A stretch of 64,000 bases of DNA from Prosthecobacter vanneervenii (lineage in GTDB: Bacteria > Verrucomicrobiota > Verrucomicrobiia > Verrucomicrobiales > Verrucomicrobiaceae). This document shows, piece by piece, positions 1 through 64,000 of the stretch. A model generated the notes under the pieces. It was not told where the DNA came from, did no database searches, and saw only the letters and a list, made by a program, of their open reading frames with translations. The stretch covers positions 186,001 to 250,000 of the forward strand of contig NZ_JACHIG010000003.1 of the NCBI RefSeq assembly GCF_014203095.1, given 5' to 3'. Within the stretch, counting starts at the first letter, position 1. The number at the start of each line of letters is the position of its first letter. The translations under genes were made by a program, and so were the position numbers.

Positions 1-1252
1 CGATCTGAATTTTGTGCGCGAGTTTGCACCCGACATGATCAAGGCCATCCCCGCCAAGCTGAAACTGCACGCAAGCGTGGGCGGCACAGTGAAAGCTCCG
101 CTGATCGATTCCGCGCTCGATCTGAACGCGCCTGAAATCGACTTTGTCAGCGCGGACATGCCCAGCGTGCATGACCTGCGCGTGAAACTGCACACCCATG
201 ACCGCAAAGCCACGCTGGATGACATCTCCGTCATGCTGGCAGGAGGCAAGGTGAAGCTGGCCGGCATGCTGGACGCGGCGAACACACAGGACCCTCGCTT
301 TGACCTGAAGGTGGAGGCCCGTGAGGCGCTGGTAATGCGCAATCCCACCTCCAGCGTGCGTGCGAATGCAGACATCTCCTGCGTGGGCAGTCTCAAGGCG
401 GCCCGTGTCAGCGGCACTGTGGAGGCGGTGCGCGGCCGAATTTTCCAAGAAGTGAATCTGCTGCCGAACGTGACTGGCATGATCCAGCAGGGCGAAAAGC
501 TGCCACCACCACCACCATCCACCTCCAGGGTGGATCAAAAGCTGACCCTCCCACCCATGCTCAAGGACTGGACCTTTGATCTGAAGGTGAAGACGCGCGA
601 TCCCGTGGTGATAGCCGGCAATCTGGTGAACGGAGCGATCTCGGCGGACATCGCCCTCGGCGGCACCGGAGCAGCGCCAAAGCTGACGGGATTTGCCAAC
701 GTGGATCGCATGGTTCTGAAGCTGCCTTTCAGCCTGCTGAAGATCACCAAAGGTGTGGTGACGATGAATCCGGAACAGCCCTTCACGCCGAAGCTGGATG
801 TGCGCGGCGAGTCGCGCATCGACAGCAACGACATCACCCTCTACGTCTATGGAGACACGGCCAATCCCAAGACGAGGTTCACCAGCACTCCGCCGCTGTC
901 CGAAGCGGACATCGTGACGCTGCTGGGCACGGGCATGACGCTGGGAGGCGACAACGCGCAGATGGCCAGCGAAGCCATGACACGTGCGGCCTTCCTCGTG
1001 ATCGCAGAGACCTACCGGAAAATTTTCCACAAGAAGAAAACCGTGAGCTCCGAGCCGCCGCGCCTGCATACCACCTTCAACCCCTCGGGCGCAGACCGTG
1101 CGGGCGACAGCATGCAGGCCATGTATGAGATCACGCCCAAGTTCCGGTTCATCGGCCGCTTCTCGCAGTCAGGCCGTATGAAGGGGCTGCTCGGTTATGT
1201 GCTGCGCTTTGGCAAGGCCGCGAGAGCGGTGGATGAAGACACGCAACGATGA
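1..1252 (+). CDS. tamB: TamB-like translocation/assembly module protein, C-terminal part
   Basis: The reading frame is open from the first bases of the window, so only the C-terminal ~415 residues are present; the GTG at 14 is just an internal codon. The sequence is repetitive beta-strand-like and ends with the conserved DUF490/TamB C-terminal region, including the characteristic SEADIVTLLGTG motif and a terminal VLRFGKAAR stretch. In the family, TamB is an inner-membrane-anchored periplasmic bridge that works with the outer-membrane TamA in assembling outer-membrane proteins or moving lipid. A proline run (PPPPPS) sits at about one third of the visible part. It overlaps the downstream tamA-like gene by 4 bases (ATGA), which supports a joint function. 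The 5' end cannot be judged. Confidence 0.85.
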   Translation, partial: DLNFVREFAPDMIKAIPAKLKLHASVGGTVKAPLIDSALDLNAPEIDFVSADMPSVHDLRVKLHTHDRKATLDDISVMLAGGKVKLAGMLDAANTQDPRFDLKVEAREALVMRNPTSSVRANADISCVGSLKAARVSGTVEAVRGRIFQEVNLLPNVTGMIQQGEKLPPPPPSTSRVDQKLTLPPMLKDWTFDLKVKTRDPVVIAGNLVNGAISADIALGGTGAAPKLTGFANVDRMVLKLPFSLLKITKGVVTMNPEQPFTPKLDVRGESRIDSNDITLYVYGDTANPKTRFTSTPPLSEADIVTLLGTGMTLGGDNAQMASEAMTRAAFLVIAETYRKIFHKKKTVSSEPPRLHTTFNPSGADRAGDSMQAMYEITPKFRFIGRFSQSGRMKGLLGYVLRFGKAARAVDEDTQR

Positions 1253-3312
1253 AACTGACCGCCACCCATCTGCTGAAAAAACACCGCCGGCTCTGCTGCC
1301 TGCTGGCATGCACCTGCCTGCTGGCGGCGGCACAGGCGCATGAGGTTCATTTTGGCCAGACCACCGTTCATGTGCAGGGAGTGGAGGAGGCGCAGTGGGA
1401 CCCGCTACGCGCCATGCTGATGGACCAGCTGACCCTCAACGGCACAGGCCCGGCGGGTGCACCGCTGGCGGATGACCTGGCGTTTTTTGTGCGCCAGCAT
1501 TTCATCCGCGAGGGATGGCCCGAAGCGGAGGTGGCCTGGAAGATGGCCAAGGATGGAATCGAGCTGACGGTGAAGCCGGGCCACGCCGTACGCGTGGGCA
1601 CAGTGACGCTGAAAGGCGAGCTGCCTCTGCCTGAAGACGAGCTGAAAAAATACCTGCTCAAGCCCACGCTGGAGCGCGAAGACGTGGACAAAAAGCTGCC
1701 CCAGTGGGTGGAGGCGGACCTGCAGCAGGGAGCTGGGCTGGTGCAGAGGCGCCTGCGCGCCGAGGGCTTTCTGAATGCAGAGACAGTGCTGCTGCCTGCA
1801 CCGACGGCGGGCCCGGACATGCGGCGGGATCTGTCACTGGAAGTCAAGCCAGGGCCCAAGTTCATCTTCGGCCAGGCCTCCATCACGGGATCGCCTCCGG
1901 AACTGGACAAACGGATGCAGGCGGAGATGACCGAGGCACGAGGCACGCCATTCAATGAAGCCCGCGTGCAGCAGATCCAGCAGCGGCTGGACTCCATCTG
2001 CGCCGAGCATGGCTGGCTGCATGCTTCCACCACCGCCGACTACAAACTGGGAAAAGGCGGGGGCACGGTGGATGTGGTGTTTCGTGTACAGGCCGGGGAG
2101 CGGGTGCGCATCACCAGCATCACAGCACATGAGGCTTTCAGCCGTGGGGCCAAGCGCGTATTGCTGGCCAAGTTTAAACCGCTCAAAGGCCAGCTGTACG
2201 AGGCCGAGGAGGCGGACTTCTTTTTCAAGCGTGCGCTGGACACCGGCATGTTCTCCCTGCTGGACACCAAGGTGCTGCCAGACAATGGCAGCCTGGCAGC
2301 AGGCAATCTGCGCATCACTGGCGAGGAATCGAAACCAGTCACCATCGGTTTTGAGCCCGGCTTTGACACTTTCCTTGGCGCGCAGATGGGCGTGACCTAT
2401 AAAAACACAAACTGGCGTGACTCAGGCAACACGCTGGCGGCAGAACTTAGCTACAGCATGGCTGGGCCGGTGGGCTTTGTGAGTCACACGAATCCGGCGG
2501 TGTTTAACACTCAGCACTCGGCCACAACACGCTGGGCGCTGGAGCAGTTCAACCGCTTTGAGTACAACCGTCTCGGCACCACTCTGAGCCTGGACGTGGC
2601 ACGCCGGGTAAACCACTCGCTGAGTTATTCCGTTTTCATCAGCACAACGGCAAATACCGTGACCTCCGATGTGCTGACACGAAGCCAGACCGGCCCGACG
2701 AACTATTCGCTAATGAATCTGGGCGCGAGCGTGATGTACGACCGCCGCGACAGTCCAGTGCTGACCAGAAAGGGGTGGTATGTGTCCGGCCGAATCGAAA
2801 GCTCCACAGACACCTTGGGCTCAGGCCTTAGCTTTATACGTTCAGACCTCCGAGGCGGGTGGTATATTCCGATCACCAAAAAGTTCCGCTTCGCCACCGG
2901 GGCTGAGCTGAACACCATCCAGGGTGCCACCGCGGACAAGATACCCATCGACAGCCGTGTGTTCAACGGAGGCCCCTACAGTGTACGCTCCTTTGGCATG
3001 CGCAGGCTGGGCCCGGTGACCCCGGGAGGCACACCGCTGGGAGGGACCTCGGCGCTGTTTGCCAGCGCCGAGTTTTCCTATGAGATCATTCCGAATCTCG
3101 AGCTGGCCTTCTTTGGTGACATCGGCAGCCTTGGACAGGGCAACAACTCATCGGCTCTCTCTTACTCATCGGACTTTCGCGAGGCCATCGGTGCCGGCCT
3201 GCGCTACAAGCTGCCGTTTGGTCCGATCCGCATCGACTACGGGCACAACCCAAACAAACGGACCGGCGAGCAGAGCGGCTTCCTTCACATCACGGTAGGA
3301 TTCGCATTCTAG
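1249..3312 (+). CDS. tamA: TamA-like Omp85 outer-membrane protein
   Basis: 687 residues. A signal peptide is visible (basic start, hydrophobic core, cleavage after AAAQA near residue 30), followed by POTRA-like repeats to about residue 350 and a C-terminal beta-barrel of about 320 residues. The barrel contains the Omp85 hallmark GGPYSVRSFG (usual form VRGF/Y) and the pattern YDRRDSPVLTRKGW. The protein ends in Phe (TVGFAF), as expected for barrels recognised by the BAM machinery. It begins inside the stop codon of the tamB-like gene, so the two are translationally coupled. BamA itself is the main alternative; the tamB neighbour and three-POTRA size favour TamA. Confidence 0.85.
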   Translation: MKLTATHLLKKHRRLCCLLACTCLLAAAQAHEVHFGQTTVHVQGVEEAQWDPLRAMLMDQLTLNGTGPAGAPLADDLAFFVRQHFIREGWPEAEVAWKMAKDGIELTVKPGHAVRVGTVTLKGELPLPEDELKKYLLKPTLEREDVDKKLPQWVEADLQQGAGLVQRRLRAEGFLNAETVLLPAPTAGPDMRRDLSLEVKPGPKFIFGQASITGSPPELDKRMQAEMTEARGTPFNEARVQQIQQRLDSICAEHGWLHASTTADYKLGKGGGTVDVVFRVQAGERVRITSITAHEAFSRGAKRVLLAKFKPLKGQLYEAEEADFFFKRALDTGMFSLLDTKVLPDNGSLAAGNLRITGEESKPVTIGFEPGFDTFLGAQMGVTYKNTNWRDSGNTLAAELSYSMAGPVGFVSHTNPAVFNTQHSATTRWALEQFNRFEYNRLGTTLSLDVARRVNHSLSYSVFISTTANTVTSDVLTRSQTGPTNYSLMNLGASVMYDRRDSPVLTRKGWYVSGRIESSTDTLGSGLSFIRSDLRGGWYIPITKKFRFATGAELNTIQGATADKIPIDSRVFNGGPYSVRSFGMRRLGPVTPGGTPLGGTSALFASAEFSYEIIPNLELAFFGDIGSLGQGNNSSALSYSSDFREAIGAGLRYKLPFGPIRIDYGHNPNKRTGEQSGFLHITVGFAF

Positions 3313-3313
3313 T

Positions 3314-4219
3314 TCAGGCGCCTGCGGGTTTCCGGCTGAAGCCGCCGACCACGGTGTGATAGCTGCCCCAAAGAACCAGCACACCACCCATCGCCTGGGC
3401 CATGGTAAACGGCTCGGCAAAAAGGGCGATGCTGGAAAGCGAGATGACCAGCGGTACTGTCATCTGGAAAGCGCCTCCAGCGGCCACGGAAAGGAAGCGG
3501 AAGCCTTCCGTCATCGCCAGCTGGCCAAAGCTGGCGCACAGAGCTGCCGTAGTCAGCAGCAGCACATCCATCAGGCTCAGTGTATCAAAATGTGCCATGG
3601 CCAGCGGCAGGGAGAGAAGCAGGGCGTAGATGCACTGGGATGAAAAAATCGTGGCGCTTGTCTCTGTGCGCGTGAGCTGGCGGATGACCACCACCACAGT
3701 GGCGGCAAGCACCGCACCGATGAGAGCGACCATCTCGTGATGGCCAAAGTGAGCGATGGTGCCCGGAGCCAGCCCCGTCAGCAGGCTCAAGCCGGAAAGC
3801 GCCAGCAAGATGCCAAAGAGCTTCACCACCCCCAGCCGCTCATGCAGAACGAAGGCGGCCATGATGGCGGCAAAGATGGTCCAGGTGTTGCCAATGAGCG
3901 TGGCCTTGCCAGCACCCAGCGGCCCGATGGTGGTGTAGTAGGCTGCCGTGCCCAGAGCGCCAAGCACGCCACGCGATGCCAGCAGCCAGCTCTGAAATGA
4001 ACGGCGCAGGTTCAAGGTGCCTGCGGGTGCAAAGAGAATGATGGTCAAGGCCAGGCCGATAGCGGCGCGAAACGTCATCGACATCCATGGATCCACATTG
4101 CGATGCGAGGCCAGATCCTTCAGCAGCAGGGCATTGCCGGAAAAGCAGGCGAGAGAGAGCAGCATGGCCTTTGCGCCGCGCCTTGGATCGAGCTGGAGTT
4201 TAATGTGAGGGGTGCTCAT
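3314..4219 (-). CDS. DMT-superfamily (EamA) exporter
   Basis: 301 residues from the ATG at 4219. Two EamA repeats give about ten hydrophobic segments with short loops, typical of drug/metabolite transporters in the inner membrane. Segments include GLALTIILFAP, LIGNTWTIFAAIMAAFV and GALGTAAYYTTIGPLGAGKA. The substrate cannot be read from sequence; relatives export amino acids, nucleosides or drugs. The frame is open further upstream to 4306, but that extension is strongly basic and unlike the family N-terminus, so the start at MSTPHIK was preferred. It converges on the tamA-like gene with a single base between the two stop codons. Confidence 0.8.
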   Translation of the reverse strand: MSTPHIKLQLDPRRGAKAMLLSLACFSGNALLLKDLASHRNVDPWMSMTFRAAIGLALTIILFAPAGTLNLRRSFQSWLLASRGVLGALGTAAYYTTIGPLGAGKATLIGNTWTIFAAIMAAFVLHERLGVVKLFGILLALSGLSLLTGLAPGTIAHFGHHEMVALIGAVLAATVVVVIRQLTRTETSATIFSSQCIYALLLSLPLAMAHFDTLSLMDVLLLTTAALCASFGQLAMTEGFRFLSVAAGGAFQMTVPLVISLSSIALFAEPFTMAQAMGGVLVLWGSYHTVVGGFSRKPAGA

Positions 4220-4579
4220 GGAGGTGCCGGTTTGAGGGCGACCTCTGGCATCATGTCTGATTTTTCTGTCTCGTGATGATGAGCGCTTTCTGCGCGGGTT
4301 CCTCAAACCGTGGTGTTAGGCATGCCAAAGGGCGCGTACCGTTTTTACAACGGCACGAATCGCAATTCGGCTGGCAGGTTTGAGGTTCATCAGACACGGG
4401 ATCATGGATGCAAAATACGGAAGTGCAAACCTGATCTTCACCCCCTTCTTTCTCTATCTGAAGCATCAAGGCCAACTGAAAAGCGCACACAAAAGAAGCG
4501 GACGAAGCGACACCACTCGCTCCGCCCGCCTGTCTGAACGCCCCGGCACACGATCCGCATACCGGCCCCAAGGATGGCG
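4220..4579. other. Intergenic stretch upstream of the DMT exporter
   Basis: About 360 bases between the 3' end of the TonB receptor and the start of the DMT gene, both on the minus strand. Several open frames of 60-106 codons cross it, but none has a recognisable protein or a convincing start. A short imperfect hairpin (CCGTT/AACGG) lies near 4338. It presumably contains the exporter promoter; I could not identify one. Confidence 0.5.
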
Positions 4580-6904
4580 TTAGAAAACCACCGTCAATGC
4601 CACCCGCCCATTGATGCCAGGCTGGGTGTAGCGGTCGAGCTGCGGATTTGCTGCATCCACGCCACGCACATTTTGATACAGCCAGTACTTCTGGTTGGTG
4701 AGGTTGTAGATGCCGGCAGAGAGAGTGATATTTTTGGAAAGCTGCCAGCGGGCAACTAAGTCGAGCGTGAGGGCGCTCGGCGTTTTGAACTGGTTGATAC
4801 CGCCGGGGGAGGAGAAGGTGGAGCCTTTGCGGCCATAGTAGGTCGAGATCAGCTCCATCTGCCAGGTCTCCCGGCGATAACGCAGACCGGTGACGAGCTT
4901 GAAGGGGTCAACGCTGGCAAGTGGCTGCTTGTTCTGCCCGTCCCAGCCCTGGCTGCAAGCGGCGTTGGTGAAGATGCCGAAGTTTCCCAGCGACTCATGA
5001 ATGAAGCCGAGCGTCGAGTCACCTTTAAACTCGAGACCATAGATTTCCGCCGAAGAAAGGTTGGTGCTCTGATAGATGATGGGATCGCCAGGAGCGCCAG
5101 TTCCCCCAACCTGCATGAAGCTGTTGATGAAGTTTTCGTAGTGGTTGTAATAGCCAGCCAGGTTCCATGAAGAGGACTTTCCTTTGCGGCGAACTCCGAT
5201 TTCGAAGCTGTTGCTGGCTTCCTTCTTCAGATTTGGATTCGGCACGGTCTGGTAGCCAAACGCTGTGTTTGTGATAGTCGCGTTCAGCTCTTCACCGCTT
5301 GGGTTGCGGAAGCCGTTCGCATACTGGAAGTAGGCGCTGTGCTCCTCATCGATTTTGAAAAGGTAGGCAAGTTTGGGGGCAATGGCGAACTGGTTAAAAT
5401 CTTGTGCAGTCCGACCGGCGCTGGCGCTCAGATAGAGCGGATCTGAATTCGTCTCCACATGGTAGTATTCAGCGCGCACTCCCGGTGTCAGATGATGGCG
5501 CTGGTTTTGGCCCCAGCTGATTTCATCCTGGATGTAAAGACCCACGCGCGAGGTGCGCGTATCTGGCATGTCCTTCAGAGGATAGGTGTCTGGAGTGATG
5601 ATTTTTGTCTGAGTGCCAGTTGTTAAGTTGTACTCCGTGGCATCACGAACACGACTGGAGAAAGATGTGACCATTTGGGAGCCGTAGGCCAGCGTGTGAT
5701 TCAGATCTCCCGTTTTGAATGCCTTCGTGAAGTCGAAGTTTGCCCCAATGTGATCCTGACGGCACCTATAGTCGCGTATTCGCAGACGATCCTGATAGGA
5801 GGGGGTAATTCGGTCACGATCCTCGACCTGATGCTCGGGTGTTTCGGCAACCTGGTAATAGGCACTCCATGTCAGATGATCGAAAATCCAGCCGAGCCCT
5901 GCAGCATCATATTTGTGTTCAAGGCTGAAGCGCATGCGGTGCAGATCGTCGTTGAGCAACAAGGATTTTACATTGTAGTTCACGCCAGGGGCGGCCACAA
6001 CCACGCGGCGTGCGCTGAGGAGATCGTTGTCGCTGGATCGCTCCAGATATTCGCCCGTCAGTTCAAAACGATCTCGCGCTGAAGGCCTCCACACCACCTT
6101 GGAGAGCCAGTTGTTCACGTTGTAATTGGCATGATCCGGCTCAATGGAGCCGCGATTATCCACCTCGTGTCCATCACGCCGTGTGCAATGGAGGAGAAAG
6201 TCCACATTGCCAGCATGCTGCGCCATGCTGAGGGTGTGTCCCCAGCTGTCATCCGTGCTGTCGTAGCGCGTGGTCAAACGTGCCACGGAGTTTCTGCCGG
6301 AGGGAGATTGCGCGAGCAGATCCTCGGGGTCGATGGTGGTGAAAGAAACCACGCCGGCAAGCGCGTCGCTGCCGTAGAGGGAGGAGGCGGCGTTTTTGAG
6401 AACCTCCACCTGCTTGAGAGAATCCACATCTATGTAGTCTCGTCCGATGTTATAGGCGCCGCCGAAAGTGAACTGATCGGGCTGACGAATGCCATCCATC
6501 GTCATGAGCACTCGATTGCCATCCAGTCCACGGATGTTGATGCTAGAGGTGCCGGGGCGCGAATTGGCGGCCGGTCCCGAGCCACCCACGCCGTAGGGCA
6601 CGCTCACGCCAGGCTCGTAACGTGCATAATCACGCATGCCGGTGGCCAGTGAAAAGACGCTGGCGTCCTGATTGAGCACCGTGGTCGAGGCAGGAACATC
6701 GGCACCTGGCTGGGCACTGCGCGACGCAACAACCACGATTTCCGGCAGCACTGGACCTCCCGCGGCATTTTGTATTTCGGCTTCTTTTTTCGCCGATTTT
6801 TGGATGTCTTTTGTGGGCCGGGCTTGTTCCTGGGCCGTCGAAGGCAGGCCGCAGGTAAGCATGAACAGCGAGAGTGTGTGCAATAACGCAGGAGGTGATT
6901 TCAT
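4580..6904 (-). CDS. TonB-dependent outer-membrane receptor, probably heme/hemoglobin type
   Basis: 774 residues with a signal peptide (MKSPPALLHTLSLFML, cleavage near STAQ), then a TonB-box-like segment EIVVVASRSA at about residues 55-65. A plug domain follows with INIRGLDGNRVLMTMDGIRQ-like motifs and SSLYGSDALAGVVSF. A 22-strand barrel fills the rest, ending LTVVF with terminal Phe. The GLDGNRVL...DGIRQ wording of the plug and the ending PGINGRVALTVVF match the hemoglobin/heme receptor subfamily, so heme or an iron complex is the likely ligand. No TonB/ExbBD or heme ABC transporter lies beside it. The nearby AraC regulator and DUF4198 protein, and distant feoAB, fit an iron theme. Substrate is inferred. 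Confidence 0.85.
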   Translation of the reverse strand: MKSPPALLHTLSLFMLTCGLPSTAQEQARPTKDIQKSAKKEAEIQNAAGGPVLPEIVVVASRSAQPGADVPASTTVLNQDASVFSLATGMRDYARYEPGVSVPYGVGGSGPAANSRPGTSSINIRGLDGNRVLMTMDGIRQPDQFTFGGAYNIGRDYIDVDSLKQVEVLKNAASSLYGSDALAGVVSFTTIDPEDLLAQSPSGRNSVARLTTRYDSTDDSWGHTLSMAQHAGNVDFLLHCTRRDGHEVDNRGSIEPDHANYNVNNWLSKVVWRPSARDRFELTGEYLERSSDNDLLSARRVVVAAPGVNYNVKSLLLNDDLHRMRFSLEHKYDAAGLGWIFDHLTWSAYYQVAETPEHQVEDRDRITPSYQDRLRIRDYRCRQDHIGANFDFTKAFKTGDLNHTLAYGSQMVTSFSSRVRDATEYNLTTGTQTKIITPDTYPLKDMPDTRTSRVGLYIQDEISWGQNQRHHLTPGVRAEYYHVETNSDPLYLSASAGRTAQDFNQFAIAPKLAYLFKIDEEHSAYFQYANGFRNPSGEELNATITNTAFGYQTVPNPNLKKEASNSFEIGVRRKGKSSSWNLAGYYNHYENFINSFMQVGGTGAPGDPIIYQSTNLSSAEIYGLEFKGDSTLGFIHESLGNFGIFTNAACSQGWDGQNKQPLASVDPFKLVTGLRYRRETWQMELISTYYGRKGSTFSSPGGINQFKTPSALTLDLVARWQLSKNITLSAGIYNLTNQKYWLYQNVRGVDAANPQLDRYTQPGINGRVALTVVF

Positions 6905-7085
6905 GAGACCTCCGCCCTAGCTCAGCGGAAGTCCGCCGCGCTTTGGCTGGAATGACCAGGAATGGCGCTCGTTTGCGTTCAATGACGCGCTGGATCAACT
7001 CACCACCATGAATTCGCAAGCTGGCGCAAAACGCCTGCGGGTTTGACATGACTTTAACGCGGCGGCGTAAACTGAAGACGTAGCT

Positions 7086-8209
7086 TCACTTCATGGCCCG
7101 ATACACCTGCTCCAGCGCCAGCACCGTGTAGGCGGTGACGAGCACAGGATCGCTTTCCATCCAGCGGCCGGAGACGGTGTTGGCCCAGGAGCCGTCACTG
7201 TTCTGCAGAATGATGAGTTTATGTGAGAGCTCCGCCGTCCAATTTACAGCACCTGATTTTGTTTTCAGCTGGTCGATACCCGCAGTGGCCAGAGCCTTGG
7301 CCATGGTGTGGTAATAGTAAAACAGCCCCTCCGCGCCCATGCCGGGGTTTTCATCCACTGTGTAATTGTTTCCGAGCCATTCGAGCGCTGCTTTCATTCG
7401 CGGGTCTTCCGGCGTAAGGCCGGCGTAAATGAAGCTGAGCATGCCTGCGTAGCTGATGCTGCCATAGTAACGCATTGGAATGGGACCTCCGTCTTTTTTG
7501 CCAGCACGTGGAGCCTGCGCACTGGAGTGTAGCCAAAAGCCCCTGTGTTATTTTTGTCAGCGCCTGCCCAAGGCTGGTCATTGGATTCTTTACGGTTCTG
7601 GCAGCGTGAGACGAACTGGATGGCGGCATCCCAGTTGAGGTCGTCCTGTTTTTCTATTGGCTTACTGGTGTCTTGAAAAAGCTTTTTTGAGTAATACAAG
7701 GCCTCCAGTGCGAAGGAGGTATTGGATAGGTCAGCATGTGCTCCTCCCTGCCCTCCGCCGTAGCCTATGCCACCGTCAAAAGGATTGTCTGCCTTGCCGA
7801 GGGTGTCAGCGTCATTCTGCTGATGCGCCACATAGCGGCTAGCACGACGGATGACCTCCTCATCCTCCGGACGGGCACGCAGCACCAAGGCCATGAGGCA
7901 GATGGCGGTGTTGTAGTTGGCCCGCGCCTTGGTGTAGATACCGCCGTCCGGCTGGACATTCTTGAGGAGGAACGTATAGCCCTTCTGCAACTCTTCGGAC
8001 GCACCTGCGCCAGCAGGATTTTGGATCAAAGCAGACAGCACCAGTGCACTCAGCGCCGGGTCTTCCGTCATCACCCAATGCCCGCTTTGGGCGTCCTGAC
8101 GCGATTTAAGAAAACCGAGTCCCCGGGTGATGGCCTGCTGAACATCCTGCTTGGTTTGGGCCGATAGAACTCCTGCCAGCAGGAAAAAGACGAATAGCAT
8201 CGTTTTCAT
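7086..8209 (-). pseudogene. Squalene-cyclase/prenyltransferase-repeat secreted protein, frameshifted
   Basis: The 5' part reads from the ATG at 8209 (signal peptide MKTMLFVFFLLAGVLSAQ) through alpha-toroid repeats and reaches NTGAFGYTPV near 7530. The family then continues in a different frame with PRAGKKDGGPIPMRYYGS, SYAGMLSFIYAG, GMGAEGLFYYYHTMAKAL and SDPVLVTAYTVLALEQVY to the TGA at 7086. Joining the two frames restores a normal-length family member (~370 residues); about one base is missing between roughly 7510 and 7535. The family, common in Planctomycetes and Verrucomicrobia, folds like prenyltransferase beta subunits/terpene cyclases and has no firmly assigned reaction. Either a real recent lesion or an assembly error. 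Confidence 0.8.
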
Positions 8210-8398
8210 GAATGTTGGCCAAAATTGCACCATCTCTAGCCCCCTCTCACAAGCCGGACGTGAGCAAAAAGCGGCTTGGAGCTGTTTTTGTCCATTTGTT
8301 TCCTGTTTTGATTCTACTGTGTGCATGTCATATCAACGCCAGTCTTTTACAATCCAACGCAAGCAGCGAGGCGTAGCCGCTGTATCGCAGATGCCTGC

Positions 8399-9406
8399 AT
8401 GAAAGCCCTCTCACTTATCCCCCTGCTGCTTGCCTTCACCTCTGCGCTGGCGAAGAACGAACCGCCTCCGGAGCTGCCTCTGCCTGTCGCAAGCTTTGGT
8501 GCCGCAGGCATGCCAGATGGGTCTTTGTATTTCTACGGTGGTCACAGCGGCAGGCGCCACAAATACAACCGCGATGAAGTGCATGGAGATCTGTTTCGCT
8601 GGAAACCTGGCGCTCCCCAATGGGAGGCATTGGCAAAAGACGAACCTGCGCAAGGAGCATCCCTGGTGGCAGCCAAAGATGGTGTGATCCGCATCGGCGG
8701 CATGGCGGCGCGGAATGCGAAGGGGGAGAAGCAGGACCTGTGGTCGAGCGAAACTGCGGCGCGCTATGACACCGAAAGCAAACACTGGGTGCCCCTGCCC
8801 AAACTCCCGCAACGGCGCTCCAGCCATGACAGCATTGTGTGCAGCAATGTGCTTTACGTCATCGGTGGCTGGCGGATGGAAGGGGATTCGGACTCCGTGT
8901 GGCATGACACGTATCTGACGCTGGATCTGACCAAGCCTGAGGCGACTTGGGAAAGCCATCCACAGCCTTTTAAACGCCGCGCTCTCGCTGTCCAGGCCCT
9001 TGGGACCAAGATCTATGCCATAGGCGGCATGACGGACGAAAATGAGACCACCAGCGCCGTCTCGGTGCTCGACACGAAAACTGGCCAATGGAGTGAAGGC
9101 CCGTCACTGCCAGCAGGAAAAATCGGTGGTTTTGGATTTGCCGCCGTGGCGCATGAGGGTCGGTTATTTGCCAGTGGCGTCACTGGACGGCTGCTCGAAC
9201 TACGGGGAGATTCCTGGGTGGCAGTGGCCAAACTTGCCCACCCACGGTACTTCCATCGACTGCTGAGCGGAGGCGCTGGCAAGCTCATCGCCATCGGCGG
9301 CGAAAGCGGTGACGGCGTCAAAGCTGCGCCAGAAGTCATCTCCGTGCCGCCAATAGGGTCTGCAGCTCTGCCTGAAGAGCCAGCTCCTGCAGCTAAAAAG
9401 TCCTGA
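8399..9406 (+). CDS. Secreted kelch-repeat beta-propeller protein
   Basis: 335 residues from the ATG at 8399, chosen because it starts a clear signal peptide (MKALSLIPLLLAFTSALA). About five to six kelch-like blades follow, marked by repeated double glycines after hydrophobic strands: LYFYGGHSG, VIRIGGMAA, LYVIGGWRM, IYAIGGMTD, LIAIGGESG. Each is followed by a W-containing strand (QWEAL, HWVPL, TWESH, QWSEG). Kelch propellers are binding scaffolds or sialidase/mutarotase-like enzymes; no catalytic residues are evident. It is divergent from the frameshifted cyclase-repeat gene, with about 190 bases between them. Function unknown. Confidence 0.75.
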   Translation: MKALSLIPLLLAFTSALAKNEPPPELPLPVASFGAAGMPDGSLYFYGGHSGRRHKYNRDEVHGDLFRWKPGAPQWEALAKDEPAQGASLVAAKDGVIRIGGMAARNAKGEKQDLWSSETAARYDTESKHWVPLPKLPQRRSSHDSIVCSNVLYVIGGWRMEGDSDSVWHDTYLTLDLTKPEATWESHPQPFKRRALAVQALGTKIYAIGGMTDENETTSAVSVLDTKTGQWSEGPSLPAGKIGGFGFAAVAHEGRLFASGVTGRLLELRGDSWVAVAKLAHPRYFHRLLSGGAGKLIAIGGESGDGVKAAPEVISVPPIGSAALPEEPAPAAKKS

Positions 9407-9506
9407 GCTGGCTGCGAAGCTCGCACTCAAAGCAGACATCAGCAAAAACTAGCCTGACAGCTCACAAATCCAGAGATATATTGAGATTGAGTTGCATTAC
9501 CAATAA

Positions 9507-10379
9507 ATGCCACCTACCGTTCCAGAACCTCCCTACTGCACCTGGGTCACTGCCCCTGAGCGTCTCGAGGCAGACTGGCCGGGTGCCACGACAGCAGAAG
9601 CACTGGTGGCGCATCTCAATTTTCGGGGTGAGGCCGAACTTCGATGGTCGAACGGGGACATCACAATCATTTCACCACGAACCATCTGCTGGTTGCGTGC
9701 CCATCCCGATGAACTGCCGATCGCCCGCCGTCTGGCCAGCCGCAGCAGACATGAATGCCTCACACTCGTCTTTCCAGATGCCTGGCTGCAGCAGACCCTG
9801 AGCGGCGTAACCTCACAGGCAGGTGAAGCCTTTCAGCCACTGATCTCCAGCTCCACTCGCAGCCTGTTGCTCGTGCCGCTGACAGATGCGGATGAGGGCT
9901 GGGCACGAGGAGCCATGCCACCGCACCTATGCTCTCAGGCCAGGCATCTGCTGGAATCCGCCCGTCTCACGGAGTTCTTCATTCATTCCATCTTCCGCCA
10001 CGACACCGCCCCCGAGAAAGTCACTGCCGTGAGCCGCACGCTGCGGGTGGCCAAGGACCGGGTGCAGCGTGTGAAAGACCAGGTGCTCTCGCAGATTGAT
10101 GCCCCCCCTTCCCTGGATGAACTGGCCGCAGCCGTCGGCTGCAATCCGAGCTACCTGAGCCGCACCTTCACACAGATAGAAGGTGTCACGCTCTCGCAAT
10201 GGCTGCGCCGCATCCGGATCGAGCATGCGGCGTCCCTCATTGCCAGTGGCAAATGCAACGTCTCTGAAGCAGCTCTGGAGGTGGGCTACCAGAGCTTCTC
10301 ACACTTCAGCCGGGCCTTTGCCGAGGAAAAGGGCGTTCCACCTTCTCAATGGGTGCGCCGTCTGGGCAGCAGCCAATAG
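9507..10379 (+). CDS. AraC-family transcriptional regulator
   Basis: 290 residues. The C-terminal ~100 residues form the double helix-turn-helix of AraC/XylS regulators: LDELAAAVGCNPSYLSRTF for the first unit, then ASLIASGKCNVSEAALEVGYQSFSHFSRAFAEEKGVPPSQW for the second, split here only by description. The N-terminal ~180 residues form an unassigned sensing region. PchR/YbtA-type AraC proteins control siderophore and heme receptors, and a TonB receptor and a DUF4198 protein lie within 6 kb, so an iron-related role is plausible but inferred. It converges on the DUF4198 gene with 7 bases between stops, mostly a C run. Confidence 0.85.
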   Translation: MPPTVPEPPYCTWVTAPERLEADWPGATTAEALVAHLNFRGEAELRWSNGDITIISPRTICWLRAHPDELPIARRLASRSRHECLTLVFPDAWLQQTLSGVTSQAGEAFQPLISSSTRSLLLVPLTDADEGWARGAMPPHLCSQARHLLESARLTEFFIHSIFRHDTAPEKVTAVSRTLRVAKDRVQRVKDQVLSQIDAPPSLDELAAAVGCNPSYLSRTFTQIEGVTLSQWLRRIRIEHAASLIASGKCNVSEAALEVGYQSFSHFSRAFAEEKGVPPSQWVRRLGSSQ

Positions 10380-10386
10380 CCCCCCC

Positions 10387-11055
10387 CTATTTCACTGTCC
10401 AATACAGCGAGGCGCTGTGGCTGGTCATTCCATAGGCGACTCCATTGAAAAAGCCTGGGAGTTCCTCCGAATAACGGGCGATTGCAAGGAGGTACTGGCC
10501 TGGTTTGGAGATGTCCGGCGCACGCACATAGCCCTCGGCATCGGCATGGAGTTTCTGCTCGCTGACTTTGGGGGAAAAGAACAGCAGTTCCACGCCGCCG
10601 AGGGGCTTGCCACGGAAGTAAACCCGCGCCTCGCCAGGCTTGCCGGTGGGGACGATGTCCATCGTCATCGCAGGGGTGCCAGCACCGGTGCCATCAGGCT
10701 GCCAGCGGCAGTAAAAGATGGGGGCACGCGCGGGCTTGTCCTCATGTAGTTTGCGTACAGTAAACTGGGCCTGCGCAAAGACAGGCCTGGATCCATCTAC
10801 CTTGCCCAGAAAGAAGTGATCCTTCTTTTTGACCACGTCAAAAACCTGAGACTGCCTCTTGTCGTCCATCGTCCAGCCAGAAACCTGCACAAAGGAATCG
10901 AGATGGCCGGGAGAAGTCTCGTATTCGTCTCCCCATTCCGCGAATCGCACGCCAAGACCAGCTTGATCAGGAAGCTCCTCGATCCAGAGGGAATGCGCAG
11001 AAGCCGCCAGTGGCAGCAGGCTGAAAACTGCGAGAGCGAGGAGAGAGCGAATCAT
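10387..11055 (-). CDS. DUF4198 periplasmic protein
   Basis: 222 residues. Signal peptide MIRSLLALAVFSLLPLAASA, then the mature start AHSLWIEE typical of DUF4198 proteins, whose conserved N-terminal His can bind metal. The body is predicted beta-rich, with EARVYFRGKPLGGVELLFF and ADAEGYVRAPDISKPGQYLLA resembling carboxypeptidase-regulatory/Ig-like folds. The family resembles the periplasmic parts of cobalt/nickel uptake systems and is often found near TonB receptors. It is a single gene on the minus strand, convergent with the AraC regulator. Metal handling is inferred from family context. Confidence 0.7.
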   Translation of the reverse strand: MIRSLLALAVFSLLPLAASAHSLWIEELPDQAGLGVRFAEWGDEYETSPGHLDSFVQVSGWTMDDKRQSQVFDVVKKKDHFFLGKVDGSRPVFAQAQFTVRKLHEDKPARAPIFYCRWQPDGTGAGTPAMTMDIVPTGKPGEARVYFRGKPLGGVELLFFSPKVSEQKLHADAEGYVRAPDISKPGQYLLAIARYSEELPGFFNGVAYGMTSHSASLYWTVK

Positions 11056-11179
11056 AATGGGCTGGAGAGGCTGAGGGGTTCAAATCCCAATTACATGAGA
11101 TGCGAGCAGGCTTCTTGCGGTGCTTTGTCACGAACTGGCGTTGTCTTGCACCAAAGGATAGACCCATGAGTGGCAGCTT

Positions 11180-12715
11180 TTACGCCCACAGCCTTCGATC
11201 CAACGTTCGATAACTGATGGCTTCGAGCACATTATCCGCCGTTATTTTATCGTTCCCGGCCAGATCAGCCAGAGTGCGCGCCACTTTGAGAATACGGTCA
11301 TGCGCGCGTGCGCTGAAGTTCATCTCGCTCATGGCATGCTCAAGACAGCCCGAGCCCTCAGCATCCAGCTCACAGTGCTTTTTGATGAGCCGTGGTGTCA
11401 TGCTGCTGTTGGCATGGACACCGGCTTGCCTGGCATAGCGCTCCTGCTGCAAGGCACGCGCAGTTTCCACCCTTTTGCGGATTTTTTGAGATGCCTCACC
11501 TCCCTCGCCGGAAGCCAGTGCCCTGTAATCCACCAAAGGCACTTCCACATGGAGATCGATACGATCCAACAAGGGACCGCTGATGCGCTGGCGGTACCTC
11601 TGAATCACCACAGAGCCGCAGCGGCACTCCCGCTTCAAATCTCCGTAGTAGCCGCACGGACATGGATTCATGGCCGCCACGAGCATGAATTTGGCAGGAA
11701 AAGTAACGCTGCCTGCGGCGCGTGAGATGGTGACCTTGCCGTCTTCGAGAGGCTGACGCATGACTTCCAAAGTGCTGCGGCGGAATTCGGGCAGCTCATC
11801 CAGAAACAACACGCCATTGTGAGCCAGAGAGACTTCCCCCGGCCCGGGATTGGTCCCCCCTCCGAGCAGGCCTGCGTCGCTAATTGTGTGATGAGGAGAA
11901 CGAAAAGGCCGTGTGGCTACAAAGGCGCTCGCCTCTGAGAGCAATCCCGCAGCACTATGAATTTTCGTGATCTCGATAGCCTCCTCCTCGCTCATGCTGG
12001 GCATGATCGTGGGAATACGCTTGGCGATCATCGATTTTCCCGTACCTGGTGGACCGATCATAAGCAGACCGTGCCCGCCGCTGACGGCGATCTCGATGGC
12101 TCTCGCCGCGTCGGACTGGCCCTTAACATCATTAAAATCAATGTCGTAGTGAGAGACGGCTCCAAACAATTCCGCCGCTCGACATGGCTCTGGCGCGATT
12201 TCCAGATCCTCTTTGAGATACTCCACCGCCTCACGCAAGTTTGAAACGCCTACAATGTCGATTCCAGCCACAACGCTGGCTTCCACAGCGGCACGTTTAG
12301 GGACCAGCAGGCGTTTGCGACCCTTTTTCCGCGCTTCCAGAGCCACCGCCAGCAGGCCGCGCACCGGTCGAAGTTCACCATTGAGGGCCAGTTCTCCGAT
12401 CATGGCCGTTTCGGCCAGAATTCCCATGGGGATTCTGGCCCGGTGAGCGATGAGGGAGATCGCAATCGGCAGATCAAACCCTGTGCCTTCTTTTTTGAGG
12501 TCTGCCGGCGCCAGGTTCACCGTGGTCACACCGTCATTCATCATGAATCCACATGAGGAGATCGCAGCCGCAACCCGTTCCCGGCTTTCCTTCACTGAAG
12601 CATCCGGAAGTCCGACGATAAACATCTTGGGAGTTCCTCCCCCGTCGTATGATTCAATCTCCACCTCGACGGCATCAACGCCGAGCAGGGTGGCTGAGTA
12701 GGTGCGGGCAATCAT
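11180..12715 (-). CDS. comM: ComM/YifB-family Mg-chelatase-like AAA+ ATPase
   Basis: 511 residues from the ATG at 12715; the frame extends to 12793, but the family begins exactly at MIARTYSATLLGVDA. Domains are a ChlI-like N-terminal S5/Lon-type fold (residues ~20-140, with KESRERVAAAI and NLAPADLKKEG), an AAA+ core with Walker A GPPGTGKSMIAKR and the sensor region LFLDELPEF, a Cys cluster PCPCGYYGD...CRC, and a C-terminal Mg-chelatase lid. In Vibrio, ComM is a hexameric helicase that promotes branch migration during natural transformation; elsewhere its role is less clear. Full length and intact. Confidence 0.92.
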   Translation of the reverse strand: MIARTYSATLLGVDAVEVEIESYDGGGTPKMFIVGLPDASVKESRERVAAAISSCGFMMNDGVTTVNLAPADLKKEGTGFDLPIAISLIAHRARIPMGILAETAMIGELALNGELRPVRGLLAVALEARKKGRKRLLVPKRAAVEASVVAGIDIVGVSNLREAVEYLKEDLEIAPEPCRAAELFGAVSHYDIDFNDVKGQSDAARAIEIAVSGGHGLLMIGPPGTGKSMIAKRIPTIMPSMSEEEAIEITKIHSAAGLLSEASAFVATRPFRSPHHTISDAGLLGGGTNPGPGEVSLAHNGVLFLDELPEFRRSTLEVMRQPLEDGKVTISRAAGSVTFPAKFMLVAAMNPCPCGYYGDLKRECRCGSVVIQRYRQRISGPLLDRIDLHVEVPLVDYRALASGEGGEASQKIRKRVETARALQQERYARQAGVHANSSMTPRLIKKHCELDAEGSGCLEHAMSEMNFSARAHDRILKVARTLADLAGNDKITADNVLEAISYRTLDRRLWA

Positions 12716-12930
12716 TCGGAAAAGACTATCCAGCGCTTCGGGGTGAGAGCAAGCCTTGGCAGCCATCTTTCCTAGGCAAAACCGGGTTCCCACCGCCCCT
12801 TCGAAACCCAGGGGATCGAAGGCAAATGCACGTCATATAGCGGCAGCTTGGCCAGCAAAGCTAATCAGGTGCGTGCGAGAGGCGCAGCAACTCTGCGAAT
12901 GATAAAGCCGCTCTGCGCGCAGCCGTAGCT

Positions 12931-12946
12931 CCCCGCATCTGCGGGG
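12931..12946. repeat. Dispersed GC-rich palindrome, copy 1
   Basis: CCCCGCA-TC-TGCGGGG, a perfect 7-bp-arm inverted repeat in the leader of the EPS operon. It is the same core as the copies at 23930 and 38624, but lacks the GTTGAGAC right flank. Confidence 0.65.
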
Positions 12947-13034
12947 AATGACGCTTCGCCGCCTGCTGCGATCTTTTAGCCATAATCTTTGCATCCCGTA
13001 TGTACTGCATTCTTGAAACAGCCTCCGAAGCCTG

Positions 13035-13056
13035 TGCGGCCTTCCGCAAGGCCGCA
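13035..13056. repeat. Perfect inverted repeat in the EPS-operon leader
   Basis: TGCGGCCTT, loop CCGC, then AAGGCCGCA: nine paired bases with a four-base loop. There is no T-run after it, so it is unlikely to be an ordinary terminator; it could be a leader hairpin or protein site about 155 bases before the kinase start. Confidence 0.5.
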
Positions 13057-13211
13057 GACACCCGCGCGGAAGATTTTGCTGGGATGGAAACCGAGCCCGG
13101 GTTTCAGTCCCACAGGTCTCATCTTGCCCCATCCGTGGTCTGTCTGACCCCCAATCCCGTCTGCTGGGACTGCCCTGAGATAGCGGAATTGCGCTGGACA
13201 TCTCTCTCAGC

Positions 13212-16199
13212 ATGAACGGGCAAAGCTCCAATATGAGCCTGGACGCCGGGCACGTCAGCATGCGGGATTTTGTGCGCGTGTTTCCATTCTATTTTGCCTG
13301 GGATGAAAACGACATCATCACAGAATGTGGAACCTCGCTGGCTAAAATCTGCCCGCGCGCGAAGCCAGGGGCAAGACTGCAGGATGTCTTCCGCGCACAG
13401 AGTCCAGAAGGCGACTTCAGTAATGCTCATGCACGTGCTAATGTAGAGCGACTTTTTCTGCTGGAAGACCTTAGAAACGGAGTGCTCCTGCGCGGACAGG
13501 TGCTGATGCTCGACCACCCCAGGCGTGGACTCATGCTGGCATCCCCCTGGCTGACAGAGCCGGACCAAGCCCACTTGATGGGCCTGACACCGAACGATTT
13601 TGCCATCCACGACCAAACGCTGGATTTGCTGCAGGTGCTGCAAATGCAGAGAAAAGTGACCATGGATCTTCAGCGTCTGGCTGCTCAGCTCACCAATCAG
13701 CGCATTCAGCTGCGGGAGCAGGAAGAGCAGTCACGCAAACTGGCACTTGTGGCAGCGAGAACTGACAATGCGGTGATTGTAACGGATGCGGCAGGTGGAA
13801 TCGAATGGGTCAATGAAGGTTTCACACGCATGACGGGCTGGCATTTGGAGGAAGTTCGCGGAAAACAGCCGGGTGATTTTTTGCGCTGCCCTGAAGCAGA
13901 CCCGGGCTCCGAGAGCTTCATGAACCAATGCCTTCAGCAGCAGCGCGGTTTTCGTGTGGAGATGCTGAACTATCATCGAAGCGGCAGAAAATACTGGTCC
14001 TCGATTGAGATCCAGCCCATTCGCAACGAAACGGGTGAAGTAGTCAATTTTATGTCGATTGAAAGCGACATCACTCAGAGACGGCGGGATGACCAGCGTC
14101 GTGCGCTGCAGTATTCCACCAGTCGCACCCTGGCCGAAGCCGAATCGGTGCGTGATGCAGCATCAAACGTGATCCAGCTGATCTGCAACCAGCTCGGGTG
14201 GATCGCTGGCGGCCTCTGGATGCTGGACGCTACTCATGAATCATTACACCTGGCTGAGATCTGGTATTCGCCTCTGAGAAACATCGATGAATTTGTGGAA
14301 CTCTGCCGCACCATGGCTTTCAAACCTGGCTGTGGACTCCCAGGAATAGTGCTCAAAAGCGGACAGCCTCAGTGGATACGTGATGTGGCGAATCAAGCAG
14401 AATGCCCCCGGTCGGCCATGGCGCAGAAGTGCCAGTTGCATGGTGCTATCGGCTTTCCCATTGTTGCTCAGGGAGATATCTTGGGCGTTTTGGAGCTCTT
14501 CAGCTGCGACACCTCGGCGCCCGAAGAATCACTGCTGGAGGCTTTTGCCGGAATAGGAAATCAGCTCGGGCAGTTTATTGTGCGGAAATGCGTGGAGCGA
14601 AACCTTGTCAGCGCCAAAGAGGCGGCTGAAAGTGCCAATCGTGCCAAAAGCGAGTTCCTGGCCACCATGAGCCACGAAATTCGCACGCCGATGAACGGCA
14701 TCATAGGCATGTCCTCCCTCCTTCTGGACACTCGGCTGGATGACAAACAGCACGAGATGGTGGAGGCCGTGAGGCAGAGTGGCGAGGCGCTCATGACCAT
14801 CATCGAAGACGTGCTCGATTTCTCAAAAATCGAGGCTCGAAGACTGGATCTCGTGGATGAAACTTATCACCTCGACTCTATCATCGATGGTGTGGCTGCC
14901 TTGCTCCAACACAAGGCCCTTTCGCGCGGCCTGGATTTGAAAATTGAGATCGATCCTCAGATACCATCTGCACTCAGAGGCGACCCGGGACGCTTGAGGC
15001 AGATTTTGATGAACCTTGTGGGAAATGGTATCAAATTTACTGATCAAGGAAACATCAGCATCAAAGCCGGCCTGCTTCCTCCGGTAGAAAATGAGGTCCG
15101 CATGTTCGAAGTCTCCGTTTCGGACAGTGGCATTGGCATGGACGAAGAACAGCAGCGCAAACTCTTTCAAGCCTTCTCGCAGGTGGACAGCTCAACCACG
15201 CGCCGCTTCGGCGGCACCGGTCTTGGACTGGCCATCTGCAAACGTCTGGTGGAGCTGATGGGCGGCGCCATAGGTGTGGAAAGCGCCCCCGAATCAGGCT
15301 CCCGCTTTTGGTTCAGACTCCCCGTGCGGGAGGTCACAGAAGAGGAACAAAAGGCAGAGCATGACACACAAGCTGAAATCAAGGCGCTGCCGCTCTCAGA
15401 TTCACGCAAGCCCAGGCTGCTTGTTGTGGAAGACAATGAAGTCAACCTGCGGATGGCCATCATGATGCTGGAGAAATTTGGTTTCACAGCGGATGTAGCG
15501 CGTGACGGAGAGCAGGCCGTCAATCAATTCGCTGCAAATGCTTATGATGCCATCCTGATGGACTGCCATATGCCGCTCATGGATGGTTACGAGGCCACAA
15601 AGGCGATCCGTGAAATGGAAGCCAGCGCTCATTGGCCCCGTGCACGCAGCCGCATCATCGCCATGACCGCCAATGTGATGAATGGAGAAAAGCAGCGCTG
15701 CCTGGACGCAGGCATGGACGACTACGTCTCCAAGCCACTGCGGACTAAAGCGCTCATCGAGGCACTAGAGCAAATACGCGTGCTGGAACCGGCTAAAAGC
15801 GAGGCTCCCGCCCCAGGCATCTGGTCTGAAGAAGAGGCAACTACGGCCCGGGATGCGGTGAAGATGCTGGCAGATGAACTCAGCGCCGAAGACACGGCGG
15901 AGCTGATTGAAAGCTGGCTCAAAGACACACCGGAACGCATTAGCGAACTGGAAAAGCTGGCCGCTGGGCATGATCAGCCCTCATTGCGCCGCACAGCCCA
16001 TTCACTGAAGGGCAGCAGTTCTCTCTTCGGTCTCACGCATATTCATGCTCTCTGCCGCCACCTTGAAGGTCTGGCGGAAGCCAACAGCCGCACGGATCAG
16101 CCCGCACTTGTGGAGCAGATCAGGCGCGGATTTGCCAGCGCGGAACCCTCCCTGCGACAGGAGCTGAACCAACTACGAACCATGACACTATCCTCATGA
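13212..16199 (+). CDS. Hybrid histidine kinase: HNOBA-PAS-GAF-HisKA-HATPase-REC-HPt
   Basis: 995 residues, no membrane segment. Residues ~17-160 resemble the HNOBA (heme-NO-binding-associated) domain of guanylate cyclases: [13 protein letters not shown], then [17 protein letters not shown], and [17 protein letters not shown], followed by a coiled coil. Then come PAS (~180-295), GAF (~305-460), HisKA with MSHEIRTP (His488), HATPase from ~590 ([17 protein letters not shown]), REC from ~733 with phospho-acceptor Asp784 in ILMDCHMP, and HPt with AHSLKGSS (His930). All catalytic residues are present, so a full His-Asp-His phosphorelay is encoded in one chain. It overlaps the first glycosyltransferase by 4 bases and heads the EPS operon. 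The two LuxR regulators at 37930 and 42446 are candidate targets. No H-NOX protein lies in the window. Confidence 0.88.
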
Positions 16200-17452
16200 A
16201 AATCCTCTATGTACACGAACGATTTGGCGCCCTAGCGGGAGCTGAGGCAAACGCCTTCATCACTGCACAGGAACTGGGGGCACGAGGACATTATATCGGC
16301 ATCCTGCACGGCCCGGGAACCGGCAAAAATGAAGATGGTTGGAAGCAAGCTTTCAGGGAACGCTACCCGATCACGGAAGATGCAGCAGCACAGACCTATG
16401 CAGCGCTGCAAAGCTTTCGACCGGACGCGGTTTATGTCCACAAAATGGCCAATCTCGAGGTGATCCAGACTTTGGTGGAAAGTGGTGTGCCACTGATACG
16501 GATGGTGCACGATCACGACATCTACTGCATGCGCAGCTACAAGTATCACTACTTCTCGCGCAAAATCTGCACACGGGCCGCATCTCTATACTGTGTCTAT
16601 GGCTGCGGTGCCTGCCTCGTCAAAAACAGCGGTGGTGCGTTCCCTCTCAAATGGGTTAGCTACCGGTCCAAGAAGAAGGAGATAGCGCTAAACCGCCGCT
16701 TTCACCGCATGATTGTCGTCACACAATACATGCGCGATGAACTGCTTCGAAATAGCTTCGACGCCGGCAAAATTGAAATTCACGCTCCTGTGCCACGCAT
16801 GGGTGATCCTGATCTAAGGAGCAGCTTCAGTGACCGCAATCTGATTCTCTATGCCGGACAGATCATTCGAGGCAAAGGGGTGGACGTGCTGCTCGAATCA
16901 CTGGCTCGGGTGAAGTCAAAATTTGAGTGCATCATTCTTGGAGACGGAAACCACAAGGCATACTGTGAAGAGCTTTGCCGCAAACTGGGCCTGCAGCACA
17001 AGGTGCAATTCAAGGGCTTCATTCCGCAGGAGGAGCTGAAGGCTTACTACAGGGAATGCAGCGTCGTCGCCCTCAGCAGCGTCTGGCCTGAGCCGATCGC
17101 CACCATAGGTCTCGAAGTGATGCGCTATGCGCTTCCTGTGGTGGCATTTGACGCAGGCGGCATCAAAGACTGGCTCAAAGACGGCTTCAATGGTCATCTC
17201 GTGCCCTGGATGAACCGGGACGCATTCGCCTCATCTCTTGACAGCCTCCTGCAAAACAAAGAGCAGGCCAGAAAATTGGGCGAGAACGGCCTCAGGCTGG
17301 TAAGCACCCGTTATGATTTCCCCTCGTACATCGCCGGTCTTGAGGAGATGTTTGGACGAGCGATCGCAGAAGCTGAACAAAATTGCGCAAGGCAGATTCC
17401 CCCACTTGAGGGGGGTTACAGCTTGAAGTCCACCATTAAAGTTTCTGCGTGA
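16196..17452 (+). CDS. GT4 glycosyltransferase
   Basis: 418 residues, GT-B fold. The N-terminal half has the GAEANAF acceptor-side motif and HDHDIYCM. The C-terminal half has a nucleotide-sugar site with [18 protein letters not shown] and the GT4 E-x7-E element (EPIATIGLE), then [16 protein letters not shown] Cys-rich insert ([10 protein letters not shown]) sits mid-protein. It probably adds one sugar to a lipid-linked EPS repeat unit at the cytoplasmic face. It overlaps both neighbours by 4 bases. The last ~18 residues are encoded by a copy of the dispersed palindrome, so the C-terminal tail is not family sequence. Donor and acceptor unknown. Confidence 0.88.
17397..17417 (+). repeat. Dispersed GC-rich palindrome, copy 2 (inside a gene end)
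   Basis: TTCCCCC-ACTTGA-GGGGGGTT, arms of 5-7 bp. It lies inside the 3' end of the glycosyltransferase gene and is translated as PPLEGGY. Confidence 0.6.
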
Positions 17453-18207
17453 TGAAACGAGTGACTGTTCCAGAGCCTCCTGAAGTGCGGCGAATCCTTA
17501 AGGCGCAGAGCCGTTTGGGACGCCTTAGAATGCGCTTCGCTATGCGTCTGAAACGGTGCCTCTGGCTGGCTGTCGTGAACGGCACCCATGCTGTGAAGCG
17601 CCTTTTTGACATTGTCATCAGTATCATTGCCCTCATCCTGGCGGCACCGCTGATGATCGTCATCGCACTGCTGATCCGCAGAGATGGCGGTCCGGTATTT
17701 TTCAAACAGCGGCGTATTGGCTTCAACGGCAGGGATTTCGAAATGCTGAAATTCCGTTCCATGTGCGTGGATGCAGAAGCCAAGCTTAGTGCGCTTCTGG
17801 CGCAAAATGAGAAATCCCAAGGCATCACTTTCAAGATGAAGAATGATCCTCGCATCACTGCCATAGGTCGTTTCATCCGCAAGGCATCCATCGACGAGCT
17901 TCCACAATTTTTTAATGTGCTGCGTGGGGATATGTCAATCGTAGGACCTCGCCCCTGTCTTCCGCGAGAAGCGGCGCTCTACTCCAACACGGATCGCAGA
18001 CGCCTTCATGCAAAACCAGGCATCACCTGCCTTTGGCAGGTGGGCGAGCGCGAAGGACGCTTCTGGGAAATCGGAGATCGCAACAGCATCGACTTCGGAG
18101 AGCAGGTCTCACTGGATGTGCGTTATATCGAAAGTCATTCATTTCTGCGTGACCTTTGGATTCTGCTCAAAACAATACCGGCCATCGTTCTAGGGAAAGG
18201 CATGTAA
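17449..18207 (+). CDS. Priming sugar transferase (undecaprenyl-phosphate sugar phosphotransferase)
   Basis: 252 residues of the bacterial sugar transferase (polyprenyl-phosphate hexose-1-phosphate transferase) core. One hydrophobic segment near residues 48-72 (RLFDIVISIIALILAAP), then KFRSMCVDAEAK, the hallmark DELPQFFNVLRGDMSIVGPRP, and CLWQVGER. The short form without the five-helix N-terminal WcaJ domain. It transfers sugar-1-phosphate from a nucleotide sugar to undecaprenyl phosphate, the first step of repeat-unit assembly at the inner membrane. It starts inside the stop of the preceding gene (ATGA). Sugar specificity unknown. Confidence 0.93.
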   Translation: MMKRVTVPEPPEVRRILKAQSRLGRLRMRFAMRLKRCLWLAVVNGTHAVKRLFDIVISIIALILAAPLMIVIALLIRRDGGPVFFKQRRIGFNGRDFEMLKFRSMCVDAEAKLSALLAQNEKSQGITFKMKNDPRITAIGRFIRKASIDELPQFFNVLRGDMSIVGPRPCLPREAALYSNTDRRRLHAKPGITCLWQVGEREGRFWEIGDRNSIDFGEQVSLDVRYIESHSFLRDLWILLKTIPAIVLGKGM

Positions 18208-18209
18208 CC

Positions 18210-19520
18210 ATGGACGTTTTTATCATCTGCCCTGATCACCGTGAAAGCGCCGGATTTGCCCGACGCATCCGCCCGCTGGCACTGCTGCCCGTGCTGGGAA
18301 GATCTCTTTTAGATCTCTGGCTTGAGCACCTAGCAGCTGCGGGAGTCAAACACGCCACTATCTTGGCTGCAGACCGCCCGCATGAAATCCGCCATGCTGT
18401 GGACCAAGGCGGGAAATGGGGCCTCTCCGTAACAGTCCTTTCCGTTAAACGCGAACCCAGCATCGAGGAAACTCGCCAGCGGTTCACCGGCAAGGATTCA
18501 GCCGGCAGAGTGCCTAACATCATCACTCTGGACACTCTTCCTGACATGCCGCACAAGCAGCTTTGGGAGAGCTCGGCAGCACTGCACGACATCCTGCACC
18601 ACCGACTGCTCGTCACTCCAGCCGAGTCGCACCTGACCATGAGGGAGGTCGCGCCCAAGGTTCATGTGAGCACACGCGCCCGTGTGTCAGCTACAGCCAA
18701 AATCGAAGGGCCAGTTTGGATTGGGCCTCAGGTCATCATCGGAGACAACGCCCAAATCCTGGCCGGCTCAGTCATTGAAGAAGCAGCTTACATCGATCGT
18801 GGCGCCATCGTTGGTGATAGCTGGGTGGGGCCCAACACCTATGTTGGAGCGCTGACGAGCGTGCAAAACTCATTTGCCTGGGGAGGTGGTATTGAGAACT
18901 GGCGACACGGATCGTTTCTGGAGATCACGGACGATTTCCTGCTCACCAACCTCACACACAAACCCTTTGGAGGTGTGCGTAGCAACTGGATGGTCCGCAT
19001 CGCTGGACTTGTGCTGATGTTGCTGACTTCACCACTGGCACTTTTGTGCGCGCTATGGTCACTGCTCGTCAAGTGGCAGGCTGTCTTTGAGAATCACCAG
19101 GTAGTTCTGCCGCCCCCTGCAAGACAGGACCGTTACAGCCCAAGCACGCGCATCTATTCGTTAACCTCTGGCCCCGGGCTATTCTCACGGTGGCCGGAGC
19201 TCTGGTCTGTCTGGAAGGGAGACATGCATCTGGTAGGCAATCGACCGCTTTCACCTGCACGCGCATCCGTTTTGACCAATGAGTTTGAACGCATGTGGTT
19301 CGATGCCCCGGCTGGTGTCTTTTCCTATGCAGACATCATGGAGGATGGAATGCCTCATGACAACGATACCGCTCACAGCGCCTGCTACGCCATTCATCGC
19401 TGCCTGAGACTGAACTTGCGCATTTTGTTGCATTGCCTGCCGCGTTTTGCCATTCCCGTGCTCCGCAAGGAGCATGAGATCACACCCAATAACCATACTC
19501 AAACCTGCGCACAGCCATGA
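18210..19520 (+). CDS. Nucleotidyltransferase-like / left-handed beta-helix / sugar-transferase-like fusion
   Basis: 436 residues from the ATG at 18210, two bases after the preceding stop. The N-terminus resembles a sugar-1-phosphate nucleotidyltransferase (IRPLALLPVLGRSLLDLWLEHL) but lacks the usual GxGxRL loop, so it may be inactive. Residues ~150-245 are hexapeptide repeats of a left-handed beta helix (VWIGPQVIIGDNAQILAGSVI). After a hydrophobic segment (GLVLMLLTSPLALLCALWSLL) comes a tail with WSVWKGDMHLVGNRPLSP, which matches the RGDMSIVGPRP element of priming sugar transferases although the rest of that enzyme is missing. It may be a scaffold or regulator of the transferase encoded just upstream; that is inference. 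Confidence 0.7.
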   Translation: MDVFIICPDHRESAGFARRIRPLALLPVLGRSLLDLWLEHLAAAGVKHATILAADRPHEIRHAVDQGGKWGLSVTVLSVKREPSIEETRQRFTGKDSAGRVPNIITLDTLPDMPHKQLWESSAALHDILHHRLLVTPAESHLTMREVAPKVHVSTRARVSATAKIEGPVWIGPQVIIGDNAQILAGSVIEEAAYIDRGAIVGDSWVGPNTYVGALTSVQNSFAWGGGIENWRHGSFLEITDDFLLTNLTHKPFGGVRSNWMVRIAGLVLMLLTSPLALLCALWSLLVKWQAVFENHQVVLPPPARQDRYSPSTRIYSLTSGPGLFSRWPELWSVWKGDMHLVGNRPLSPARASVLTNEFERMWFDAPAGVFSYADIMEDGMPHDNDTAHSACYAIHRCLRLNLRILLHCLPRFAIPVLRKEHEITPNNHTQTCAQP

Positions 19521-19810
19521 CGCTCACACCCACCGCCCATCTCACCGCCCCTGCTGAACTATGCGCCGCCACCGCACGCCAGTGGCGCGACCGGCTTGAC
19601 CATGAAATCAAAGCTGAACATGAAGAAGTCTGCATTGACCTTTCGAAAACTCGGTTCATCGACAGCTCTGGCCTGGGTGTGCTGCTCACCTTGAACAAGA
19701 ATCTTCGTAGCAGGGGAGTCAGCCTCAAACTTCTGAATCCATCAACAGCCGTTTGCCAGCTGATTGAGCTGACACGACTTCACCGTGTTTTTGAAATTAT
19801 TCACGATTGA
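19517..19810 (+). CDS. STAS-domain anti-sigma-factor antagonist
   Basis: 97 residues, a single STAS domain like SpoIIAA/RsbV: CIDLSKTRFIDSSGLGVLLTL, with the phosphorylatable DSSG at residues 49-52. In partner switching, the unphosphorylated STAS protein binds a serine kinase of the RsbW type and frees the kinase's other partner. The next gene, 6 bases downstream, encodes both an RsbW-like ATPase and an RsbU-like phosphatase, so the natural kinase and phosphatase of this protein are adjacent. It overlaps the preceding gene by 4 bases. No sigma factor is encoded in the window. Confidence 0.92.
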   Translation: MTLTPTAHLTAPAELCAATARQWRDRLDHEIKAEHEEVCIDLSKTRFIDSSGLGVLLTLNKNLRSRGVSLKLLNPSTAVCQLIELTRLHRVFEIIHD

Positions 19811-19816
19811 AACCGC

Positions 19817-21589
19817 ATGTCGCATCCACAGCAGCAGTTCAACGGCTTCCGGCTTGATTTTCCAGCAACGCTGGACGATGCCCGTGAAGCCGTCCGTGCT
19901 GTGATCCTGTGGCTGGCCAATGAGAAAGTCAGTGCAGAGGAATGCCAGCAATGGGAGCTGGTGCTGGCGGAAGCTGCGAATAATGCTGTCTTGTACGCAA
20001 CACCGGAGCAGGCAGGACACTCCGTGCGTATTGAAGCAACTCTCGCTCTTGATGAAGTCGAGATCCGCATCACTGACCATACTTGCGGCTTTGACTGGCC
20101 GGAGCATGTCGAGCTGCCAGAAGACGATGAGTCCGATCATGGCCGCGGGCTTTTCATCATCAGTTCGCTCACCGATCAGGCATCCTATCTTCGAGGCCAG
20201 GGGCAAAACGTGCTCCTCCTAAAATCCAAGCTTAAAACTCCGCTGCCAGCCAAAGAGAACACCGAAGAGACGCTTGATCTCATGACGGCGGAAGTGGCCT
20301 CGTGTTACGAAACTCTGGCCAATATTTTCCGGCTCATCGCTGATGCAGGCAATGACGTGGAGCCTGTGGCTCTGGCAACTCGCTGGCTGGAGGAGCTGCG
20401 TGAGCTGGCAGGAGCAGATTTTCTCATCTTACGAATGGCATCCAGTGATGGCCTTCTTATGCCGCTGCTTGGCAGCGCACCCTCCCCATTGAACTGGGAA
20501 GCACATCTCGATCTGCGCAGTGCAGACTATATTGAAAGCAGGGCCGCCAAAACACGACAAGACCAGTGGTTTGACTGTGGCACAGACTTTATGCCTGCAG
20601 ACCCGCTGCTTAAGGCGGGCAAGCACATCAGCGGATTGACGCACCCGCTGGAAAGTGGCGGCGACCTCGCCGGAGTGCTGACCGTCGGCGTCTTCCAGCC
20701 GCACTGGGAGCCTTCAGCGCGTGAATTGAATGTGGTGAGAAGTCTTGGCGATTTTCTCGGTGCATTGCTCCACGGTCTTCATCGGCGTGATGAAGCGAAT
20801 CAAGCACGTCTCATGAAAAGAGAGCTGCAGATCGCAGCGGAGATTCAACGCTCACTGCTGCCGACCGAACTCCCCCAAAGCCCGTTTGTTCATTGTGCCG
20901 CTCATCTTGCCACGGTGGGGGAGGTAGGCGGCGATTACCTCGATGCCATCCTCCTGGCCGATGGCAGCATGCTTTTTGTGGTGGCCGATGTCATGGGCAA
21001 AGGAGTGCCTGCGGCCTTGTTTGCCACCGCGTTTCATAGCCTGCTGCACTCGCACCTTGATCTGGCGTCAAAACCCTCCGCCCTGATGAACCGCCTTAAC
21101 CAGGCCATGTTCTCTGAACTGGACCGGGCGGACATGTTTATCACAGCGCAGCTGGTGCATGTGACAGCTGATGGGCAGTGGCTCCAGGTCTGCGGAGCCG
21201 GGCACGCTCCACTGCTTATGAGCAATGGCAGGCAGGTTCAAGAGGTCTCCGCAGACGGCCCTCCTCTGGGGGTGACTGCCGACGCCAGCTATCAGGACTT
21301 TTCGACCAGCTTTTCTTTGCACTCCCATGTGCTGCTGCACACGGACGGCTTGAGCGATGTGGTCTCAGGCGGGGGCATTTTAAGCCGTGATGTACTACAC
21401 GAATGGCTCCTCAAGACGGCTGCAGGCAGCACCGGAGCAGTCGATGCAAGAGACAGCCTCCATCGCCTCCACCGCAGTGCCGTCGATGCCTCACATCAGC
21501 AAGATGACGCCACTTTTCTAATCATCACTCGAGTCTCTCATTCTCACCCCTCTGCGGCACACAACTCCCTGTCCCATGCAAAAAGATAG
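19817..21589 (+). CDS. RsbW-like ATPase fused to GAF and SpoIIE/RsbU-type PP2C phosphatase
   Basis: 590 residues. Residues ~10-135 form a serine-kinase-type HATPase: N-box ELVLAEAANNAVLYA, G1 DHTCGFDW, G2 HGRGLFII. Residues ~165-330 form a GAF-like sensor. A helical linker (LMKRELQIAAEIQRSLLP, typical before RsbU catalytic domains) leads to the phosphatase at ~355-575 with GGDYLDAI, VVADVMGKGVPAAL, HTDGLSD and QQDDATFLII carrying the metal-binding Asp residues. One chain could therefore both phosphorylate and dephosphorylate STAS partners. Likely substrates are the STAS protein just upstream and the STAS domains of the GT26 fusion at 31307. Opposing activities in one chain imply tight control through the GAF domain, which is inferred. 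Confidence 0.88.
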   Translation: MSHPQQQFNGFRLDFPATLDDAREAVRAVILWLANEKVSAEECQQWELVLAEAANNAVLYATPEQAGHSVRIEATLALDEVEIRITDHTCGFDWPEHVELPEDDESDHGRGLFIISSLTDQASYLRGQGQNVLLLKSKLKTPLPAKENTEETLDLMTAEVASCYETLANIFRLIADAGNDVEPVALATRWLEELRELAGADFLILRMASSDGLLMPLLGSAPSPLNWEAHLDLRSADYIESRAAKTRQDQWFDCGTDFMPADPLLKAGKHISGLTHPLESGGDLAGVLTVGVFQPHWEPSARELNVVRSLGDFLGALLHGLHRRDEANQARLMKRELQIAAEIQRSLLPTELPQSPFVHCAAHLATVGEVGGDYLDAILLADGSMLFVVADVMGKGVPAALFATAFHSLLHSHLDLASKPSALMNRLNQAMFSELDRADMFITAQLVHVTADGQWLQVCGAGHAPLLMSNGRQVQEVSADGPPLGVTADASYQDFSTSFSLHSHVLLHTDGLSDVVSGGGILSRDVLHEWLLKTAAGSTGAVDARDSLHRLHRSAVDASHQQDDATFLIITRVSHSHPSAAHNSLSHAKR

Positions 21590-21983
21590 CCCCATACTGG
21601 TCGTTGATGACGAACCGCACATGAGGAAAGTAGCTGAGTTGAGCATCAAGCCCCTCGGGCACCCAGTGCTTCTCGCAGCTGACGGACAGGAAGCAGTTCA
21701 ACTGGCACGCAGCAGACGCCCTTGTGTGATACTCCTTGATCACATCATGCCCGTCATGGACGGCAAAACCGCGCTGCAGCAGCTGAAGTCTGACCCTGAG
21801 ACAAGCCACATACCAGTCATTATTTTAAGCTCCCGTGGCCAGCTTGCTGTAGGCCAGTATCAGGGTTTTGAAACTGCGACCATGTTTGTCTCAAAGCCAT
21901 TCAGCCCGGCACTGCTTCGTCGTGAGGTGGAAAAGCTGATCACGGCCTCCGTCTCTGTGGAACCTCAACTTGCATCATCATGA
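21576..21983 (+). CDS. CheY-like single-domain response regulator
   Basis: 135 residues, a receiver domain only: acidic pocket VVDDEPH (residues 9-15), phospho-acceptor Asp55 in VILLDHIMPVMDG, and switch region VIILSSRG with FVSKPFSP. It has no output domain, so it acts by protein contact or as a phosphate shuttle. It starts inside the end of the kinase/phosphatase gene (14-base overlap) and overlaps the next gene by 4. It could pass phosphate between the hybrid kinase at 13212 and other receivers; not shown by sequence. Confidence 0.93.
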   Translation: MQKDSPILVVDDEPHMRKVAELSIKPLGHPVLLAADGQEAVQLARSRRPCVILLDHIMPVMDGKTALQQLKSDPETSHIPVIILSSRGQLAVGQYQGFETATMFVSKPFSPALLRREVEKLITASVSVEPQLASS

Positions 21984-23176
21984 AACAACGACTGGACCTT
22001 TTCATCATGATCGACGCCTGTGGGTGGGAGATCATCAAGGAGCGCCCCAAGTTTCTGGGAACAATAGCTCCGCATCGCCGGAGGCTGGAAAGCGTTTTTG
22101 GCTACAGCAGCACCTGTGTGCCAAGCATCCTCAGCGGGCGTTGGCCAGACGAACACCACAACTGGTGCTACTTCATCCATGATCCCGAGAATTCACCATT
22201 CCGCAGGCTCCGATGGCTGCGCTGGCTGCCGAAAGCACTGACCAGCCGCCGTATCGTGCGGCGCCACCTGACGAAAGTGGTCAAATGGGCCCTGGGCTTT
22301 AAAGGCTACTTTGACCTCTATAACATCCCCTTCCATCACATCCACCTTTTCGATTTCACTGAAAAGAAAAGTCCTCTGCAGCCACGTGGCATGAACCGCG
22401 GCCCGAATGTATTTGATCTCCTTGTGCAAAAAGGGGTGCCCTACTTCGTGACTGATCCCTCGCTGAGTGAACCCGTCAACCGTGACAGGTTGCTTGCCGA
22501 CATCGAGGATGAGCGAATTGATTTCGCATTCCAATACTGGGCAGGCCTGGATGGCTTGCTGCACCGCGTAGGCAATTTGTCGCCAGAGATTGATATCAAG
22601 CTGACGGAGTATGAAAAATGGATATCGGAGACGATGACTGCCGCCAAGAAGCATTATCGCGAAGTCAATCTCTTCGTCTTCAGCGATCATGGTATGGCAA
22701 ACTGCGATCAGCATCTGGATCTTCGCAGCCAGATCGACGCTTTGGGCCTCCGGATAGGAAAGGACTACAATGTGGTGTATGACAGCACAATGGCACGTTT
22801 CTGGTTTTTTAATGACGAAGCACGTGAAAAAATCACCCATGTTCTTCAAGGTGTTCCCGAAGGCCGTATCATGCCTGAGGATGAGCTTCGGAAATTCCGG
22901 GCCTATTTTGAAGACGGACGTTTTGGCGAAATCATCTTTCTGGTCAGAGAGGGCGTGTTGATCGTCCCCAGCCACATGGGAGAGCGTCCTATCCGCGCCA
23001 TGCACGGTTACCATCCTTATGATCCTCAGAGCTACGCCACACTGTTTAGCAACACAGCCGCCATTCCAGAGGACATCACCCACATACCGCACATTCACCG
23101 CCTGATGGAAAAGGCCATGGAAAGAACGGAGACCACCAAGTCCGCCTCCAGTTCAGTGCATGCACTGGCCGCCTGA
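21980..23176 (+). CDS. Alkaline-phosphatase-superfamily (type I phosphodiesterase-like) protein
   Basis: 398 residues, no signal peptide. Superfamily metal-site elements are in order: MIDACGW (Asp12), a nucleophile loop YSSTCVPSILSGRWP (Thr45 the likely nucleophile), VFSDHGMANC and MHGYHPYD. Between them is FAFQYWAGLDGLLHRVG, where D and H match the second metal site. Members hydrolyse phosphate mono/diesters or transfer phospho groups such as phosphoglycerol or phosphoethanolamine. The apparent cytoplasmic location and its place inside an EPS operon suggest handling of a phosphorylated intermediate or of a nucleotide; the substrate is unknown. Overlaps the CheY-like gene by 4 bases. Confidence 0.8.
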   Translation: MKQRLDLFIMIDACGWEIIKERPKFLGTIAPHRRRLESVFGYSSTCVPSILSGRWPDEHHNWCYFIHDPENSPFRRLRWLRWLPKALTSRRIVRRHLTKVVKWALGFKGYFDLYNIPFHHIHLFDFTEKKSPLQPRGMNRGPNVFDLLVQKGVPYFVTDPSLSEPVNRDRLLADIEDERIDFAFQYWAGLDGLLHRVGNLSPEIDIKLTEYEKWISETMTAAKKHYREVNLFVFSDHGMANCDQHLDLRSQIDALGLRIGKDYNVVYDSTMARFWFFNDEAREKITHVLQGVPEGRIMPEDELRKFRAYFEDGRFGEIIFLVREGVLIVPSHMGERPIRAMHGYHPYDPQSYATLFSNTAAIPEDITHIPHIHRLMEKAMERTETTKSASSSVHALAA

Positions 23177-23192
23177 AACCTCTGTTTCCACT

Positions 23193-23921
23193 ATGACACT
23201 CACATTTCCCTCTTTGACCTCGCTGTGGCAAAATTTCCGCCTTCGCTGGTATTTCAAATTCACTCTGCCGGCCAAGACTCGCGCCACTCTCCATGGTGTG
23301 GAGCTGGACATCAGCATGTTGTCCTCGATCATGAAGAACAACATTCTCGAAGGCCGCTATGAGTTTCAGGAGTGCAGGCTGGCCAGACGTTGCCTGAATT
23401 CAAATGACGTAGTTCTTGAGCTGGGCGGTGCCATCGGTTTCATCGGTTTGTTTTGCCGCAAAGTGATTGGTGTCAGACACCATCTAACAGTGGAGGCTAA
23501 TCCCGCCACCATCGAAATTTTACAACGCAACTACCGGCTTAACTCCATGACGCCCGAAGTTGTGCACGCTGCGGCTGCAGCCGCGGATGGTGAGATTTCA
23601 TTGGATGTAGGTGGCGAGTTTTGGGAAAACTCGATTGTCTCTAGGCAAGAAGGCGGAAAAAAGATCCAGGTCCCCTCTCGGAGCCTTCATTCGCTTTCAG
23701 CCCTGCTGCCCGAAAAGCCTACGGTCTTGATCTGCGATATTGAAGGTGCCGAAACGCACCTCGACTTCAGTCAGCTCCCTTCTACCGTCACCCGAATGAT
23801 CATTGAACTGCATCCAAGCATGGTCGGGGAAGCAGCGGTGAACGACCTCGTTGAGAAGTTTCACAATCTGGGATTCCGCACCGAGACCGTGGAGGAAAAC
23901 ACCTGGCTTTTCGTGCGCTGA
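23193..23921 (+). CDS. FkbM-family methyltransferase
   Basis: 242 residues from the ATG at 23193 (16 bases after the preceding stop; an upstream in-frame start at 23160 would overlap and adds unlike residues). The SAM-binding core reads VLELGGAIGFIGLF, then TVEANPATIEILQRNY, with the FkbM-type element ICDIEGAETHLD near the C-terminus. FkbM enzymes O-methylate sugars and polyketides and are common in polysaccharide loci, so methylation of an EPS sugar is likely. Followed by a 66-base gap that contains a dispersed palindrome. Confidence 0.87.
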   Translation: MTLTFPSLTSLWQNFRLRWYFKFTLPAKTRATLHGVELDISMLSSIMKNNILEGRYEFQECRLARRCLNSNDVVLELGGAIGFIGLFCRKVIGVRHHLTVEANPATIEILQRNYRLNSMTPEVVHAAAAAADGEISLDVGGEFWENSIVSRQEGGKKIQVPSRSLHSLSALLPEKPTVLICDIEGAETHLDFSQLPSTVTRMIIELHPSMVGEAAVNDLVEKFHNLGFRTETVEENTWLFVR

Positions 23922-23929
23922 ATTCACAA

Positions 23930-23945
23930 CCCCGCAGCTGCGGGG
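23930..23945. repeat. Dispersed GC-rich palindrome, copy 3
   Basis: A perfect 16-base palindrome, CCCCGCAGCTGCGGGG, nine bases after the methyltransferase stop. The right flank is ATTGTTGATT. Not followed by a T-run on either strand. Confidence 0.7.
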
Positions 23946-23987
23946 ATTGTTGATTAATCCACTCACCGCGAGGTTTCTGCAATCGCG

Positions 23988-25556
23988 ATGACATACGACT
24001 CCGTCAAAAAAACCATCTGGAGCAACGCTCTCTCGAACTATCTCCGCACCTTTATCGGGATCATTGTCGGCCTGGTGACATTCCGGCTTTTATACCAAGC
24101 CCTGCCTAAAGAGTCTTTCGGTTTCTGGTCCCTGCTCTGGAGCGTTTTTGGTTACGGCATCCTGTTGGATTTTGGCTTCGGCTTTGCTGCGCAGAAGCGT
24201 GTGGCTGAACTCTCCGTTTCGCGTGATTGGAACAAGCTGAGCCAGGTTTTAAGCACCATTTTGTTTTTCTATCTGGCGGTGGCTGCGGTGATGGCTGTGG
24301 TGGTTGCAGTTGGAGCAGACAGAATTGTGACTGCCTTTGGTGTCTCCGCAGCCAATCACGCAGAATTTCGCATCGTGCTGATCGCTTTTTTTGCTGCCAT
24401 AGGGCTGGCTTTTCCGCTGGGCATCTTTCCCGAAATTTTGCGTGGGCAGCAGCGCATCAGCACCGCCAACACCATCATCACTTTGTCCATGCTGATGAGG
24501 CTTGTGGTCATCGCGTGGGCCGTGCATGCAGGTTGGAGTCTGCTAAGCATCATGCTCACAGCTCTGTTCTTCGCGCTGGCCCCGGATCTGGTCTCAGCAT
24601 TTTTTGCACTACGTCATATGCCTGAGGTAAAGCTGCGCCCGGGACTGTTTTCAAAGTCCATCATGCGTGAGACCATGGGCTTTTCCATTTTCGCCTATAT
24701 CAGCACGGCAACGAATATCGTTCTGGGCAAAACAGACCAGCTCGTGCTGGGTGCCACCCTTTCCGTCGGAGCCGTCGCTGTTTACCAGGCTGGAGCCAAG
24801 GTGGCCGAGGTCTTTGCGCAGTTTACCAAACAGATGCAGGAGGCACTTTCTCCGGCCGCTGCTCATCTTCATGCCACAGGAGACCACTCTGCGCTGCGTG
24901 ATCTGCTCCAGCGTGGCACCCGATGGAGCGCCATCATCTCCACGCCTTTGTATGTGTTATGTGCTTTTGAACTGGAGCCTCTGCTGAAGGTGCTGACGGG
25001 AGATTCTCAAATCGCTGCCGAAACCTGGCAGGTGGCGCAGGTGCTGTTGCTCTGGTATTACACCTCCACACTAACCCACAGTGTCAGCAAACGGATTTAC
25101 ATGATGACAGGCCATGAAAGACGTCTCATGTGGCTGGGCGTTGGCGAGGCCGTTGTTAATCTTGTCTTGAGTGTTTCACTGGCGCTCATTTTCAAAAATG
25201 TAGTCAGTGTGGCTGTGGGCTCACTGCTCCCCACTGTTTTGTTCGGATGGCTGCTGCTGTGGCCTTGGGTGGCCAGGGACGTGGAGCTGCACCCCTGGCA
25301 GTTGTTTCGTGAAGCGGTGCTGCCGGCCTGGATCTCATGTCTCCCTGCCACGGTTGTGCTGGCGCTCCCCGCGTTTTATCCGCAACTTCAGATCGAAAAC
25401 GCCTGGCTGCGCATTCTTTTGATGGGCGGAGCTGGTGGGATCACAGCGATGATTTGCCTATGGTTCAAGTCCTTGACTGCTGAAGAGCGTCAGACTTTGC
25501 GCGCCCGGCTGCCCCGTCTGTTCAAGAAGAACCCGCCTGCTCTTCAGGCCGCTTAA
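23988..25556 (+). CDS. Wzx-like polysaccharide flippase
   Basis: 522 residues with about 12-14 hydrophobic segments, an oligosaccharide flippase of the MOP superfamily. N-terminal KKTIWSNALSNYLRTFIGIIVGLVTF is followed by GFWSLLWSVFGYGILLDFGFG and, in the middle, FGKTDQLVLGA-like ISTATNIVLGKTDQLVLGA. It moves undecaprenyl-diphosphate-linked repeat units across the inner membrane. Together with the Wzy-like protein at 43115 and the Wzz-like domain at 34846, it marks a Wzx/Wzy-dependent route rather than a synthase or ABC route. Confidence 0.88.
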   Translation: MTYDSVKKTIWSNALSNYLRTFIGIIVGLVTFRLLYQALPKESFGFWSLLWSVFGYGILLDFGFGFAAQKRVAELSVSRDWNKLSQVLSTILFFYLAVAAVMAVVVAVGADRIVTAFGVSAANHAEFRIVLIAFFAAIGLAFPLGIFPEILRGQQRISTANTIITLSMLMRLVVIAWAVHAGWSLLSIMLTALFFALAPDLVSAFFALRHMPEVKLRPGLFSKSIMRETMGFSIFAYISTATNIVLGKTDQLVLGATLSVGAVAVYQAGAKVAEVFAQFTKQMQEALSPAAAHLHATGDHSALRDLLQRGTRWSAIISTPLYVLCAFELEPLLKVLTGDSQIAAETWQVAQVLLLWYYTSTLTHSVSKRIYMMTGHERRLMWLGVGEAVVNLVLSVSLALIFKNVVSVAVGSLLPTVLFGWLLLWPWVARDVELHPWQLFREAVLPAWISCLPATVVLALPAFYPQLQIENAWLRILLMGGAGGITAMICLWFKSLTAEERQTLRARLPRLFKKNPPALQAA

Positions 25557-25562
25557 TCCGCT

Positions 25563-26861
25563 ATGCTAGCCTCACATATACTTCGCAAGTACGATCCAGC
25601 TCACTGGGGTGGAACTGAAACAGCCGTCCAGCGACTCGTCCAGGGCCTGCAACACCACGGCATTAGCTCGATGGTGCACGCTCCGCACTGTGCCACCAGC
25701 AGCTCCTCTGATCCACTTAGTGACGCAGGAGCCCGTGTTCAGCGCTATAAAGCTTTTGTTCCCGTGGCTGGCATTTCTGCTGCCCAGCGGGAAGCCTTGG
25801 TTTCATGGGGTGGAAATCTGTTTTCTTTTGAGCTTTTCTGGCAACTGCGGTCCTCCGGTGCTGATGTCATGCACTCTCATGCCTTAAACCGCATTGCGGG
25901 AATCAGCCTTATGGCGGCCAGATCACGTGGTGTTCCCCACGCGATCACCCTGCATGGCGGCGCGCTGGACATTCCCGAAGAAGTAAACGCTAAGCTCACA
26001 GCCCCGCTAAAAGGCGGATTTGAATGGGGCAAAACACTTGGTGCTCTCGTGCGCAGCCGTCATGCACTCGGAAAGACAGATGCCATTTTTACCTGTAATC
26101 CCAAGGAAGCCGCACTCCTGCAGGAAAAATATCCACATCAGCGCATTATCGTTCAGCCTCACTCAGTCCCCGCTGCTCAGTACGCCGTCGAGCACCGTGC
26201 TGCGGCACTTCAGGCTTTCCCACAAATCGCCGGTCGTGATTTGATCGTCAAAGTCGCCCGGCTGGATCCGGCAAAGAATCTTCCCTGGCTGGTGCGCCAG
26301 ATGCCCGCCATCAAGCGCCGCCATCCGCGGGCGATGCTGGTGCTGATAGGCGCAGGCACCACTCAGAGTGTTGTCGACGAACTTCGCCGTGAAATCAGCA
26401 GACTGGGACTTGCAAATGATGTGCTGCTCACAGGCGGTCTTCCCTCAGGCAGTCCCGAGTTGATCGGCCTCATTCAGTATGCTCGCCTGTTTGTGCTGTC
26501 CTCGACGGCAGAGCCATTTGGCATCGTGATTCTGGAAGCATGGGCCGCAGGCACTCCGGTGCTTTCCTCCCGCACATCTGGAGCGGTCTCTCTCATCGAG
26601 CACGGGCGCACGGGCCTTCTTTATGATTTGGACCACACTGCCGATTTCCATTCCGGAATCGACACACTCATGATGAACAATGAAGTGCACCTCCATTTAT
26701 GTGCCAAGGCACTTGAACGTGTGCGCAAGGATTTTGATGTTACGTCCATCGCAGGTCGCGTAGCCAAGGTTTATGCTGAACTGATCGAAGCCAAAAGGAT
26801 GAAAGGTTCGACTCAAAGTTCATCTTCCCAGCAGCCGCATCTGGCGGCCAAACTGTCATGA
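25563..26861 (+). CDS. GT4 glycosyltransferase
   Basis: 432 residues, GT-B fold. N-terminal KYDPAHWGGTETAVQRLVQGL is the acceptor-side loop with the GGTE signature. Donor-side elements are VKVARLDPAKNLPWLV, VLIGAG, EPFGIVILEAWAAGTPVLSS (E-x7-E) and HGRTGLLYDLDH. It begins 6 bases after the flippase and overlaps the next gene by 4. Probably one of the sequential transferases building the repeat unit; the sugar is not predictable. The Ser/Gln-rich end (STQSSSSQQPHL) is not conserved in the family. Confidence 0.9.
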   Translation: MLASHILRKYDPAHWGGTETAVQRLVQGLQHHGISSMVHAPHCATSSSSDPLSDAGARVQRYKAFVPVAGISAAQREALVSWGGNLFSFELFWQLRSSGADVMHSHALNRIAGISLMAARSRGVPHAITLHGGALDIPEEVNAKLTAPLKGGFEWGKTLGALVRSRHALGKTDAIFTCNPKEAALLQEKYPHQRIIVQPHSVPAAQYAVEHRAAALQAFPQIAGRDLIVKVARLDPAKNLPWLVRQMPAIKRRHPRAMLVLIGAGTTQSVVDELRREISRLGLANDVLLTGGLPSGSPELIGLIQYARLFVLSSTAEPFGIVILEAWAAGTPVLSSRTSGAVSLIEHGRTGLLYDLDHTADFHSGIDTLMMNNEVHLHLCAKALERVRKDFDVTSIAGRVAKVYAELIEAKRMKGSTQSSSSQQPHLAAKLS

Positions 26862-27733
26862 GCGATCCTCTCATCAGCATCGTCATGCGCTCCTATAACG
26901 AAGCCTGGGCGCTCCGCGAAACTCTCCCAGCCCTGGCAGCACAGGACTGGCAAAACCGTGAGCTCATCGTCATAGACAGCGGTTCCACAGACGGCTCTCA
27001 GGATTTAATTCGTGAAGCCAGCCCTGCTCATTTCATTCAAATCACACCAGAGGAATACAATCCCAGCCGTGTGATGAACCACGGCATGCGGCTTTCCCGC
27101 TCAGAGCGTGTGATTTTCCTCAATGCCGACGCCACGCCTCAAAACGCCCGTTGGCTAAGACCTTTGGCGGAGACGCTGGCAGACGAACGCGTGGCCGCCT
27201 GTTTTGGCAGGCAGATTCCCCGCCCTGACTGCCAGGCAGTCTTTGCTTGTGATTATGACCGTTGCTTCGGCCCTGAGCGTGAGTCCGCAAATTGGGACCA
27301 TTTCTTCAGCATGGTCAGCAGCGGGCTGCGCAAAGATGTATGGTCACTGCGGGGTTTCCGCGAAGATCTGCAATATGCCGAGGATGACGAATACACACGG
27401 TGGTGCCGCGCCCAGGGATATCAGGTCAGCTATGTGGAGGAATCTGTGGTCATGCACAGCCATAATTACACTCCTCAGCAAAGCTGGAAACGCTCCTACG
27501 GTGATGCCCGTGCCATCGGGAAGGCATGGGGCCAGAAACCAGATTCCTTCAACTGGCCGCGAACGGTTCTGCTAGGCTGGATCAAAGACGTACGGCATGA
27601 CCTCTCATGGTGCCTCAAGCATAAACGTCTTCATGAGGTGATGCACGCCATGCGCATACGCTGGCAGCAGCGCAGCGCCAGGCTTGCAGGGTTTCAGCAA
27701 GGCTGGAAGGAGCAGCAGAAGATGTCCGCATGA
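26858..27733 (+). CDS. GT2 glycosyltransferase
   Basis: 291 residues, GT-A fold of family 2. It shows ISIVMRSYNEAWALRETLPAL at the N-terminus, then VIDSGSTDGSQDLI, the metal-binding FLNADATPQNARWL (a DxD-type element), and the acceptor/catalytic region YAEDDEYTRWCRAQG. This arrangement is common in rhamnosyltransferase-like enzymes. It overlaps both neighbouring transferase genes by 4 bases. The GT2 at 44793 shares the same overall style (IRFKN, VDTGGTDGSAAL), so the two may be distant paralogs. Confidence 0.9.
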   Translation: MSDPLISIVMRSYNEAWALRETLPALAAQDWQNRELIVIDSGSTDGSQDLIREASPAHFIQITPEEYNPSRVMNHGMRLSRSERVIFLNADATPQNARWLRPLAETLADERVAACFGRQIPRPDCQAVFACDYDRCFGPERESANWDHFFSMVSSGLRKDVWSLRGFREDLQYAEDDEYTRWCRAQGYQVSYVEESVVMHSHNYTPQQSWKRSYGDARAIGKAWGQKPDSFNWPRTVLLGWIKDVRHDLSWCLKHKRLHEVMHAMRIRWQQRSARLAGFQQGWKEQQKMSA

Positions 27734-28953
27734 AAATCCTTGTTCTCACCAACCTCTACCCGCCCCACTATGTCGGCGGCTATGAATTGAGATGCGCCGC
27801 CATCAGCGAAGCACTCCGCGCACGGGGACATGATGTCCAGGTGCTGACGTCAAATCATGGGCTGAAAAGCGGAGAGACCACTGCAGAGCCATGGATTGAA
27901 AGAACTCTTCGCATCCATGGTTACTACGGCCATCCCTGGCTGGGATTGCCGGCCTTGAAGAAACTCGAGCTTCACAACAATGAAACTCTTCGAAATGCCA
28001 TGGCATTTCACAAGCCTGATGTAGTGCATGTCTGGTGCATGGGAGGCCTTTCAAAATCGCTCTGCCTCACATTGCAACGCAGCGGTGTTCCCGCCGTCTA
28101 TGATGTCAGCGACCACTGGATCCTGCGCAGCCTCAAAGGTGATGTGTGGCTGGACTGGTGGAACCGCCGCCACGGCTCTCCAGGCTCACGCATGCTGCGC
28201 CTGCTCTGGACTCTTGCAGGCGTGCGGAGACGCTGCGATCCCCTGGCCCCCACCGGCCCTGTTTCCGACATCCGCTTTCAAAGACTTTATTTCACCAGCG
28301 CACGTCTGCGTGAACTGACTGCTCAGCAAGGATATGATGTCATGCATGGCGGCGTCATTCACTGCCCGGTGGACACCAGTCAATTCAAAGGTGAGCCTGT
28401 CACCCGTGCGCCAAAAAACTGGCTGTGGGTGGGACGGCTGGCAGAAGACAAAGGCATTCTCACAGCCTTGCGGGCGCTGCTTTTGATCCGCCCCTCTTTT
28501 GGCGGCGAGTTGCATGTGTACGGCCGGGGAGATGAAGCCTATGTGACCATGCTCAAAAATTTTGCCTCCGGCAATTCGCTGCCAGTAACATGGCACAGTG
28601 CCACACCTCCAGAAATGCCCGATGTCTATCGTGCACATGATGCGCTGCTGTTCACGTCAGAGTGGGAGGAGCCCTTTGCTCTCACCCCGCTTGAAGCCAT
28701 GGCCTGCGGCCTGCCTGTCATCGGCACTATGACAGGTGGCAGCCGCGAACTTTTTCGTCACGGCGAAAATGCCCTGACCTATGAAGCAGGAGCCGCCACC
28801 GAGCTTTCGGAGCGCATTTTACAGCTGCAAAGCGAAGACCACCTTCGCACATATATAGCCAGAAACGGCCACACGGAAGTGCATAAGCGCTTTGCCATGA
28901 ATCCTATCGTGGACCAAGTGGAGAAATACCTTTGTGACTCCATTCCATCATGA
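27730..28953 (+). CDS. GT4 glycosyltransferase
   Basis: 407 residues, GT-B. The N-terminus has VLTNLYPPHYVGGYELRCAAI, typical of GT4 acceptor loops; the donor side has WLWVGRLAEDKGILTAL, VYGRGDEAYV, and EEPFALTPLEAMACGLPVIG with the E-x7-E pair, followed by GGSRELFRHGENALTY. Cytoplasmic, peripheral to the membrane. Overlaps neighbours on both sides by 4 bases, so it is firmly part of the operon. Sugar unknown. Confidence 0.92.
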   Translation: MKILVLTNLYPPHYVGGYELRCAAISEALRARGHDVQVLTSNHGLKSGETTAEPWIERTLRIHGYYGHPWLGLPALKKLELHNNETLRNAMAFHKPDVVHVWCMGGLSKSLCLTLQRSGVPAVYDVSDHWILRSLKGDVWLDWWNRRHGSPGSRMLRLLWTLAGVRRRCDPLAPTGPVSDIRFQRLYFTSARLRELTAQQGYDVMHGGVIHCPVDTSQFKGEPVTRAPKNWLWVGRLAEDKGILTALRALLLIRPSFGGELHVYGRGDEAYVTMLKNFASGNSLPVTWHSATPPEMPDVYRAHDALLFTSEWEEPFALTPLEAMACGLPVIGTMTGGSRELFRHGENALTYEAGAATELSERILQLQSEDHLRTYIARNGHTEVHKRFAMNPIVDQVEKYLCDSIPS

Positions 28954-30014
28954 GCACGCGGTTCACCCTCGATGGAAGCGCCGAGCTTGAAAAGCATCTG
29001 GCGAAAATATGCTCTCTCGTGCGTGCGGGCGTTGAAAACATCATACCGTCTTCCCGGCTCGAAGGCTTGGCGCTCGCGGGTGGTTATGGGCGGGGAGAGG
29101 GCGGTGTCCTGCACGAAGGCGGACATGACAGGCCCTATAACGACCTTGAATTTTTCGTTTTCGTGCGTGGCAGCACTTTCATCAACGACCGCCGCTACAA
29201 AGCATCGCTGCATGCGCTGGGAGAATCCCTGTCTCCGGAAGCAGGCCTTGAAGTGGAGTTCAAGATTCTATCCCTCCAAAAGCTGCGCAGGAGCCCGGTC
29301 AGCATGTTTTACTACGATCTGGTCATGGGTCACCGCTGGCTCGTCGGAGACGAAAGTTTGTTTGCTGGCTGCGAACATCACCAGAACGCTTCAGACATTC
29401 CACTTCACGAGGCCACACGACTTCTTTTCAACCGCTGTTCCGGCCTGTTGTTTGCCAGCGAGCGTCTGTCCCAGGACAGCTTCGACTCAGATGATGCTGA
29501 TTTTGTAGGCCGCAATCTGGCCAAAGCCCAGCTGGCCCTCGGGGATGTCTTTCTGACTATGAATGGTCGTTACCATTGGAGCTGCAGAGAGCGTCATCAT
29601 AGGCTGAAAGAAACGACTGGCGCCAGCCCAGCTCTGCTGGCCCACCACGCAGCAGGCATGGCATTCAAGCTCCATCCGCAGCGGACAACAAAATCCCGTG
29701 CCGAGCTGTCACTCGAACACACGGAGCTATCCCAGATGGCCAGTGAAATATTTCTGCAGCTGGAAAGCAAACGTTTGAACATCAGACTTGCCCAGGCAGC
29801 AGACTACGTCAGCTGCACCGCCAACAAGTGCCCTGAGGTCCCGCTTTGGAAAAATGTGCTCATCCATCTCCGCACTCGTGGCCTCCCCTCAGGTCTCACC
29901 CGCTATCCACGGGAGCATTTGCTCAATGAACTGGTGCGGATGCTTTGGACCGGATGCGTGGCTGAGCCCCAGGCGGTCAGACGCTATGCAACTCTCTGGG
30001 GCTGTTACAATTAG
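28950..30014 (+). CDS. Nucleotidyltransferase-superfamily-like protein of unknown role
   Basis: 354 residues. The only recognisable element is near residue 38: LALAGGYGRGEGGV, then NDLEFFVFVRGS about 15 residues later. This matches the hG[GS]-x(9-13)-Dh[DE]h active-site pattern of the nucleotidyltransferase superfamily, with D-x-E as the metal ligands. The remainder is helical, with a Cys/His region (SCRERHHRLKE) and TKSRAELSLEHTELSQ. No family name can be given. It overlaps the preceding transferase by 4 bases and is followed by a 76-base gap. It may nucleotidylate or phosphorylate a sugar or protein of the pathway; this is inference from the fold pattern only. Confidence 0.55.
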   Translation: MSTRFTLDGSAELEKHLAKICSLVRAGVENIIPSSRLEGLALAGGYGRGEGGVLHEGGHDRPYNDLEFFVFVRGSTFINDRRYKASLHALGESLSPEAGLEVEFKILSLQKLRRSPVSMFYYDLVMGHRWLVGDESLFAGCEHHQNASDIPLHEATRLLFNRCSGLLFASERLSQDSFDSDDADFVGRNLAKAQLALGDVFLTMNGRYHWSCRERHHRLKETTGASPALLAHHAAGMAFKLHPQRTTKSRAELSLEHTELSQMASEIFLQLESKRLNIRLAQAADYVSCTANKCPEVPLWKNVLIHLRTRGLPSGLTRYPREHLLNELVRMLWTGCVAEPQAVRRYATLWGCYN

Positions 30015-30023
30015 CCGAGCGGA

Positions 30024-30045
30024 TACCCTCAGTTGCGGGCGATGA
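30024..30045 (+). repeat. Dispersed GC-rich palindrome, degenerate copy
   Basis: TACCCTCAGTTGCGGGCGATGA just after the stop at 30014. It resembles the TCCC-CAGTTG-GGGG core of the copies at 33930 and 44554 but with weaker pairing. Confidence 0.35.
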
Positions 30046-30090
30046 TTTGAAAGCGGTTTGCGGTTTTTGTACCAGCTGTTCACCACGCAC

Positions 30091-31320
30091 ATGAACATCC
30101 TCGTCGTTTACCCTTACATCCCCTACCCGGTTGACCGCGGCACTTATCAGCGTGTGTTTCACCTGCTGTGTGCACTGGCCAGAGATCACACCATCGATCT
30201 GATCGCGCTGTCTGAAAAGGGTGAGCGGGTGGAACACCGCTGTGTTTTCGAAAAATTTTGCCGCAAGGTGGTCTTCGTGCCCTTTGAGCACCCCCCATGG
30301 CCGAGGCTCTTTCCAAACCGCCTTCTGAACTCACTTCCCACGACCATTCGCCACTGGTGCCTGCCTCAGCTTGCGGACACCATCAGCGATATGCTGGATC
30401 ACAATGAGTACGATCTCGTGCATGTGTGTGACATTGTCATGGCCCAGTACTTTCTCGATGATCACCTTGAGATACCTTTGAGCGTCGATCGCAGCAGAGT
30501 GGATCTTCAGTTTCAGCAGGAACAACATGCCCGCATGCCTAAAGGGCTGAAGTCTTCACTGCTTTACCGCGAACAGGAATGGAAGTTGCGGCGCTTTGAA
30601 CACAAGGTCGCCCAACGCAGCGCCGTGCAAGTCGTCTGCGGTCCAGATGATGAAGAATTCATTCGCTCGGAAGTGAGCATTAAAATGCCCGTGCAGGTAG
30701 TCACCAATGGCGTTGATCTCGACTACTTCAGCCCTGACGGGACAGATGTGCCCCGTGATTCGTCACCCACGCTCATTTACTGCGGCGCCATGGACTACAT
30801 GCCAAATGTGGACGCCTTGCGCTGGTACTTCGAGGAAATTCATCCCCGTGCCAAAAGCCTGGTGCCAGATTTGCAGGTTTTGATTGTTGGAAAATCCCCG
30901 ACTGATGAAGTGCTCTCTTATGGCAGCCTTCAAGATGTCACCGTCACAGGCGGAGTGCCTGATGTGAGGCCTTGGTACCGACGCGCCTGGGCGCAGATAG
31001 TGCCGCTTAGGATTGGCGGCGGTACCAGGCTGAAAATCCCCGAAAGCATGGCCATGGGCACTCCAGTGATCAGCACCACCATTGGTGCACAAGGGCTCCA
31101 GCTGGTGCATGGCATGGATATTCTACTGGCAGACACGGCGGATATGTTTGCGCACTACATCGAGCGCATGCTGCACGACGAAGTTCTGCGTCAGAAAATC
31201 GAAACACGCGGCATGCAGACCTGCAAGGCACGTTTTGGCTGGCCTGGTCTCGGCAGGCAGCTCAGCAGCTACTATTCCAAGCATTTTCAGCCATCGAAGC
31301 AACTGCATGAACACAACTAA
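30091..31320 (+). CDS. GT4 glycosyltransferase of the EpsH/PEP-CTERM-locus-associated type
   Basis: 409 residues from the ATG at 30091 (MNILVVYPYIPYPVDRG), preferred over an in-frame start at 30058. Features are YPYIPYPVDRGTYQRVFHLL, VDLQFQQEQ with a preceding SVDRSR, VVTNGVDLDYFSP, IYCGAMDYMPNVDALRWY, and VPLRIGGGTRLKIPESMAMGTPVIST. This wording is that of the sugar transferases frequently found in exosortase-linked EPS loci, although no exosortase is present here. It overlaps the GT26 gene by 14 bases. Confidence 0.88.
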   Translation: MNILVVYPYIPYPVDRGTYQRVFHLLCALARDHTIDLIALSEKGERVEHRCVFEKFCRKVVFVPFEHPPWPRLFPNRLLNSLPTTIRHWCLPQLADTISDMLDHNEYDLVHVCDIVMAQYFLDDHLEIPLSVDRSRVDLQFQQEQHARMPKGLKSSLLYREQEWKLRRFEHKVAQRSAVQVVCGPDDEEFIRSEVSIKMPVQVVTNGVDLDYFSPDGTDVPRDSSPTLIYCGAMDYMPNVDALRWYFEEIHPRAKSLVPDLQVLIVGKSPTDEVLSYGSLQDVTVTGGVPDVRPWYRRAWAQIVPLRIGGGTRLKIPESMAMGTPVISTTIGAQGLQLVHGMDILLADTADMFAHYIERMLHDEVLRQKIETRGMQTCKARFGWPGLGRQLSSYYSKHFQPSKQLHEHN

Positions 31321-32797
31321 TGCCGCATCCAATCCGCGCAGCGGACCTTCGCTCTCCATTCTCGGGGTCCCATTCGACAATGTGACCACAGGTCAGACTT
31401 TGGAAGTCATTGCAGGCATGATCGCATCGCGAAAGCCGCATTACATCGCTACCGCAAATGTTGACTTCACCGCACTGGCTCTCTGTGATGAGGACCTGCG
31501 GCGCATTCTCCTAGATGCTCATCTCGTTGTCTGCGATGGCATGCCACTCGTCTGGGCCTCCCGATGGCTGGGCAATCCGCTGCCAGAACGCGTGGCGGGC
31601 TCTGATCTCGTCCCGAAACTTCTTGAGATGGCACAAGAGCGAAACTGGAGTGTCTTTTTTCTTGGCGGGCAGAAGGAAGTGGCTGAAATGGCAGTGAGAA
31701 AAGTGCGTGAAAAGCATCCAGATCTGCGGATCGCCGGCATGCTGTCCCCTCCTTTCAAACCGCTGCTGGAAATGGATCATGCGTCAATCTGTGCTCAGAT
31801 TCGCAGCACAAATCCGGATCTGCTCTTTGTCTCCTTCGGCTGCCCAAAGCAGGAAAAATGGATCGCCATGAACTACCTGCAGGCCGGTGCACCTGTCACT
31901 ATTGGAGTGGGAGCCACGATCGACTTCCTCGCCGGCCATATGAAACGCGCACCGCGCTGGATGCAAATGATCGGGCTGGAATGGCTCTATCGCCTGCTTC
32001 AGGAACCACGCCGTCTGTTTAAACGATATGCCACCGACTTCGTTGTGTTTGGCTTGGCAATCGTCAAGCAATGGTGGCTGACACGGAGCGGCAGGCAGAA
32101 AAGCGTCACCACAAGCACGCATGAAATCCCTGCAGCTGTTCCGGTCACAGCACCGCCAGCACCAACATCCAGTATTGCGGAAATTCGCTCCCCATCTCGC
32201 CTGGACGCAGCGGAAGTGCGTTCCATTGAGCAAAGCTGGATGAGCATCCTTGAGGGACCGGAGGAAGGTGTGGTGATTAACTGTGCAGAGACACAATTTA
32301 TCGACAGCACCGGACTCGGGCTGCTGATGCGTGTGCAAAAGCGCTGCCGCCAGTCTGGCAAGCCATTGATGCTGGCCGCTGTTTCCCCTGCGGTGCTCAA
32401 GCTTCTGCAGATGACACGCCTCAGCTCCCTCTTCCATCAGGCAAGCAGTCGGGAAGAAGCTCTGGAGAAGATTATCAGTTCCAGCCTGATGGTCACTCAT
32501 TCTATTCCAAAAGTTGAGCCGCTCCATCTTGACTGGAGTGGTGCTGTGACAACCAGCGGTGCGGATGGACTCTGGCGCGGAGCCTTGGGAGTCATGCAAA
32601 ATGCCGCGGACTCGCGCAACCCTGTCGTCATTGACCTTCAAGGTGTGCAGGTGATGGACAGCGGCGGCCTTGGCCTGATGGCTCGCATCAAGGATCACGC
32701 CAGTAGCCGTCACATCAATCTTCGTTTCACCAATGCCAGCCCCGTGGTGCACGAATCACTGCGCCATGAACATATGGAACACCTCCTCGCCTCATGA
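31307..32797 (+). CDS. GT26 (WecG/TagA/CpsF) glycosyltransferase fused to two STAS domains
   Basis: 496 residues from the ATG at 31307. Residues ~15-255 are a complete GT26 enzyme: LGVPFDNVTTGQTLE, ATANVDF, VCDGMPLVWASRW, RVAGSDLVP, VSFGCPKQEKWI and GVGATIDFLAG. GT26 enzymes add a sugar (ManNAc-type) to lipid-linked intermediates. After a Pro/Ala/Thr linker comes STAS 1 (~288-385, FIDSTGLGLLM, Ser334) and STAS 2 (~405-496, VMDSGGLGLMA, Ser452). Both keep the DS-x-G loop where SpoIIAA-type proteins are phosphorylated. The fusion ties a biosynthetic enzyme to partner switching, with a cognate kinase/phosphatase encoded at 19817. The frame has no stop or composition break between the domains. 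A catalytic role for the fusion partner is not expected; regulation is inferred. Confidence 0.9.
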   Translation: MNTTNAASNPRSGPSLSILGVPFDNVTTGQTLEVIAGMIASRKPHYIATANVDFTALALCDEDLRRILLDAHLVVCDGMPLVWASRWLGNPLPERVAGSDLVPKLLEMAQERNWSVFFLGGQKEVAEMAVRKVREKHPDLRIAGMLSPPFKPLLEMDHASICAQIRSTNPDLLFVSFGCPKQEKWIAMNYLQAGAPVTIGVGATIDFLAGHMKRAPRWMQMIGLEWLYRLLQEPRRLFKRYATDFVVFGLAIVKQWWLTRSGRQKSVTTSTHEIPAAVPVTAPPAPTSSIAEIRSPSRLDAAEVRSIEQSWMSILEGPEEGVVINCAETQFIDSTGLGLLMRVQKRCRQSGKPLMLAAVSPAVLKLLQMTRLSSLFHQASSREEALEKIISSSLMVTHSIPKVEPLHLDWSGAVTTSGADGLWRGALGVMQNAADSRNPVVIDLQGVQVMDSGGLGLMARIKDHASSRHINLRFTNASPVVHESLRHEHMEHLLAS

Positions 32798-33951
32798 AAA
32801 TTGCAATATCCACCAGTGTTATTCAGCGTGGTAAAACTGGCGTGGCCCAGTATGTCCTGGCTCTGACTCGCGCTCTCATGCCCTATACAGATGTGGTCAA
32901 ATTTCACATCCTGGCACTGGCTCAGGACCTGCCGCTTTTTGATTTTGCACGAGGGCGCATGGAGATCATTCCTGTAGATGAGCGGTGGCGCTCCCCAGTG
33001 CGCAACATATGGTGGCACCAGCGCGTGCTACCCCGATGGCTCGATGAGCAGCAGATCGATGTGCTGCATGTGCCGAGCTATCGGCGCATGGTATGTTCTG
33101 CGCACTGCAATCTCATCTCCACCATCCACGATCTGGCCCCCTTTCATGTCAAAAAGAAGTACGATCTGGCCCGAATGCTTTACGGACGCATAGTGGTCAA
33201 GCTTCTTGCCCGGAGACAGAATGGGATCATCGCGGTGAGTTCCAGCACAGCCAGAGATGTCGAGCGCTTCTTCGGCGTCCCAGTGCAAAACCAAAATGTC
33301 ATTCTCAATGGCATCGACCACAGTCGTTTCAACTTAGGCGACCCAGTCGCGGCCCGCACTCTCGTTGAGTCGCGCTGGCAGCTCATGGAGCCATTTTTCC
33401 TCTATGTGTCCCGGATTGAGCACCCGGCCAAAAATCACATACGGCTGATTGAGTCCTTCAACCAGTTCAAAACAAATACAGGCTCCCCCTGGCAGCTGGT
33501 TTTGGCAGGCAGCGACTGGCACGGTGCAGAACACATCCATTCTGCCGCCCGGCAGTCGCCCTTCAGCAAAGACATCCGCTTCCTGGGCTTTGTAGAAGAT
33601 GCCGTGCTTCCAGACTTGTACCGAGCTGCATCGGTCATGGTGTACCCCTCTTTGTTTGAGGGTTTTGGCCTGCCTCCGATCGAAGCCATGGCATGCGGTT
33701 GCCCGGTCATCTGCTCCAATCGGGGATCGCTGGCAGAGGTTGTAGGATCAGCTGCACGTATCATCAATCCGGAAGATCAAGCTCAAATGGCCGACGCGCT
33801 TCAGGATGTCGCCATCCATCATGAAAAGCGGGAGTCTCTGATTCAGGCCGGTCTTCTCAATGCAAGGCGTTTCAACTGGGACGAAAACGCCAAACGCGTC
33901 ATGGAAGTTTATGAAAAGCCCTTCACAGGTTCCCGCAGTTGGGGGGGTTGA
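32794..33951 (+). CDS. GT4 glycosyltransferase
   Basis: 385 residues, GT-B of the mannosyltransferase/WbaZ-like GT4 group. Elements are STSVIQRGKTGVAQYVLAL at the N-terminus, TIHDLAPFH, AVSSSTARDVERFFGVP, FLYVSRIEHPAKNHIRLIE, PSLFEGFGLPPIEAMACG (E-x7-E) and CSNRGSLAEVVGSAARIINPED. Starts inside the stop of the GT26-STAS gene. The last few residues (SRSWGG) and the stop are formed by a copy of the dispersed palindrome, so the natural end has been replaced. Confidence 0.92.
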   Translation: MKIAISTSVIQRGKTGVAQYVLALTRALMPYTDVVKFHILALAQDLPLFDFARGRMEIIPVDERWRSPVRNIWWHQRVLPRWLDEQQIDVLHVPSYRRMVCSAHCNLISTIHDLAPFHVKKKYDLARMLYGRIVVKLLARRQNGIIAVSSSTARDVERFFGVPVQNQNVILNGIDHSRFNLGDPVAARTLVESRWQLMEPFFLYVSRIEHPAKNHIRLIESFNQFKTNTGSPWQLVLAGSDWHGAEHIHSAARQSPFSKDIRFLGFVEDAVLPDLYRAASVMVYPSLFEGFGLPPIEAMACGCPVICSNRGSLAEVVGSAARIINPEDQAQMADALQDVAIHHEKRESLIQAGLLNARRFNWDENAKRVMEVYEKPFTGSRSWGG

Positions 33952-33954
33952 GAC
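33930..33954 (+). repeat. Dispersed GC-rich palindrome, copy 4 (forms a gene end)
   Basis: TTCCCGCAGTTGGGGGGGTTGAGAC. It shares the right flank GGGGGTTGAGAC with the copy at 38624, so homology extends beyond the palindromic core. It supplies the last codons and the stop of the glycosyltransferase gene. Confidence 0.65.
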
Positions 33955-33988
33955 GTCGTATAATGAAGCGGACATTTCTTCATACAAA

Positions 33989-34849
33989 ATGTCGAACTTC
34001 CTTCAGCACTGGCAGCTAGACGTGAAACCTTTTGAGGCCACGTGGGACACGCGTTTCTATTACCGAAGCCCCCAGCATCAGGAGGCATTGGACAGGCTGA
34101 TTTATCTGGCCTCCGAAAAAACCATGAACCTGGGCATGCTCACAGGTGAGATCGGCTGCGGAAAGACGATCACCACTGCCATCCTGGCCCAAAGCCTGGA
34201 CCCATGCGCATACATTGTCGTCAGCTGCACAAATTCGGGATTCAGCTTCGATGAGCTGCTGCAGTATATCCTCTGGCAGCTTGACCCTGAGGCCACGCAT
34301 ATGCCGGAAAGCAAATTCGGCCGCTGCGAGCACCTGAAAAAACTTTGTGAAAGTGCCGCATCACGTGGCAGACACGTGATTGTTCTCCTCGACGAGGCCC
34401 AGGATCTGCCGGAAGACACTCTGCGTCAGCTTGGATGGCTGACAAACTTCAATGGAGAAGGCAGGCCTTTGTTGACCCTGCTTCTCATAGGCCAGCCTCC
34501 GCTGCGTCGGCTAGTGAACAACAATCAGGCGATTCAACAGCGGATCGGCCTCCGGTTTCACCTGCTTCCTCTGGCCCAGGAAGCCACGGCAAACTATGTC
34601 ACTCACCGTTTGAAGGCGGCAGGGCATTCAGATGGCTCTCTCTTCGATGAAGATGCGCTCATCCACCTGCATCATTTCTCGCGGGGCATTCCGCGCGAAA
34701 TCAATCGCACTGCGAAACTCTGCATGGAACATGCCTGGGCGTCAGGGGATGAACGCATCACTGCACAAATTTTGCACGACGTGGCATGTGATTTGTACCG
34801 TCAGGACAACCTGATCAGCAGCGCCGCCGTGCTTGCCAGCGCCACATGA
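33989..34849 (+). CDS. ExeA-type AAA ATPase
   Basis: 286 residues from the ATG at 33989 (MSNFLQHWQL); the frame is open upstream inside the preceding gene, but the family begins here (WxLxxxPFExxxDTRFYY). Walker A GEIGCGKT at residues 53-60, Walker B VIVLLDEAQDL, sensor LTLLLIGQPPLR, and the C-terminal HHFSRGIPREINRTAKLCMEHA. ExeA-like ATPases power secretin assembly in type II secretion; close relatives sit in many EPS loci beside Wzz/Wza genes, as here. Overlaps the Wzz-Wza fusion gene by 4 bases, supporting a shared role in polymer export or length control. Confidence 0.88.
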   Translation: MSNFLQHWQLDVKPFEATWDTRFYYRSPQHQEALDRLIYLASEKTMNLGMLTGEIGCGKTITTAILAQSLDPCAYIVVSCTNSGFSFDELLQYILWQLDPEATHMPESKFGRCEHLKKLCESAASRGRHVIVLLDEAQDLPEDTLRQLGWLTNFNGEGRPLLTLLLIGQPPLRRLVNNNQAIQQRIGLRFHLLPLAQEATANYVTHRLKAAGHSDGSLFDEDALIHLHHFSRGIPREINRTAKLCMEHAWASGDERITAQILHDVACDLYRQDNLISSAAVLASAT

Positions 34850-37800
34850 ATGCGACGCCTACAACGTCCTTCAGCCTTTCGGCCATCAATCGCAAGCGCG
34901 GCATCACCAGCCCAGCTCCACGGCAGCCGGATGCCTTTGTGCGGGCCGAGTCACCCGCATTTTCCGCTTCTTCAGTGCCTTTGGCAGCAGAGGCTGAGTC
35001 TCCACAGCCCGCCATCAAGCTGCCATTTGACCCTTTAAGGATCATTGATGCGCTGGTCCGCCGATGGTGGCTCATGCTAGCCTTTGGCATCGCATGTGCA
35101 GGAGGGATGTTAGCCTTGGGACTGCTGCGTTTTGAAACCCTTTACACAGCTAAATCCCAGATCATCAAACAACAGCTCGCGTCTGCATTTCGGCAGTCGG
35201 ATTCAGGAGAGTCTTTCAAACCCAGCGACCTCACCATCCCCACGCTGATGTCTCTGATGTACTCCGGCTCCACCATCGCCACTACCAGCAATCAGCTGGG
35301 ACATCGCTTTGAAGAAAGCGCCATCCGCTCAGGCCTGATTGTTTCCGCAGAGCGCAATACTGACATTCTAAACATCAGCATGACATCAAACGTCAGCGCC
35401 GAGGCTGTGATGGAAATGCTGAAAGCCTACACGGAAACAGTGCTCCTGCTGTCCCGTGATCTTCAGCGCGGAGACGCCTCCGCAATGAAGACATTTTTGC
35501 AGAAGCAGATTGAACGCACAGACGCCGATCTCCTGAAAGTCAACGAGGAGCTCCTGGCCTATGGTCGTCAGTCTCAATTGCTGGATGCCGACAAACAGAT
35601 GGACGCCTGGCTGGGAGAACTGGGTAATTTCACCCTTAAGTATGAGACTCTTAAGCTCGATCACGATACTCTTGATCTTCGCATTCAAGGAATAGAGCGC
35701 GAACTCGGCAAGGTGGACACAAACGCCGCACGTGTGGACAGCGCGAAAAAAGAGCTCGCTGAACTCAGGGTGCGCTACACAGACGAGCATCCTTCCGTCA
35801 TTGAGGCAGTGGAGAAACTCAATGCCTTGGAGCAGCAGATGAAAAATTCCGGCCTCCGCACCGATGCACCACCAAAGCCCGGTGAAAGCAATGTGGCTGA
35901 GAGCCTTTACCTGGATCTGGTGCGTCTGCGCGCAGAGAAACAGGTCATGGGAGAGCAGTTGCAGAAGCTGCTTCAGGTGCGCGAGGGCATTAATGAGCGT
36001 CTGGCGAAGCTGCCACGCCAGGCCATGGAGTACGCCCAGATCAAATCCCGCAAGCAGACACTCGAAACCTCCCGCGCGCTGTTGTCAGGGAGACAGCGCG
36101 AAGCCGCTCTCTACGAGGAAAATTCACAGGGCTACTTCAGGCTGTTTTCCATGGCACGCGTACAGGATGTTAGCGCCGTCAAGCCCACGCAAAAACTCGC
36201 CATGGTGGGAGCTGGCGGATTTGGAGCTGGCGTCGTTTTGACAGCTCTGCTTGTGATTGCCTCCTCTCTCTCAGACGGCCGCATGCTCAGCAGCGGAGAT
36301 TTGAAACGCGCCACCGGCGCCCCCGTTCTCGGTGCTCTGCCTGCATCCCGCACCACAGAAAGTGCGGATGAATGGGCTTTCCGCACCTGGACCAAGCTGC
36401 AGCCCGTGCTCCACACGCCAGCAAATGGGGGAGGCATAGTCTGCGGCGTCCTTCACAGTGCAGAAGACGATGCCGCCGAACACTTCATCCACCTGCTTGC
36501 CAAAGCAGCAGTGCGCCGAGGTCTCAGCTGCATATGCATCACCAGCAAACTGACTGAAGATGCCCTGGCGCTCAGCAGCGCAGTTGAGAACCCGGAACGC
36601 CCCGCACGCATCTCACACGATGTTTCTGACCGCCCGTACCTAATCGGCATGGATGAGGAATGGCAGTGGACCCCTGAACACAGAATGCACTGGCAGGCCG
36701 CTCTTGCGCACTGGCGTCAGCTGCCCGGCACCGTAATCCTTATCGAACTGCCTTCCGTCGAGCGCCCAGAGACGCTGCTCATTGCCGAACAACTGCCGAA
36801 CCTCATCTGGGCAGGCTCCAGTGGTGGAAGCCTGGTGCAAAAGATCCAGGACACTCTGCTCATGTATCGTGATGCCGGTTGCAGGCTGGTCGCCGCATTG
36901 CTGGACCGGGCGCCGGAACTGCGTCCTGCCTTGCTGGCCCGCTTTGCCATCCTCGCGCTCTTGCTTGGCGGCAGCATCCCCGCCCAGGCACAAACCAGCC
37001 TTCCGCTGGGTCCCGGCGATGCCATAAACATCAACATGCCCGGATTCGAAGGCCATGAACGAAAGGACATAGCCGTGGGTCCGGATGGCAGGCTGACTTA
37101 TCTTCAGGCTCATGATATTGAGGCCGCAGGACTCACCATCGATCAATTGCGCGAAAAGCTGAATCTTGAGCTCAGACGCTACTATCGTAATGCGCGTGTG
37201 GTGGTCACGCCCTCCACATTTCAGAGCCGCAAAGTTTACGTGCTTGGAAAGGTCGTCAAAAAAGGTGCCATCAATCTGGACCGCCCTTTGACCATTCTTG
37301 AGGTGGTTTCAGAAGCAGGCGGATTGGAGACAGGTTTGTTTCAGCAAAACACCGTCGAGCTCGCTGACCTAGGCCGCAGTTTCGTCATGCGGGGGCAGTC
37401 TCGGCTCCCGGTCAATCTTGAGGCCTTATTTCTGCACGGCGACATGTCTCAAAACGTGCGCGTAGAGCCTGGCGACTACCTCTATTTCCCATCCGCAAAT
37501 TCCAATGAAATCTATGTGCTCGGGGATGTAAAAATGCAGGGCACCCAGGGTCTGCTGGCCCACACCTCCGTCCACAGTGCCATCGCGCAGGCCGGAGGCT
37601 TTACCGCAAAAGCCTACAGCAAACGTGTTCTGGTGGTTCGCGGCTCCTTTGAGAAGCCGGAACGTTTCATCGTGGACATGGATGATGTACTCACCGCGCG
37701 CGCCAAAGGCTTCCGTCTGGAGCCGAAAGACATTGTCTATGTGGCCGACAAGCCATGGGCGCGCGCAGAGGAGCTGCTCCACATAGCGATCAATGCCTTC

Positions 37801-37881
37801 CTTCAGGGGGCGGTGTCAAGCTGGACCAGGGCCAACATAGGGCCCTACATCCAGCAGCCTTTGCTCCCTCAGATCCGCTGA
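34846..37881 (+). CDS. Wzz-like chain-length protein fused to degenerate BY-kinase and Wza/SLBB export domain
   Basis: 1011 residues. The Wzz/GumC-like part has TM1 at ~74-94, a long periplasmic coiled coil (~110-440) and TM2 at ~451-474, preceded by the Pro-containing segment VSAVKPTQKLAM. Next is a cytoplasmic region like a BY-kinase ATPase (~500-690) in which the P-loop position reads VLHSAEDDAAEH with no GxxGxGK[ST], and VILIELPSVERPE stands for Walker A'; no Tyr cluster follows. A third hydrophobic segment (~696-713, ending SIPAQA) leads to a Wza-type domain: LPLGPGDAININM, then SLBB repeats VYVLGKVVKKGAI and IYVLGDVKMQGTQ. Three TMs place the Wza-like domain in the periplasm. Alternatively SIPAQA is cleaved like a signal peptide and releases it. 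Usually these are three separate proteins. Confidence 0.88.
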   Translation: MNATPTTSFSLSAINRKRGITSPAPRQPDAFVRAESPAFSASSVPLAAEAESPQPAIKLPFDPLRIIDALVRRWWLMLAFGIACAGGMLALGLLRFETLYTAKSQIIKQQLASAFRQSDSGESFKPSDLTIPTLMSLMYSGSTIATTSNQLGHRFEESAIRSGLIVSAERNTDILNISMTSNVSAEAVMEMLKAYTETVLLLSRDLQRGDASAMKTFLQKQIERTDADLLKVNEELLAYGRQSQLLDADKQMDAWLGELGNFTLKYETLKLDHDTLDLRIQGIERELGKVDTNAARVDSAKKELAELRVRYTDEHPSVIEAVEKLNALEQQMKNSGLRTDAPPKPGESNVAESLYLDLVRLRAEKQVMGEQLQKLLQVREGINERLAKLPRQAMEYAQIKSRKQTLETSRALLSGRQREAALYEENSQGYFRLFSMARVQDVSAVKPTQKLAMVGAGGFGAGVVLTALLVIASSLSDGRMLSSGDLKRATGAPVLGALPASRTTESADEWAFRTWTKLQPVLHTPANGGGIVCGVLHSAEDDAAEHFIHLLAKAAVRRGLSCICITSKLTEDALALSSAVENPERPARISHDVSDRPYLIGMDEEWQWTPEHRMHWQAALAHWRQLPGTVILIELPSVERPETLLIAEQLPNLIWAGSSGGSLVQKIQDTLLMYRDAGCRLVAALLDRAPELRPALLARFAILALLLGGSIPAQAQTSLPLGPGDAININMPGFEGHERKDIAVGPDGRLTYLQAHDIEAAGLTIDQLREKLNLELRRYYRNARVVVTPSTFQSRKVYVLGKVVKKGAINLDRPLTILEVVSEAGGLETGLFQQNTVELADLGRSFVMRGQSRLPVNLEALFLHGDMSQNVRVEPGDYLYFPSANSNEIYVLGDVKMQGTQGLLAHTSVHSAIAQAGGFTAKAYSKRVLVVRGSFEKPERFIVDMDDVLTARAKGFRLEPKDIVYVADKPWARAEELLHIAINAFLQGAVSSWTRANIGPYIQQPLLPQIR

Positions 37882-37929
37882 TAAAGCTTCCTCCCATTGC
37901 CACTCCAATCTTTAACCTGATGTTGTCCT

Positions 37930-38613
37930 ATGATCGCGACTTTGGGGCCCAAATCCACGCCACCTTCTGAGATTAGAGCTTTGCATGTGGCCATCATCGA
38001 GGACGACCCGACCTTGCGTCTTTTTTTGCAAAAGCTTGTCTCTAAGCCGGGATCACAGCTTGAATTCTCCGGCGCTTGGGAAAGCGCCGAGGCTGCTGCC
38101 AAGCCCCTTTTAGATACCCGCCCTGATGTGGTGGTCGTGGACCTTGAGCTACCCCACATGTGCGGCATGGACTTGATCCGCCATCTGTCCCCACGCATGC
38201 CAGCCACGGCATTTTTAGTGCTCACCATTCATGATGATCCGCAAAAGGTCTTTGCCGCCTTGCGAGCCGGAGCCAGCGGCTACCTTTTGAAAAGCGCCAA
38301 GCCTGCGGAGATCGTCGCGGGAATCCGCCAGGCTTATGCGGGCGGTGCTCCGCTGAGCCAGGAAATAGCGCGCATGCTCATTCAGTCGTTTCAAGCTCCA
38401 GCCAAAACAGAGCGCAAACGCATGCCAGGCCTGACTCCGCGTGAAAGCGAGATCCTGGATCTCCTGGCCAAGGGCATGGTGCCCAAGGAAGTGGCCGACC
38501 AGCTGAGCCTCAGCTACTCCACCGTGCGTGACTACCTCAAGGCTGTCTATGCCAAGCTGCATGTGCGCTCACGCACTGAGGCTGTTCTCAAATACCTCGA
38601 TCAGACAAAGTAG
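37930..38613 (+). CDS. LuxR/NarL-type response regulator
   Basis: 227 residues. Receiver domain with AIIEDDPTLR, phospho-acceptor Asp71 in VVVVDLELPHMCG, VLTIHDD and YLLKSAKPAE. The C-terminal LuxR helix-turn-helix reads LTPRESEILDLLAKGMVPKEVADQL, then STVRDYLKAVYAKLHVRSRTEAVLKYL. It begins 48 bases after the Wzz-Wza fusion gene. A clear paralog (222 residues) lies at 42446. A likely transcriptional output of the hybrid kinase at 13212, which has the needed HPt domain; the pairing is inferred from location. Confidence 0.93.
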   Translation: MIATLGPKSTPPSEIRALHVAIIEDDPTLRLFLQKLVSKPGSQLEFSGAWESAEAAAKPLLDTRPDVVVVDLELPHMCGMDLIRHLSPRMPATAFLVLTIHDDPQKVFAALRAGASGYLLKSAKPAEIVAGIRQAYAGGAPLSQEIARMLIQSFQAPAKTERKRMPGLTPRESEILDLLAKGMVPKEVADQLSLSYSTVRDYLKAVYAKLHVRSRTEAVLKYLDQTK

Positions 38614-38623
38614 CCTCCACAGC

Positions 38624-38649
38624 TTCCCCACAGCTGCGGGGGTTGAGAC
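38624..38649 (+). repeat. Dispersed GC-rich palindrome, copy 5
   Basis: TTCCCCACAGCTGCGGGG followed by GTTGAGAC, between the response regulator stop and the export lipoprotein. The core CAGCTG and right flank match the copy at 33930. Confidence 0.65.
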
Positions 38650-38677
38650 TGTAGTCCAGAGCAGGGAAATTTTTGGC

Positions 38678-39760
38678 ATGAAAGCCACTGTATTGGCCAC
38701 CTGCTGCGTGCTCATTCTCAGTTCCTGCGCCTTGATGAAGGAGCAGAAAAAATTTGATGCTCGCAATGATGCCTCCACCACCACTGCTGCTTTCACCCAG
38801 ACAAAGCGCCAGGAGCCCATCAAGCCTGAGTGGCTCAAACCTTCGCCCAGACCTTTCGCCCTGGGGCCAGGCGACAAATTGGAAATCGAAATCCTAGGGG
38901 AAACGGGCACTAGAACAGACACCTTCGTCACCCCGGACAGCAAAGTCTATTTTGATCTGCTGCCAGGCATTGATGTAAAAGGCAAAACCACTACTCAGCT
39001 GCGGGAAGAGATGGAGAAGCTGCTGGCTCGCTACTACAAGCAGCCCCAGGTGAGCCTCACATTGCGCGAGGTGAGCAGCCAGCGCGTCTGGGTGCTTGGA
39101 CGAGTAAATGCTCCCGGAATCTATCCACTGAACCGCCCGCTGAGAGTTCTTGATGCCGTCACCCAGGCAGGCGGTCTCTTCACCTCCCGTTTCACTGGCA
39201 CCACTGAAGAGCTGGCGGACCTCAGCCATAGTTTCTTGATCCGTGGTGGCAAGACGCTGCCGGTGGATTTTCAAAAACTCATCCGCGAAGGCGACCTGAG
39301 TCAAAACATCTATCTGGAGCCAGATGATTTCATATACCTCCCATCCGCCCTCACGAATGAGATTTATGTTCTGGGCGCAGTCACCGAGCCAAGACCCGTT
39401 GGCTTCATGAACGAGATGAATCTGATCACCGCGCTCGGTCGTGGCCTCGGCATACGCCTCGATGCAGATCTGGCTCATGTGACGATCGTTCGCGGCTCCT
39501 TGACTGAGCCTAAGATCGCCACCGTCAATGCCAGCGACATCATTCAGGGCAGGTCCACCAATGTACGCCTTGAACCCGGCGACATCGTTTACATACCAGG
39601 TGCCGGCAGCATGTCTCCCGGCGGATTCCTGCATGACGCTGTCAACACTTTCACCCGTTTGGTGGCAGCCAACGAAGGCAACGCCGCAGGCTCGGCACAT
39701 GCCACCCCGATCGGTGTGAATGTAAACATCGGCGGCACCGGAAGCAGTTCAAACCAATGA
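38678..39760 (+). CDS. Wza-like polysaccharide export lipoprotein
   Basis: 360 residues from the ATG at 38678, chosen because it begins a lipoprotein signal (MKATVLATCCVLILSSC, lipobox LSSC, Cys17) and has an AGGGAA-type ribosome site upstream. Polysaccharide export domain: FALGPGDKLEIEILGE, VYFDLLPGIDVKGKTTTQL, YYKQPQVSLTL; then SLBB repeats VWVLGRVNAPGIY and IYVLGAVTEPRPV. It should sit in the outer membrane as the export channel. Its SLBB half aligns closely with the C-terminal domain of the fusion at 34846 (for example DLSQNIYLEPDDFIYLPSA against DMSQNVRVEPGDYLYFPSA), so one is a duplicate of the other. Confidence 0.92.
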   Translation: MKATVLATCCVLILSSCALMKEQKKFDARNDASTTTAAFTQTKRQEPIKPEWLKPSPRPFALGPGDKLEIEILGETGTRTDTFVTPDSKVYFDLLPGIDVKGKTTTQLREEMEKLLARYYKQPQVSLTLREVSSQRVWVLGRVNAPGIYPLNRPLRVLDAVTQAGGLFTSRFTGTTEELADLSHSFLIRGGKTLPVDFQKLIREGDLSQNIYLEPDDFIYLPSALTNEIYVLGAVTEPRPVGFMNEMNLITALGRGLGIRLDADLAHVTIVRGSLTEPKIATVNASDIIQGRSTNVRLEPGDIVYIPGAGSMSPGGFLHDAVNTFTRLVAANEGNAAGSAHATPIGVNVNIGGTGSSSNQ

Positions 39761-41157
39761 CGCACAAGCCCTCATCCCGCATACGCCCGCTCATTATTGT
39801 CGAAGCGGCAAACCCAGCTCTTACCAGCGCGGCCTTGGTCGGCTGGTCCTGCGCCCAGGCCATTTCCAAGGTGACGGATGCTCACATCGTCACTGAATGG
39901 CGTAACCGAGACGACTTCCTCAAGGCAGGCATGGTGGAGGGACGCGACTTTACCGCCATCAATAACCGACGTCTGCAGCACCTTTCGTGGAGTCTTGCCA
40001 GTAAACTCAGTCGCAAAGGCAGCTTTAGCTGGAGCCTCTATGCCTTGTTCTCCAATCTCGTTTATCCTTTCTTTGAGCGTAAGCTCTGGCATGCCTTCCG
40101 CTCGCGCTTGGAGGCAGGAGAGTTTGATCTCGTGCACCGTGTGCTTCCACTCTCTCCCACCACCGCCAGCTGGATCGCCCCCCGGTTGAAAAAGATAGGG
40201 GTGCCGTTTGTTCTGGGTCCCTTGAACGGCGGGGTCCCGTGGCCCAAGGGCTTCGACGATCTGCGCAAGCAAGAGCGGGATGGTGCAGGCCGACTGCGCA
40301 CACTGCACCGTTTCTCTCGTGGCTTGAGCAAAACCCGGGAATCGGCCAGCGCTATCCTCGCCGCATCCCGCACTACTCTGCGCGAGATTCCCTCGCAGTT
40401 GATGCAACGCGTGGTTTTTATGCCCGAGAATGCGGTAGATCTCGAAAAATTCCCGCTGAATCCGAAAACCACGCACAGTGAAACGTCCCGCCCGCTGCGT
40501 ATCTCATTTGTAGGCAGGCTGGTCGCACTAAAAGGCGTGGACATGCTTCTAACCGCAGCTGCACCGCTGGTTCGCAGCGGCAGCCTGCACCTGGATATCA
40601 TCGGCGACGGACCTGAGCGCGAACGCCTGCAGAAAATGGTGGCCGACGAGGGCATCGCTGCTGGAGTCAGCATGGACGGCTGGGTGCCTCATGCCCAGCT
40701 TGGTTCTCGTCTTCGCAAGAGCGATCTCTTCGTCTTCCCCAGCATCCGTGAATTTGGAGGCGGTGTGGTGCTCGAAGCCATGGCGCTCGGAATCCCGGCC
40801 GTGGTGCTGGATCACGGAGGCCCTCCGGAACTCGTGCCTCCTGGAACAGGCTACGTCCTTCCGATGACTACACGCGAAGACATCGTGAGCCGTATTCGTC
40901 AGCTGCTCACAGAGCTGAAGAATGATCCAGCCCAGCTGAAAAGTGCCGGTGAACTGGCCCAGGCTCACGTGCGCAAATACTACACCTGGGAGGCCAAGGC
41001 CACGCAGATCCTCGAAGTTTACCGCTGGGTGCTGGGCCTTCGCAGCACCAAGCCAGACTGGGGCACTCCCATGGGCTTTGTTCACACCCAGGACTCCGTC
41101 GTTCAAGCCGTCGACACCATTCCCGAATCTCTACTTGTTCCTGGTCATGGATTCTAA
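39757..41157 (+). CDS. GT4 glycosyltransferase
   Basis: 466 residues, longer than the other GT4 enzymes here. LIIVEAANPALTSAALVGWSCAQAI at the N-terminus, LGPLNGGVPWPKGF, VVFMPENAVDLEKFP, ISFVGRLVALKGVDMLL, DIIGDGPERERLQKMV, FPSIREFGGGVVLEAMALG and DHGGPPELVPPGTGYVLP. The GPLNGG motif is shared with a GT4 subgroup found in many EPS loci. Overlaps the export lipoprotein by 4 bases and the acyltransferase by 11. Acceptor and donor unknown. Confidence 0.92.
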   Translation: MTHKPSSRIRPLIIVEAANPALTSAALVGWSCAQAISKVTDAHIVTEWRNRDDFLKAGMVEGRDFTAINNRRLQHLSWSLASKLSRKGSFSWSLYALFSNLVYPFFERKLWHAFRSRLEAGEFDLVHRVLPLSPTTASWIAPRLKKIGVPFVLGPLNGGVPWPKGFDDLRKQERDGAGRLRTLHRFSRGLSKTRESASAILAASRTTLREIPSQLMQRVVFMPENAVDLEKFPLNPKTTHSETSRPLRISFVGRLVALKGVDMLLTAAAPLVRSGSLHLDIIGDGPERERLQKMVADEGIAAGVSMDGWVPHAQLGSRLRKSDLFVFPSIREFGGGVVLEAMALGIPAVVLDHGGPPELVPPGTGYVLPMTTREDIVSRIRQLLTELKNDPAQLKSAGELAQAHVRKYYTWEAKATQILEVYRWVLGLRSTKPDWGTPMGFVHTQDSVVQAVDTIPESLLVPGHGF

Positions 41158-42313
41158 AGCAACTGGTCCGGTTTCATTTCACATCCCTTCTTTGGATGGT
41201 CTACGATCTGTGGCCATCCTTATCGTCTTTCTCAGTCATGCCGGCCTGTCTCATGTAGTGCCTGGTTTGTTTGGGGTGACCATTTTCTTCTTTCTCAGCG
41301 GCTACCTTATCACCACGCTGCTGCGGATGGAATGCGAGCGCACGGGGGGCGTCAATCTTCGTCAGTTTTTTCTCCGGCGCACTCTGCGCATCCTGCCGCC
41401 CTTTTATCTCGTGCTCTTCCTCATAGCATTGCTCTGTGCATCAGGAGTCTTGCCCGGAGGATCTCACATTCAGGCCTTCACGGCCCAGGCTCTTTTCGCC
41501 GCTAACTACTGGGAGATTCATGGCGGTTTCCAGCCGCCTGGCACAGAGGTGCTGTGGTCCCTGGCAGTGGAGGAGCACTTCTACCTTGTCTTTCCTTTTT
41601 TCTATCTCGGTATGCGGCGTGTCCTTCCAGATCGGAGCCACCAGTTTGCCCTGCTGCTGACACTCTGCGCCGCAGTGCTCGTCTGGCGAATGCTGCTCGT
41701 GCATCAGTTTTCTGCCATCGACCTTCACTCAGGCTCAGCGCACCACCCCCGCACCTGCCATGGCACCGATACCCGTCTCGATGGCCTGCTCTTTGGCTGT
41801 GCGCTGGCGGTGTGGGGAAACCCGGCGCTCGACAGCACACGTATCCGCCGCAGTCACTGGCTCTTTGTTTTGCTGCCGGCATGCGTGGCCCTGCTGCTGG
41901 CTTCCTTCCTCATCCGCAGCGTCCCCTTCCGTGAGACTTGGCGCTACACGGTCCAGGGGCTGGCTCTCATGCCTGTGTTCATCTGCGTTATTCGCTTCCA
42001 TGACAGCCCGCTCCTGCGGTTTTTAAACTGGAGCTGGGTCAGCAGGCTGGGTGTGTTCTCGTATGCATTCTATCTCACGCATTCACTGCTGCTGGCTTTG
42101 ATGGAAGAATGCCTGCCAGACTCCATGCATCTCAGCCATCTTCAGCTGATGATGCTCCGCGGCATGGCGGCCTTTGCACTTAGCCTGGCCTCTTCATGGA
42201 TCATTCATCATGGGGTCGAACGCCCCTTCCTGCGGTTGAGACGACGTCTCGGTGGCGCTGCGCCGACAGTTCAACATAAGCAATCATCAGGATTGGCTTT
42301 GAATCACGCTTAG
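41147..42313 (+). CDS. Acyltransferase-3 (OafA/YrhL-type) membrane protein
   Basis: 388 residues from the ATG at 41147. About ten hydrophobic segments. Family motifs are IPSLDGLRSVAILIVFLSHAG with the catalytic His, FFLSGYLITTLL, RRTLRILPPFYLVL and LWSLAVEEHFYLVFPF. These inner-membrane enzymes move acetyl or other acyl groups from a cytoplasmic donor to sugars, so O-acetylation of the EPS is the likely role. It overlaps the preceding GT4 by 11 bases and is the last gene of the tight operon; 132 bases follow before the next regulator. Confidence 0.92.
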   Translation: MDSKATGPVSFHIPSLDGLRSVAILIVFLSHAGLSHVVPGLFGVTIFFFLSGYLITTLLRMECERTGGVNLRQFFLRRTLRILPPFYLVLFLIALLCASGVLPGGSHIQAFTAQALFAANYWEIHGGFQPPGTEVLWSLAVEEHFYLVFPFFYLGMRRVLPDRSHQFALLLTLCAAVLVWRMLLVHQFSAIDLHSGSAHHPRTCHGTDTRLDGLLFGCALAVWGNPALDSTRIRRSHWLFVLLPACVALLLASFLIRSVPFRETWRYTVQGLALMPVFICVIRFHDSPLLRFLNWSWVSRLGVFSYAFYLTHSLLLALMEECLPDSMHLSHLQLMMLRGMAAFALSLASSWIIHHGVERPFLRLRRRLGGAAPTVQHKQSSGLALNHA

Positions 42314-42328
42314 AGAATACTAAACCTC

Positions 42329-42392
42329 GATTCATTCTTGAGCTAAAAGCCCGTTTGGCGTCACCTCAGCTTGCGGTTTCGTTGATTCATTC
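42329..42392. promoter_or_regulatory. Direct repeat upstream of the second response regulator
   Basis: GATTCATTC occurs at 42329-42337 and 42384-42392, 55 bases apart, in the 132-base gap before the regulator at 42446. This could be a pair of binding sites; no proof from sequence alone. Confidence 0.25.
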
Positions 42393-42445
42393 GGAACTTT
42401 CAGAAGTACCACACTTTCCGTGTGTCTTTTGATCCTCTCTCAGTC

Positions 42446-43114
42446 ATGAATACCTCACGCCCTTTCATTCGTGTCGCTTGCGTCGAAGATGACCCCTTGT
42501 TTCAGGCGTTGTTAAAAAAAGTGCTGGTTCCTCAGAAGGGCTTTGATCTGGTGAATGTATTTAACAATGCTGAACAAGCATTGGCTACTATCATGGAGAC
42601 ACGACCGGACGTCGTGCTTCTTGATCTCAAGCTTCCAGGAAAGACAGGCATCGACTTCCTGCACATGGTCGAGTCTCATATGCCCGCGACCGCCTTTGTC
42701 ATGCTCACTGGGGATGACACTCCGCAGCAGGTGTTCGCCGCGCTCAAGGCAGGAGCCTGCGGTTACGTCTTGAAGACTGCTCCTCTTGATCATCTGCTGG
42801 AGGCGGTTCGCACGGCCGCAGTAGGTGGCAGCCCGCTGAGCCCCACCATCTCTCGTGTCGTCATCTCGGCCTTCCAAACCAAGCTGTCCGCCCAGCCCCC
42901 GCGTATTCCCGGCATCACCCATCGTGAGAATGAACTCCTGAGTCTGTTCGTCAAAGGCCTCAGCGCCAAGGAAGCCGCCTATGAGATGGGCATCAGCTAT
43001 GAAACCGTCCGGGACTATCTCAAGACGATCTACCAAAAGCTCAAGGTGAGGTCTCGCACAGAGGCGGTGCTTAAATACGTCAAAAATCAGCAGGGCCCCG
43101 TGCTCGCTTTCTGA
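42446..43114 (+). CDS. LuxR/NarL-type response regulator (paralog)
   Basis: 222 residues from the ATG at 42446 (a GTG eight codons upstream is less likely). Receiver: ACVEDDPLFQALLKKV, phospho-acceptor Asp60 in VVLLDLKLPGKTG, VMLTGDD, YVLKTAPLD. LuxR helix-turn-helix: THRENELLSLFVKGLSAKEAA and ETVRDYLKTIYQKLKVRSRTEAVLKY. The layout, the spacing and the shared ending KVRSRTEAVLKY mark it as a duplicate of the regulator at 37930. It has its own upstream gap and may be transcribed separately. Its stop directly abuts that of the convergent Wzy/ligase gene. Confidence 0.93.
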   Translation: MNTSRPFIRVACVEDDPLFQALLKKVLVPQKGFDLVNVFNNAEQALATIMETRPDVVLLDLKLPGKTGIDFLHMVESHMPATAFVMLTGDDTPQQVFAALKAGACGYVLKTAPLDHLLEAVRTAAVGGSPLSPTISRVVISAFQTKLSAQPPRIPGITHRENELLSLFVKGLSAKEAAYEMGISYETVRDYLKTIYQKLKVRSRTEAVLKYVKNQQGPVLAF

Positions 43115-44524
43115 TCACCTCGCACGCGGTTGTTTGCGAACTCGGACTGCCGCCCGCCGGTTCATCTCCATCCCGGACACCATGCCGGCAAGCATGAGCC
43201 AGTGAGAGAGATTCTTTGTTTGCGTCAGGATGCGTTCCACCGTGCCATGCAGATAGCAGATGGAGAGCGCCACCAGAATGCCAAAGGCCACATATCCCAT
43301 CAGGCTTTGATCATAGTAGCGCCACGCTCGAAAAGCGCACCACAGCGTGGCTGCTTCAAATAGCAGAAAGAGTGTCCAGCCCGTCCAGCCGTTCTCAGCC
43401 AGAAGCAGCCAGTACAAGCTCTCCGTCAGAGGGTTTGCCCAGTAAAGCTCATCCACGATGGCAAAGCCGCGGCTCTCATCCCACTCCTCCAGCACAGCAC
43501 TGTATTTTGCTCCACGCGGACGGCTGTTGGCGATGCCGTAATTGTTCCAGCCAATGCCCAGCAGCGGGTAGTCATTGAGCATGGCCTTGCACTGGCGGTT
43601 CAGCACCGGACGCAGGTCCTCGGCGTTCTTCTCCTTGCTCTCTTTGACCTCCTTGAGGCGTGAGTTGAGCGAGTCCATGGCAAACATCATCACCAGCACA
43701 GCCCCGATCATTCCCATCACGGAAAACAGAGCTGTTCGCAGCCCGGGACCACGCAGCCACGCCATGCCCAGCACGATACCCGCGCCTGCCGCATAGGCTG
43801 CCAGTGCCGCACGGGACACAGACAGCAGCACGCACAGCCCCGCTGCACCAAAAGCCGCCAGGCACAGCCAGAGCAGGCGTCCTTTCACCTCCTTGTGCAA
43901 GGCGGCGGCAAATACCACGCACGCTGTCATGTAGGCCCACATGGACATGGGATTCTGATGCTCAAACCACCCCTTGATCTGAAAATAGCCCTCCAGGTAG
44001 CGCATCTTCATGCAGATCCAACCCTGCACCACCAGACTGAGCGCCAGTCCTGTAAGTGCCGCACGCAGATCCTTTTCATCCCGCAGATACATGGCGGCGG
44101 CCACAAAGATCAGCGTGGCTTTGCCAAATCTGGAAAAAGCCATGAAAGCCAGCGAGGCGTCCCAGGCATTAAAAACAGACATCAGCCCAGCCACCGCCCA
44201 CATGGCATAAAGGCACGAGCCAGGAGGCAGCCCTTTTCTCACAGGTACCAAAGGATCACGCGGACTTCGCGCCACAGCGATGATCAATGCGATCGCGAAC
44301 ACTTCGATCAGGGAGATTTCATAGCCCTTGGCATGCCCCCGGTATTTTTCAATGCTGTCGATCATCAGCGTGAATCTTCCAGGTTGCAGCGTCGGCATGA
44401 AAATCATCAGCCCGAAGAGTCCCCGCTGCCAGGTACGTCGAGATGCCAGCACCACTCCAAGCAGCGGTGCCAGCCCTCCATATAGCAGGAGCGCAAAGAT
44501 GATTTTGATCAGGTCTTTCAACAC
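43115..44524 (-). CDS. O-antigen ligase/polymerase (Wzy/WaaL) family membrane protein
   Basis: 469 residues with about 10-12 hydrophobic segments and a large periplasmic loop containing the Wzy_C signature region: NRQCKAMLNDYPLLGIGWNNYG, split in the family by the reactive LGIGxNN, then PLTESLYWLLLAENGWTG. These proteins polymerise lipid-linked repeat units or ligate them to an acceptor in the periplasm. It is the only polymerase candidate in the window, so it probably serves the adjacent Wzx/Wzz system even though it lies on the opposite strand with its own promoter. Convergent with, and touching, the response regulator gene. Confidence 0.87.
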   Translation of the reverse strand: MLKDLIKIIFALLLYGGLAPLLGVVLASRRTWQRGLFGLMIFMPTLQPGRFTLMIDSIEKYRGHAKGYEISLIEVFAIALIIAVARSPRDPLVPVRKGLPPGSCLYAMWAVAGLMSVFNAWDASLAFMAFSRFGKATLIFVAAAMYLRDEKDLRAALTGLALSLVVQGWICMKMRYLEGYFQIKGWFEHQNPMSMWAYMTACVVFAAALHKEVKGRLLWLCLAAFGAAGLCVLLSVSRAALAAYAAGAGIVLGMAWLRGPGLRTALFSVMGMIGAVLVMMFAMDSLNSRLKEVKESKEKNAEDLRPVLNRQCKAMLNDYPLLGIGWNNYGIANSRPRGAKYSAVLEEWDESRGFAIVDELYWANPLTESLYWLLLAENGWTGWTLFLLFEAATLWCAFRAWRYYDQSLMGYVAFGILVALSICYLHGTVERILTQTKNLSHWLMLAGMVSGMEMNRRAAVRVRKQPRAR

Positions 44525-44553
44525 AGGAAATGTGGTTCCACCACAGGCTCTTT

Positions 44554-44573
44554 CACCCCCCTCAACTGTGGGA
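44554..44573 (-). repeat. Dispersed GC-rich palindrome, copy 6 (inverted)
   Basis: Read on the minus strand: TCCCACAGTTGAGGGGGGTGA, matching the TCCC-CAGTTG-GGGG form of the copy at 33930. It lies in the 268-base divergent gap between the ligase and the GT2 gene; nothing else was recognised in that gap. Confidence 0.55.
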
Positions 44574-44792
44574 CTTTTGAGCCTGCAACACGGAGCTGGA
44601 AAGTGTATGGTGGTGACCCACGCCTGCAGTGAGGCATTCCTCAGCTATAAGGTATTTCTTACCGTTCTCCATGCGCAGACTGACTTATGGTACCTCGACT
44701 GAAGAGCCGCTTCTGGTTCTGCTGCAGCCGGTTCGGGCCGGTCAGCTGGACTGGCAGGCTTGGCTCAATCCACCATCTCCGCTAAGCACTCT

Positions 44793-45599
44793 ATGAGCCG
44801 TCCTACCATCGGTGTTCTCATCCGCTTCAAAAATTCCGCCGCCACACTGCCCCGAGTTTTGCAGCGGCTCCACGCTCAGACCGTCCAGCCTCTCTTCATC
44901 CTCGGCGTGGACACGGGCGGCACTGATGGCTCGGCGGCATTGATCGAGCAGGCAGGAGGCAGGGTCATTTCATGGACGGAGCCTTATCATCATGCACGTG
45001 TGCTTAACTATGGGCTGAAAAACATCCACACAGATCTCGTCCTCGTGCTCAGCTCACACACCACGCTGGATGAGGACAATGCCGTCGAGCGCATGCTCGA
45101 AGCTTTCGCTGACCCTCGCGTCGCCTGCATCAGCGCCAAGTGGGACGACGATCCCTTTTACAGCGACTCCATCACATGGGATGAACTACGTGCCAAGGGT
45201 CTCAAGTTCGGCTCCATCTACAGCAACAGCATGGGCATGATCCGCCGCAGCGCCTGGGAGTCCGTGCCGTTTGATGAAACATTAATCACAGCGGAAGACT
45301 ACGGCTGGGCCATTGAGCAGCTGCGCCGCGGGCATGTCTGCAGGCGTCTTAAGCTGCGCTTCGGCTACGAACGCAGCGGCCATGACCGCACGTATGACTT
45401 TGCACGCCTCGTGTTCCTGTTTGCGCGCAGATATCAGCTTCGCGTGGCATGGCTCGGAGTGCGGGGCAGCATCCAGCAGCTGCTTTCCTCACTGTTGTTT
45501 CACCGGCGGGAGTCCTCCCCGCCGGCTTTGCACTATGACCGCCTCAAGGCCTGGGCCCTGATGCGCTTTACCGCCGCTTCTTCTTTTTCCGGCCGGTGA
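44793..45599 (+). CDS. GT2 glycosyltransferase
   Basis: 268 residues from the ATG at 44793; a TTG at 44760 in frame is less convincing. GT-A family 2: GVLIRFKNSAATLPRVLQRL, LGVDTGGTDGSAALIEQAGG, EPYHHARVLNYGLKN, LVLSSHTTLDEDN in the metal-site position, and ITAEDYGWAIEQLRRG. The HARVLNYG wording matches rhamnosyl/galactosyl-type GT2 enzymes of capsule loci. It is the outermost gene of the EPS locus, and its 3' end overlaps the convergent helicase gene by 32 bases. Confidence 0.88.
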   Translation: MSRPTIGVLIRFKNSAATLPRVLQRLHAQTVQPLFILGVDTGGTDGSAALIEQAGGRVISWTEPYHHARVLNYGLKNIHTDLVLVLSSHTTLDEDNAVERMLEAFADPRVACISAKWDDDPFYSDSITWDELRAKGLKFGSIYSNSMGMIRRSAWESVPFDETLITAEDYGWAIEQLRRGHVCRRLKLRFGYERSGHDRTYDFARLVFLFARRYQLRVAWLGVRGSIQQLLSSLLFHRRESSPPALHYDRLKAWALMRFTAASSFSGR

Positions 45600-47163
45600 G
45601 GATCGCGCGGGCGCGGTCTTCGTCGTCTAGAGCGGTGGTGTATTTGTAGTTGAAGCCTTCGAGCTTCCGACGCTCGATCTTCTGACTGATGAGACGCTCG
45701 ATGGAGGCCACATTCATAAGCTCGTCGGCGGCGAAGAGCGTAAAGGCATCCCCTTCCTTCTGCGCACGGCCGGTGCGTCCAATACGGTGCACATAGTCCT
45801 CGGAATGCTCTGGCACCATGTAGTTGATCACGTGGGTCACGCTGCTGACATCCAGACCACGTGCTGCCAGGTCAGTTGCGACGATGATTTCAAACTCACC
45901 GCTTCGGAAGCCCTGCAGGGCGCGCTCGCGGTCACGCTGCCCGATGTCTGAGTGCATCACCGCCACCTTGTATTCTCCCAGCTGCTTCAGTTCGCCATAG
46001 ATCTGGTCCGCCTGCACCTTGGTGCGGGTGAAGATCATCACGCTCTCGAAATGGGTCTGCTTCAGGATGGCGATCAGCAGCTCCATGCGCTGGTCGCTGG
46101 CCACGGGGTACATGTAGTGGCTCACGGTTTCCGCGGTGGAGGCACGAATGCCCACTTCCACACTCTCCGGATCCTTGAGGGCAAAATCCGCCAGGTTCTT
46201 GATCTGCGGAGGCATCGTGGCGGAGAAAAACAGCGTCTGGCGGGCCGTCGGCGTCTTTTCCACGATACGGCGCACATCAGGCAGGAAGCCCATGTCCAGC
46301 ATGCGATCCACCTCGTCGAGGATCAGCACCTCCACATCGCGTAGATCGGCCACACCTTCCTGCATAAAGTCGAGCAGACGTCCTGGAGTGGCCACGACGA
46401 TGTCCACTCCCTGCTGGAGTCCCTTGCGCTGCTTTTCGTAGCCTACGCCACCATGGACGAGGAGCACTCGCAGGCCGGTGTGCTTGCCGTATTTTTCAAA
46501 CTGCTCCACCACCTGGGCGGCCAGCTCGCGCACGGGTTCCAGCACGAGTACGCGGAACTTGCCTGGCGCACCCATTCGAGTGAGCGTGGGCAGGGCAAAG
46601 GCAGCGGTCTTGCCAGTTCCGGTCTGGGAAGCTCCCACCAGATCCTTGCCGGTGAGAATAATCGGGATGGATTTCTCCTGAATGGTCGTGGGTTTTTCAT
46701 ACCCCGATTCGCGGATGGCGGCCAGCACGGCCGGAGATAGACCCAGCACCTCAAATGCCTCTGGATAGGGGCCTTCGGGCACAGGCGGAGCGGGCGGTGG
46801 GGGCACTGGCGCGTGATTTTCACGCACAGGCTTGTCCTCGCGGGGACCACGCGCAGGGCGCTTGTCATCCCGGCCACGAGAGGAGCTGCGGCGTCCATCA
46901 CGCTCAGGGCGTTCCCCACGGTCGCGCGGCGGACGTCCTTCACGCGGCGGGCGCGGTGAGTGCTCCCGGGGCTTGTCGTCATGTGGGCGCTTGTGCGCGT
47001 GAATGGTGGCGGGATGGTGATCTTTGGCATGGGAGTGCCCCTTGGCACTCGCGGGAGCATCCTTCTTCTTACCCCGGCCAATGACGCGTTTCAGGCCTTC
47101 CTTGATGCGGCTGAAAAGGGAGGGTTTCTTCGGGGCGTGTTCGGTTCTGCGTGGGGTGGTCAC
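45568..47163 (-). CDS. DEAD-box-family RNA helicase with DEVD motif II
   Basis: 531 residues if the GTG at 47163 is the start; a TTG at 47217 is possible and there is no in-frame ATG near. Residues ~1-130 are highly charged, rich in Arg, Lys, His, Pro and RG/RD repeats (an RNA-binding tail). The core has the Q motif (YEKPTTIQEKSIP), motif I ASQTGTGKTAAF, motif Ia EPVRELA, motif II ILDEVDRMLDMGF, motif III FFSATMP, motif V ATDLAARGLD and motif VI HRIGRTGRA. Motif II is DEVD where DEAD is usual. RhlE-like enzymes act in rRNA maturation or mRNA turnover. The basic tail is N-terminal rather than C-terminal, which is less common. Confidence 0.9.
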   Translation of the reverse strand: MTTPRRTEHAPKKPSLFSRIKEGLKRVIGRGKKKDAPASAKGHSHAKDHHPATIHAHKRPHDDKPREHSPRPPREGRPPRDRGERPERDGRRSSSRGRDDKRPARGPREDKPVRENHAPVPPPPAPPVPEGPYPEAFEVLGLSPAVLAAIRESGYEKPTTIQEKSIPIILTGKDLVGASQTGTGKTAAFALPTLTRMGAPGKFRVLVLEPVRELAAQVVEQFEKYGKHTGLRVLLVHGGVGYEKQRKGLQQGVDIVVATPGRLLDFMQEGVADLRDVEVLILDEVDRMLDMGFLPDVRRIVEKTPTARQTLFFSATMPPQIKNLADFALKDPESVEVGIRASTAETVSHYMYPVASDQRMELLIAILKQTHFESVMIFTRTKVQADQIYGELKQLGEYKVAVMHSDIGQRDRERALQGFRSGEFEIIVATDLAARGLDVSSVTHVINYMVPEHSEDYVHRIGRTGRAQKEGDAFTLFAADELMNVASIERLISQKIERRKLEGFNYKYTTALDDEDRARAILTGRKKKKRR

Positions 47164-47242
47164 AATCTTTTTGGGAGGTAAAAGGCAGTCTATCGGCCAG
47201 TTTGGGGGACAATGCAAACCCGCAGACAGCCTAGGCGGGTGG

Positions 47243-47725
47243 TCAGAGTTTCATCGCATAGTGCACCTGGCGGGCCACCTCCTCAAAGCCACAGCTCGGG
47301 TACAGGTGCTGCCCGATGGCATTGGAGGCCATGGTCTCGATCTGGGCTATCTTCATGCCCTCCTCCCTCATGTAGTCCAGCGCATGCTGGATCAGCCGCC
47401 GCCCCAGACCCAGCCCGCGCGCACTTTCCACCACGGCGATGTTGGGAATCCGCCCCCGCTCATTGACCCGGTCCAGCCGGGTGGTGATGTAGCCCAGGAT
47501 CTCTCCCCCACGCTCGGCCACAAAGCACCCTTCCGGGCAGAGGCCCACGTCATCGTCGATATGGCTGGCTTTGCGGACTTTCCAGTCCCGGCTGTTCCAG
47601 AGCCCAAATTTGTGCTCCAGCATCTGCTCCAGAGCCACGCTGCCAAAGGATGCCACGGTGATCTGGCGCAGTTGCTGCAGGTCTTGATCCTGATAAGGGC
47701 GGATAATAAGGGGGGCTTCGTCCAT
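47243..47725 (-). CDS. GNAT-family N-acetyltransferase
   Basis: 160 residues from the ATG at 47725 (MDEAPLIIRPYQDQDLQQLRQI). The acetyl-CoA-binding motif A reads IAVVESARGLGLGRRLIQHAL with the [RQ]xxGx[GA] loop, preceded by the strand ERGGEILGYITT. A short single-domain acetyltransferase; substrate not predictable from the sequence. The frame extends upstream to 47800, but that part does not resemble the family. Divergent from the L,D-transpeptidase gene with 168 bases between. Confidence 0.87.
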   Translation of the reverse strand: MDEAPLIIRPYQDQDLQQLRQITVASFGSVALEQMLEHKFGLWNSRDWKVRKASHIDDDVGLCPEGCFVAERGGEILGYITTRLDRVNERGRIPNIAVVESARGLGLGRRLIQHALDYMREEGMKIAQIETMASNAIGQHLYPSCGFEEVARQVHYAMKL

Positions 47726-47893
47726 GTTTGTGGGGGTTGAAGATGGGAAAAAGAGTGGCATTTTGCCTCGTCGGACAAGCATCAATCGTCCAAATGGCAC
47801 GCGTCTTGCGAAATAGATGCGTGGAGATTGGCGTTGATCTCTATTATTAATTCAGAGTTGCGAACATCTTAGCTTATATCATTCTTCTGGCCC

Positions 47894-48742
47894 ATGCTGC
47901 TTTTTAGCCAGAGTTCTAGTAAATCCTACAGCTGCCTGATCAAGGCTGCAGGGGCATTGCTACTGGCAGGAATTCTCAGCCAGTGCACCTCCGTCCCTCC
48001 CAAGGGAGATGTCGTCGTCAGCGTCAAAGACCAAAAGCTCGGCATCTACGACCATGGCAAGCTGACGAAGCAGTATGTCATCTCGACTTCCAAATTCGGA
48101 CTCGGTGACCAACAAGGCAGCAACCGCACCCCGCTGGGCGAGCACGAGATCATCGCCAAAATCGGCAAAGGCCTCCCCGCAGGCGCAGTTCTGAAAAGCC
48201 GCCGCTGGAATGGCGAAGTCCTCAAGCCAAATGCCCCAGGCCGTGACCCGATCGTCTCGCGCATCCTCTGGTTGCGCGGCATGGAGGAGACCAATCGCAA
48301 CGCTTTTAACCGCTACATCTACATCCACGGCACCACCGAGGAAAACCGCCTTGGCAAGCCCGCCAGCTACGGCTGCGTGCGCATGGGCATGAAAGATGTG
48401 GTAGACCTTTTCGATACGGTGAACGTAGGAGCCAAGGTCGTCATCACCAAAGGTTCACTCCCTCCAGGCGAGAAGGAAAAGCCGGTGTCCTCTGAATTGA
48501 TCGCCGACGATGGTTCTCCTTCCCTAAACGCTCCTTCCACCACCTCCTCCCAACCACTTGAGGTGGGACGCGTCATGGCGAGTGATGCTGAAAAGAAGCG
48601 TGCCGAAGAAAATGAAGCCCGCTCTAAAGCGAAGACGGAAACGGACTCCACAAAGCCTGCCTCTAAGGCCAAGTCATCCAAGTCCAAGGCGGACACCAAA
48701 GTGGCTGGCCGCTCATCCCACAAGACCAAGGCCAAGGCTTAA
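47894..48742 (+). CDS. L,D-transpeptidase (YkuD) lipoprotein
   Basis: 282 residues. A hydrophobic segment ending in a lipobox-like LSQC (Cys ~32) suggests a lipoprotein. The YkuD catalytic domain spans ~40-185 with IYIHGTTEENRLG (His145) and SYGCVRMG (nucleophile Cys161). It cross-links peptidoglycan through 3-3 bonds or attaches proteins to it. The last ~90 residues are a low-complexity tail rich in Lys, Ala, Ser and Thr (KSSKSKADTKVAG), possibly for binding peptidoglycan or polyanions. Its 3' end overlaps the convergent nitrilase gene by 4 bases. Confidence 0.9.
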   Translation: MLLFSQSSSKSYSCLIKAAGALLLAGILSQCTSVPPKGDVVVSVKDQKLGIYDHGKLTKQYVISTSKFGLGDQQGSNRTPLGEHEIIAKIGKGLPAGAVLKSRRWNGEVLKPNAPGRDPIVSRILWLRGMEETNRNAFNRYIYIHGTTEENRLGKPASYGCVRMGMKDVVDLFDTVNVGAKVVITKGSLPPGEKEKPVSSELIADDGSPSLNAPSTTSSQPLEVGRVMASDAEKKRAEENEARSKAKTETDSTKPASKAKSSKSKADTKVAGRSSHKTKAKA

Positions 48743-49596
48743 GCTCCCACATCCACCAGCGAGAAAGTCGGCAGAGTTTTGAGCATGGACGGATTGGTCT
48801 CCTGTGGCATACGCCGCATGATCTGGAGCTGCCTAGGATCAAGCACCAACCGCTGCTTGTGAATGCCGTTTTCGTAGATCTCGCTCTCCTCCCAGCGCGG
48901 TGCATCGCGGAATGAAGCCTGCGAGGGCCGGTACACGGCGGTGCGTCCCACATTTTCATCGATGAGGCCGGCCTCTGCCCTGCCTGTGAGATGGCACACC
49001 CCCACCACGCAGCCCAGCTCGACGGCACGAGCTGAGGCACAGCGGTCCACCCGCTCCACTCCCAGCACCGTTTCTGTAGCGCTCGGCACCAGCACCACAT
49101 CCACTCCTGCACCACGCAGCTTGACGCTGATCTCCGGGATCTCGATGTCCAGGCAGATCACCACAGCAAAACGCAATCCCGCAAACTCCCACAAGCGCAG
49201 CTCTGTCCCAGGAGCGAAATCCGACTCCCAAGGAGTCAGATGCAGCTTGTCCTGATGCAGCAGGCGGTCTTCCACTAGAATCGGGGCCCTGTTACGCAGT
49301 TCCTTCCGTTCCTCGTCCCAGAAGGGCACCGTGCCAAGCACCACCGCCTTGCCCGGGCGCATCAGCAGAGATTTGAGCGCAGGCAGCACCTCACCCCAAA
49401 AGACATCGGACACACGCTTGAGCGTCTGCGGCTCCACCAGCGGCTCCAGCCCCACCCAGGTAAACTCCGGCAGCAGCACCAGATCCGCCCCGGTATCCCA
49501 AGAGGCTTCCACACAATCCGCCACCGCAGCAGCAAAAGCCGCAGGCGAACTGGCGGCCACACCGGGATCAAACGTGCAAAGGTCTATTTCTAACAT
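48739..49596 (-). CDS. Carbon-nitrogen hydrolase (nitrilase superfamily)
   Basis: 285 residues from the ATG at 49596; five codons upstream is another ATG. The Glu-Lys-Cys triad is visible: VLLPEFTWVGLE, HQDKLHLTPWE, and VVICLDIEIPE. The superfamily hydrolyses amides and nitriles; this branch is commonly annotated as an amidohydrolase of unknown substrate. No operon partner is evident: upstream, at 49618, lies the small Feo-associated gene on the same strand with a 21-base gap. Confidence 0.88.
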   Translation of the reverse strand: MLEIDLCTFDPGVAASSPAAFAAAVADCVEASWDTGADLVLLPEFTWVGLEPLVEPQTLKRVSDVFWGEVLPALKSLLMRPGKAVVLGTVPFWDEERKELRNRAPILVEDRLLHQDKLHLTPWESDFAPGTELRLWEFAGLRFAVVICLDIEIPEISVKLRGAGVDVVLVPSATETVLGVERVDRCASARAVELGCVVGVCHLTGRAEAGLIDENVGRTAVYRPSQASFRDAPRWEESEIYENGIHKQRLVLDPRQLQIMRRMPQETNPSMLKTLPTFSLVDVGA

Positions 49597-49617
49597 GGCT
49601 GTGCGCCACATTGCGCC

Positions 49618-49746
49618 TCATTTTCCGCAGCCGCAACTCCCGCCGCATCCCGGCTTTTTCCGGCGTTTGGCGGAGCGCGCGATGAAAAGCACGGCCGTGA
49701 CAAGAACGACAGCGATCGCGGCGATAGATTGCCAGTCCTGGTTCAT
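49618..49746 (-). CDS. FeoB-associated Cys-rich membrane protein
   Basis: 42 residues from the ATG at 49746 to the TGA at 49618. It begins MNQDWQSIAAIAVV, has one membrane segment (IAAIAVVLVTAVLFIA), a basic stretch RSAKRRKKP, and a Cys-rich end GCGGSCGCGK. This is the layout of the small FeoB-associated proteins found immediately downstream of feoB, and the gene begins 13 bases after the feoB stop. They are thought to take part in ferrous iron uptake, perhaps as a FeoC-like partner or metal-binding tail; the role is not proven. Confidence 0.85.
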   Translation of the reverse strand: MNQDWQSIAAIAVVLVTAVLFIARSAKRRKKPGCGGSCGCGK

Positions 49747-49759
49747 GATATGGATGCGT

Positions 49760-51844
49760 TTAGTAGCCTAGTGCGGTCCCGATCTGGAAGATCAGCAGAC
49801 TCAGTACATACGCCGTTCCGGTCATGTATCCGAGCAGAAAAAGAGCCCATTTCCAGCTGCCGGTTTCCCTTTTCACGATGGCGATGGTGCTGACGCACTG
49901 CATGGCAAAGACATAAAACACCAGCAGGCTGATGCACACGAGCGGTGTGTAAACCGCCCTGCCATCGGGCCGGCGCTCAGCGGCCAGCTTGTCGCGCAGC
50001 GGGGCCAGGTTGTCATCATCCTCACTTTCCACGGCATAAACCACGCCCATGGTGGAATTGAACACCTCGCGTGCGGCAAAGCTGCCGATGAGCCCGATGC
50101 CGATCTTCCAGTCGTAGCCAAGCGGCGCGATGGCGGGCTCGATCAGCTTGCCAGCCCGGCCTGCAAAGCTGTTTTCCAGCTGCAGCGCCTTGTCCTCGCT
50201 GGCGCTTTTCGGATAGGTGGAGGCCGCCCAGATCAAAATGGAAATGCCCATGATGATCGTGCCGGCACGCACCAGGAACATGCGCGCCCGCTGCCATACC
50301 TGCAGCAGGATGGATTTCAGCGCAGGCATCTTGTAGGAGGGCATCTCCAGAATCATGGGGCTGGCCACTCCTTTCATGACACACTTGTTGAACACCCACG
50401 CAAAGAAGAAGGCCCCGAGAGTGCCAAGAGCATACAGCCCCAGCATGATTCCCGCCTGCGTCAGAGCCCCCACCTTGCCCACTGGGAAAAGCACCCCAAT
50501 GAGCAGCGAGTAAACTGGCAGACGCGCCGAGCACGATGCCAGCGGCGCGATGAGGATGGTAATCAGCCGGTCCTTGGGACTGTCGATGGTACGCGCCGCC
50601 ATGACTCCAGGAATCGCACAGGCATAGGAGCTGAGGAAGGGCAGGAAGGATTTGCCGTTGAGCCCCACCTTGCTCATGGCCCAGTCCATGATGAAGGCTA
50701 GGCGCGACATGTAGCCCGTGTCTTCCATGATTCCGATGAAGAAAAACAGAATCAAAATCTGCGGCAGGAAGATGACCACGCCGCCCACTCCGGGCACGAC
50801 TCCGTTGACAATGAGATCCCGCAGATCACCGGCGGACATCAGCCCTTCCACGTAGGTCCCCAGCCAACCAAATCCGGCCTCGATCCACCCCATCGGCCCC
50901 TCGGCCACCTTGAAAATGAGAAAGAAAAGCAGCCCCAGCACGAGCATCAAATTCACGAACCCGAGCACTGGATGCAGCAAAACACGGTCGATTTTCGTGG
51001 TGATCGTCTCGATCTCCTGATCTGGTCTCTTCAGCACCTGGGCGCAAAGCTGCTCGATGCTGCGGTAGCGCTCGGCCACCAGCTCGTCTTCCCAGCCCGG
51101 AAAGCTGCTCTCCATCTGGCTACGCAGTTCTTGAATCCTTCGAATCTGGGTATCGGCGATGCCATAATGCGTCGGGTCCTGATCAGAGAGCAGGTAAAGC
51201 GGTTCCAGCAACGAGGCACGGCTATGAATGGCTCCGGTCTGGCACAGCGGCCCACGGCTCTGCTCCAGCGCCGCACGCACGCCATCTGGCAGGCTGGCGC
51301 TTTGCCACTTTGGCAGGGACAGGTCTTCGCGACTCAGAGCCAGCTTGAGCTCGATCAGCCCCTTGCCGGACACCGCCTGGGTCTGCACCACCACCACGCC
51401 GAGCAGTTCGGACAATTTGGCGGCATCGATGCGCCACTCCCGCTGTGCGGCCACATCCATCATGTTGAGCACCAGAATCGTCGGCAGTCCGAGCTCCAGC
51501 ACCTGGCTCACGAGGTAGAGATTGCGCTCCAGATTGGCGGAGTCCACCACACACACCACGCGGTCAGGCCTCGGAGTGTCCTCCCGGCGGCCCAGCAGCA
51601 CGTCACGCAGCACCGCCTCGTCTGGGGAGCGGGCGTTCAGGCTATAAGCGCCCGGCAGGTCGATCAGGCGCAGCTTTTTGCCGTGCTGGCTGTAGCACTC
51701 GCCGATCTTTCTTTCGACGGTCACGCCAGGGTAGTTGGCCACTTTTTGCTTCAGCCCGGTCAGCAGGTTGAAAAGCGTGGTTTTCCCGGAGTTCGGGTTT
51801 CCCACGATGGCGATCAGAGGTGGTTCAGACTTGGCCTGGCTCAT
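49760..51844 (-). CDS. feoB: FeoB ferrous iron transporter
   Basis: 694 residues. N-terminal G domain: G1 VGNPNSGKTTLFN (from Gly15), G3 DLPGAYSL, G4 NMMD, followed by a helical GDI region. The C-terminal membrane domain has two gate (nucleoside recognition) repeats, with FFFIGIMEDTGYMSRLAF, SSYACAIPGVMAARTI and LASCSARLPVYSLLIG, the last carrying the conserved gate Cys. It imports Fe2+ across the inner membrane in a GTP-dependent way. feoA overlaps its start by 4 bases and the small Cys-rich gene follows, so the operon is feoA-feoB-small protein. Confidence 0.96.
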   Translation of the reverse strand: MSQAKSEPPLIAIVGNPNSGKTTLFNLLTGLKQKVANYPGVTVERKIGECYSQHGKKLRLIDLPGAYSLNARSPDEAVLRDVLLGRREDTPRPDRVVCVVDSANLERNLYLVSQVLELGLPTILVLNMMDVAAQREWRIDAAKLSELLGVVVVQTQAVSGKGLIELKLALSREDLSLPKWQSASLPDGVRAALEQSRGPLCQTGAIHSRASLLEPLYLLSDQDPTHYGIADTQIRRIQELRSQMESSFPGWEDELVAERYRSIEQLCAQVLKRPDQEIETITTKIDRVLLHPVLGFVNLMLVLGLLFFLIFKVAEGPMGWIEAGFGWLGTYVEGLMSAGDLRDLIVNGVVPGVGGVVIFLPQILILFFFIGIMEDTGYMSRLAFIMDWAMSKVGLNGKSFLPFLSSYACAIPGVMAARTIDSPKDRLITILIAPLASCSARLPVYSLLIGVLFPVGKVGALTQAGIMLGLYALGTLGAFFFAWVFNKCVMKGVASPMILEMPSYKMPALKSILLQVWQRARMFLVRAGTIIMGISILIWAASTYPKSASEDKALQLENSFAGRAGKLIEPAIAPLGYDWKIGIGLIGSFAAREVFNSTMGVVYAVESEDDDNLAPLRDKLAAERRPDGRAVYTPLVCISLLVFYVFAMQCVSTIAIVKRETGSWKWALFLLGYMTGTAYVLSLLIFQIGTALGY

Positions 51845-52080
51845 GCGGCGGCGGGAGCGATGGCGATGAAAGCCGCCTCATGGTTGCGCATGGAAAGGTG
51901 GGAGCCGCGAACGCAGATTTCAATCGGCTCGCCCAGCGGCGCACGGCGGGTCACCCGCACTCGGGTGCCTGGCACGATGCCCATCTCGCGCAGTCGTGTG
52001 AGGCAGGAGCGCCCAGTAGGCATTTCCTTGACGATGGCGTCTGAGCCAACGGGTAAGTCAGCAAGGGTGGTGGCGTGCAT
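51841..52080 (-). CDS. feoA: FeoA
   Basis: 79 residues from the ATG at 52080; the frame runs further upstream to 52233 but without family sequence. SH3-like FeoA domain: TLADLPVGSDAIVKEM, RLREMGIVPGTRVRV, PIEICVRGSHLSMRNHEA. It is a cytoplasmic partner needed for full FeoB activity. The 4-base overlap with feoB indicates translational coupling. The upstream 196-base gap is shared with the divergent argH gene and contains an 11-base direct repeat. Confidence 0.93.
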   Translation of the reverse strand: MHATTLADLPVGSDAIVKEMPTGRSCLTRLREMGIVPGTRVRVTRRAPLGEPIEICVRGSHLSMRNHEAAFIAIAPAAA

Positions 52081-52113
52081 GAATGGGAAACGGTTCTGCA
52101 ATTGAGACTCTGT

Positions 52114-52180
52114 CGCAGATTTTGATACGAGATTAACAAGAACTGAAGACCTGGCAAATGCGGACTTTGCGCAGATTTTG
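52114..52180. promoter_or_regulatory. Direct repeat in the feoA-argH divergent gap
   Basis: CGCAGATTTTG occurs at 52114-52124 and again at 52170-52180, 56 bases apart. No Fur-type inverted repeat was recognised in this gap. The repeat is a candidate regulator site, weakly supported. Confidence 0.3.
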
Positions 52181-52276
52181 CGCCTTTCCCGACCTGCCGG
52201 GCAGGGCTCTCCTCTTTGCTGTGGTGGTTGCACGGGGTCTGAAAGCCGCTAGTCTGCGCGCCCTCTAAAAAAATCT

Positions 52277-53647
52277 ATGTGGAAAGGCCGTTTTGCTCAG
52301 GAAACCAGCGCTCTCGTTCAGCGCTATGGAGAATCAGTGTCCTTCGACTGGCGCCTCTATGCCCATGACATCGCCGGATCCATCGCTCATTCCAAGGGCT
52401 TGGTTAAAGCGGGCATCCTGACGGCCGATGAGCAGCAGCAGATCGAAACCGGCCTGCTGGCCATCCGCCAGGAGATCGAAGCCGGAAATTTTGAGTTCAA
52501 GGAGTCGCTGGAAGATGTCCACATGAACATCGAATCCGAGCTGACCAAGCGCATCGGCCCCGCCGGTGCCAAGCTCCACACCGCCCGCAGCCGCAATGAC
52601 CAGGTGGCCACGGATGTGCGCCTCTACTGCCGCGCCGAGATCGACCGTATCCGCAGCCTCGTCTCCGCCATGCAGGCAGCCCTCGTCGAATGCGCCGAGC
52701 GTGGCGGCGAAACCGTCATGCCCGGCTACACCCACCTTCAGCGCGGGCAGCCGGTGCTCTTTGCCCACCATCTGCTCGCCTATGTGGAGATGCTCAATCG
52801 AGACTCAGACCGCCTGGCAGACTGTCGCAAAAGGCTCAATGTCATGCCTCTAGGCTCCGGCGCTCTGGCCGGCAGCACGATCATTCTGGACCGCGAGTTT
52901 GTGGCCCAGCACCTCGGCTTCGATTCCGTGACTCAGAACTCCATGGACGCCGTTAGCGACCGCGATTTCGTCGCAGAACTGCTCTTCTCCATCTCCATGC
53001 TGGGCGTGCATCTCTCTCGCCTGAGCGAGGACGTCATCCTCTGGGCCAGCGCCGAATTTGGCTTCGTGACTCTGAGCGATGCCCACACCACAGGCTCCTC
53101 CCTGATGCCGCAGAAAAAGAACCCGGATGTGGCCGAGCTCACCCGTGGCAAATCTGCGCGCCTCATCGGCAACCTCATGAGCATCCTCACCCTGATCAAG
53201 GGCCTACCCATGACCTACAATCGCGACCTGCAGGAGGACAAGGAGCCGCTTTTTGACTCCATCGACACCATCTCTCTAGCGCTGGAAGTCTTCACCGAGA
53301 TGATCACCGGCATGGATGTCAACGCCGCCAAAACGACCGCCGCAGCCAGCGACCCCATGCTGCTGGCCACGGACCTGGCCGACTACCTCGTCAACCACGG
53401 TGTCCCCTTCCGACAGGCCCATGAAGTCATCGGCAAGCTCGTGGCCTACTCTATCGAGCAGCAGCGCGCCTTTGGCGAAATGTCCCTGGAGGAATTCCAG
53501 CGCTTCTCACCGGCCTTTGCCGCCGATGTGACCGCCTGCCTGAACCTGGAAACCGCCATGACGGCACGCAAGGGCATCGGCGCACCATCGCCACAGAATG
53601 TAAAATCGCAGCTGGCCCGCTGGCGCAAAGCCCTCACCACCGAGTAA
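52277..53647 (+). CDS. argH: Argininosuccinate lyase
   Basis: 456 residues. Begins MWKGRFAQETSALVQRYGES, as typical for ArgH. The fumarase/aspartase superfamily signature GSSLMPQKKNPD is intact, as are HTARSRNDQVATD and PGYTHLQRGQPVLFAHH with the catalytic-site His residues. It cleaves argininosuccinate to arginine and fumarate, the last step of arginine synthesis, in the cytoplasm. No other arg gene is next to it. The Nudix gene follows 4 bases after its stop and is probably co-transcribed. Confidence 0.97.
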   Translation: MWKGRFAQETSALVQRYGESVSFDWRLYAHDIAGSIAHSKGLVKAGILTADEQQQIETGLLAIRQEIEAGNFEFKESLEDVHMNIESELTKRIGPAGAKLHTARSRNDQVATDVRLYCRAEIDRIRSLVSAMQAALVECAERGGETVMPGYTHLQRGQPVLFAHHLLAYVEMLNRDSDRLADCRKRLNVMPLGSGALAGSTIILDREFVAQHLGFDSVTQNSMDAVSDRDFVAELLFSISMLGVHLSRLSEDVILWASAEFGFVTLSDAHTTGSSLMPQKKNPDVAELTRGKSARLIGNLMSILTLIKGLPMTYNRDLQEDKEPLFDSIDTISLALEVFTEMITGMDVNAAKTTAAASDPMLLATDLADYLVNHGVPFRQAHEVIGKLVAYSIEQQRAFGEMSLEEFQRFSPAFAADVTACLNLETAMTARKGIGAPSPQNVKSQLARWRKALTTE

Positions 53648-53651
53648 CGGC

Positions 53652-54254
53652 ATGCAGATCCCGGAATTTGAAATCTACAAGCCCGGTGCCGAAGCCGGCT
53701 GGCACAAGACCCGCAGCGAGGTGCTTTTCGACAACCGCCACGTCGGAGTCGAAAAGGCGTTTTTCAAGACCCCCAACCGCCAGACCGAAGTCCCCTGGAT
53801 GGTCGTGAAGCGCAAAGCCGCCGTAGCCATTGCCCCTGTTCTGGAGGACGGCCGCTTGGTCATGGTACATCAGGAGCGCCTGCCCGTGATGCAGACCCTC
53901 TGGGAATTTCCCGCCGGCCAGATCGACAGCGAAGTGACACGCGAGTCCATCATCCACACCATTCAGAATGAACTGCGTGAGGAGTGCGGCTGCGCTCTCC
54001 ATCCCGACCTGGGCACACTGCAGTCCCTCGGCTGGTTTTTTCCTTCGCAAGGTTTCACCGATGAAATCGTTTATCTCTTTACGGCGAAGCCCGTGTGTGT
54101 CGTCAGCCGTCCGGAACCGGATGGAAGCGAGCACATCAGCGACGTGCGGTTTGTCAGCGCGGGAGAACTGCGTGGGATGATTGCTGCCAATGCGATCACC
54201 AACGCCTTGACGCTGGCACTCTACGCACGGATCGCGGCCCAAGGACTGCCGTAG
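53652..54254 (+). CDS. Nudix hydrolase, ADP-ribose-pyrophosphatase-like
   Basis: 200 residues. The Nudix region runs PAGQIDSEV...NELREECGC. The core E-x-x-E-E-x-G helix is kept, but the Arg before the first Glu of the canonical REUxEExGU is Asn here, and the spacing before it is shifted by one. Upstream VLEDGRLVMVHQERLPV and downstream SQGFTDEIVYLFTAK match the ADP-ribose/nucleoside-diphosphate-sugar branch. Probably hydrolyses a nucleotide-sugar or ADP-ribose. Four bases after argH. Confidence 0.8.
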   Translation: MQIPEFEIYKPGAEAGWHKTRSEVLFDNRHVGVEKAFFKTPNRQTEVPWMVVKRKAAVAIAPVLEDGRLVMVHQERLPVMQTLWEFPAGQIDSEVTRESIIHTIQNELREECGCALHPDLGTLQSLGWFFPSQGFTDEIVYLFTAKPVCVVSRPEPDGSEHISDVRFVSAGELRGMIAANAITNALTLALYARIAAQGLP

Positions 54255-54293
54255 TCCTATGCACCCGCAATCCCCTCACCCCATCCAACTCCC

Positions 54294-55445
54294 ATGTGGT
54301 CCGGCATTCTCCAAAAAGTCTTCAAAGTTCGCGAAAAAGTCGCCCTGAATCTGGGCGGCGAAAACGATGAGGAAAAGCCCTTCCTCGATCACCTCGAGGA
54401 TCTGCGCACCATGATCGTGCGCATGGCGATGACACTCCTCGTCACCACCATCATCACCTTCTGCTTCTACGAGCAGCTTTTCGCCATCATCAAGCACCCG
54501 CTCTGGGCCACTGGCGTCATCAAGACGGAGCAGGATCTCAAAAACATGCTGCAGATCCTCACCCCTCAGGAAGGCTTCCTCATGGTGATGAATCTGGCCC
54601 TGATCGCAGCGGTCATTTTCGCCTTCCCGCTGCTGCTGTTCTTTCTGCTGCAGTTCATCCTGCCGGGGCTGAAGCAGTCGGAGAAAAAGGCCCTTTTTCC
54701 TGCCATCGGCATTGGTGCTGGTCTTTTTTTGCTAGGCTCCAGCTTTGCCTTCTATGTGGTGCTGCCCAAGGCGCTGGAGTTCTTCTACACCTTCAATGAA
54801 AGCCTGGGCATGAGCAACGGCTGGCGGCTCGATGGCTACGTCAAGTTCGCCACACGCTTCATCCTCCTCTTCGGCGTGGCCTTTGAGCTGCCGGTCATCG
54901 TCATGGTGCTGGTCAAGCTGGACTTCCTGAATTACCGCCTGATGAGCACCACGCGCTCCTACGCCATCGTGGCCATCGCCATCTTTGCCGCGATCGTGAC
55001 ACCCACGCCGGATCCCTTCACCATGCTGGTGCTGGCGGGCCCGCTGTATGTGCTCTACGAGACCTGCATCTGGCTGGCCTACTTCATGGAGAAGAAAGAC
55101 CGCGCCGCCTATCCGGAGTACTACGCCGAAATCGACAAGGACGCGAAGGAACTGGAGCAATCCTCCAACGACGACTGGGACAACGAAAACTACAATCCGT
55201 GGTCCACGGCAGACGATGACGAGGATGAAAAGGACGATTACCAGTCCCCATCCGCCAAGCCTTCCGCGCCACCGCCTGAAGTCGAGCACGCTGACTCCGA
55301 ATACCTCGGGGAAGACCAAAGCTCCAAGATGCCGGAGGAGGATGAAAATCCGTCAGACAGTCCGGCCCGCGAAAAGACTCTGGAAGAGCTCGCCCGTGAG
55401 GACGAGAAAAACTCAGGCGCCAGTGATCAGCCGCACCAGCCGTAA
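54294..55445 (+). CDS. tatC: Twin-arginine translocase TatC with long acidic tail
   Basis: 383 residues; the usual TatC is about 250. Family core: KPFLDHLEDLRTMIVRMA at the N-terminus, six hydrophobic segments, and ELPVIVMVLVKLDFLNYRLM and IFAAIVTPTPDPFTMLVLAGPLYVLYE, split by family loops. It recognises twin-Arg signal peptides at the inner membrane. After the last helix (~residue 263) comes a ~118-residue hydrophilic tail rich in Asp, Glu, Ser and Pro (ADDDEDEKDDY, EEDENPSD) without family resemblance, predicted disordered and cytoplasmic. No tatA/B is adjacent. Confidence 0.93.
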   Translation: MWSGILQKVFKVREKVALNLGGENDEEKPFLDHLEDLRTMIVRMAMTLLVTTIITFCFYEQLFAIIKHPLWATGVIKTEQDLKNMLQILTPQEGFLMVMNLALIAAVIFAFPLLLFFLLQFILPGLKQSEKKALFPAIGIGAGLFLLGSSFAFYVVLPKALEFFYTFNESLGMSNGWRLDGYVKFATRFILLFGVAFELPVIVMVLVKLDFLNYRLMSTTRSYAIVAIAIFAAIVTPTPDPFTMLVLAGPLYVLYETCIWLAYFMEKKDRAAYPEYYAEIDKDAKELEQSSNDDWDNENYNPWSTADDDEDEKDDYQSPSAKPSAPPPEVEHADSEYLGEDQSSKMPEEDENPSDSPAREKTLEELAREDEKNSGASDQPHQP

Positions 55446-55475
55446 GCAGCAGCAGTCGTAATGGTAAACTTCATG

Positions 55476-55502
55476 GAGGCACGGGTCAAAAACCCGTGCC
55501 TC
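55476..55502. terminator. Hairpin between convergent genes
   Basis: A perfect 11-base stem GAGGCACGGGT/ACCCGTGCCTC with a five-base loop, between the tatC stop and the stop of the minus-strand gene at 55504. T-runs are weak on both sides, but the position fits a bidirectional terminator. Confidence 0.6.
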
Positions 55503-55503
55503 T

Positions 55504-56736
55504 TCAGCGTTCGGGAGCTCCCTCGCAGTCGATCACCAGAAAGCTTGGGGCATCAGCCTGAATGTCCAGTTTGCGCATCAGCAGACGCGTCAGATACGCC
55601 CTGCCCCAGTCCGTTTCACGATCCAGGAACCGCCCCAGCGGAGTCTCGCGCTCGACACAGGCCACAAAATGGGGTTCGCCGCCCGCCGCGACCTGCACAT
55701 CAAACGTGAGGTACTTGGGCCGCAGCTCCGCTGGAATGTCCAGCCCATGACTGGGCCGTATGCCCACATGAAACCAACCCGGCTCATCCGCCGCCTGCCT
55801 TGAAAAGGCCTCCAGTTTGGCCATGTGCGTTTCATACAGCAGCGGCCAGAAAATGCGGCGCTTGCCATCCGCACCCGCTTCGAGGCGGATCAGAGCGCCA
55901 TTGGCACAGGTGGAGGTCACCAGGCGGAATAGGGGAACTGGCTGGCCGCTGGGCAGCAGCAGCGGCATTCCGTTGATGCGCGCGAGCAGTCTCAATTCCG
56001 TTTTTTGCGCCCCGCCCCCACCAAAGAGTGCTTCAATTTCAGCACCAAACTTTTCGGCCTCGTGAATGCACGCAGCACGACGCACGGCCGAGTCTGCGGC
56101 AAACAGCTCCGTCACCAGAGCCTTTGCATCGGCGGCAATCGCAGCGGTGTCCGGCGGAGGAAACTGGGCACGCGCCACCTGCGGCTGCACAGGGACCGGC
56201 AGACTCGGCACCTCAGCTTTGGCCGCCGAAATGCCCCCAGGCTGCTCCGCAGGAGCATTCACTCTGTCCCACCAAAACCATAAGGTTATGCCACACACCG
56301 CAGTGAAGGCCAGCATGATCAAGGCGTTTCGCCAGGACGAAGAGCGCAGATGCGCTGGCGGTGCAAACTCTTCCAGAGCCGGGGGCGGCGCGCCCACCGG
56401 CTGCAGCGCCTGCGAAGGCTGCAGCATCTGGCGCGCTATGCTTGCTGGTGGCACCTGTGCCTGCCACGCGCCCGGGGGGCCATGGACGCTAGAATCTGGC
56501 GGAAACGGCTGCGCCTCAGGCGGCGGCTGATATTCGGGCTGAAGCTGGTACGGCTGCGCTGTCCGTCTCTTCACCTGTGCCACGGCAGCCACCTGCGCGT
56601 ACGTGCCAAAATAATTCCGTGGCGCATGATGCGCACAGTGCGGGCACTGCACCGGCCCCTCCATGCTTTGCTGCATGGAGAGAAATGCCTGCCCGCAGGC
56701 AGGACAGATCAGACTTGTTGTGGTGCCGGAATTCAT
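55504..56736 (-). CDS. Zinc-ribbon, single-pass membrane protein of unknown function
   Basis: 410 residues from the ATG at 56736; a start 21 codons upstream would overlap the divergent gene's leader. The N-terminus has a CPAC...CPHC zinc ribbon within residues ~10-37 (MJ0042-like), then a Pro/Gln-rich linker (residues ~50-140), a single membrane segment (NALIMLAFTAVCGITLWFW) and a ~230-residue C-terminal domain with no recognised family. This architecture is common in planctomycete and verrucomicrobial proteins. The C-terminal domain contains RLLARINGMPLLLPSGQPVP and HFVACVERETPLGRFLDRE. Function unknown. Confidence 0.7.
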   Translation of the reverse strand: MNSGTTTSLICPACGQAFLSMQQSMEGPVQCPHCAHHAPRNYFGTYAQVAAVAQVKRRTAQPYQLQPEYQPPPEAQPFPPDSSVHGPPGAWQAQVPPASIARQMLQPSQALQPVGAPPPALEEFAPPAHLRSSSWRNALIMLAFTAVCGITLWFWWDRVNAPAEQPGGISAAKAEVPSLPVPVQPQVARAQFPPPDTAAIAADAKALVTELFAADSAVRRAACIHEAEKFGAEIEALFGGGGAQKTELRLLARINGMPLLLPSGQPVPLFRLVTSTCANGALIRLEAGADGKRRIFWPLLYETHMAKLEAFSRQAADEPGWFHVGIRPSHGLDIPAELRPKYLTFDVQVAAGGEPHFVACVERETPLGRFLDRETDWGRAYLTRLLMRKLDIQADAPSFLVIDCEGAPER

Positions 56737-56862
56737 CGTGCGCAAAAAACTTAACTCATGCGGGGTGACTTGCGCGAGCAGATTGCTGCATTCCGCCACA
56801 TCTGCGGTACGATCACAGAATCTCTGGCGCAGACAGCGTCATGCGGTAAATTTTCCATTCGC

Positions 56863-57585
56863 ATGAGTCGCCCTAACGATGATTTGAAGCCCGTCCCCCG
56901 CCATATCGCCATGATTATGGACGGCAATGGCCGCTGGGCGAAGGAGCGCGGCCTCCCGCGCACTGAGGGCCATCGCATGGGGGCTGAAACCGTGCGCCGC
57001 GTCGTGGAATGCTGCAGCGAAATCGGCGTCGAATTCCTCACCCTTTACGCCTTTTCCTCCGAAAACTGGAAGCGGCCCAAGCGCGAGGTCGAGGCGCTCA
57101 TGAAACTGCTGGAAATCTTTCTGCGCGGCGAACTGGAGCTGATGATGAAGCAAAACGTCCGCCTTCAGGCCATCGGCCGCCTGCACGACCTGCCTCAGTC
57201 CTGCCAGGACGAACTGCACCGCTGCATCGAGACCACCTCCCAAAACACCGGCCTCACCCTCATCCTGGCTCTCAGCTACGGCGGGCGGGAGGAGATTGTG
57301 GACGGCGTCAAAAGCCTGCTCCGCAGCGTCGAGAGCGGCCACCTGGACAAGGCCATGATCGACGCCGAGGTCTTCAGCAAGCACCTCTACACGCGCTACT
57401 ATCCGGATCCTGACCTGCTCATCCGAACCTCGGGTGAAATGCGGTTGTCCAATTTCCTCCTCTGGCAGGTCAGCTACACTGAGTTCTACATCACGGAAAA
57501 ACTCTGGCCGGACTTCTCAAAAGAGGACCTGAAAACCGCCATCCGAGCCTTCCACCAGCGTCACCGCCGGTTCGGTGGTGTATGA
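56863..57585 (+). CDS. uppS: Isoprenyl transferase (undecaprenyl diphosphate synthase)
   Basis: 240 residues from the ATG at 56863; the frame is open back to 56758 but the family begins near PRHIAMIMDGNGRWA. Catalytic Asp20 in MDGNGRW, then GHRMGAETVRRVVE, TLYAFSSENWKRP, ALSYGGREEIVD, and DPDLLIRTSGEMRLSNFLLWQ near the end. It makes the C55 lipid carrier used for peptidoglycan and for EPS repeat units, so it supports the EPS locus 11 kb away. Normal length and intact. Confidence 0.95.
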   Translation: MSRPNDDLKPVPRHIAMIMDGNGRWAKERGLPRTEGHRMGAETVRRVVECCSEIGVEFLTLYAFSSENWKRPKREVEALMKLLEIFLRGELELMMKQNVRLQAIGRLHDLPQSCQDELHRCIETTSQNTGLTLILALSYGGREEIVDGVKSLLRSVESGHLDKAMIDAEVFSKHLYTRYYPDPDLLIRTSGEMRLSNFLLWQVSYTEFYITEKLWPDFSKEDLKTAIRAFHQRHRRFGGV

Positions 57586-57646
57586 CGATTGTTGACCTGT
57601 CCCCCAATTGCTGCGATAACGCCAACCAACCAACCATCCCGCCCGA

Positions 57647-59122
<1,476 letters not shown>

Positions 59123-59207
59123 GATCACCCCCTTCTGTTTTGTCCCCGAAAACCAGGGACATTTCATTCGTTAGACACACAACCAACCCGACGTAACTCG
59201 CATTCCT

Positions 59208-59900
59208 ATGCTCAAACAACTCACGCTTGCCGCACTCGCGGCCATCGCATTCACCTCCGCTCAGGCCGAAGATGGCTGGACGACGCTCTTCAATGGCAAA
59301 GACCTTTCCGGCTGGAAGTCCAATGAGGAAGTCCCCGGCGTCTTCACCGTGGAAAACGGCGAACTCAAAGTCAGCGGCGGTCGCGCCCATCTTTTCTACG
59401 TCGGCCCAAACGGAGACGCCAAGTTCAAGAATTTCGAGCTCAAACTCAAGGTTAAGACCACCCCCGGCTCCAACAGCGGCGTTTACTTCCACACCCAGTA
59501 TCAGGACAAGGGCTGGCCGGACAAAGGCTATGAGTGCCAGGTGAACAGCACCCACACCGACCCCAAAAAAACCGGTAGCCTCTACGGTGTCATCAACATC
59601 CTCGCCCTTCTGGAAGGCCAGAAGGAACCCGAAGGTGGCAAACACATCAAGGTCCCCCTCGCCCCCAGCAAGGACGACGAATGGTTTGACTACATCATCA
59701 AGGTGGAAGGCAAGAAAATCACCCTTTCCGTCAATGGCGTCACCACCGTCGAGTTCATCGAGCCCGAAGGCTGGGACCCCGCCAAGGAGCTGAAAAACAT
59801 GCCCGGCCGCAAGCTGAGCGAGGGCACCTTTGCCATCCAGGGCCACGACCCCAAGAGCACCACCTACTACAAGGAAATCGCCGTCAAGGTGCTTCCCTGA
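59208..59900 (+). CDS. DUF1080 (3-keto-disaccharide hydrolase) secreted protein
   Basis: 230 residues with signal peptide MLKQLTLAALAAIAFTSAQA. The concanavalin-like DUF1080 fold is shown by GWTTLFNGKDLSGWKS at the mature N-terminus, then NFELKLKVKTTPGSNSGVYFHTQ and SEGTFAIQGHDPKSTTYYKEI at the end. Relatives hydrolyse 3-keto-glycosides, and the family is greatly expanded in Planctomycetes and Verrucomicrobia. It is a single gene ending 29 bases before a strong terminator. Confidence 0.92.
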   Translation: MLKQLTLAALAAIAFTSAQAEDGWTTLFNGKDLSGWKSNEEVPGVFTVENGELKVSGGRAHLFYVGPNGDAKFKNFELKLKVKTTPGSNSGVYFHTQYQDKGWPDKGYECQVNSTHTDPKKTGSLYGVINILALLEGQKEPEGGKHIKVPLAPSKDDEWFDYIIKVEGKKITLSVNGVTTVEFIEPEGWDPAKELKNMPGRKLSEGTFAIQGHDPKSTTYYKEIAVKVLP

Positions 59901-59929
59901 TTAGCTGACACTCAAACTTATCTAACCGC

Positions 59930-59962
59930 AGCGGGCGTCTGGACAGGACGCCCGCTTTTTTG
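59930..59962 (+). terminator. Rho-independent terminator after the DUF1080 gene
   Basis: AGCGGGCGTC, loop TGGACAG, GACGCCCGCT: a ten-base-pair GC-rich stem followed directly by a T-run. The clearest intrinsic terminator in the window. Confidence 0.9.
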
Positions 59963-60032
59963 TGCTCATTCGGCGGGCCAACTTGCCTGACGATTCATTT
60001 GACGCGGGGCTTCGTTCTGAGCACCTAGCACC

Positions 60033-61217
60033 ATGCTCCTCAACCACGGCATCCATCTCGGCTACTGCACCAACATCCACCGCGGCGAAACGTGGGAGGA
60101 GACTTGGAACGGCCTCAAAAACTACACCCTGCGTGTGAAGGATCGCGTCAGCGGCGGCAAGCCCTACGGCATCGGCCTGCGCCTCAGCCATCAGGCCGCC
60201 CAGGAGCTCAGTGCACCGGGAAAAATTGACGAGTTCAAAGCCTGGCTGGAAGCCAATGGCTGCTACGTTTTCACCATCAATGGCTTCCCCTACGGCTCCT
60301 TCCACGGCACCCGCGTCAAGGAGCACGTCTTCAAGCCGGACTGGAGCACTCCGGAGCGGCTCGAATACACCAATCTCCTTTTTGATATCCTGGCGCAACT
60401 GCTCCCCCCCGGCGTCAGCGGCAGCGTCAGCACCCTGCCCGGCTCCCACAAGACTTTCAATGTGGGCGGCGATGAGTTGCAGGCCATCTTTTCCAATCTT
60501 CGCCAATGCCGCGAACACATCGAGAAAGTAGCCTCAAAAAGCGGACACGACCTCCACCTCGGACTGGAGCCCGAGCCCCTCGGCTTGTTTGAGACCAGCG
60601 GCGAAACGCTGAAGTTTTTCGGCCTCTATTTCGACCGCAATCCGCAGGACCGGGACTTCCTCAAATTCGTGGGTCTGAACTACGACACCTGCCACCTGGC
60701 CATCGAGTTTGAAGACGCGCAGACCGCCCTCAAGCGCATCACCGAAAACGGCATCCGCCTCAGCAAGCTGCACTTCAGCTCCGCGCTCAAGCTCAAGCCC
60801 ACCCCCGAAAACGTGGCCAAGCTGCACGCCTTTGACGAGCCGGTGTACTTCCATCAGGTCATCGCCAGCTATGGCAAGGAAGAGCCCCTGCGCCGCTTCA
60901 AAGATCTGCCAGACGCTCTGCAGTTTGCCGCCACCAGCCCCGGCAGTCTGGGCGAGGAATGGCGCGTGCATTTCCACATCCCCATCCATGCCCAGCCCGG
61001 CGGTGGTTTTGACAGCACACGAGATCACTTGATCGGAGCCATGGACTGGCTGGCTCAAAACCCCACCAAGTGCCAGCATATCGAGATGGAGACCTACACC
61101 TGGGAAGTCCTGCCGCAGGAGATGCGCAGCGGAGATGTCGTGGATCAGCTCGTTCGCGAGTACGAGTGGACGCTGGCCGAAATGGCTAGTCGAAATCTGA
61201 CGATCAAATCATCCTGA
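60033..61217 (+). CDS. EboE-like xylose-isomerase-type TIM-barrel protein
   Basis: 394 residues, no signal peptide. LGYCTNIHRGETWEETW at the N-terminus, GIGLRLSHQAAQEL, NGFPYGSFHG, EPEPLGLFETSGE, LNYDTCHLAIEFED and HFHIPIHAQPG. These match the EboE branch of sugar-phosphate isomerase/epimerase-like TIM barrels, known from the ebo cluster, which is linked to the transport of metabolites to the periplasm in cyanobacteria and other phyla. The other ebo genes (UbiA-type prenyltransferase, TatD-like hydrolase, others) are not next to it. Metal ligands are plausible (Glu, Asp, His), but the reaction is unknown. Confidence 0.75.
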   Translation: MLLNHGIHLGYCTNIHRGETWEETWNGLKNYTLRVKDRVSGGKPYGIGLRLSHQAAQELSAPGKIDEFKAWLEANGCYVFTINGFPYGSFHGTRVKEHVFKPDWSTPERLEYTNLLFDILAQLLPPGVSGSVSTLPGSHKTFNVGGDELQAIFSNLRQCREHIEKVASKSGHDLHLGLEPEPLGLFETSGETLKFFGLYFDRNPQDRDFLKFVGLNYDTCHLAIEFEDAQTALKRITENGIRLSKLHFSSALKLKPTPENVAKLHAFDEPVYFHQVIASYGKEEPLRRFKDLPDALQFAATSPGSLGEEWRVHFHIPIHAQPGGGFDSTRDHLIGAMDWLAQNPTKCQHIEMETYTWEVLPQEMRSGDVVDQLVREYEWTLAEMASRNLTIKSS

Positions 61218-61334
61218 TCATTAGCCATGTCATGGGTAGGCTGCCTATGGCTGCTCTACATGGCGACTTCTTGACCCCTGCCCCCTTGACATCCCCTCTT
61301 CCAGCCCCCAAGTCTGGACTCCCCTTTTCCCAAC

Positions 61335-63302
61335 ATGCAATCCCTCTGGAACGACCAAGAAGCCGCCACTTTCGGAACCGATCTGCTCGGACAACGCGTC
61401 TACACCTCACGCCTGCTCGGCCGGAACCCCGCCCTAGTCCTCCACGGCGGTGGCAACACCTCGGTCAAGGTCACGGAAAAGGACTATTTCGGCGATGACG
61501 TCGAGCTTTGCTACGTCAAAGGCAGCGGCTGGGATCTGGCCACCATCGAGCGAGCCGGCTTCTCCCCTGTGCGCATGGACGCCCTCATCAAGATGTCCAA
61601 GCTCGCCACCATGAGCGACGAGGACATGGTGTTGCAGCAGCGCGCGGCCATGACCAATCCCAATGCGCCCACAGCCAGCATTGAGGCCATCCTGCATGCC
61701 ATCCTGCCCTTCAAGTTCGTCGATCACAGTCACGCCAACGCCATCTCCGCCCTCACCTGCAATGCAGACGGCGAAGCCCGCGTGAAGGAGATCTACGGCA
61801 GCCGCGTCATCATCGTCCCCTACGTGATGCCTGGATTCATCTTGGCCAAGACCGTTGCCGAGCTCATCGCTGGCCGTGACCTGCGCAAAGAAGGCATCCA
61901 GGGCATGGTCCTGCTTAAGCACGGCCTCTTCACCTTCGATGACGATGCCCGCAAGAGCTACGAGCTGCACATCGAGATGGTCACCATGGCGGAAGACTAC
62001 CTGGCCAAAAAAGGAGCCAAACCCGCCACCGCAGCTTCCACGACGGACCTCATGGCCCTCGCCAAACTACGCCAGGCTGTCTCCAAGCGCCGCGGCTTCC
62101 CGCAGATCGCACGTCTCAACGCCTCCCCCGAGGCCGTTGGCTATGCCAATCTGGCCAACGTTGCCACCTTTGGCACCCGCGGCCCCCTGACCCCCGACCA
62201 CAGCATCCGCACCAAGCGCGCCCCCGCCTTCATCGGCGAAGATCTCGATGCCAGCGTGCAGAGCTACGCGGATGAATACGCGGCCTATTTCAACCGTCAC
62301 GCCAGCGGCCAGACCATGCTCGATCCGGCCCCGCGTTTCGCCATCTGGCCCGGTCAGGGCATCGTCAGCTTTGGCGATACCCTGAAGGACGCCAAAATCG
62401 TGGCCGACATTGCCGAGTCCACCGCTGCCACCGTGCAACTAGGCGAATCCGTTGGCGGCTGGGAACCCCTGCCTGAAAAAGACATCTTCGAGATCGAATA
62501 CTGGGACCTGGAGCAGGCCAAGCTGCGCAAAGGCCCCGCCCGCAAAGTGCATCAGGGCAAGGTCGCCCTCGTCACCGGCTGCGCCGCCGGCATCGGCTTC
62601 GCCATCGCCGAATCCCTCGCCGAGCAGGGCGCTCAGGTCGTCGGTCTGGATATCGATAAGGAGATCCCTGAAATCATGAAGAAGATCGGTGCCGTGGGCA
62701 TCGTGGTAAACCTCACCGAAGATCAGCCCGTGCAGGACGCCATCGACTTCGCCGTGCGTGAGTACGGTGGCATCGACATCGTCGTCAGCAATGCGGGCAT
62801 CTTCCCCAAAAACGACCCGCTCGACACCATGGCTCAGGGCGACTGGGACCGCACGATCATGATCAACCTCACCAGCCATCAGAAGCTGATGAACAAGGTC
62901 ATCCCCTATGTGAAGCAGGGTATCGACGCTAGCATCATCTTCGTCGGCAGCCGCAACTTCAAAGCCCCTGGCCCCGGCGCCAGCGCCTACTCCTGCTCCA
63001 AGGCCGCCCTCACCCAGCTCTGCCGCGTGGCTGCGCTGGAGCTCGCTCCGCACAAGATCCGCGTCAACATCGTCCACCCGGATGCCGTCTTCGACACCAA
63101 GCTCTGGACCCCCGAGGCCCTGCTCAAGAGCGCCAGCCGCTACGGCATGACCGTCGAGGAATACAAGACCAAGAACCTCATGAAGGTGGAGATCAAATCC
63201 AAGGACATCGGCAACATGGTCTCCGCCATGGCCTCCCCCCTCTTCGCCAAAGTCACCGGCGCCCAGATCCCGGTGGACGGCGGAAATGACCGGGTAATCT
63301 AA
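61335..63302 (+). CDS. Bifunctional class II aldolase / short-chain dehydrogenase (RhaD-ADH-like)
   Basis: 655 residues. N-terminal class II aldolase (~1-400): VLHGGGNTSVKVTEKDYFG, CYVKGSGWDL, zinc ligands in FVDHSHANAIS and VLLKHGLFTF. C-terminal short-chain dehydrogenase (~415-655): VTGCAAGIGFAIAESL (TGxxxGIG), SNAGIFPK, and SAYSCSKAALTQL with the YxxxK pair. This is the rhamnulose-phosphate aldolase/alcohol (lactaldehyde) dehydrogenase fusion, which splits a deoxy-ketose-1-phosphate and then oxidises or reduces lactaldehyde. It likely acts in breakdown of L-rhamnose or fucose, typical verrucomicrobial substrates. No kinase or isomerase gene is adjacent, so the exact sugar is uncertain. Confidence 0.9.
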   Translation: MQSLWNDQEAATFGTDLLGQRVYTSRLLGRNPALVLHGGGNTSVKVTEKDYFGDDVELCYVKGSGWDLATIERAGFSPVRMDALIKMSKLATMSDEDMVLQQRAAMTNPNAPTASIEAILHAILPFKFVDHSHANAISALTCNADGEARVKEIYGSRVIIVPYVMPGFILAKTVAELIAGRDLRKEGIQGMVLLKHGLFTFDDDARKSYELHIEMVTMAEDYLAKKGAKPATAASTTDLMALAKLRQAVSKRRGFPQIARLNASPEAVGYANLANVATFGTRGPLTPDHSIRTKRAPAFIGEDLDASVQSYADEYAAYFNRHASGQTMLDPAPRFAIWPGQGIVSFGDTLKDAKIVADIAESTAATVQLGESVGGWEPLPEKDIFEIEYWDLEQAKLRKGPARKVHQGKVALVTGCAAGIGFAIAESLAEQGAQVVGLDIDKEIPEIMKKIGAVGIVVNLTEDQPVQDAIDFAVREYGGIDIVVSNAGIFPKNDPLDTMAQGDWDRTIMINLTSHQKLMNKVIPYVKQGIDASIIFVGSRNFKAPGPGASAYSCSKAALTQLCRVAALELAPHKIRVNIVHPDAVFDTKLWTPEALLKSASRYGMTVEEYKTKNLMKVEIKSKDIGNMVSAMASPLFAKVTGAQIPVDGGNDRVI

Positions 63303-63321
63303 CCTCCGAAAGGGGCAAGCT

Positions 63322-63729
63322 ATGACACTGCCAGAACTTCCCCTTTCCACTCCATCCCTTCTCTTCCCGGCCATCTCGCTTCTGCTCCTGGCACACACCA
63401 ACCGCTTTCTCGGATTGGCCAGTGTCGTCCGTGGCCTGCACGCCAACTGGCAGGCCACTCAGGAGCCCATGCTCCTGGCACAGATTCAGAGCTTGCGGAA
63501 GCGTATCCGTATCATCAAGCACATGCAGTCCATGGGCGTGCTGAGCATGATTTTCTGCGTGGTCAGCATGACGTTGCTTTTCTTCAGCCATCAGCCAGGC
63601 GGCCAGATCACTTTTGGCATCAGCCTGCTGCTCATGCTGGCCTCCCTCGTGCTGGCCCTGGTGGAAATCCAGATGTCCGGCACGGCGCTGGACCTGCACC
63701 TGCAGGACGTGAAGTGCCGGGATGAGTAG
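63322..63729 (+). CDS. DUF2721 membrane protein
   Basis: 135 residues with three hydrophobic segments: near the N-terminus (PSLLFPAISLLLLAHTNRFL), mid (MGVLSMIFCVVSMTLLFF) and late (ITFGISLLLMLASLVLALVE). Between the first two is a basic helix IQSLRKRIRIIKHMQ. This layout fits DUF2721. A purine-rich stretch (GAAAGGGGCAAG) precedes the ATG. Probably co-transcribed with the aldolase/dehydrogenase gene 19 bases upstream; function unknown. Confidence 0.75.
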   Translation: MTLPELPLSTPSLLFPAISLLLLAHTNRFLGLASVVRGLHANWQATQEPMLLAQIQSLRKRIRIIKHMQSMGVLSMIFCVVSMTLLFFSHQPGGQITFGISLLLMLASLVLALVEIQMSGTALDLHLQDVKCRDE

Positions 63730-63739
63730 GCAAAAGAAA

Positions 63740-63760
63740 AGCCCGGCTTGAGACCGGGCT
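63740..63760 (-). terminator. Terminator of the minus-strand gene at the window end
   Basis: AGCCCGG, seven-base loop, CCGGGCT. Read on the minus strand the stem is followed by TTTTCTTTTG, so it terminates the gene ending at 63793. It may also act weakly for the DUF2721 gene. Confidence 0.75.
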
Positions 63761-63792
63761 GATCGCAATGTAGCTCAAAGGGGTCCCACCGA

Positions 63793-64000
63793 TTAGCTGG
63801 CAGTGCTCGGATCTTTGATGATACGGCGCAGCAGCGGGAAGAGCGCATCCTCGCACTCCTTGCGCTTAAAGCGCAGCTGACGCTTCACCAGCGGGTTGCC
63901 AAACATGCGGTGGCTGTCCTGCACCCGACCTTCCAGAATGTCCGTCCAAGTGGCGTTCGAGGCATCCAGAGCGGCCGCCAGGCTCTGATCAAGAACCGGC
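63793..64000 (-). CDS. Unidentified protein, C-terminal 68 residues only
   Basis: An open minus-strand frame enters from the window edge and ends at the TAA at 63793-63795. The visible part is hydrophilic and helical, including NATWTDILEGRVQD, NPLVKRQLRFKRKEC and FPLLRRIIKDPSTAS. It is followed at the right distance by a minus-strand terminator, which supports it as a real gene. Not enough sequence to name a family. Confidence 0.6.
   Translation of the reverse strand, partial: PVLDQSLAAALDASNATWTDILEGRVQDSHRMFGNPLVKRQLRFKRKECEDALFPLLRRIIKDPSTAS

Follow-up and report, generated by a model that had tools for sequence, protein, structure and literature searches.

An exopolysaccharide cluster in the window (the whole 64,000-nucleotide stretch of Prosthecobacter vanneervenii DNA analysed here) encodes a GT26 glycosyltransferase that runs unbroken into two STAS domains. 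At a probability of roughly 55%, we favor the reading that a partner switch resembling SypA/SypE or RsbV is built into this enzyme, where it sets activity or membrane docking. The elements on which this reading builds, namely the domains, the conserved serines, the selection acting on them, the intact catalytic residues and the gene linkage, are directly observed.

A single reading frame joins GT26 to tandem STAS domains

The fusion gene and its parts are:

31307-32797, + strand: GT26-STAS-STAS fusion protein, 496 aa (translation; Pfam)
31340-32119, + strand: GT26 (WecG/TagA) domain with C-terminal appendage, residues 12-271 (Pfam, 7mpk alignment, AlphaFold, Foldseek)
32120-32173, + strand: linker, residues about 272-289, fast-evolving and of low model confidence (pLDDT, dN/dS)
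32174-32494, + strand: STAS1, residues 290-396, Ser334 codon at 32306-32308 (Pfam, motif, AlphaFold)
32516-32791, + strand: STAS2, residues 404-495, Ser452 codon at 32660-32662 (Pfam, motif, AlphaFold)

Translation gives one open frame of 496 residues whose sole stop is terminal, and whose start codon lies in a 14-base overlap with the upstream GT4 gene. Pfam finds one GT26 profile and STAS twice in this frame, confirming the initial annotation's proposal that a complete WecG/TagA enzyme continues into two STAS domains, and NCBIfam assigns the corresponding superfamilies with scores above their cut-offs. The SFGCPKQEKWI motif and the DS-x-G sites at Ser334 and Ser452 that the annotation had read are all present in the translated protein. 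The annotation had also allowed for a stop between the domains; the same uninterrupted frame in five near relatives (74-79% identity, separate assemblies) excludes this and rules out a sequencing or assembly artefact. Nor is the fusion an accident of assembly: across three phyla (Verrucomicrobiota, Chloroflexota and Acidobacteriota), GT26 loci with a tandem STAS tail number 51 and those with a single STAS number 14, and purifying selection acts on both STAS domains.

The enzyme retains the catalytic residues and membrane appendage of TagA

Both profile and fold place the enzyme part in GT26: Glyco_tran_WecG (PF03808) matches residues 71-241 over the full profile at 230.4 bits (cut-off 27.4), residues 16-241 align to TagA (PDB 7mpk), and the AlphaFold model of the GT part matches 7mpk with a TM of 0.94-0.95 by Foldseek. 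Using the 7mpk alignment and the published work on TagA (PMC6493773), we mapped TagA T37, N39, D65, R83, Q167, E168, R214 and R221 to T49, N51, D77, R95, Q182, E183, R229 and R236 of the fusion protein. T49, N51, D77, R229 and R236 are invariant in 47 fusion sequences, while R95, Q182 and E183 are conserved at 90% or more, so that the GT26 catalytic Asp and Thr and the appendage Arg are all in place. By sequence, the protein is a GT26 glycosyltransferase for a lipid-linked sugar in the exopolysaccharide cluster, with the transfer itself predicted.

The fusion thus shares its GT26 fold, catalytic residues and C-terminal appendage with TagA/TarA of Thermoanaerobacter italicus (PDB 7mpk, 5wb4; PMC6493773), but TagA has no STAS domains. 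In the same paper, the TagA-type appendage is described as binding the membrane, giving arginines to the active site and being needed for catalysis. The appendage is intact in the fusion protein, and a predicted long helix (residues 234-271) carries on from it in the AlphaFold model. Because the appendage is kept and the modeled helix extends to residue 271, membrane recruitment is probably intrinsic to the enzyme, and the earlier suggestion that it needs STAS domains for recruitment finds no support.

The STAS tail carries conserved serines under purifying selection

The STAS pair attaches straight to the TagA-type appendage through a short, poorly conserved linker, with a pLDDT below 50 at residues 272-283 and a dN/dS of 0.19-0.61 over residues 259-288. 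The modeled tail matches the STAS folds of SpoIIAA, RsbV and SulP (AlphaFold and Foldseek), in a model of the fusion protein that carries no inter-domain confidence. The STAS1 site is DSTG at Ser334 (QFIDSTGLGLLM) and the STAS2 site DSGG at Ser452 (QVMDSGGLGLMA). Both fold and a D-S-x-G aligned to SpoIIAA Ser58 mark the domains as RsbV/SpoIIAA-type STAS.

Across the 51 tandem proteins the serine column holds Ser in 46 for STAS1 and in 48 for STAS2 (one more has Thr), conserved serines in line with the annotation's reading of the fused STAS domains. In STAS1, Asp precedes the serine in 35 proteins, and the position two after it is Gly in 32 and Glu in 17; by these counts the full D-S-x-G is lost from about one third, replaced by xSLE or similar, while STAS2 is nearly always D-S. 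Chloroflexota proteins mostly show the opposite pattern, with DSSA or DSTG in STAS1 and no Asp in STAS2. Only S334, L340, L372, D451 and S452 reach 90% conservation or more among STAS positions in 47 tandem fusions, and at least one DS-x-[GA] site is kept in all 21 Verrucomicrobiota fusion regions examined. Purifying selection is evident from dN/dS in STAS1 (0.11-0.19) and STAS2 (0.03-0.08, with dS near saturation and no calculable value for one of five pairs). A recent origin of the pair by duplication of a single STAS is not favored: STAS1, STAS2 and standalone STAS domains cluster largely apart in a tree of 98 columns with many unresolved forks.

A putative partner-switch module in the same cluster

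Other genes of note in the cluster are:

17449-18207, + strand: bacterial sugar transferase (initiating phosphoglycosyl transferase) (Pfam)
18156-19520, + strand: hexapeptide protein with partial sugar-transferase domain (Pfam, neighborhoods)
19517-19810, + strand: standalone STAS protein, 97 aa, FIDSSGLG site (SypA/RsbV-like)
19817-21589, + strand: HATPase_c_2 (RsbW-like kinase)-GAF-SpoIIE-type PP2C phosphatase, 590 aa (Pfam, motifs)
21576-21983, + strand: single-domain response-regulator receiver (Pfam)
30058-31320, + strand: GT4 glycosyltransferase, 14-base overlap with the fusion
32794-33951, + strand: downstream glycosyltransferase, GT4 by reading, conserved neighbor

The cluster also encodes several glycosyltransferases, a flippase, export proteins and an O-antigen-ligase-like protein, in a gene order mostly common to near relatives. 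The lipid-linked product of the sugar transferase at 17449 is presumed to be the GT26 acceptor. The standalone STAS, HATPase_c_2-GAF-PP2C and receiver genes are found some 9-12 kb upstream of the fusion. The RsbW-like domain that the annotation placed at 19817 is real by Pfam, and the same protein has a PP2C phosphatase domain; its kinase part keeps the conserved Glu, Asn and Asp, and its PP2C part the motifs DxxGKG, TDG and DDxT. As the annotation had proposed, the STAS serines have a candidate kinase encoded in the same cluster.

Bacillus SpoIIAA/SpoIIAB/SpoIIE and RsbV/RsbW combine a STAS phosphosite, a HATPase kinase and a PP2C phosphatase with a sigma factor as output. The window shares these three families; the sigma factor output belongs to the Bacillus systems. 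STAS, HATPase_c_2 and PP2C occur together in a polysaccharide locus, as in a SypA/SypE-like module, with the receiver as a separate gene and not within a SypE-type single polypeptide of kinase, receiver and PP2C. Kinase, receiver and PP2C do share one frame in the G354, G387 and tail-less G407 regions.

The 18156-19520 protein has only the C-terminal part of the sugar-transferase domain, and its homologues adjoin the STAS gene; one Chloroflexota homologue (region L036) gains a nucleotidyl transferase domain. It is a possible partner of the switch.

STAS-tailed GT26 enzymes are widespread, and one lineage has probably shed the tail

A first homologue search returned 35 related loci. The phylum-wide search matched 49 of 387 genomes at E 1e-50; of the 30 loci listed, the first profile found one or two STAS domains in 27. 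Chloroflexota gave a GT26 match in 110 of 251 genomes at E 1e-40 (10 of the best 20 loci tandem) and Acidobacteriota in 33 of 247 (one STAS in 4 of 20 typed loci). Two of 244 Cyanobacteria genomes matched at E 1e-55, neither match extending to the STAS part, and none of 130 matching plasmid records covers 80% of the fusion protein. With duplicates and two truncated loci left out, our tree set held 85 GT26 rows: 51 tandem, 14 single (including L028, which runs off the end of its sequence stretch), 2 with a long tail of no assigned family and 18 tail-less.

In a quick tree whose root and several forks are weak, tail-less GT4-GT26 proteins of the window's genus and family, seven in all, are nested among tailed enzymes, a placement that suggests loss of the tail in this lineage. 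Among four of these sister loci examined, two keep the full module and two only a STAS-receiver protein. Since these sisters do without a tail while keeping the module in full or part, the tail appears dispensable in one lineage, which speaks against an essential role. In L053, L055 and L057-L061, GT4 and GT26 form one chain where the window has two overlapping genes; a 919-aa frame in L020 may join GT4, GT26 and two STAS domains.

Switch genes are linked to the fusion in Chloroflexota

In Chloroflexota we compared nine fusion regions, leaving out two of the ten tandem fusions (G587 and G521), with ten regions around STAS-less GT26 genes. In 8/9 regions the fusion has separate genes for STAS, PP2C, HATPase_c_2 and a receiver no more than about 8 kb away, against 0/10 controls with any STAS, kinase or PP2C (two on contigs shorter than 9 kb; Fisher p 1e-4, relatedness ignored). 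The module gene families were confirmed for L036 and for the L039 kinase. The eight regions share the order sugar transferase, fusion, 18156 homologue, STAS, PP2C, HATPase_c_2 and receiver, the sugar transferase being seen in seven and the L036 contig stopping short of it; L036 additionally has a PHP-STAS gene interposed. In the ninth, G691, neither module genes nor 18156 homologue nor sugar transferase were found.

The Verrucomicrobiota sample comprised 20 chosen fusion regions, mainly on long contigs, plus the window. A non-GT STAS is linked in 13/21 fusions against 7/20 controls (p 0.12), and kinase or PP2C in 9/21 (G029 with kinase only) against 3/20 (p 0.085); these differences are not significant, and we reject linkage as proof in this phylum. 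Four of the seven controls with a linked STAS belong to the GT4-GT26 lineage, so that the module follows cluster type as much as it follows the tail. A canonical STAS1 site shows no significant association with a linked kinase (p 0.20). Six Acidobacteriota single-STAS loci have no canonical site, and the flanks examined gave no STAS, PP2C or kinase match; the same three were not found near GT26 in Vibrio (L265) or in Paludisphaera (L266). HATPase_c_2 searches of five whole genomes were uninformative, returning 7 to 43 matches each, many weak.

A proposed switch in cis and its alternatives

In the switch that we favor, the local HATPase_c_2 domain would phosphorylate a serine in the STAS tail and in the standalone STAS, the PP2C domain of the 19817 protein would take the phosphate off, and the kinase would bind or release the tail according to its phosphorylation. 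Binding at the tail could gate the step that comes next to the initiating sugar transferase, early in repeat-unit assembly; gating there is possible because the STAS domains follow directly on a TagA-type appendage without whose docking and folding at the membrane there is no catalysis. We infer that phosphorylation takes place, which partner binds, which way control runs and that the step is gated. Serine conservation, purifying selection, the module in the window and the Chloroflexota linkage argue for this switch. The tail-less sister lineage, several families without a linked kinase, the non-significant Verrucomicrobiota linkage, the altered STAS1 motif in about one third of proteins, G691 without a module and the missing inter-domain model confidence argue against it.

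The tail might instead be a reporter and not a brake. The kinase would then be competed for by the tail and the standalone STAS, and enzyme abundance or occupancy would feed back to the switch, whose output would lie elsewhere, in transcription or another protein. In favor of this reading, the standalone STAS carries D-S-x-G in 21/21, the module persists in two tail-less sisters and the cluster includes receiver and LuxR-type regulators. We nevertheless consider it unlikely: why the competitor should be a catalytic enzyme is left unexplained, and no sigma factor was among the cluster proteins scanned. A scaffold, in which the STAS domains serve to assemble the enzyme with other cluster proteins or with itself and phosphorylation plays no part in control, seems to us comparably doubtful, since the serines rank among the best conserved STAS positions and kinase and phosphatase genes sit near the fusion in Chloroflexota; it would accommodate the Acidobacteriota single-STAS forms lacking a canonical site, the changed STAS1 site in about one third of tandem proteins, and the conserved neighbor beside STAS with its partial sugar transferase. 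Low dN/dS in both STAS domains and retention of the tail across phyla make it very improbable that the enzyme has simply inherited a tail of little effect, which is tolerated and occasionally lost, even with a tail-less GT4-GT26 lineage nested among tailed enzymes in the quick tree.

Relation to known STAS systems

The annotation knew of no well-described example. Our literature search likewise found no paper that characterizes GT26-STAS proteins, but examples do exist: the architecture itself is widespread. Moreover, a review (PMC8256260) mentions Anabaena all4160, a glycosyltransferase that carries STAS at its N-terminus, and STAS-glycosyltransferase fusions are to that extent already known as a kind. 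Both all4160 and the fusion join a polysaccharide glycosyltransferase to STAS, and the all4160 STAS is N-terminal, unlike the tail described here.

In Vibrio fischeri, the syp polysaccharide locus encodes the STAS protein SypA, which is phosphorylated on a serine, and the serine kinase/phosphatase SypE (PMC4517449, PMC10120452); SypA works below transcription on a target given as unknown (PMC10120452). The window resembles this system in its polysaccharide locus, STAS protein and kinase-phosphatase regulator; SypA is single-domain, whereas the window has STAS fused to GT26 in addition and the receiver as a separate gene. We raise, as a tentative idea that we think will rather not hold, that the fusion reveals the missing target: SypA-type proteins would bind a lipid-linked-sugar glycosyltransferase, the contact would have become covalent in Verrucomicrobiota and Chloroflexota, and phosphorylation of the tail serine would switch the enzyme. 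Because the fusion often lies near a matching switch kinase and phosphatase, our data suggest that the reach of STAS switches is not limited to genes but can extend directly to the assembly of the sugar coat. A natural STAS-GT26 fusion names one testable target class, a glycosyltransferase that works at an early stage of repeat-unit assembly. Being a single chain, it also lends itself to probing whether serine phosphorylation controls an exopolysaccharide enzyme directly.

Other unusual proteins in these clusters

Within the Chloroflexota module, L036:5607-6725 encodes a PHP domain with a C-terminal STAS, a second case of an enzyme joined to STAS within an exopolysaccharide cluster. In the G018 and G058 regions (L144, L150), which hold tail-less relatives with no linked kinase or PP2C, STAS is fused to a receiver. 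In the window, 34846-37881 is one 1011-aa frame of odd topology, with homologues of similar length, whose N-terminal part looks chain-length-like by eye and whose C-terminal part is a polysaccharide-export domain.

Follow-up and report, generated by a model that had tools for sequence, protein, structure and literature searches.

The window, a 64,000-nucleotide stretch of the Prosthecobacter vanneervenii genome, contains an exopolysaccharide cluster with genes for a priming transferase, a Wzx-like flippase, a Wzy_C protein, several glycosyltransferases and an acyltransferase. Within this cluster, one gene remains open for 1011 codons, and its single frame carries a Wzc-like co-polymerase (PCP), a dead BY-kinase domain and a Wza-like OPX part. 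Homology and the gene neighbourhood together point to a role of the fused gene in polysaccharide export. The main features are listed below, with residues numbered as in the fused protein.

33860..34849, forward strand: AAA_22 (TIGR03015-like) ATPase gene, directly upstream, with an ATGA overlap with the fused gene
34846..37881, forward strand: fused ORF, 1011 aa, 111 kDa, ATG start
35065..35130, forward strand: TM1, residues 74-95 (AlphaFold helix, hydrophobic run)
35140..36180, forward strand: periplasmic PCP (Wzz/Wzc-like) domain, residues 99-445 (fold match to Wzc, FepE and WzzE)
36187..36273, forward strand: TM2, residues 448-476 (AlphaFold)
36292..36912, forward strand: BY-pseudokinase domain, residues 483-689 (profile matches to CapAB, Etk and BceF; fold Z 20.5 to CapAB)
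36454..36489, forward strand: eroded P-loop HSAEDDAAEHFI, residues 537-548, aligned to SAKAGEGKSTLI of the related locus L049
36922..36990, forward strand: putative internal signal peptide, residues 693-715, predicted cut after AQA (A715), from sequence features
36991..37878, forward strand: OPX (Wza-like) part, residues 716-1011, 33 kDa, with Poly_export and two SLBB
37759..37836, forward strand: C-terminal helix, residues 972-997, candidate outer-membrane helix like Wza residues 345-376
38678..39760, forward strand: second OPX, lipoprotein type (LSSC lipobox), downstream

Homologues of the second OPX are also present downstream in relatives, in most complete loci and always after the first OPX; 38 of 56 carry a lipobox by a strict pattern, and more do by eye. 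Two NarL-type response regulators are encoded in the cluster (37930-38613 and 42422-43114, both forward strand), one of them between the OPX genes. A WecG/TagA-type glycosyltransferase (31082-32797, forward strand) carries a pair of STAS domains, with DSTG and DSGG motifs, at its C-terminus; a SpoIIE phosphatase from the same cluster (19817-21589, forward strand) combines GAF with RsbW-like ATPase domains. These two proteins might control polysaccharide synthesis by partner switching. An ORF just after the intact priming transferase (18156-19520, forward strand) joins hexapeptide repeats to a bacterial sugar transferase domain of which the C-terminal part is present.

A full-chain AlphaFold model of the fused protein, built from a 53-row alignment (mean pLDDT 82.5), places TM1 and TM2 on either side of a helical domain (residues 99-445), followed by a Rossmann-type domain at 483-689 (pLDDT about 90), a short helix at 694-708, a disordered stretch at 709-715, the OPX domain at 721-966 and the terminal helix at 972-997. 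Wzc and Wza were the top Foldseek matches of this model. In VIA-align superpositions, residues 63-698 matched Wzc (Z about 20), residues 477-691 the CapAB kinase (Z 20.5, rmsd 2.6) and residues 716-1000 Wza (Z 17.9). The chain thus shows the features of a PCP-2a protein, namely two TM helices around a helical periplasmic domain and a cytoplasmic BY-kinase fold. Similarly, Poly_export (714-788) followed by two SLBB matches, all over the Pfam cut-offs and within 714-932, is the arrangement of a class 1 (Wza-like) OPX, and a PDB sequence search matched residues 721-979 to Wza. The terminal helix aligns to Wza up to residue 376 and is weakly amphipathic; no Wza_C Pfam match was obtained for it. 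The Pfam Wzz score of the fused protein is below threshold (14.1 of 25.5 bits), the sequence being too diverged for the profile although the Wzc fold is still matched. Scores for TIGR03027, TIGR03007 and TIGR03015, which bear on a link to exosortase XrtA, were below their respective cut-offs. A sequence-only reading of this DNA had proposed one polypeptide joining Wzz, dead tyrosine-kinase and Wza-like domains, with TM1 and TM2 flanking the first of these, and the open frame, the fold matches and the model agree with it. Its own reservation, that the middle domain might prove not to be ATPase-like, falls with the BY-kinase fold found both by profile search and by fold comparison.

A profile of the kinase segment matched the solved BY-kinases CapAB, Etk and BceF in the PDB (best E 5e-6); with NCBIfam, the segment of the window protein gave no match and other members gave weak BY-kinase matches. 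The loss of the P-loop lysine and of the tyrosine cluster, noticed earlier from the sequence, was confirmed by motif alignment, and the Walker A' aspartates are absent as well. Across the family, the P-loop erodes from GEGKST (L049, L075) through GEGRST (several fused and split members) to an unrecognizable sequence in the window clade. The aligned position has no Walker A' aspartates, even in the GEGKST rows, Walker B mostly reads hhELP, and tail tyrosines are few or none. The domain therefore lacks the Walker A lysine, the Walker A' and B aspartates and the tyrosine-rich tail of an active BY-kinase, and is a BY-kinase fold without catalytic motifs, as in EcpK; it lies inside the PCP chain and is not a stand-alone pseudokinase. 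Since no P-loop lysine, Walker A' aspartate or tyrosine tail remains, autophosphorylation cannot cycle assembly, and a scaffold role for the pseudokinase is probable. Death of the kinase and fusion are not coupled: split relatives show the same motif losses, which means that the kinase was lost either earlier than the fusion or separately from it.

The sequence-only reading had called for a search for the same fusion in other genomes, and about 30 relatives, spread over at least 10 families of a single Verrucomicrobiota class, were found to have it free of stops. Among named genomes, 48 loci were detected, nearly all of them in Verrucomicrobiota (three were from Cloacimonadota and one was labelled Bacteroidetes). 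By domain mapping, some loci encode the fused Wzz-kinase-OPX chain, others have PCP and OPX as split genes, and others again are incomplete contigs. Full-length stop-free fusions at 81 to about 47% identity came from a family-wide protein search, and order and class searches added fusions in further families; one family (f30) contains both fused and split states. In a phylum-wide sample, OPX matches outside the class sit in open frames too short for a fusion. In about 30 other relatives, PCP and OPX are encoded by two adjacent genes, often with an ATGA overlap (14 of 27 split relatives compared). At three loci, a single in-frame stop (TGA or other) parts PCP from OPX: L051 (near 8095), L069 (near 7918) and L111 (reverse strand, near 3610); in all three, the OPX frame runs straight on. 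These loci are intermediate states between fused and split.

That a sequencing or assembly error joined two adjacent genes might be suspected from the single-stop loci, in which one stop is all that parts the genes, and from the many MAGs among the relatives. However, about 30 assemblies obtained independently, with identities as low as about 35%, share this open frame, and two of the fused relatives are single-contig genomes (G067, G375). A stop or start hidden near 36950, which the sequence-only reading had named as grounds for rejecting the fusion, is ruled out, as is a frameshift at the junction, by the open junction frame of all fused relatives, and the probability of an artefact is negligible.

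Where the two genes are split, the PCP frame closes no more than a few residues from the kinase domain, and the OPX has a signal peptide of its own at the start. The third hydrophobic segment of the fusions occupies the same place as this N-terminal signal peptide. The order at the fusion junction is basic residues, a short core, mostly an [AVTL]xA motif, a variable linker and the conserved LGxGD of OPX. In the window protein, the predicted site is AQA|QTSLPLGPGD, after residue 715, and SIPAQA spans residues 710-715. The median uncharged run is shorter in the third segment than in TM1 of the fusions (16 against 20, p 1e-4). A loose [AVSTGLIC]xA motif gave no clear separation (26/27 third segments, 18/27 TM1) and, as this count separated poorly, a weighted -3/-1/+1 signal-peptidase score was then used as a second attempt at the same question. 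With a scoring matrix that is a rough approximation made for the present analysis, the third segment scored higher than TM1 of the same proteins (p 7e-4) and no lower than the signal peptides of split OPX, with TM1 flanks exceeding 5 bits in 6 of 27. A few fusions have poor cleavage sites (L075 and, by the scored position, L034). Overall, the segment looks cleavable in nearly every fusion by its basic n-region, short core and AxA-type site, and a signal peptidase I gene was found in the genome. At the sequence level, two domains that relatives make as separate proteins are thus joined through an internal signal peptide. The third hydrophobic segment had been proposed to return the chain to the periplasm; this topology is supported, and the correspondence of the segment to the OPX signal peptide of relatives sharpens the earlier reading.

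A secretion signal in mid-protein suggests that the chain is probably cut into two working parts after synthesis. Alternatively, translation starting inside the gene could supply some or most of the OPX part, and the fused frame would then be incidental. The window has an in-frame ATG (36862), preceded by a weak SD-like AGGA, and a TTG (36931) upstream of the segment. Among the 27 fusions compared, however, no start position is conserved, four have no start within 30 codons and only six have one with an SD-like motif, which makes an internal start improbable.

The headline of the sequence-only reading was a lasting covalent link, and maturation of the protein into two parts was mentioned there in passing as a possibility. 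If the chain stayed uncut, residues 694-708 would be a permanent third TM helix and a single-chain exporter would couple both membranes at a fixed ratio. The segment is hydrophobic enough to span a membrane, one uninterrupted frame is kept in many lineages, and E. coli Wza and Wzc make an 8:8 complex (PMC12881504). However, signal-peptide features are kept across very diverged fusions, and split relatives, which carry the same OPX with its signal peptide at the N-terminus, do well without the link. Linkers after the segment vary from a few to about 60 residues and measure 6-13 in the window, while the arms of Wzc, in the structure cited in PMC9601211, stand out from the inner membrane by about 60 A or more. 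An uncut OPX in the window protein could therefore hardly reach the top of the PCP arms to dock there. A lasting link is thus rather unlikely, and maturation into two parts is the better supported of the two suggestions. It is likewise doubtful that the whole chain serves as co-polymerase and outer-membrane translocon, with a dead kinase, a 1:1 ratio and an inner-membrane anchor, the lipoprotein OPX completing the gate.

The history of the family was followed on an OPX-domain tree of 31 fused and 30 split rows, in which both the outgroup and the lineages at the base have the split arrangement. Five changes of the fused state are needed on this tree, at least four of them forced by well-supported branches, gain and loss being indistinguishable in these counts and gene transfer being possible. 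An earlier, smaller tree gave four changes, at least two of them forced. A single clade of fusions was rejected (AU p 0.0013). Repeated switching with the signal peptide kept is expected if the fused and the split form give rise to an identical pair of mature proteins.

We consider it probable that the gene encodes a precursor of two proteins, which signal peptidase I would separate at an internal signal peptide by cutting after A715, and that the two parts are supplied 1:1. The two parts would be successive components of a Wzx/Wzy-type exopolysaccharide exporter. TM1 and TM2 would insert as an inner-membrane PCP (to about residue 700), leaving the pseudokinase in the cytoplasm, and the internal signal peptide (693-715) would start a second translocation, exporting the C-terminal Wza-like OPX. 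Cleavage by signal peptidase I, most likely after A-Q-A715, would then yield equal amounts of two products, a PCP of 78 kDa that keeps a short membrane stub at its end and an OPX of 33 kDa. The PCP would stay in the inner membrane and the OPX would pass to the periplasm and outer membrane, and the parts would meet again as Wzc and Wza do. The single frame would guarantee the 1:1 supply, in place of the ATGA translational coupling of many split relatives.

Two-protein precursors with an internal signal peptide are, to our knowledge, rare in bacteria, and the occurrence of fused and split homologues makes the precursor idea directly testable. The repeated joining and separation is independent evidence that co-polymerase and OPX act as a unit in equal number, as is also suggested by Wza-Wzc cryo-EM. 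The dead kinase implies export free of phosphorylation cycling through much of one bacterial class, and the family fits a non-cycling, phosphorylation-free version of export. Surveys of domain architecture should be read with caution, as such precursors may be counted as single working proteins.

The families of each part are known, and so is an internal signal peptide between two envelope proteins. Bradyrhizobium FbcH, the cytochrome b/c1 precursor, is one gene for two envelope proteins that are separated at an internal signal peptide. The fused PCP-OPX would work alike, the FbcH proteins themselves being unrelated; cleavage is reported for Bradyrhizobium and is only predicted for the Verrucomicrobiota protein. 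No published PCP-OPX fusion was found in the literature searched, whose coverage was partial and hence no proof of absence.

Three structural classes of OPX proteins have been described (PMC9603273), and no PCP-OPX fusion was found in the passages searched. With Poly_export, SLBB and a C-terminal helix, the present protein is most like class 1 (Wza), and differs from the classes described there in that a longer chain carries the OPX signal peptide in its interior. In Myxococcus xanthus, the BY pseudokinase EcpK acts with its PCP, EpsV, and a scaffold role has been proposed (PMC12004946). EcpK likewise has a BY-kinase fold, has lost the Walker motifs and tyrosine tail and acts with a PCP-2 (PMC12004946); however, it is a separate cytoplasmic protein, whereas here the pseudokinase lies within the PCP chain and is joined to OPX. 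In the Wza-Wzc complex of E. coli, which exports capsule and colanic acid, the OPX D1 domain docks on the PCP forearm, octamer on octamer, and a kinase-dead mutant stabilizes the octamer (PMC12881504; PDB 9r64, 2j58). Both halves of the fused protein match this complex by fold, in the same order from inner to outer membrane. In contrast, E. coli uses two genes and an active kinase with Walker motifs and a tyrosine tail, and its Wza is a lipoprotein that is longer by about 60 residues at the N-terminus; the present model matches Wza only from residue 82.
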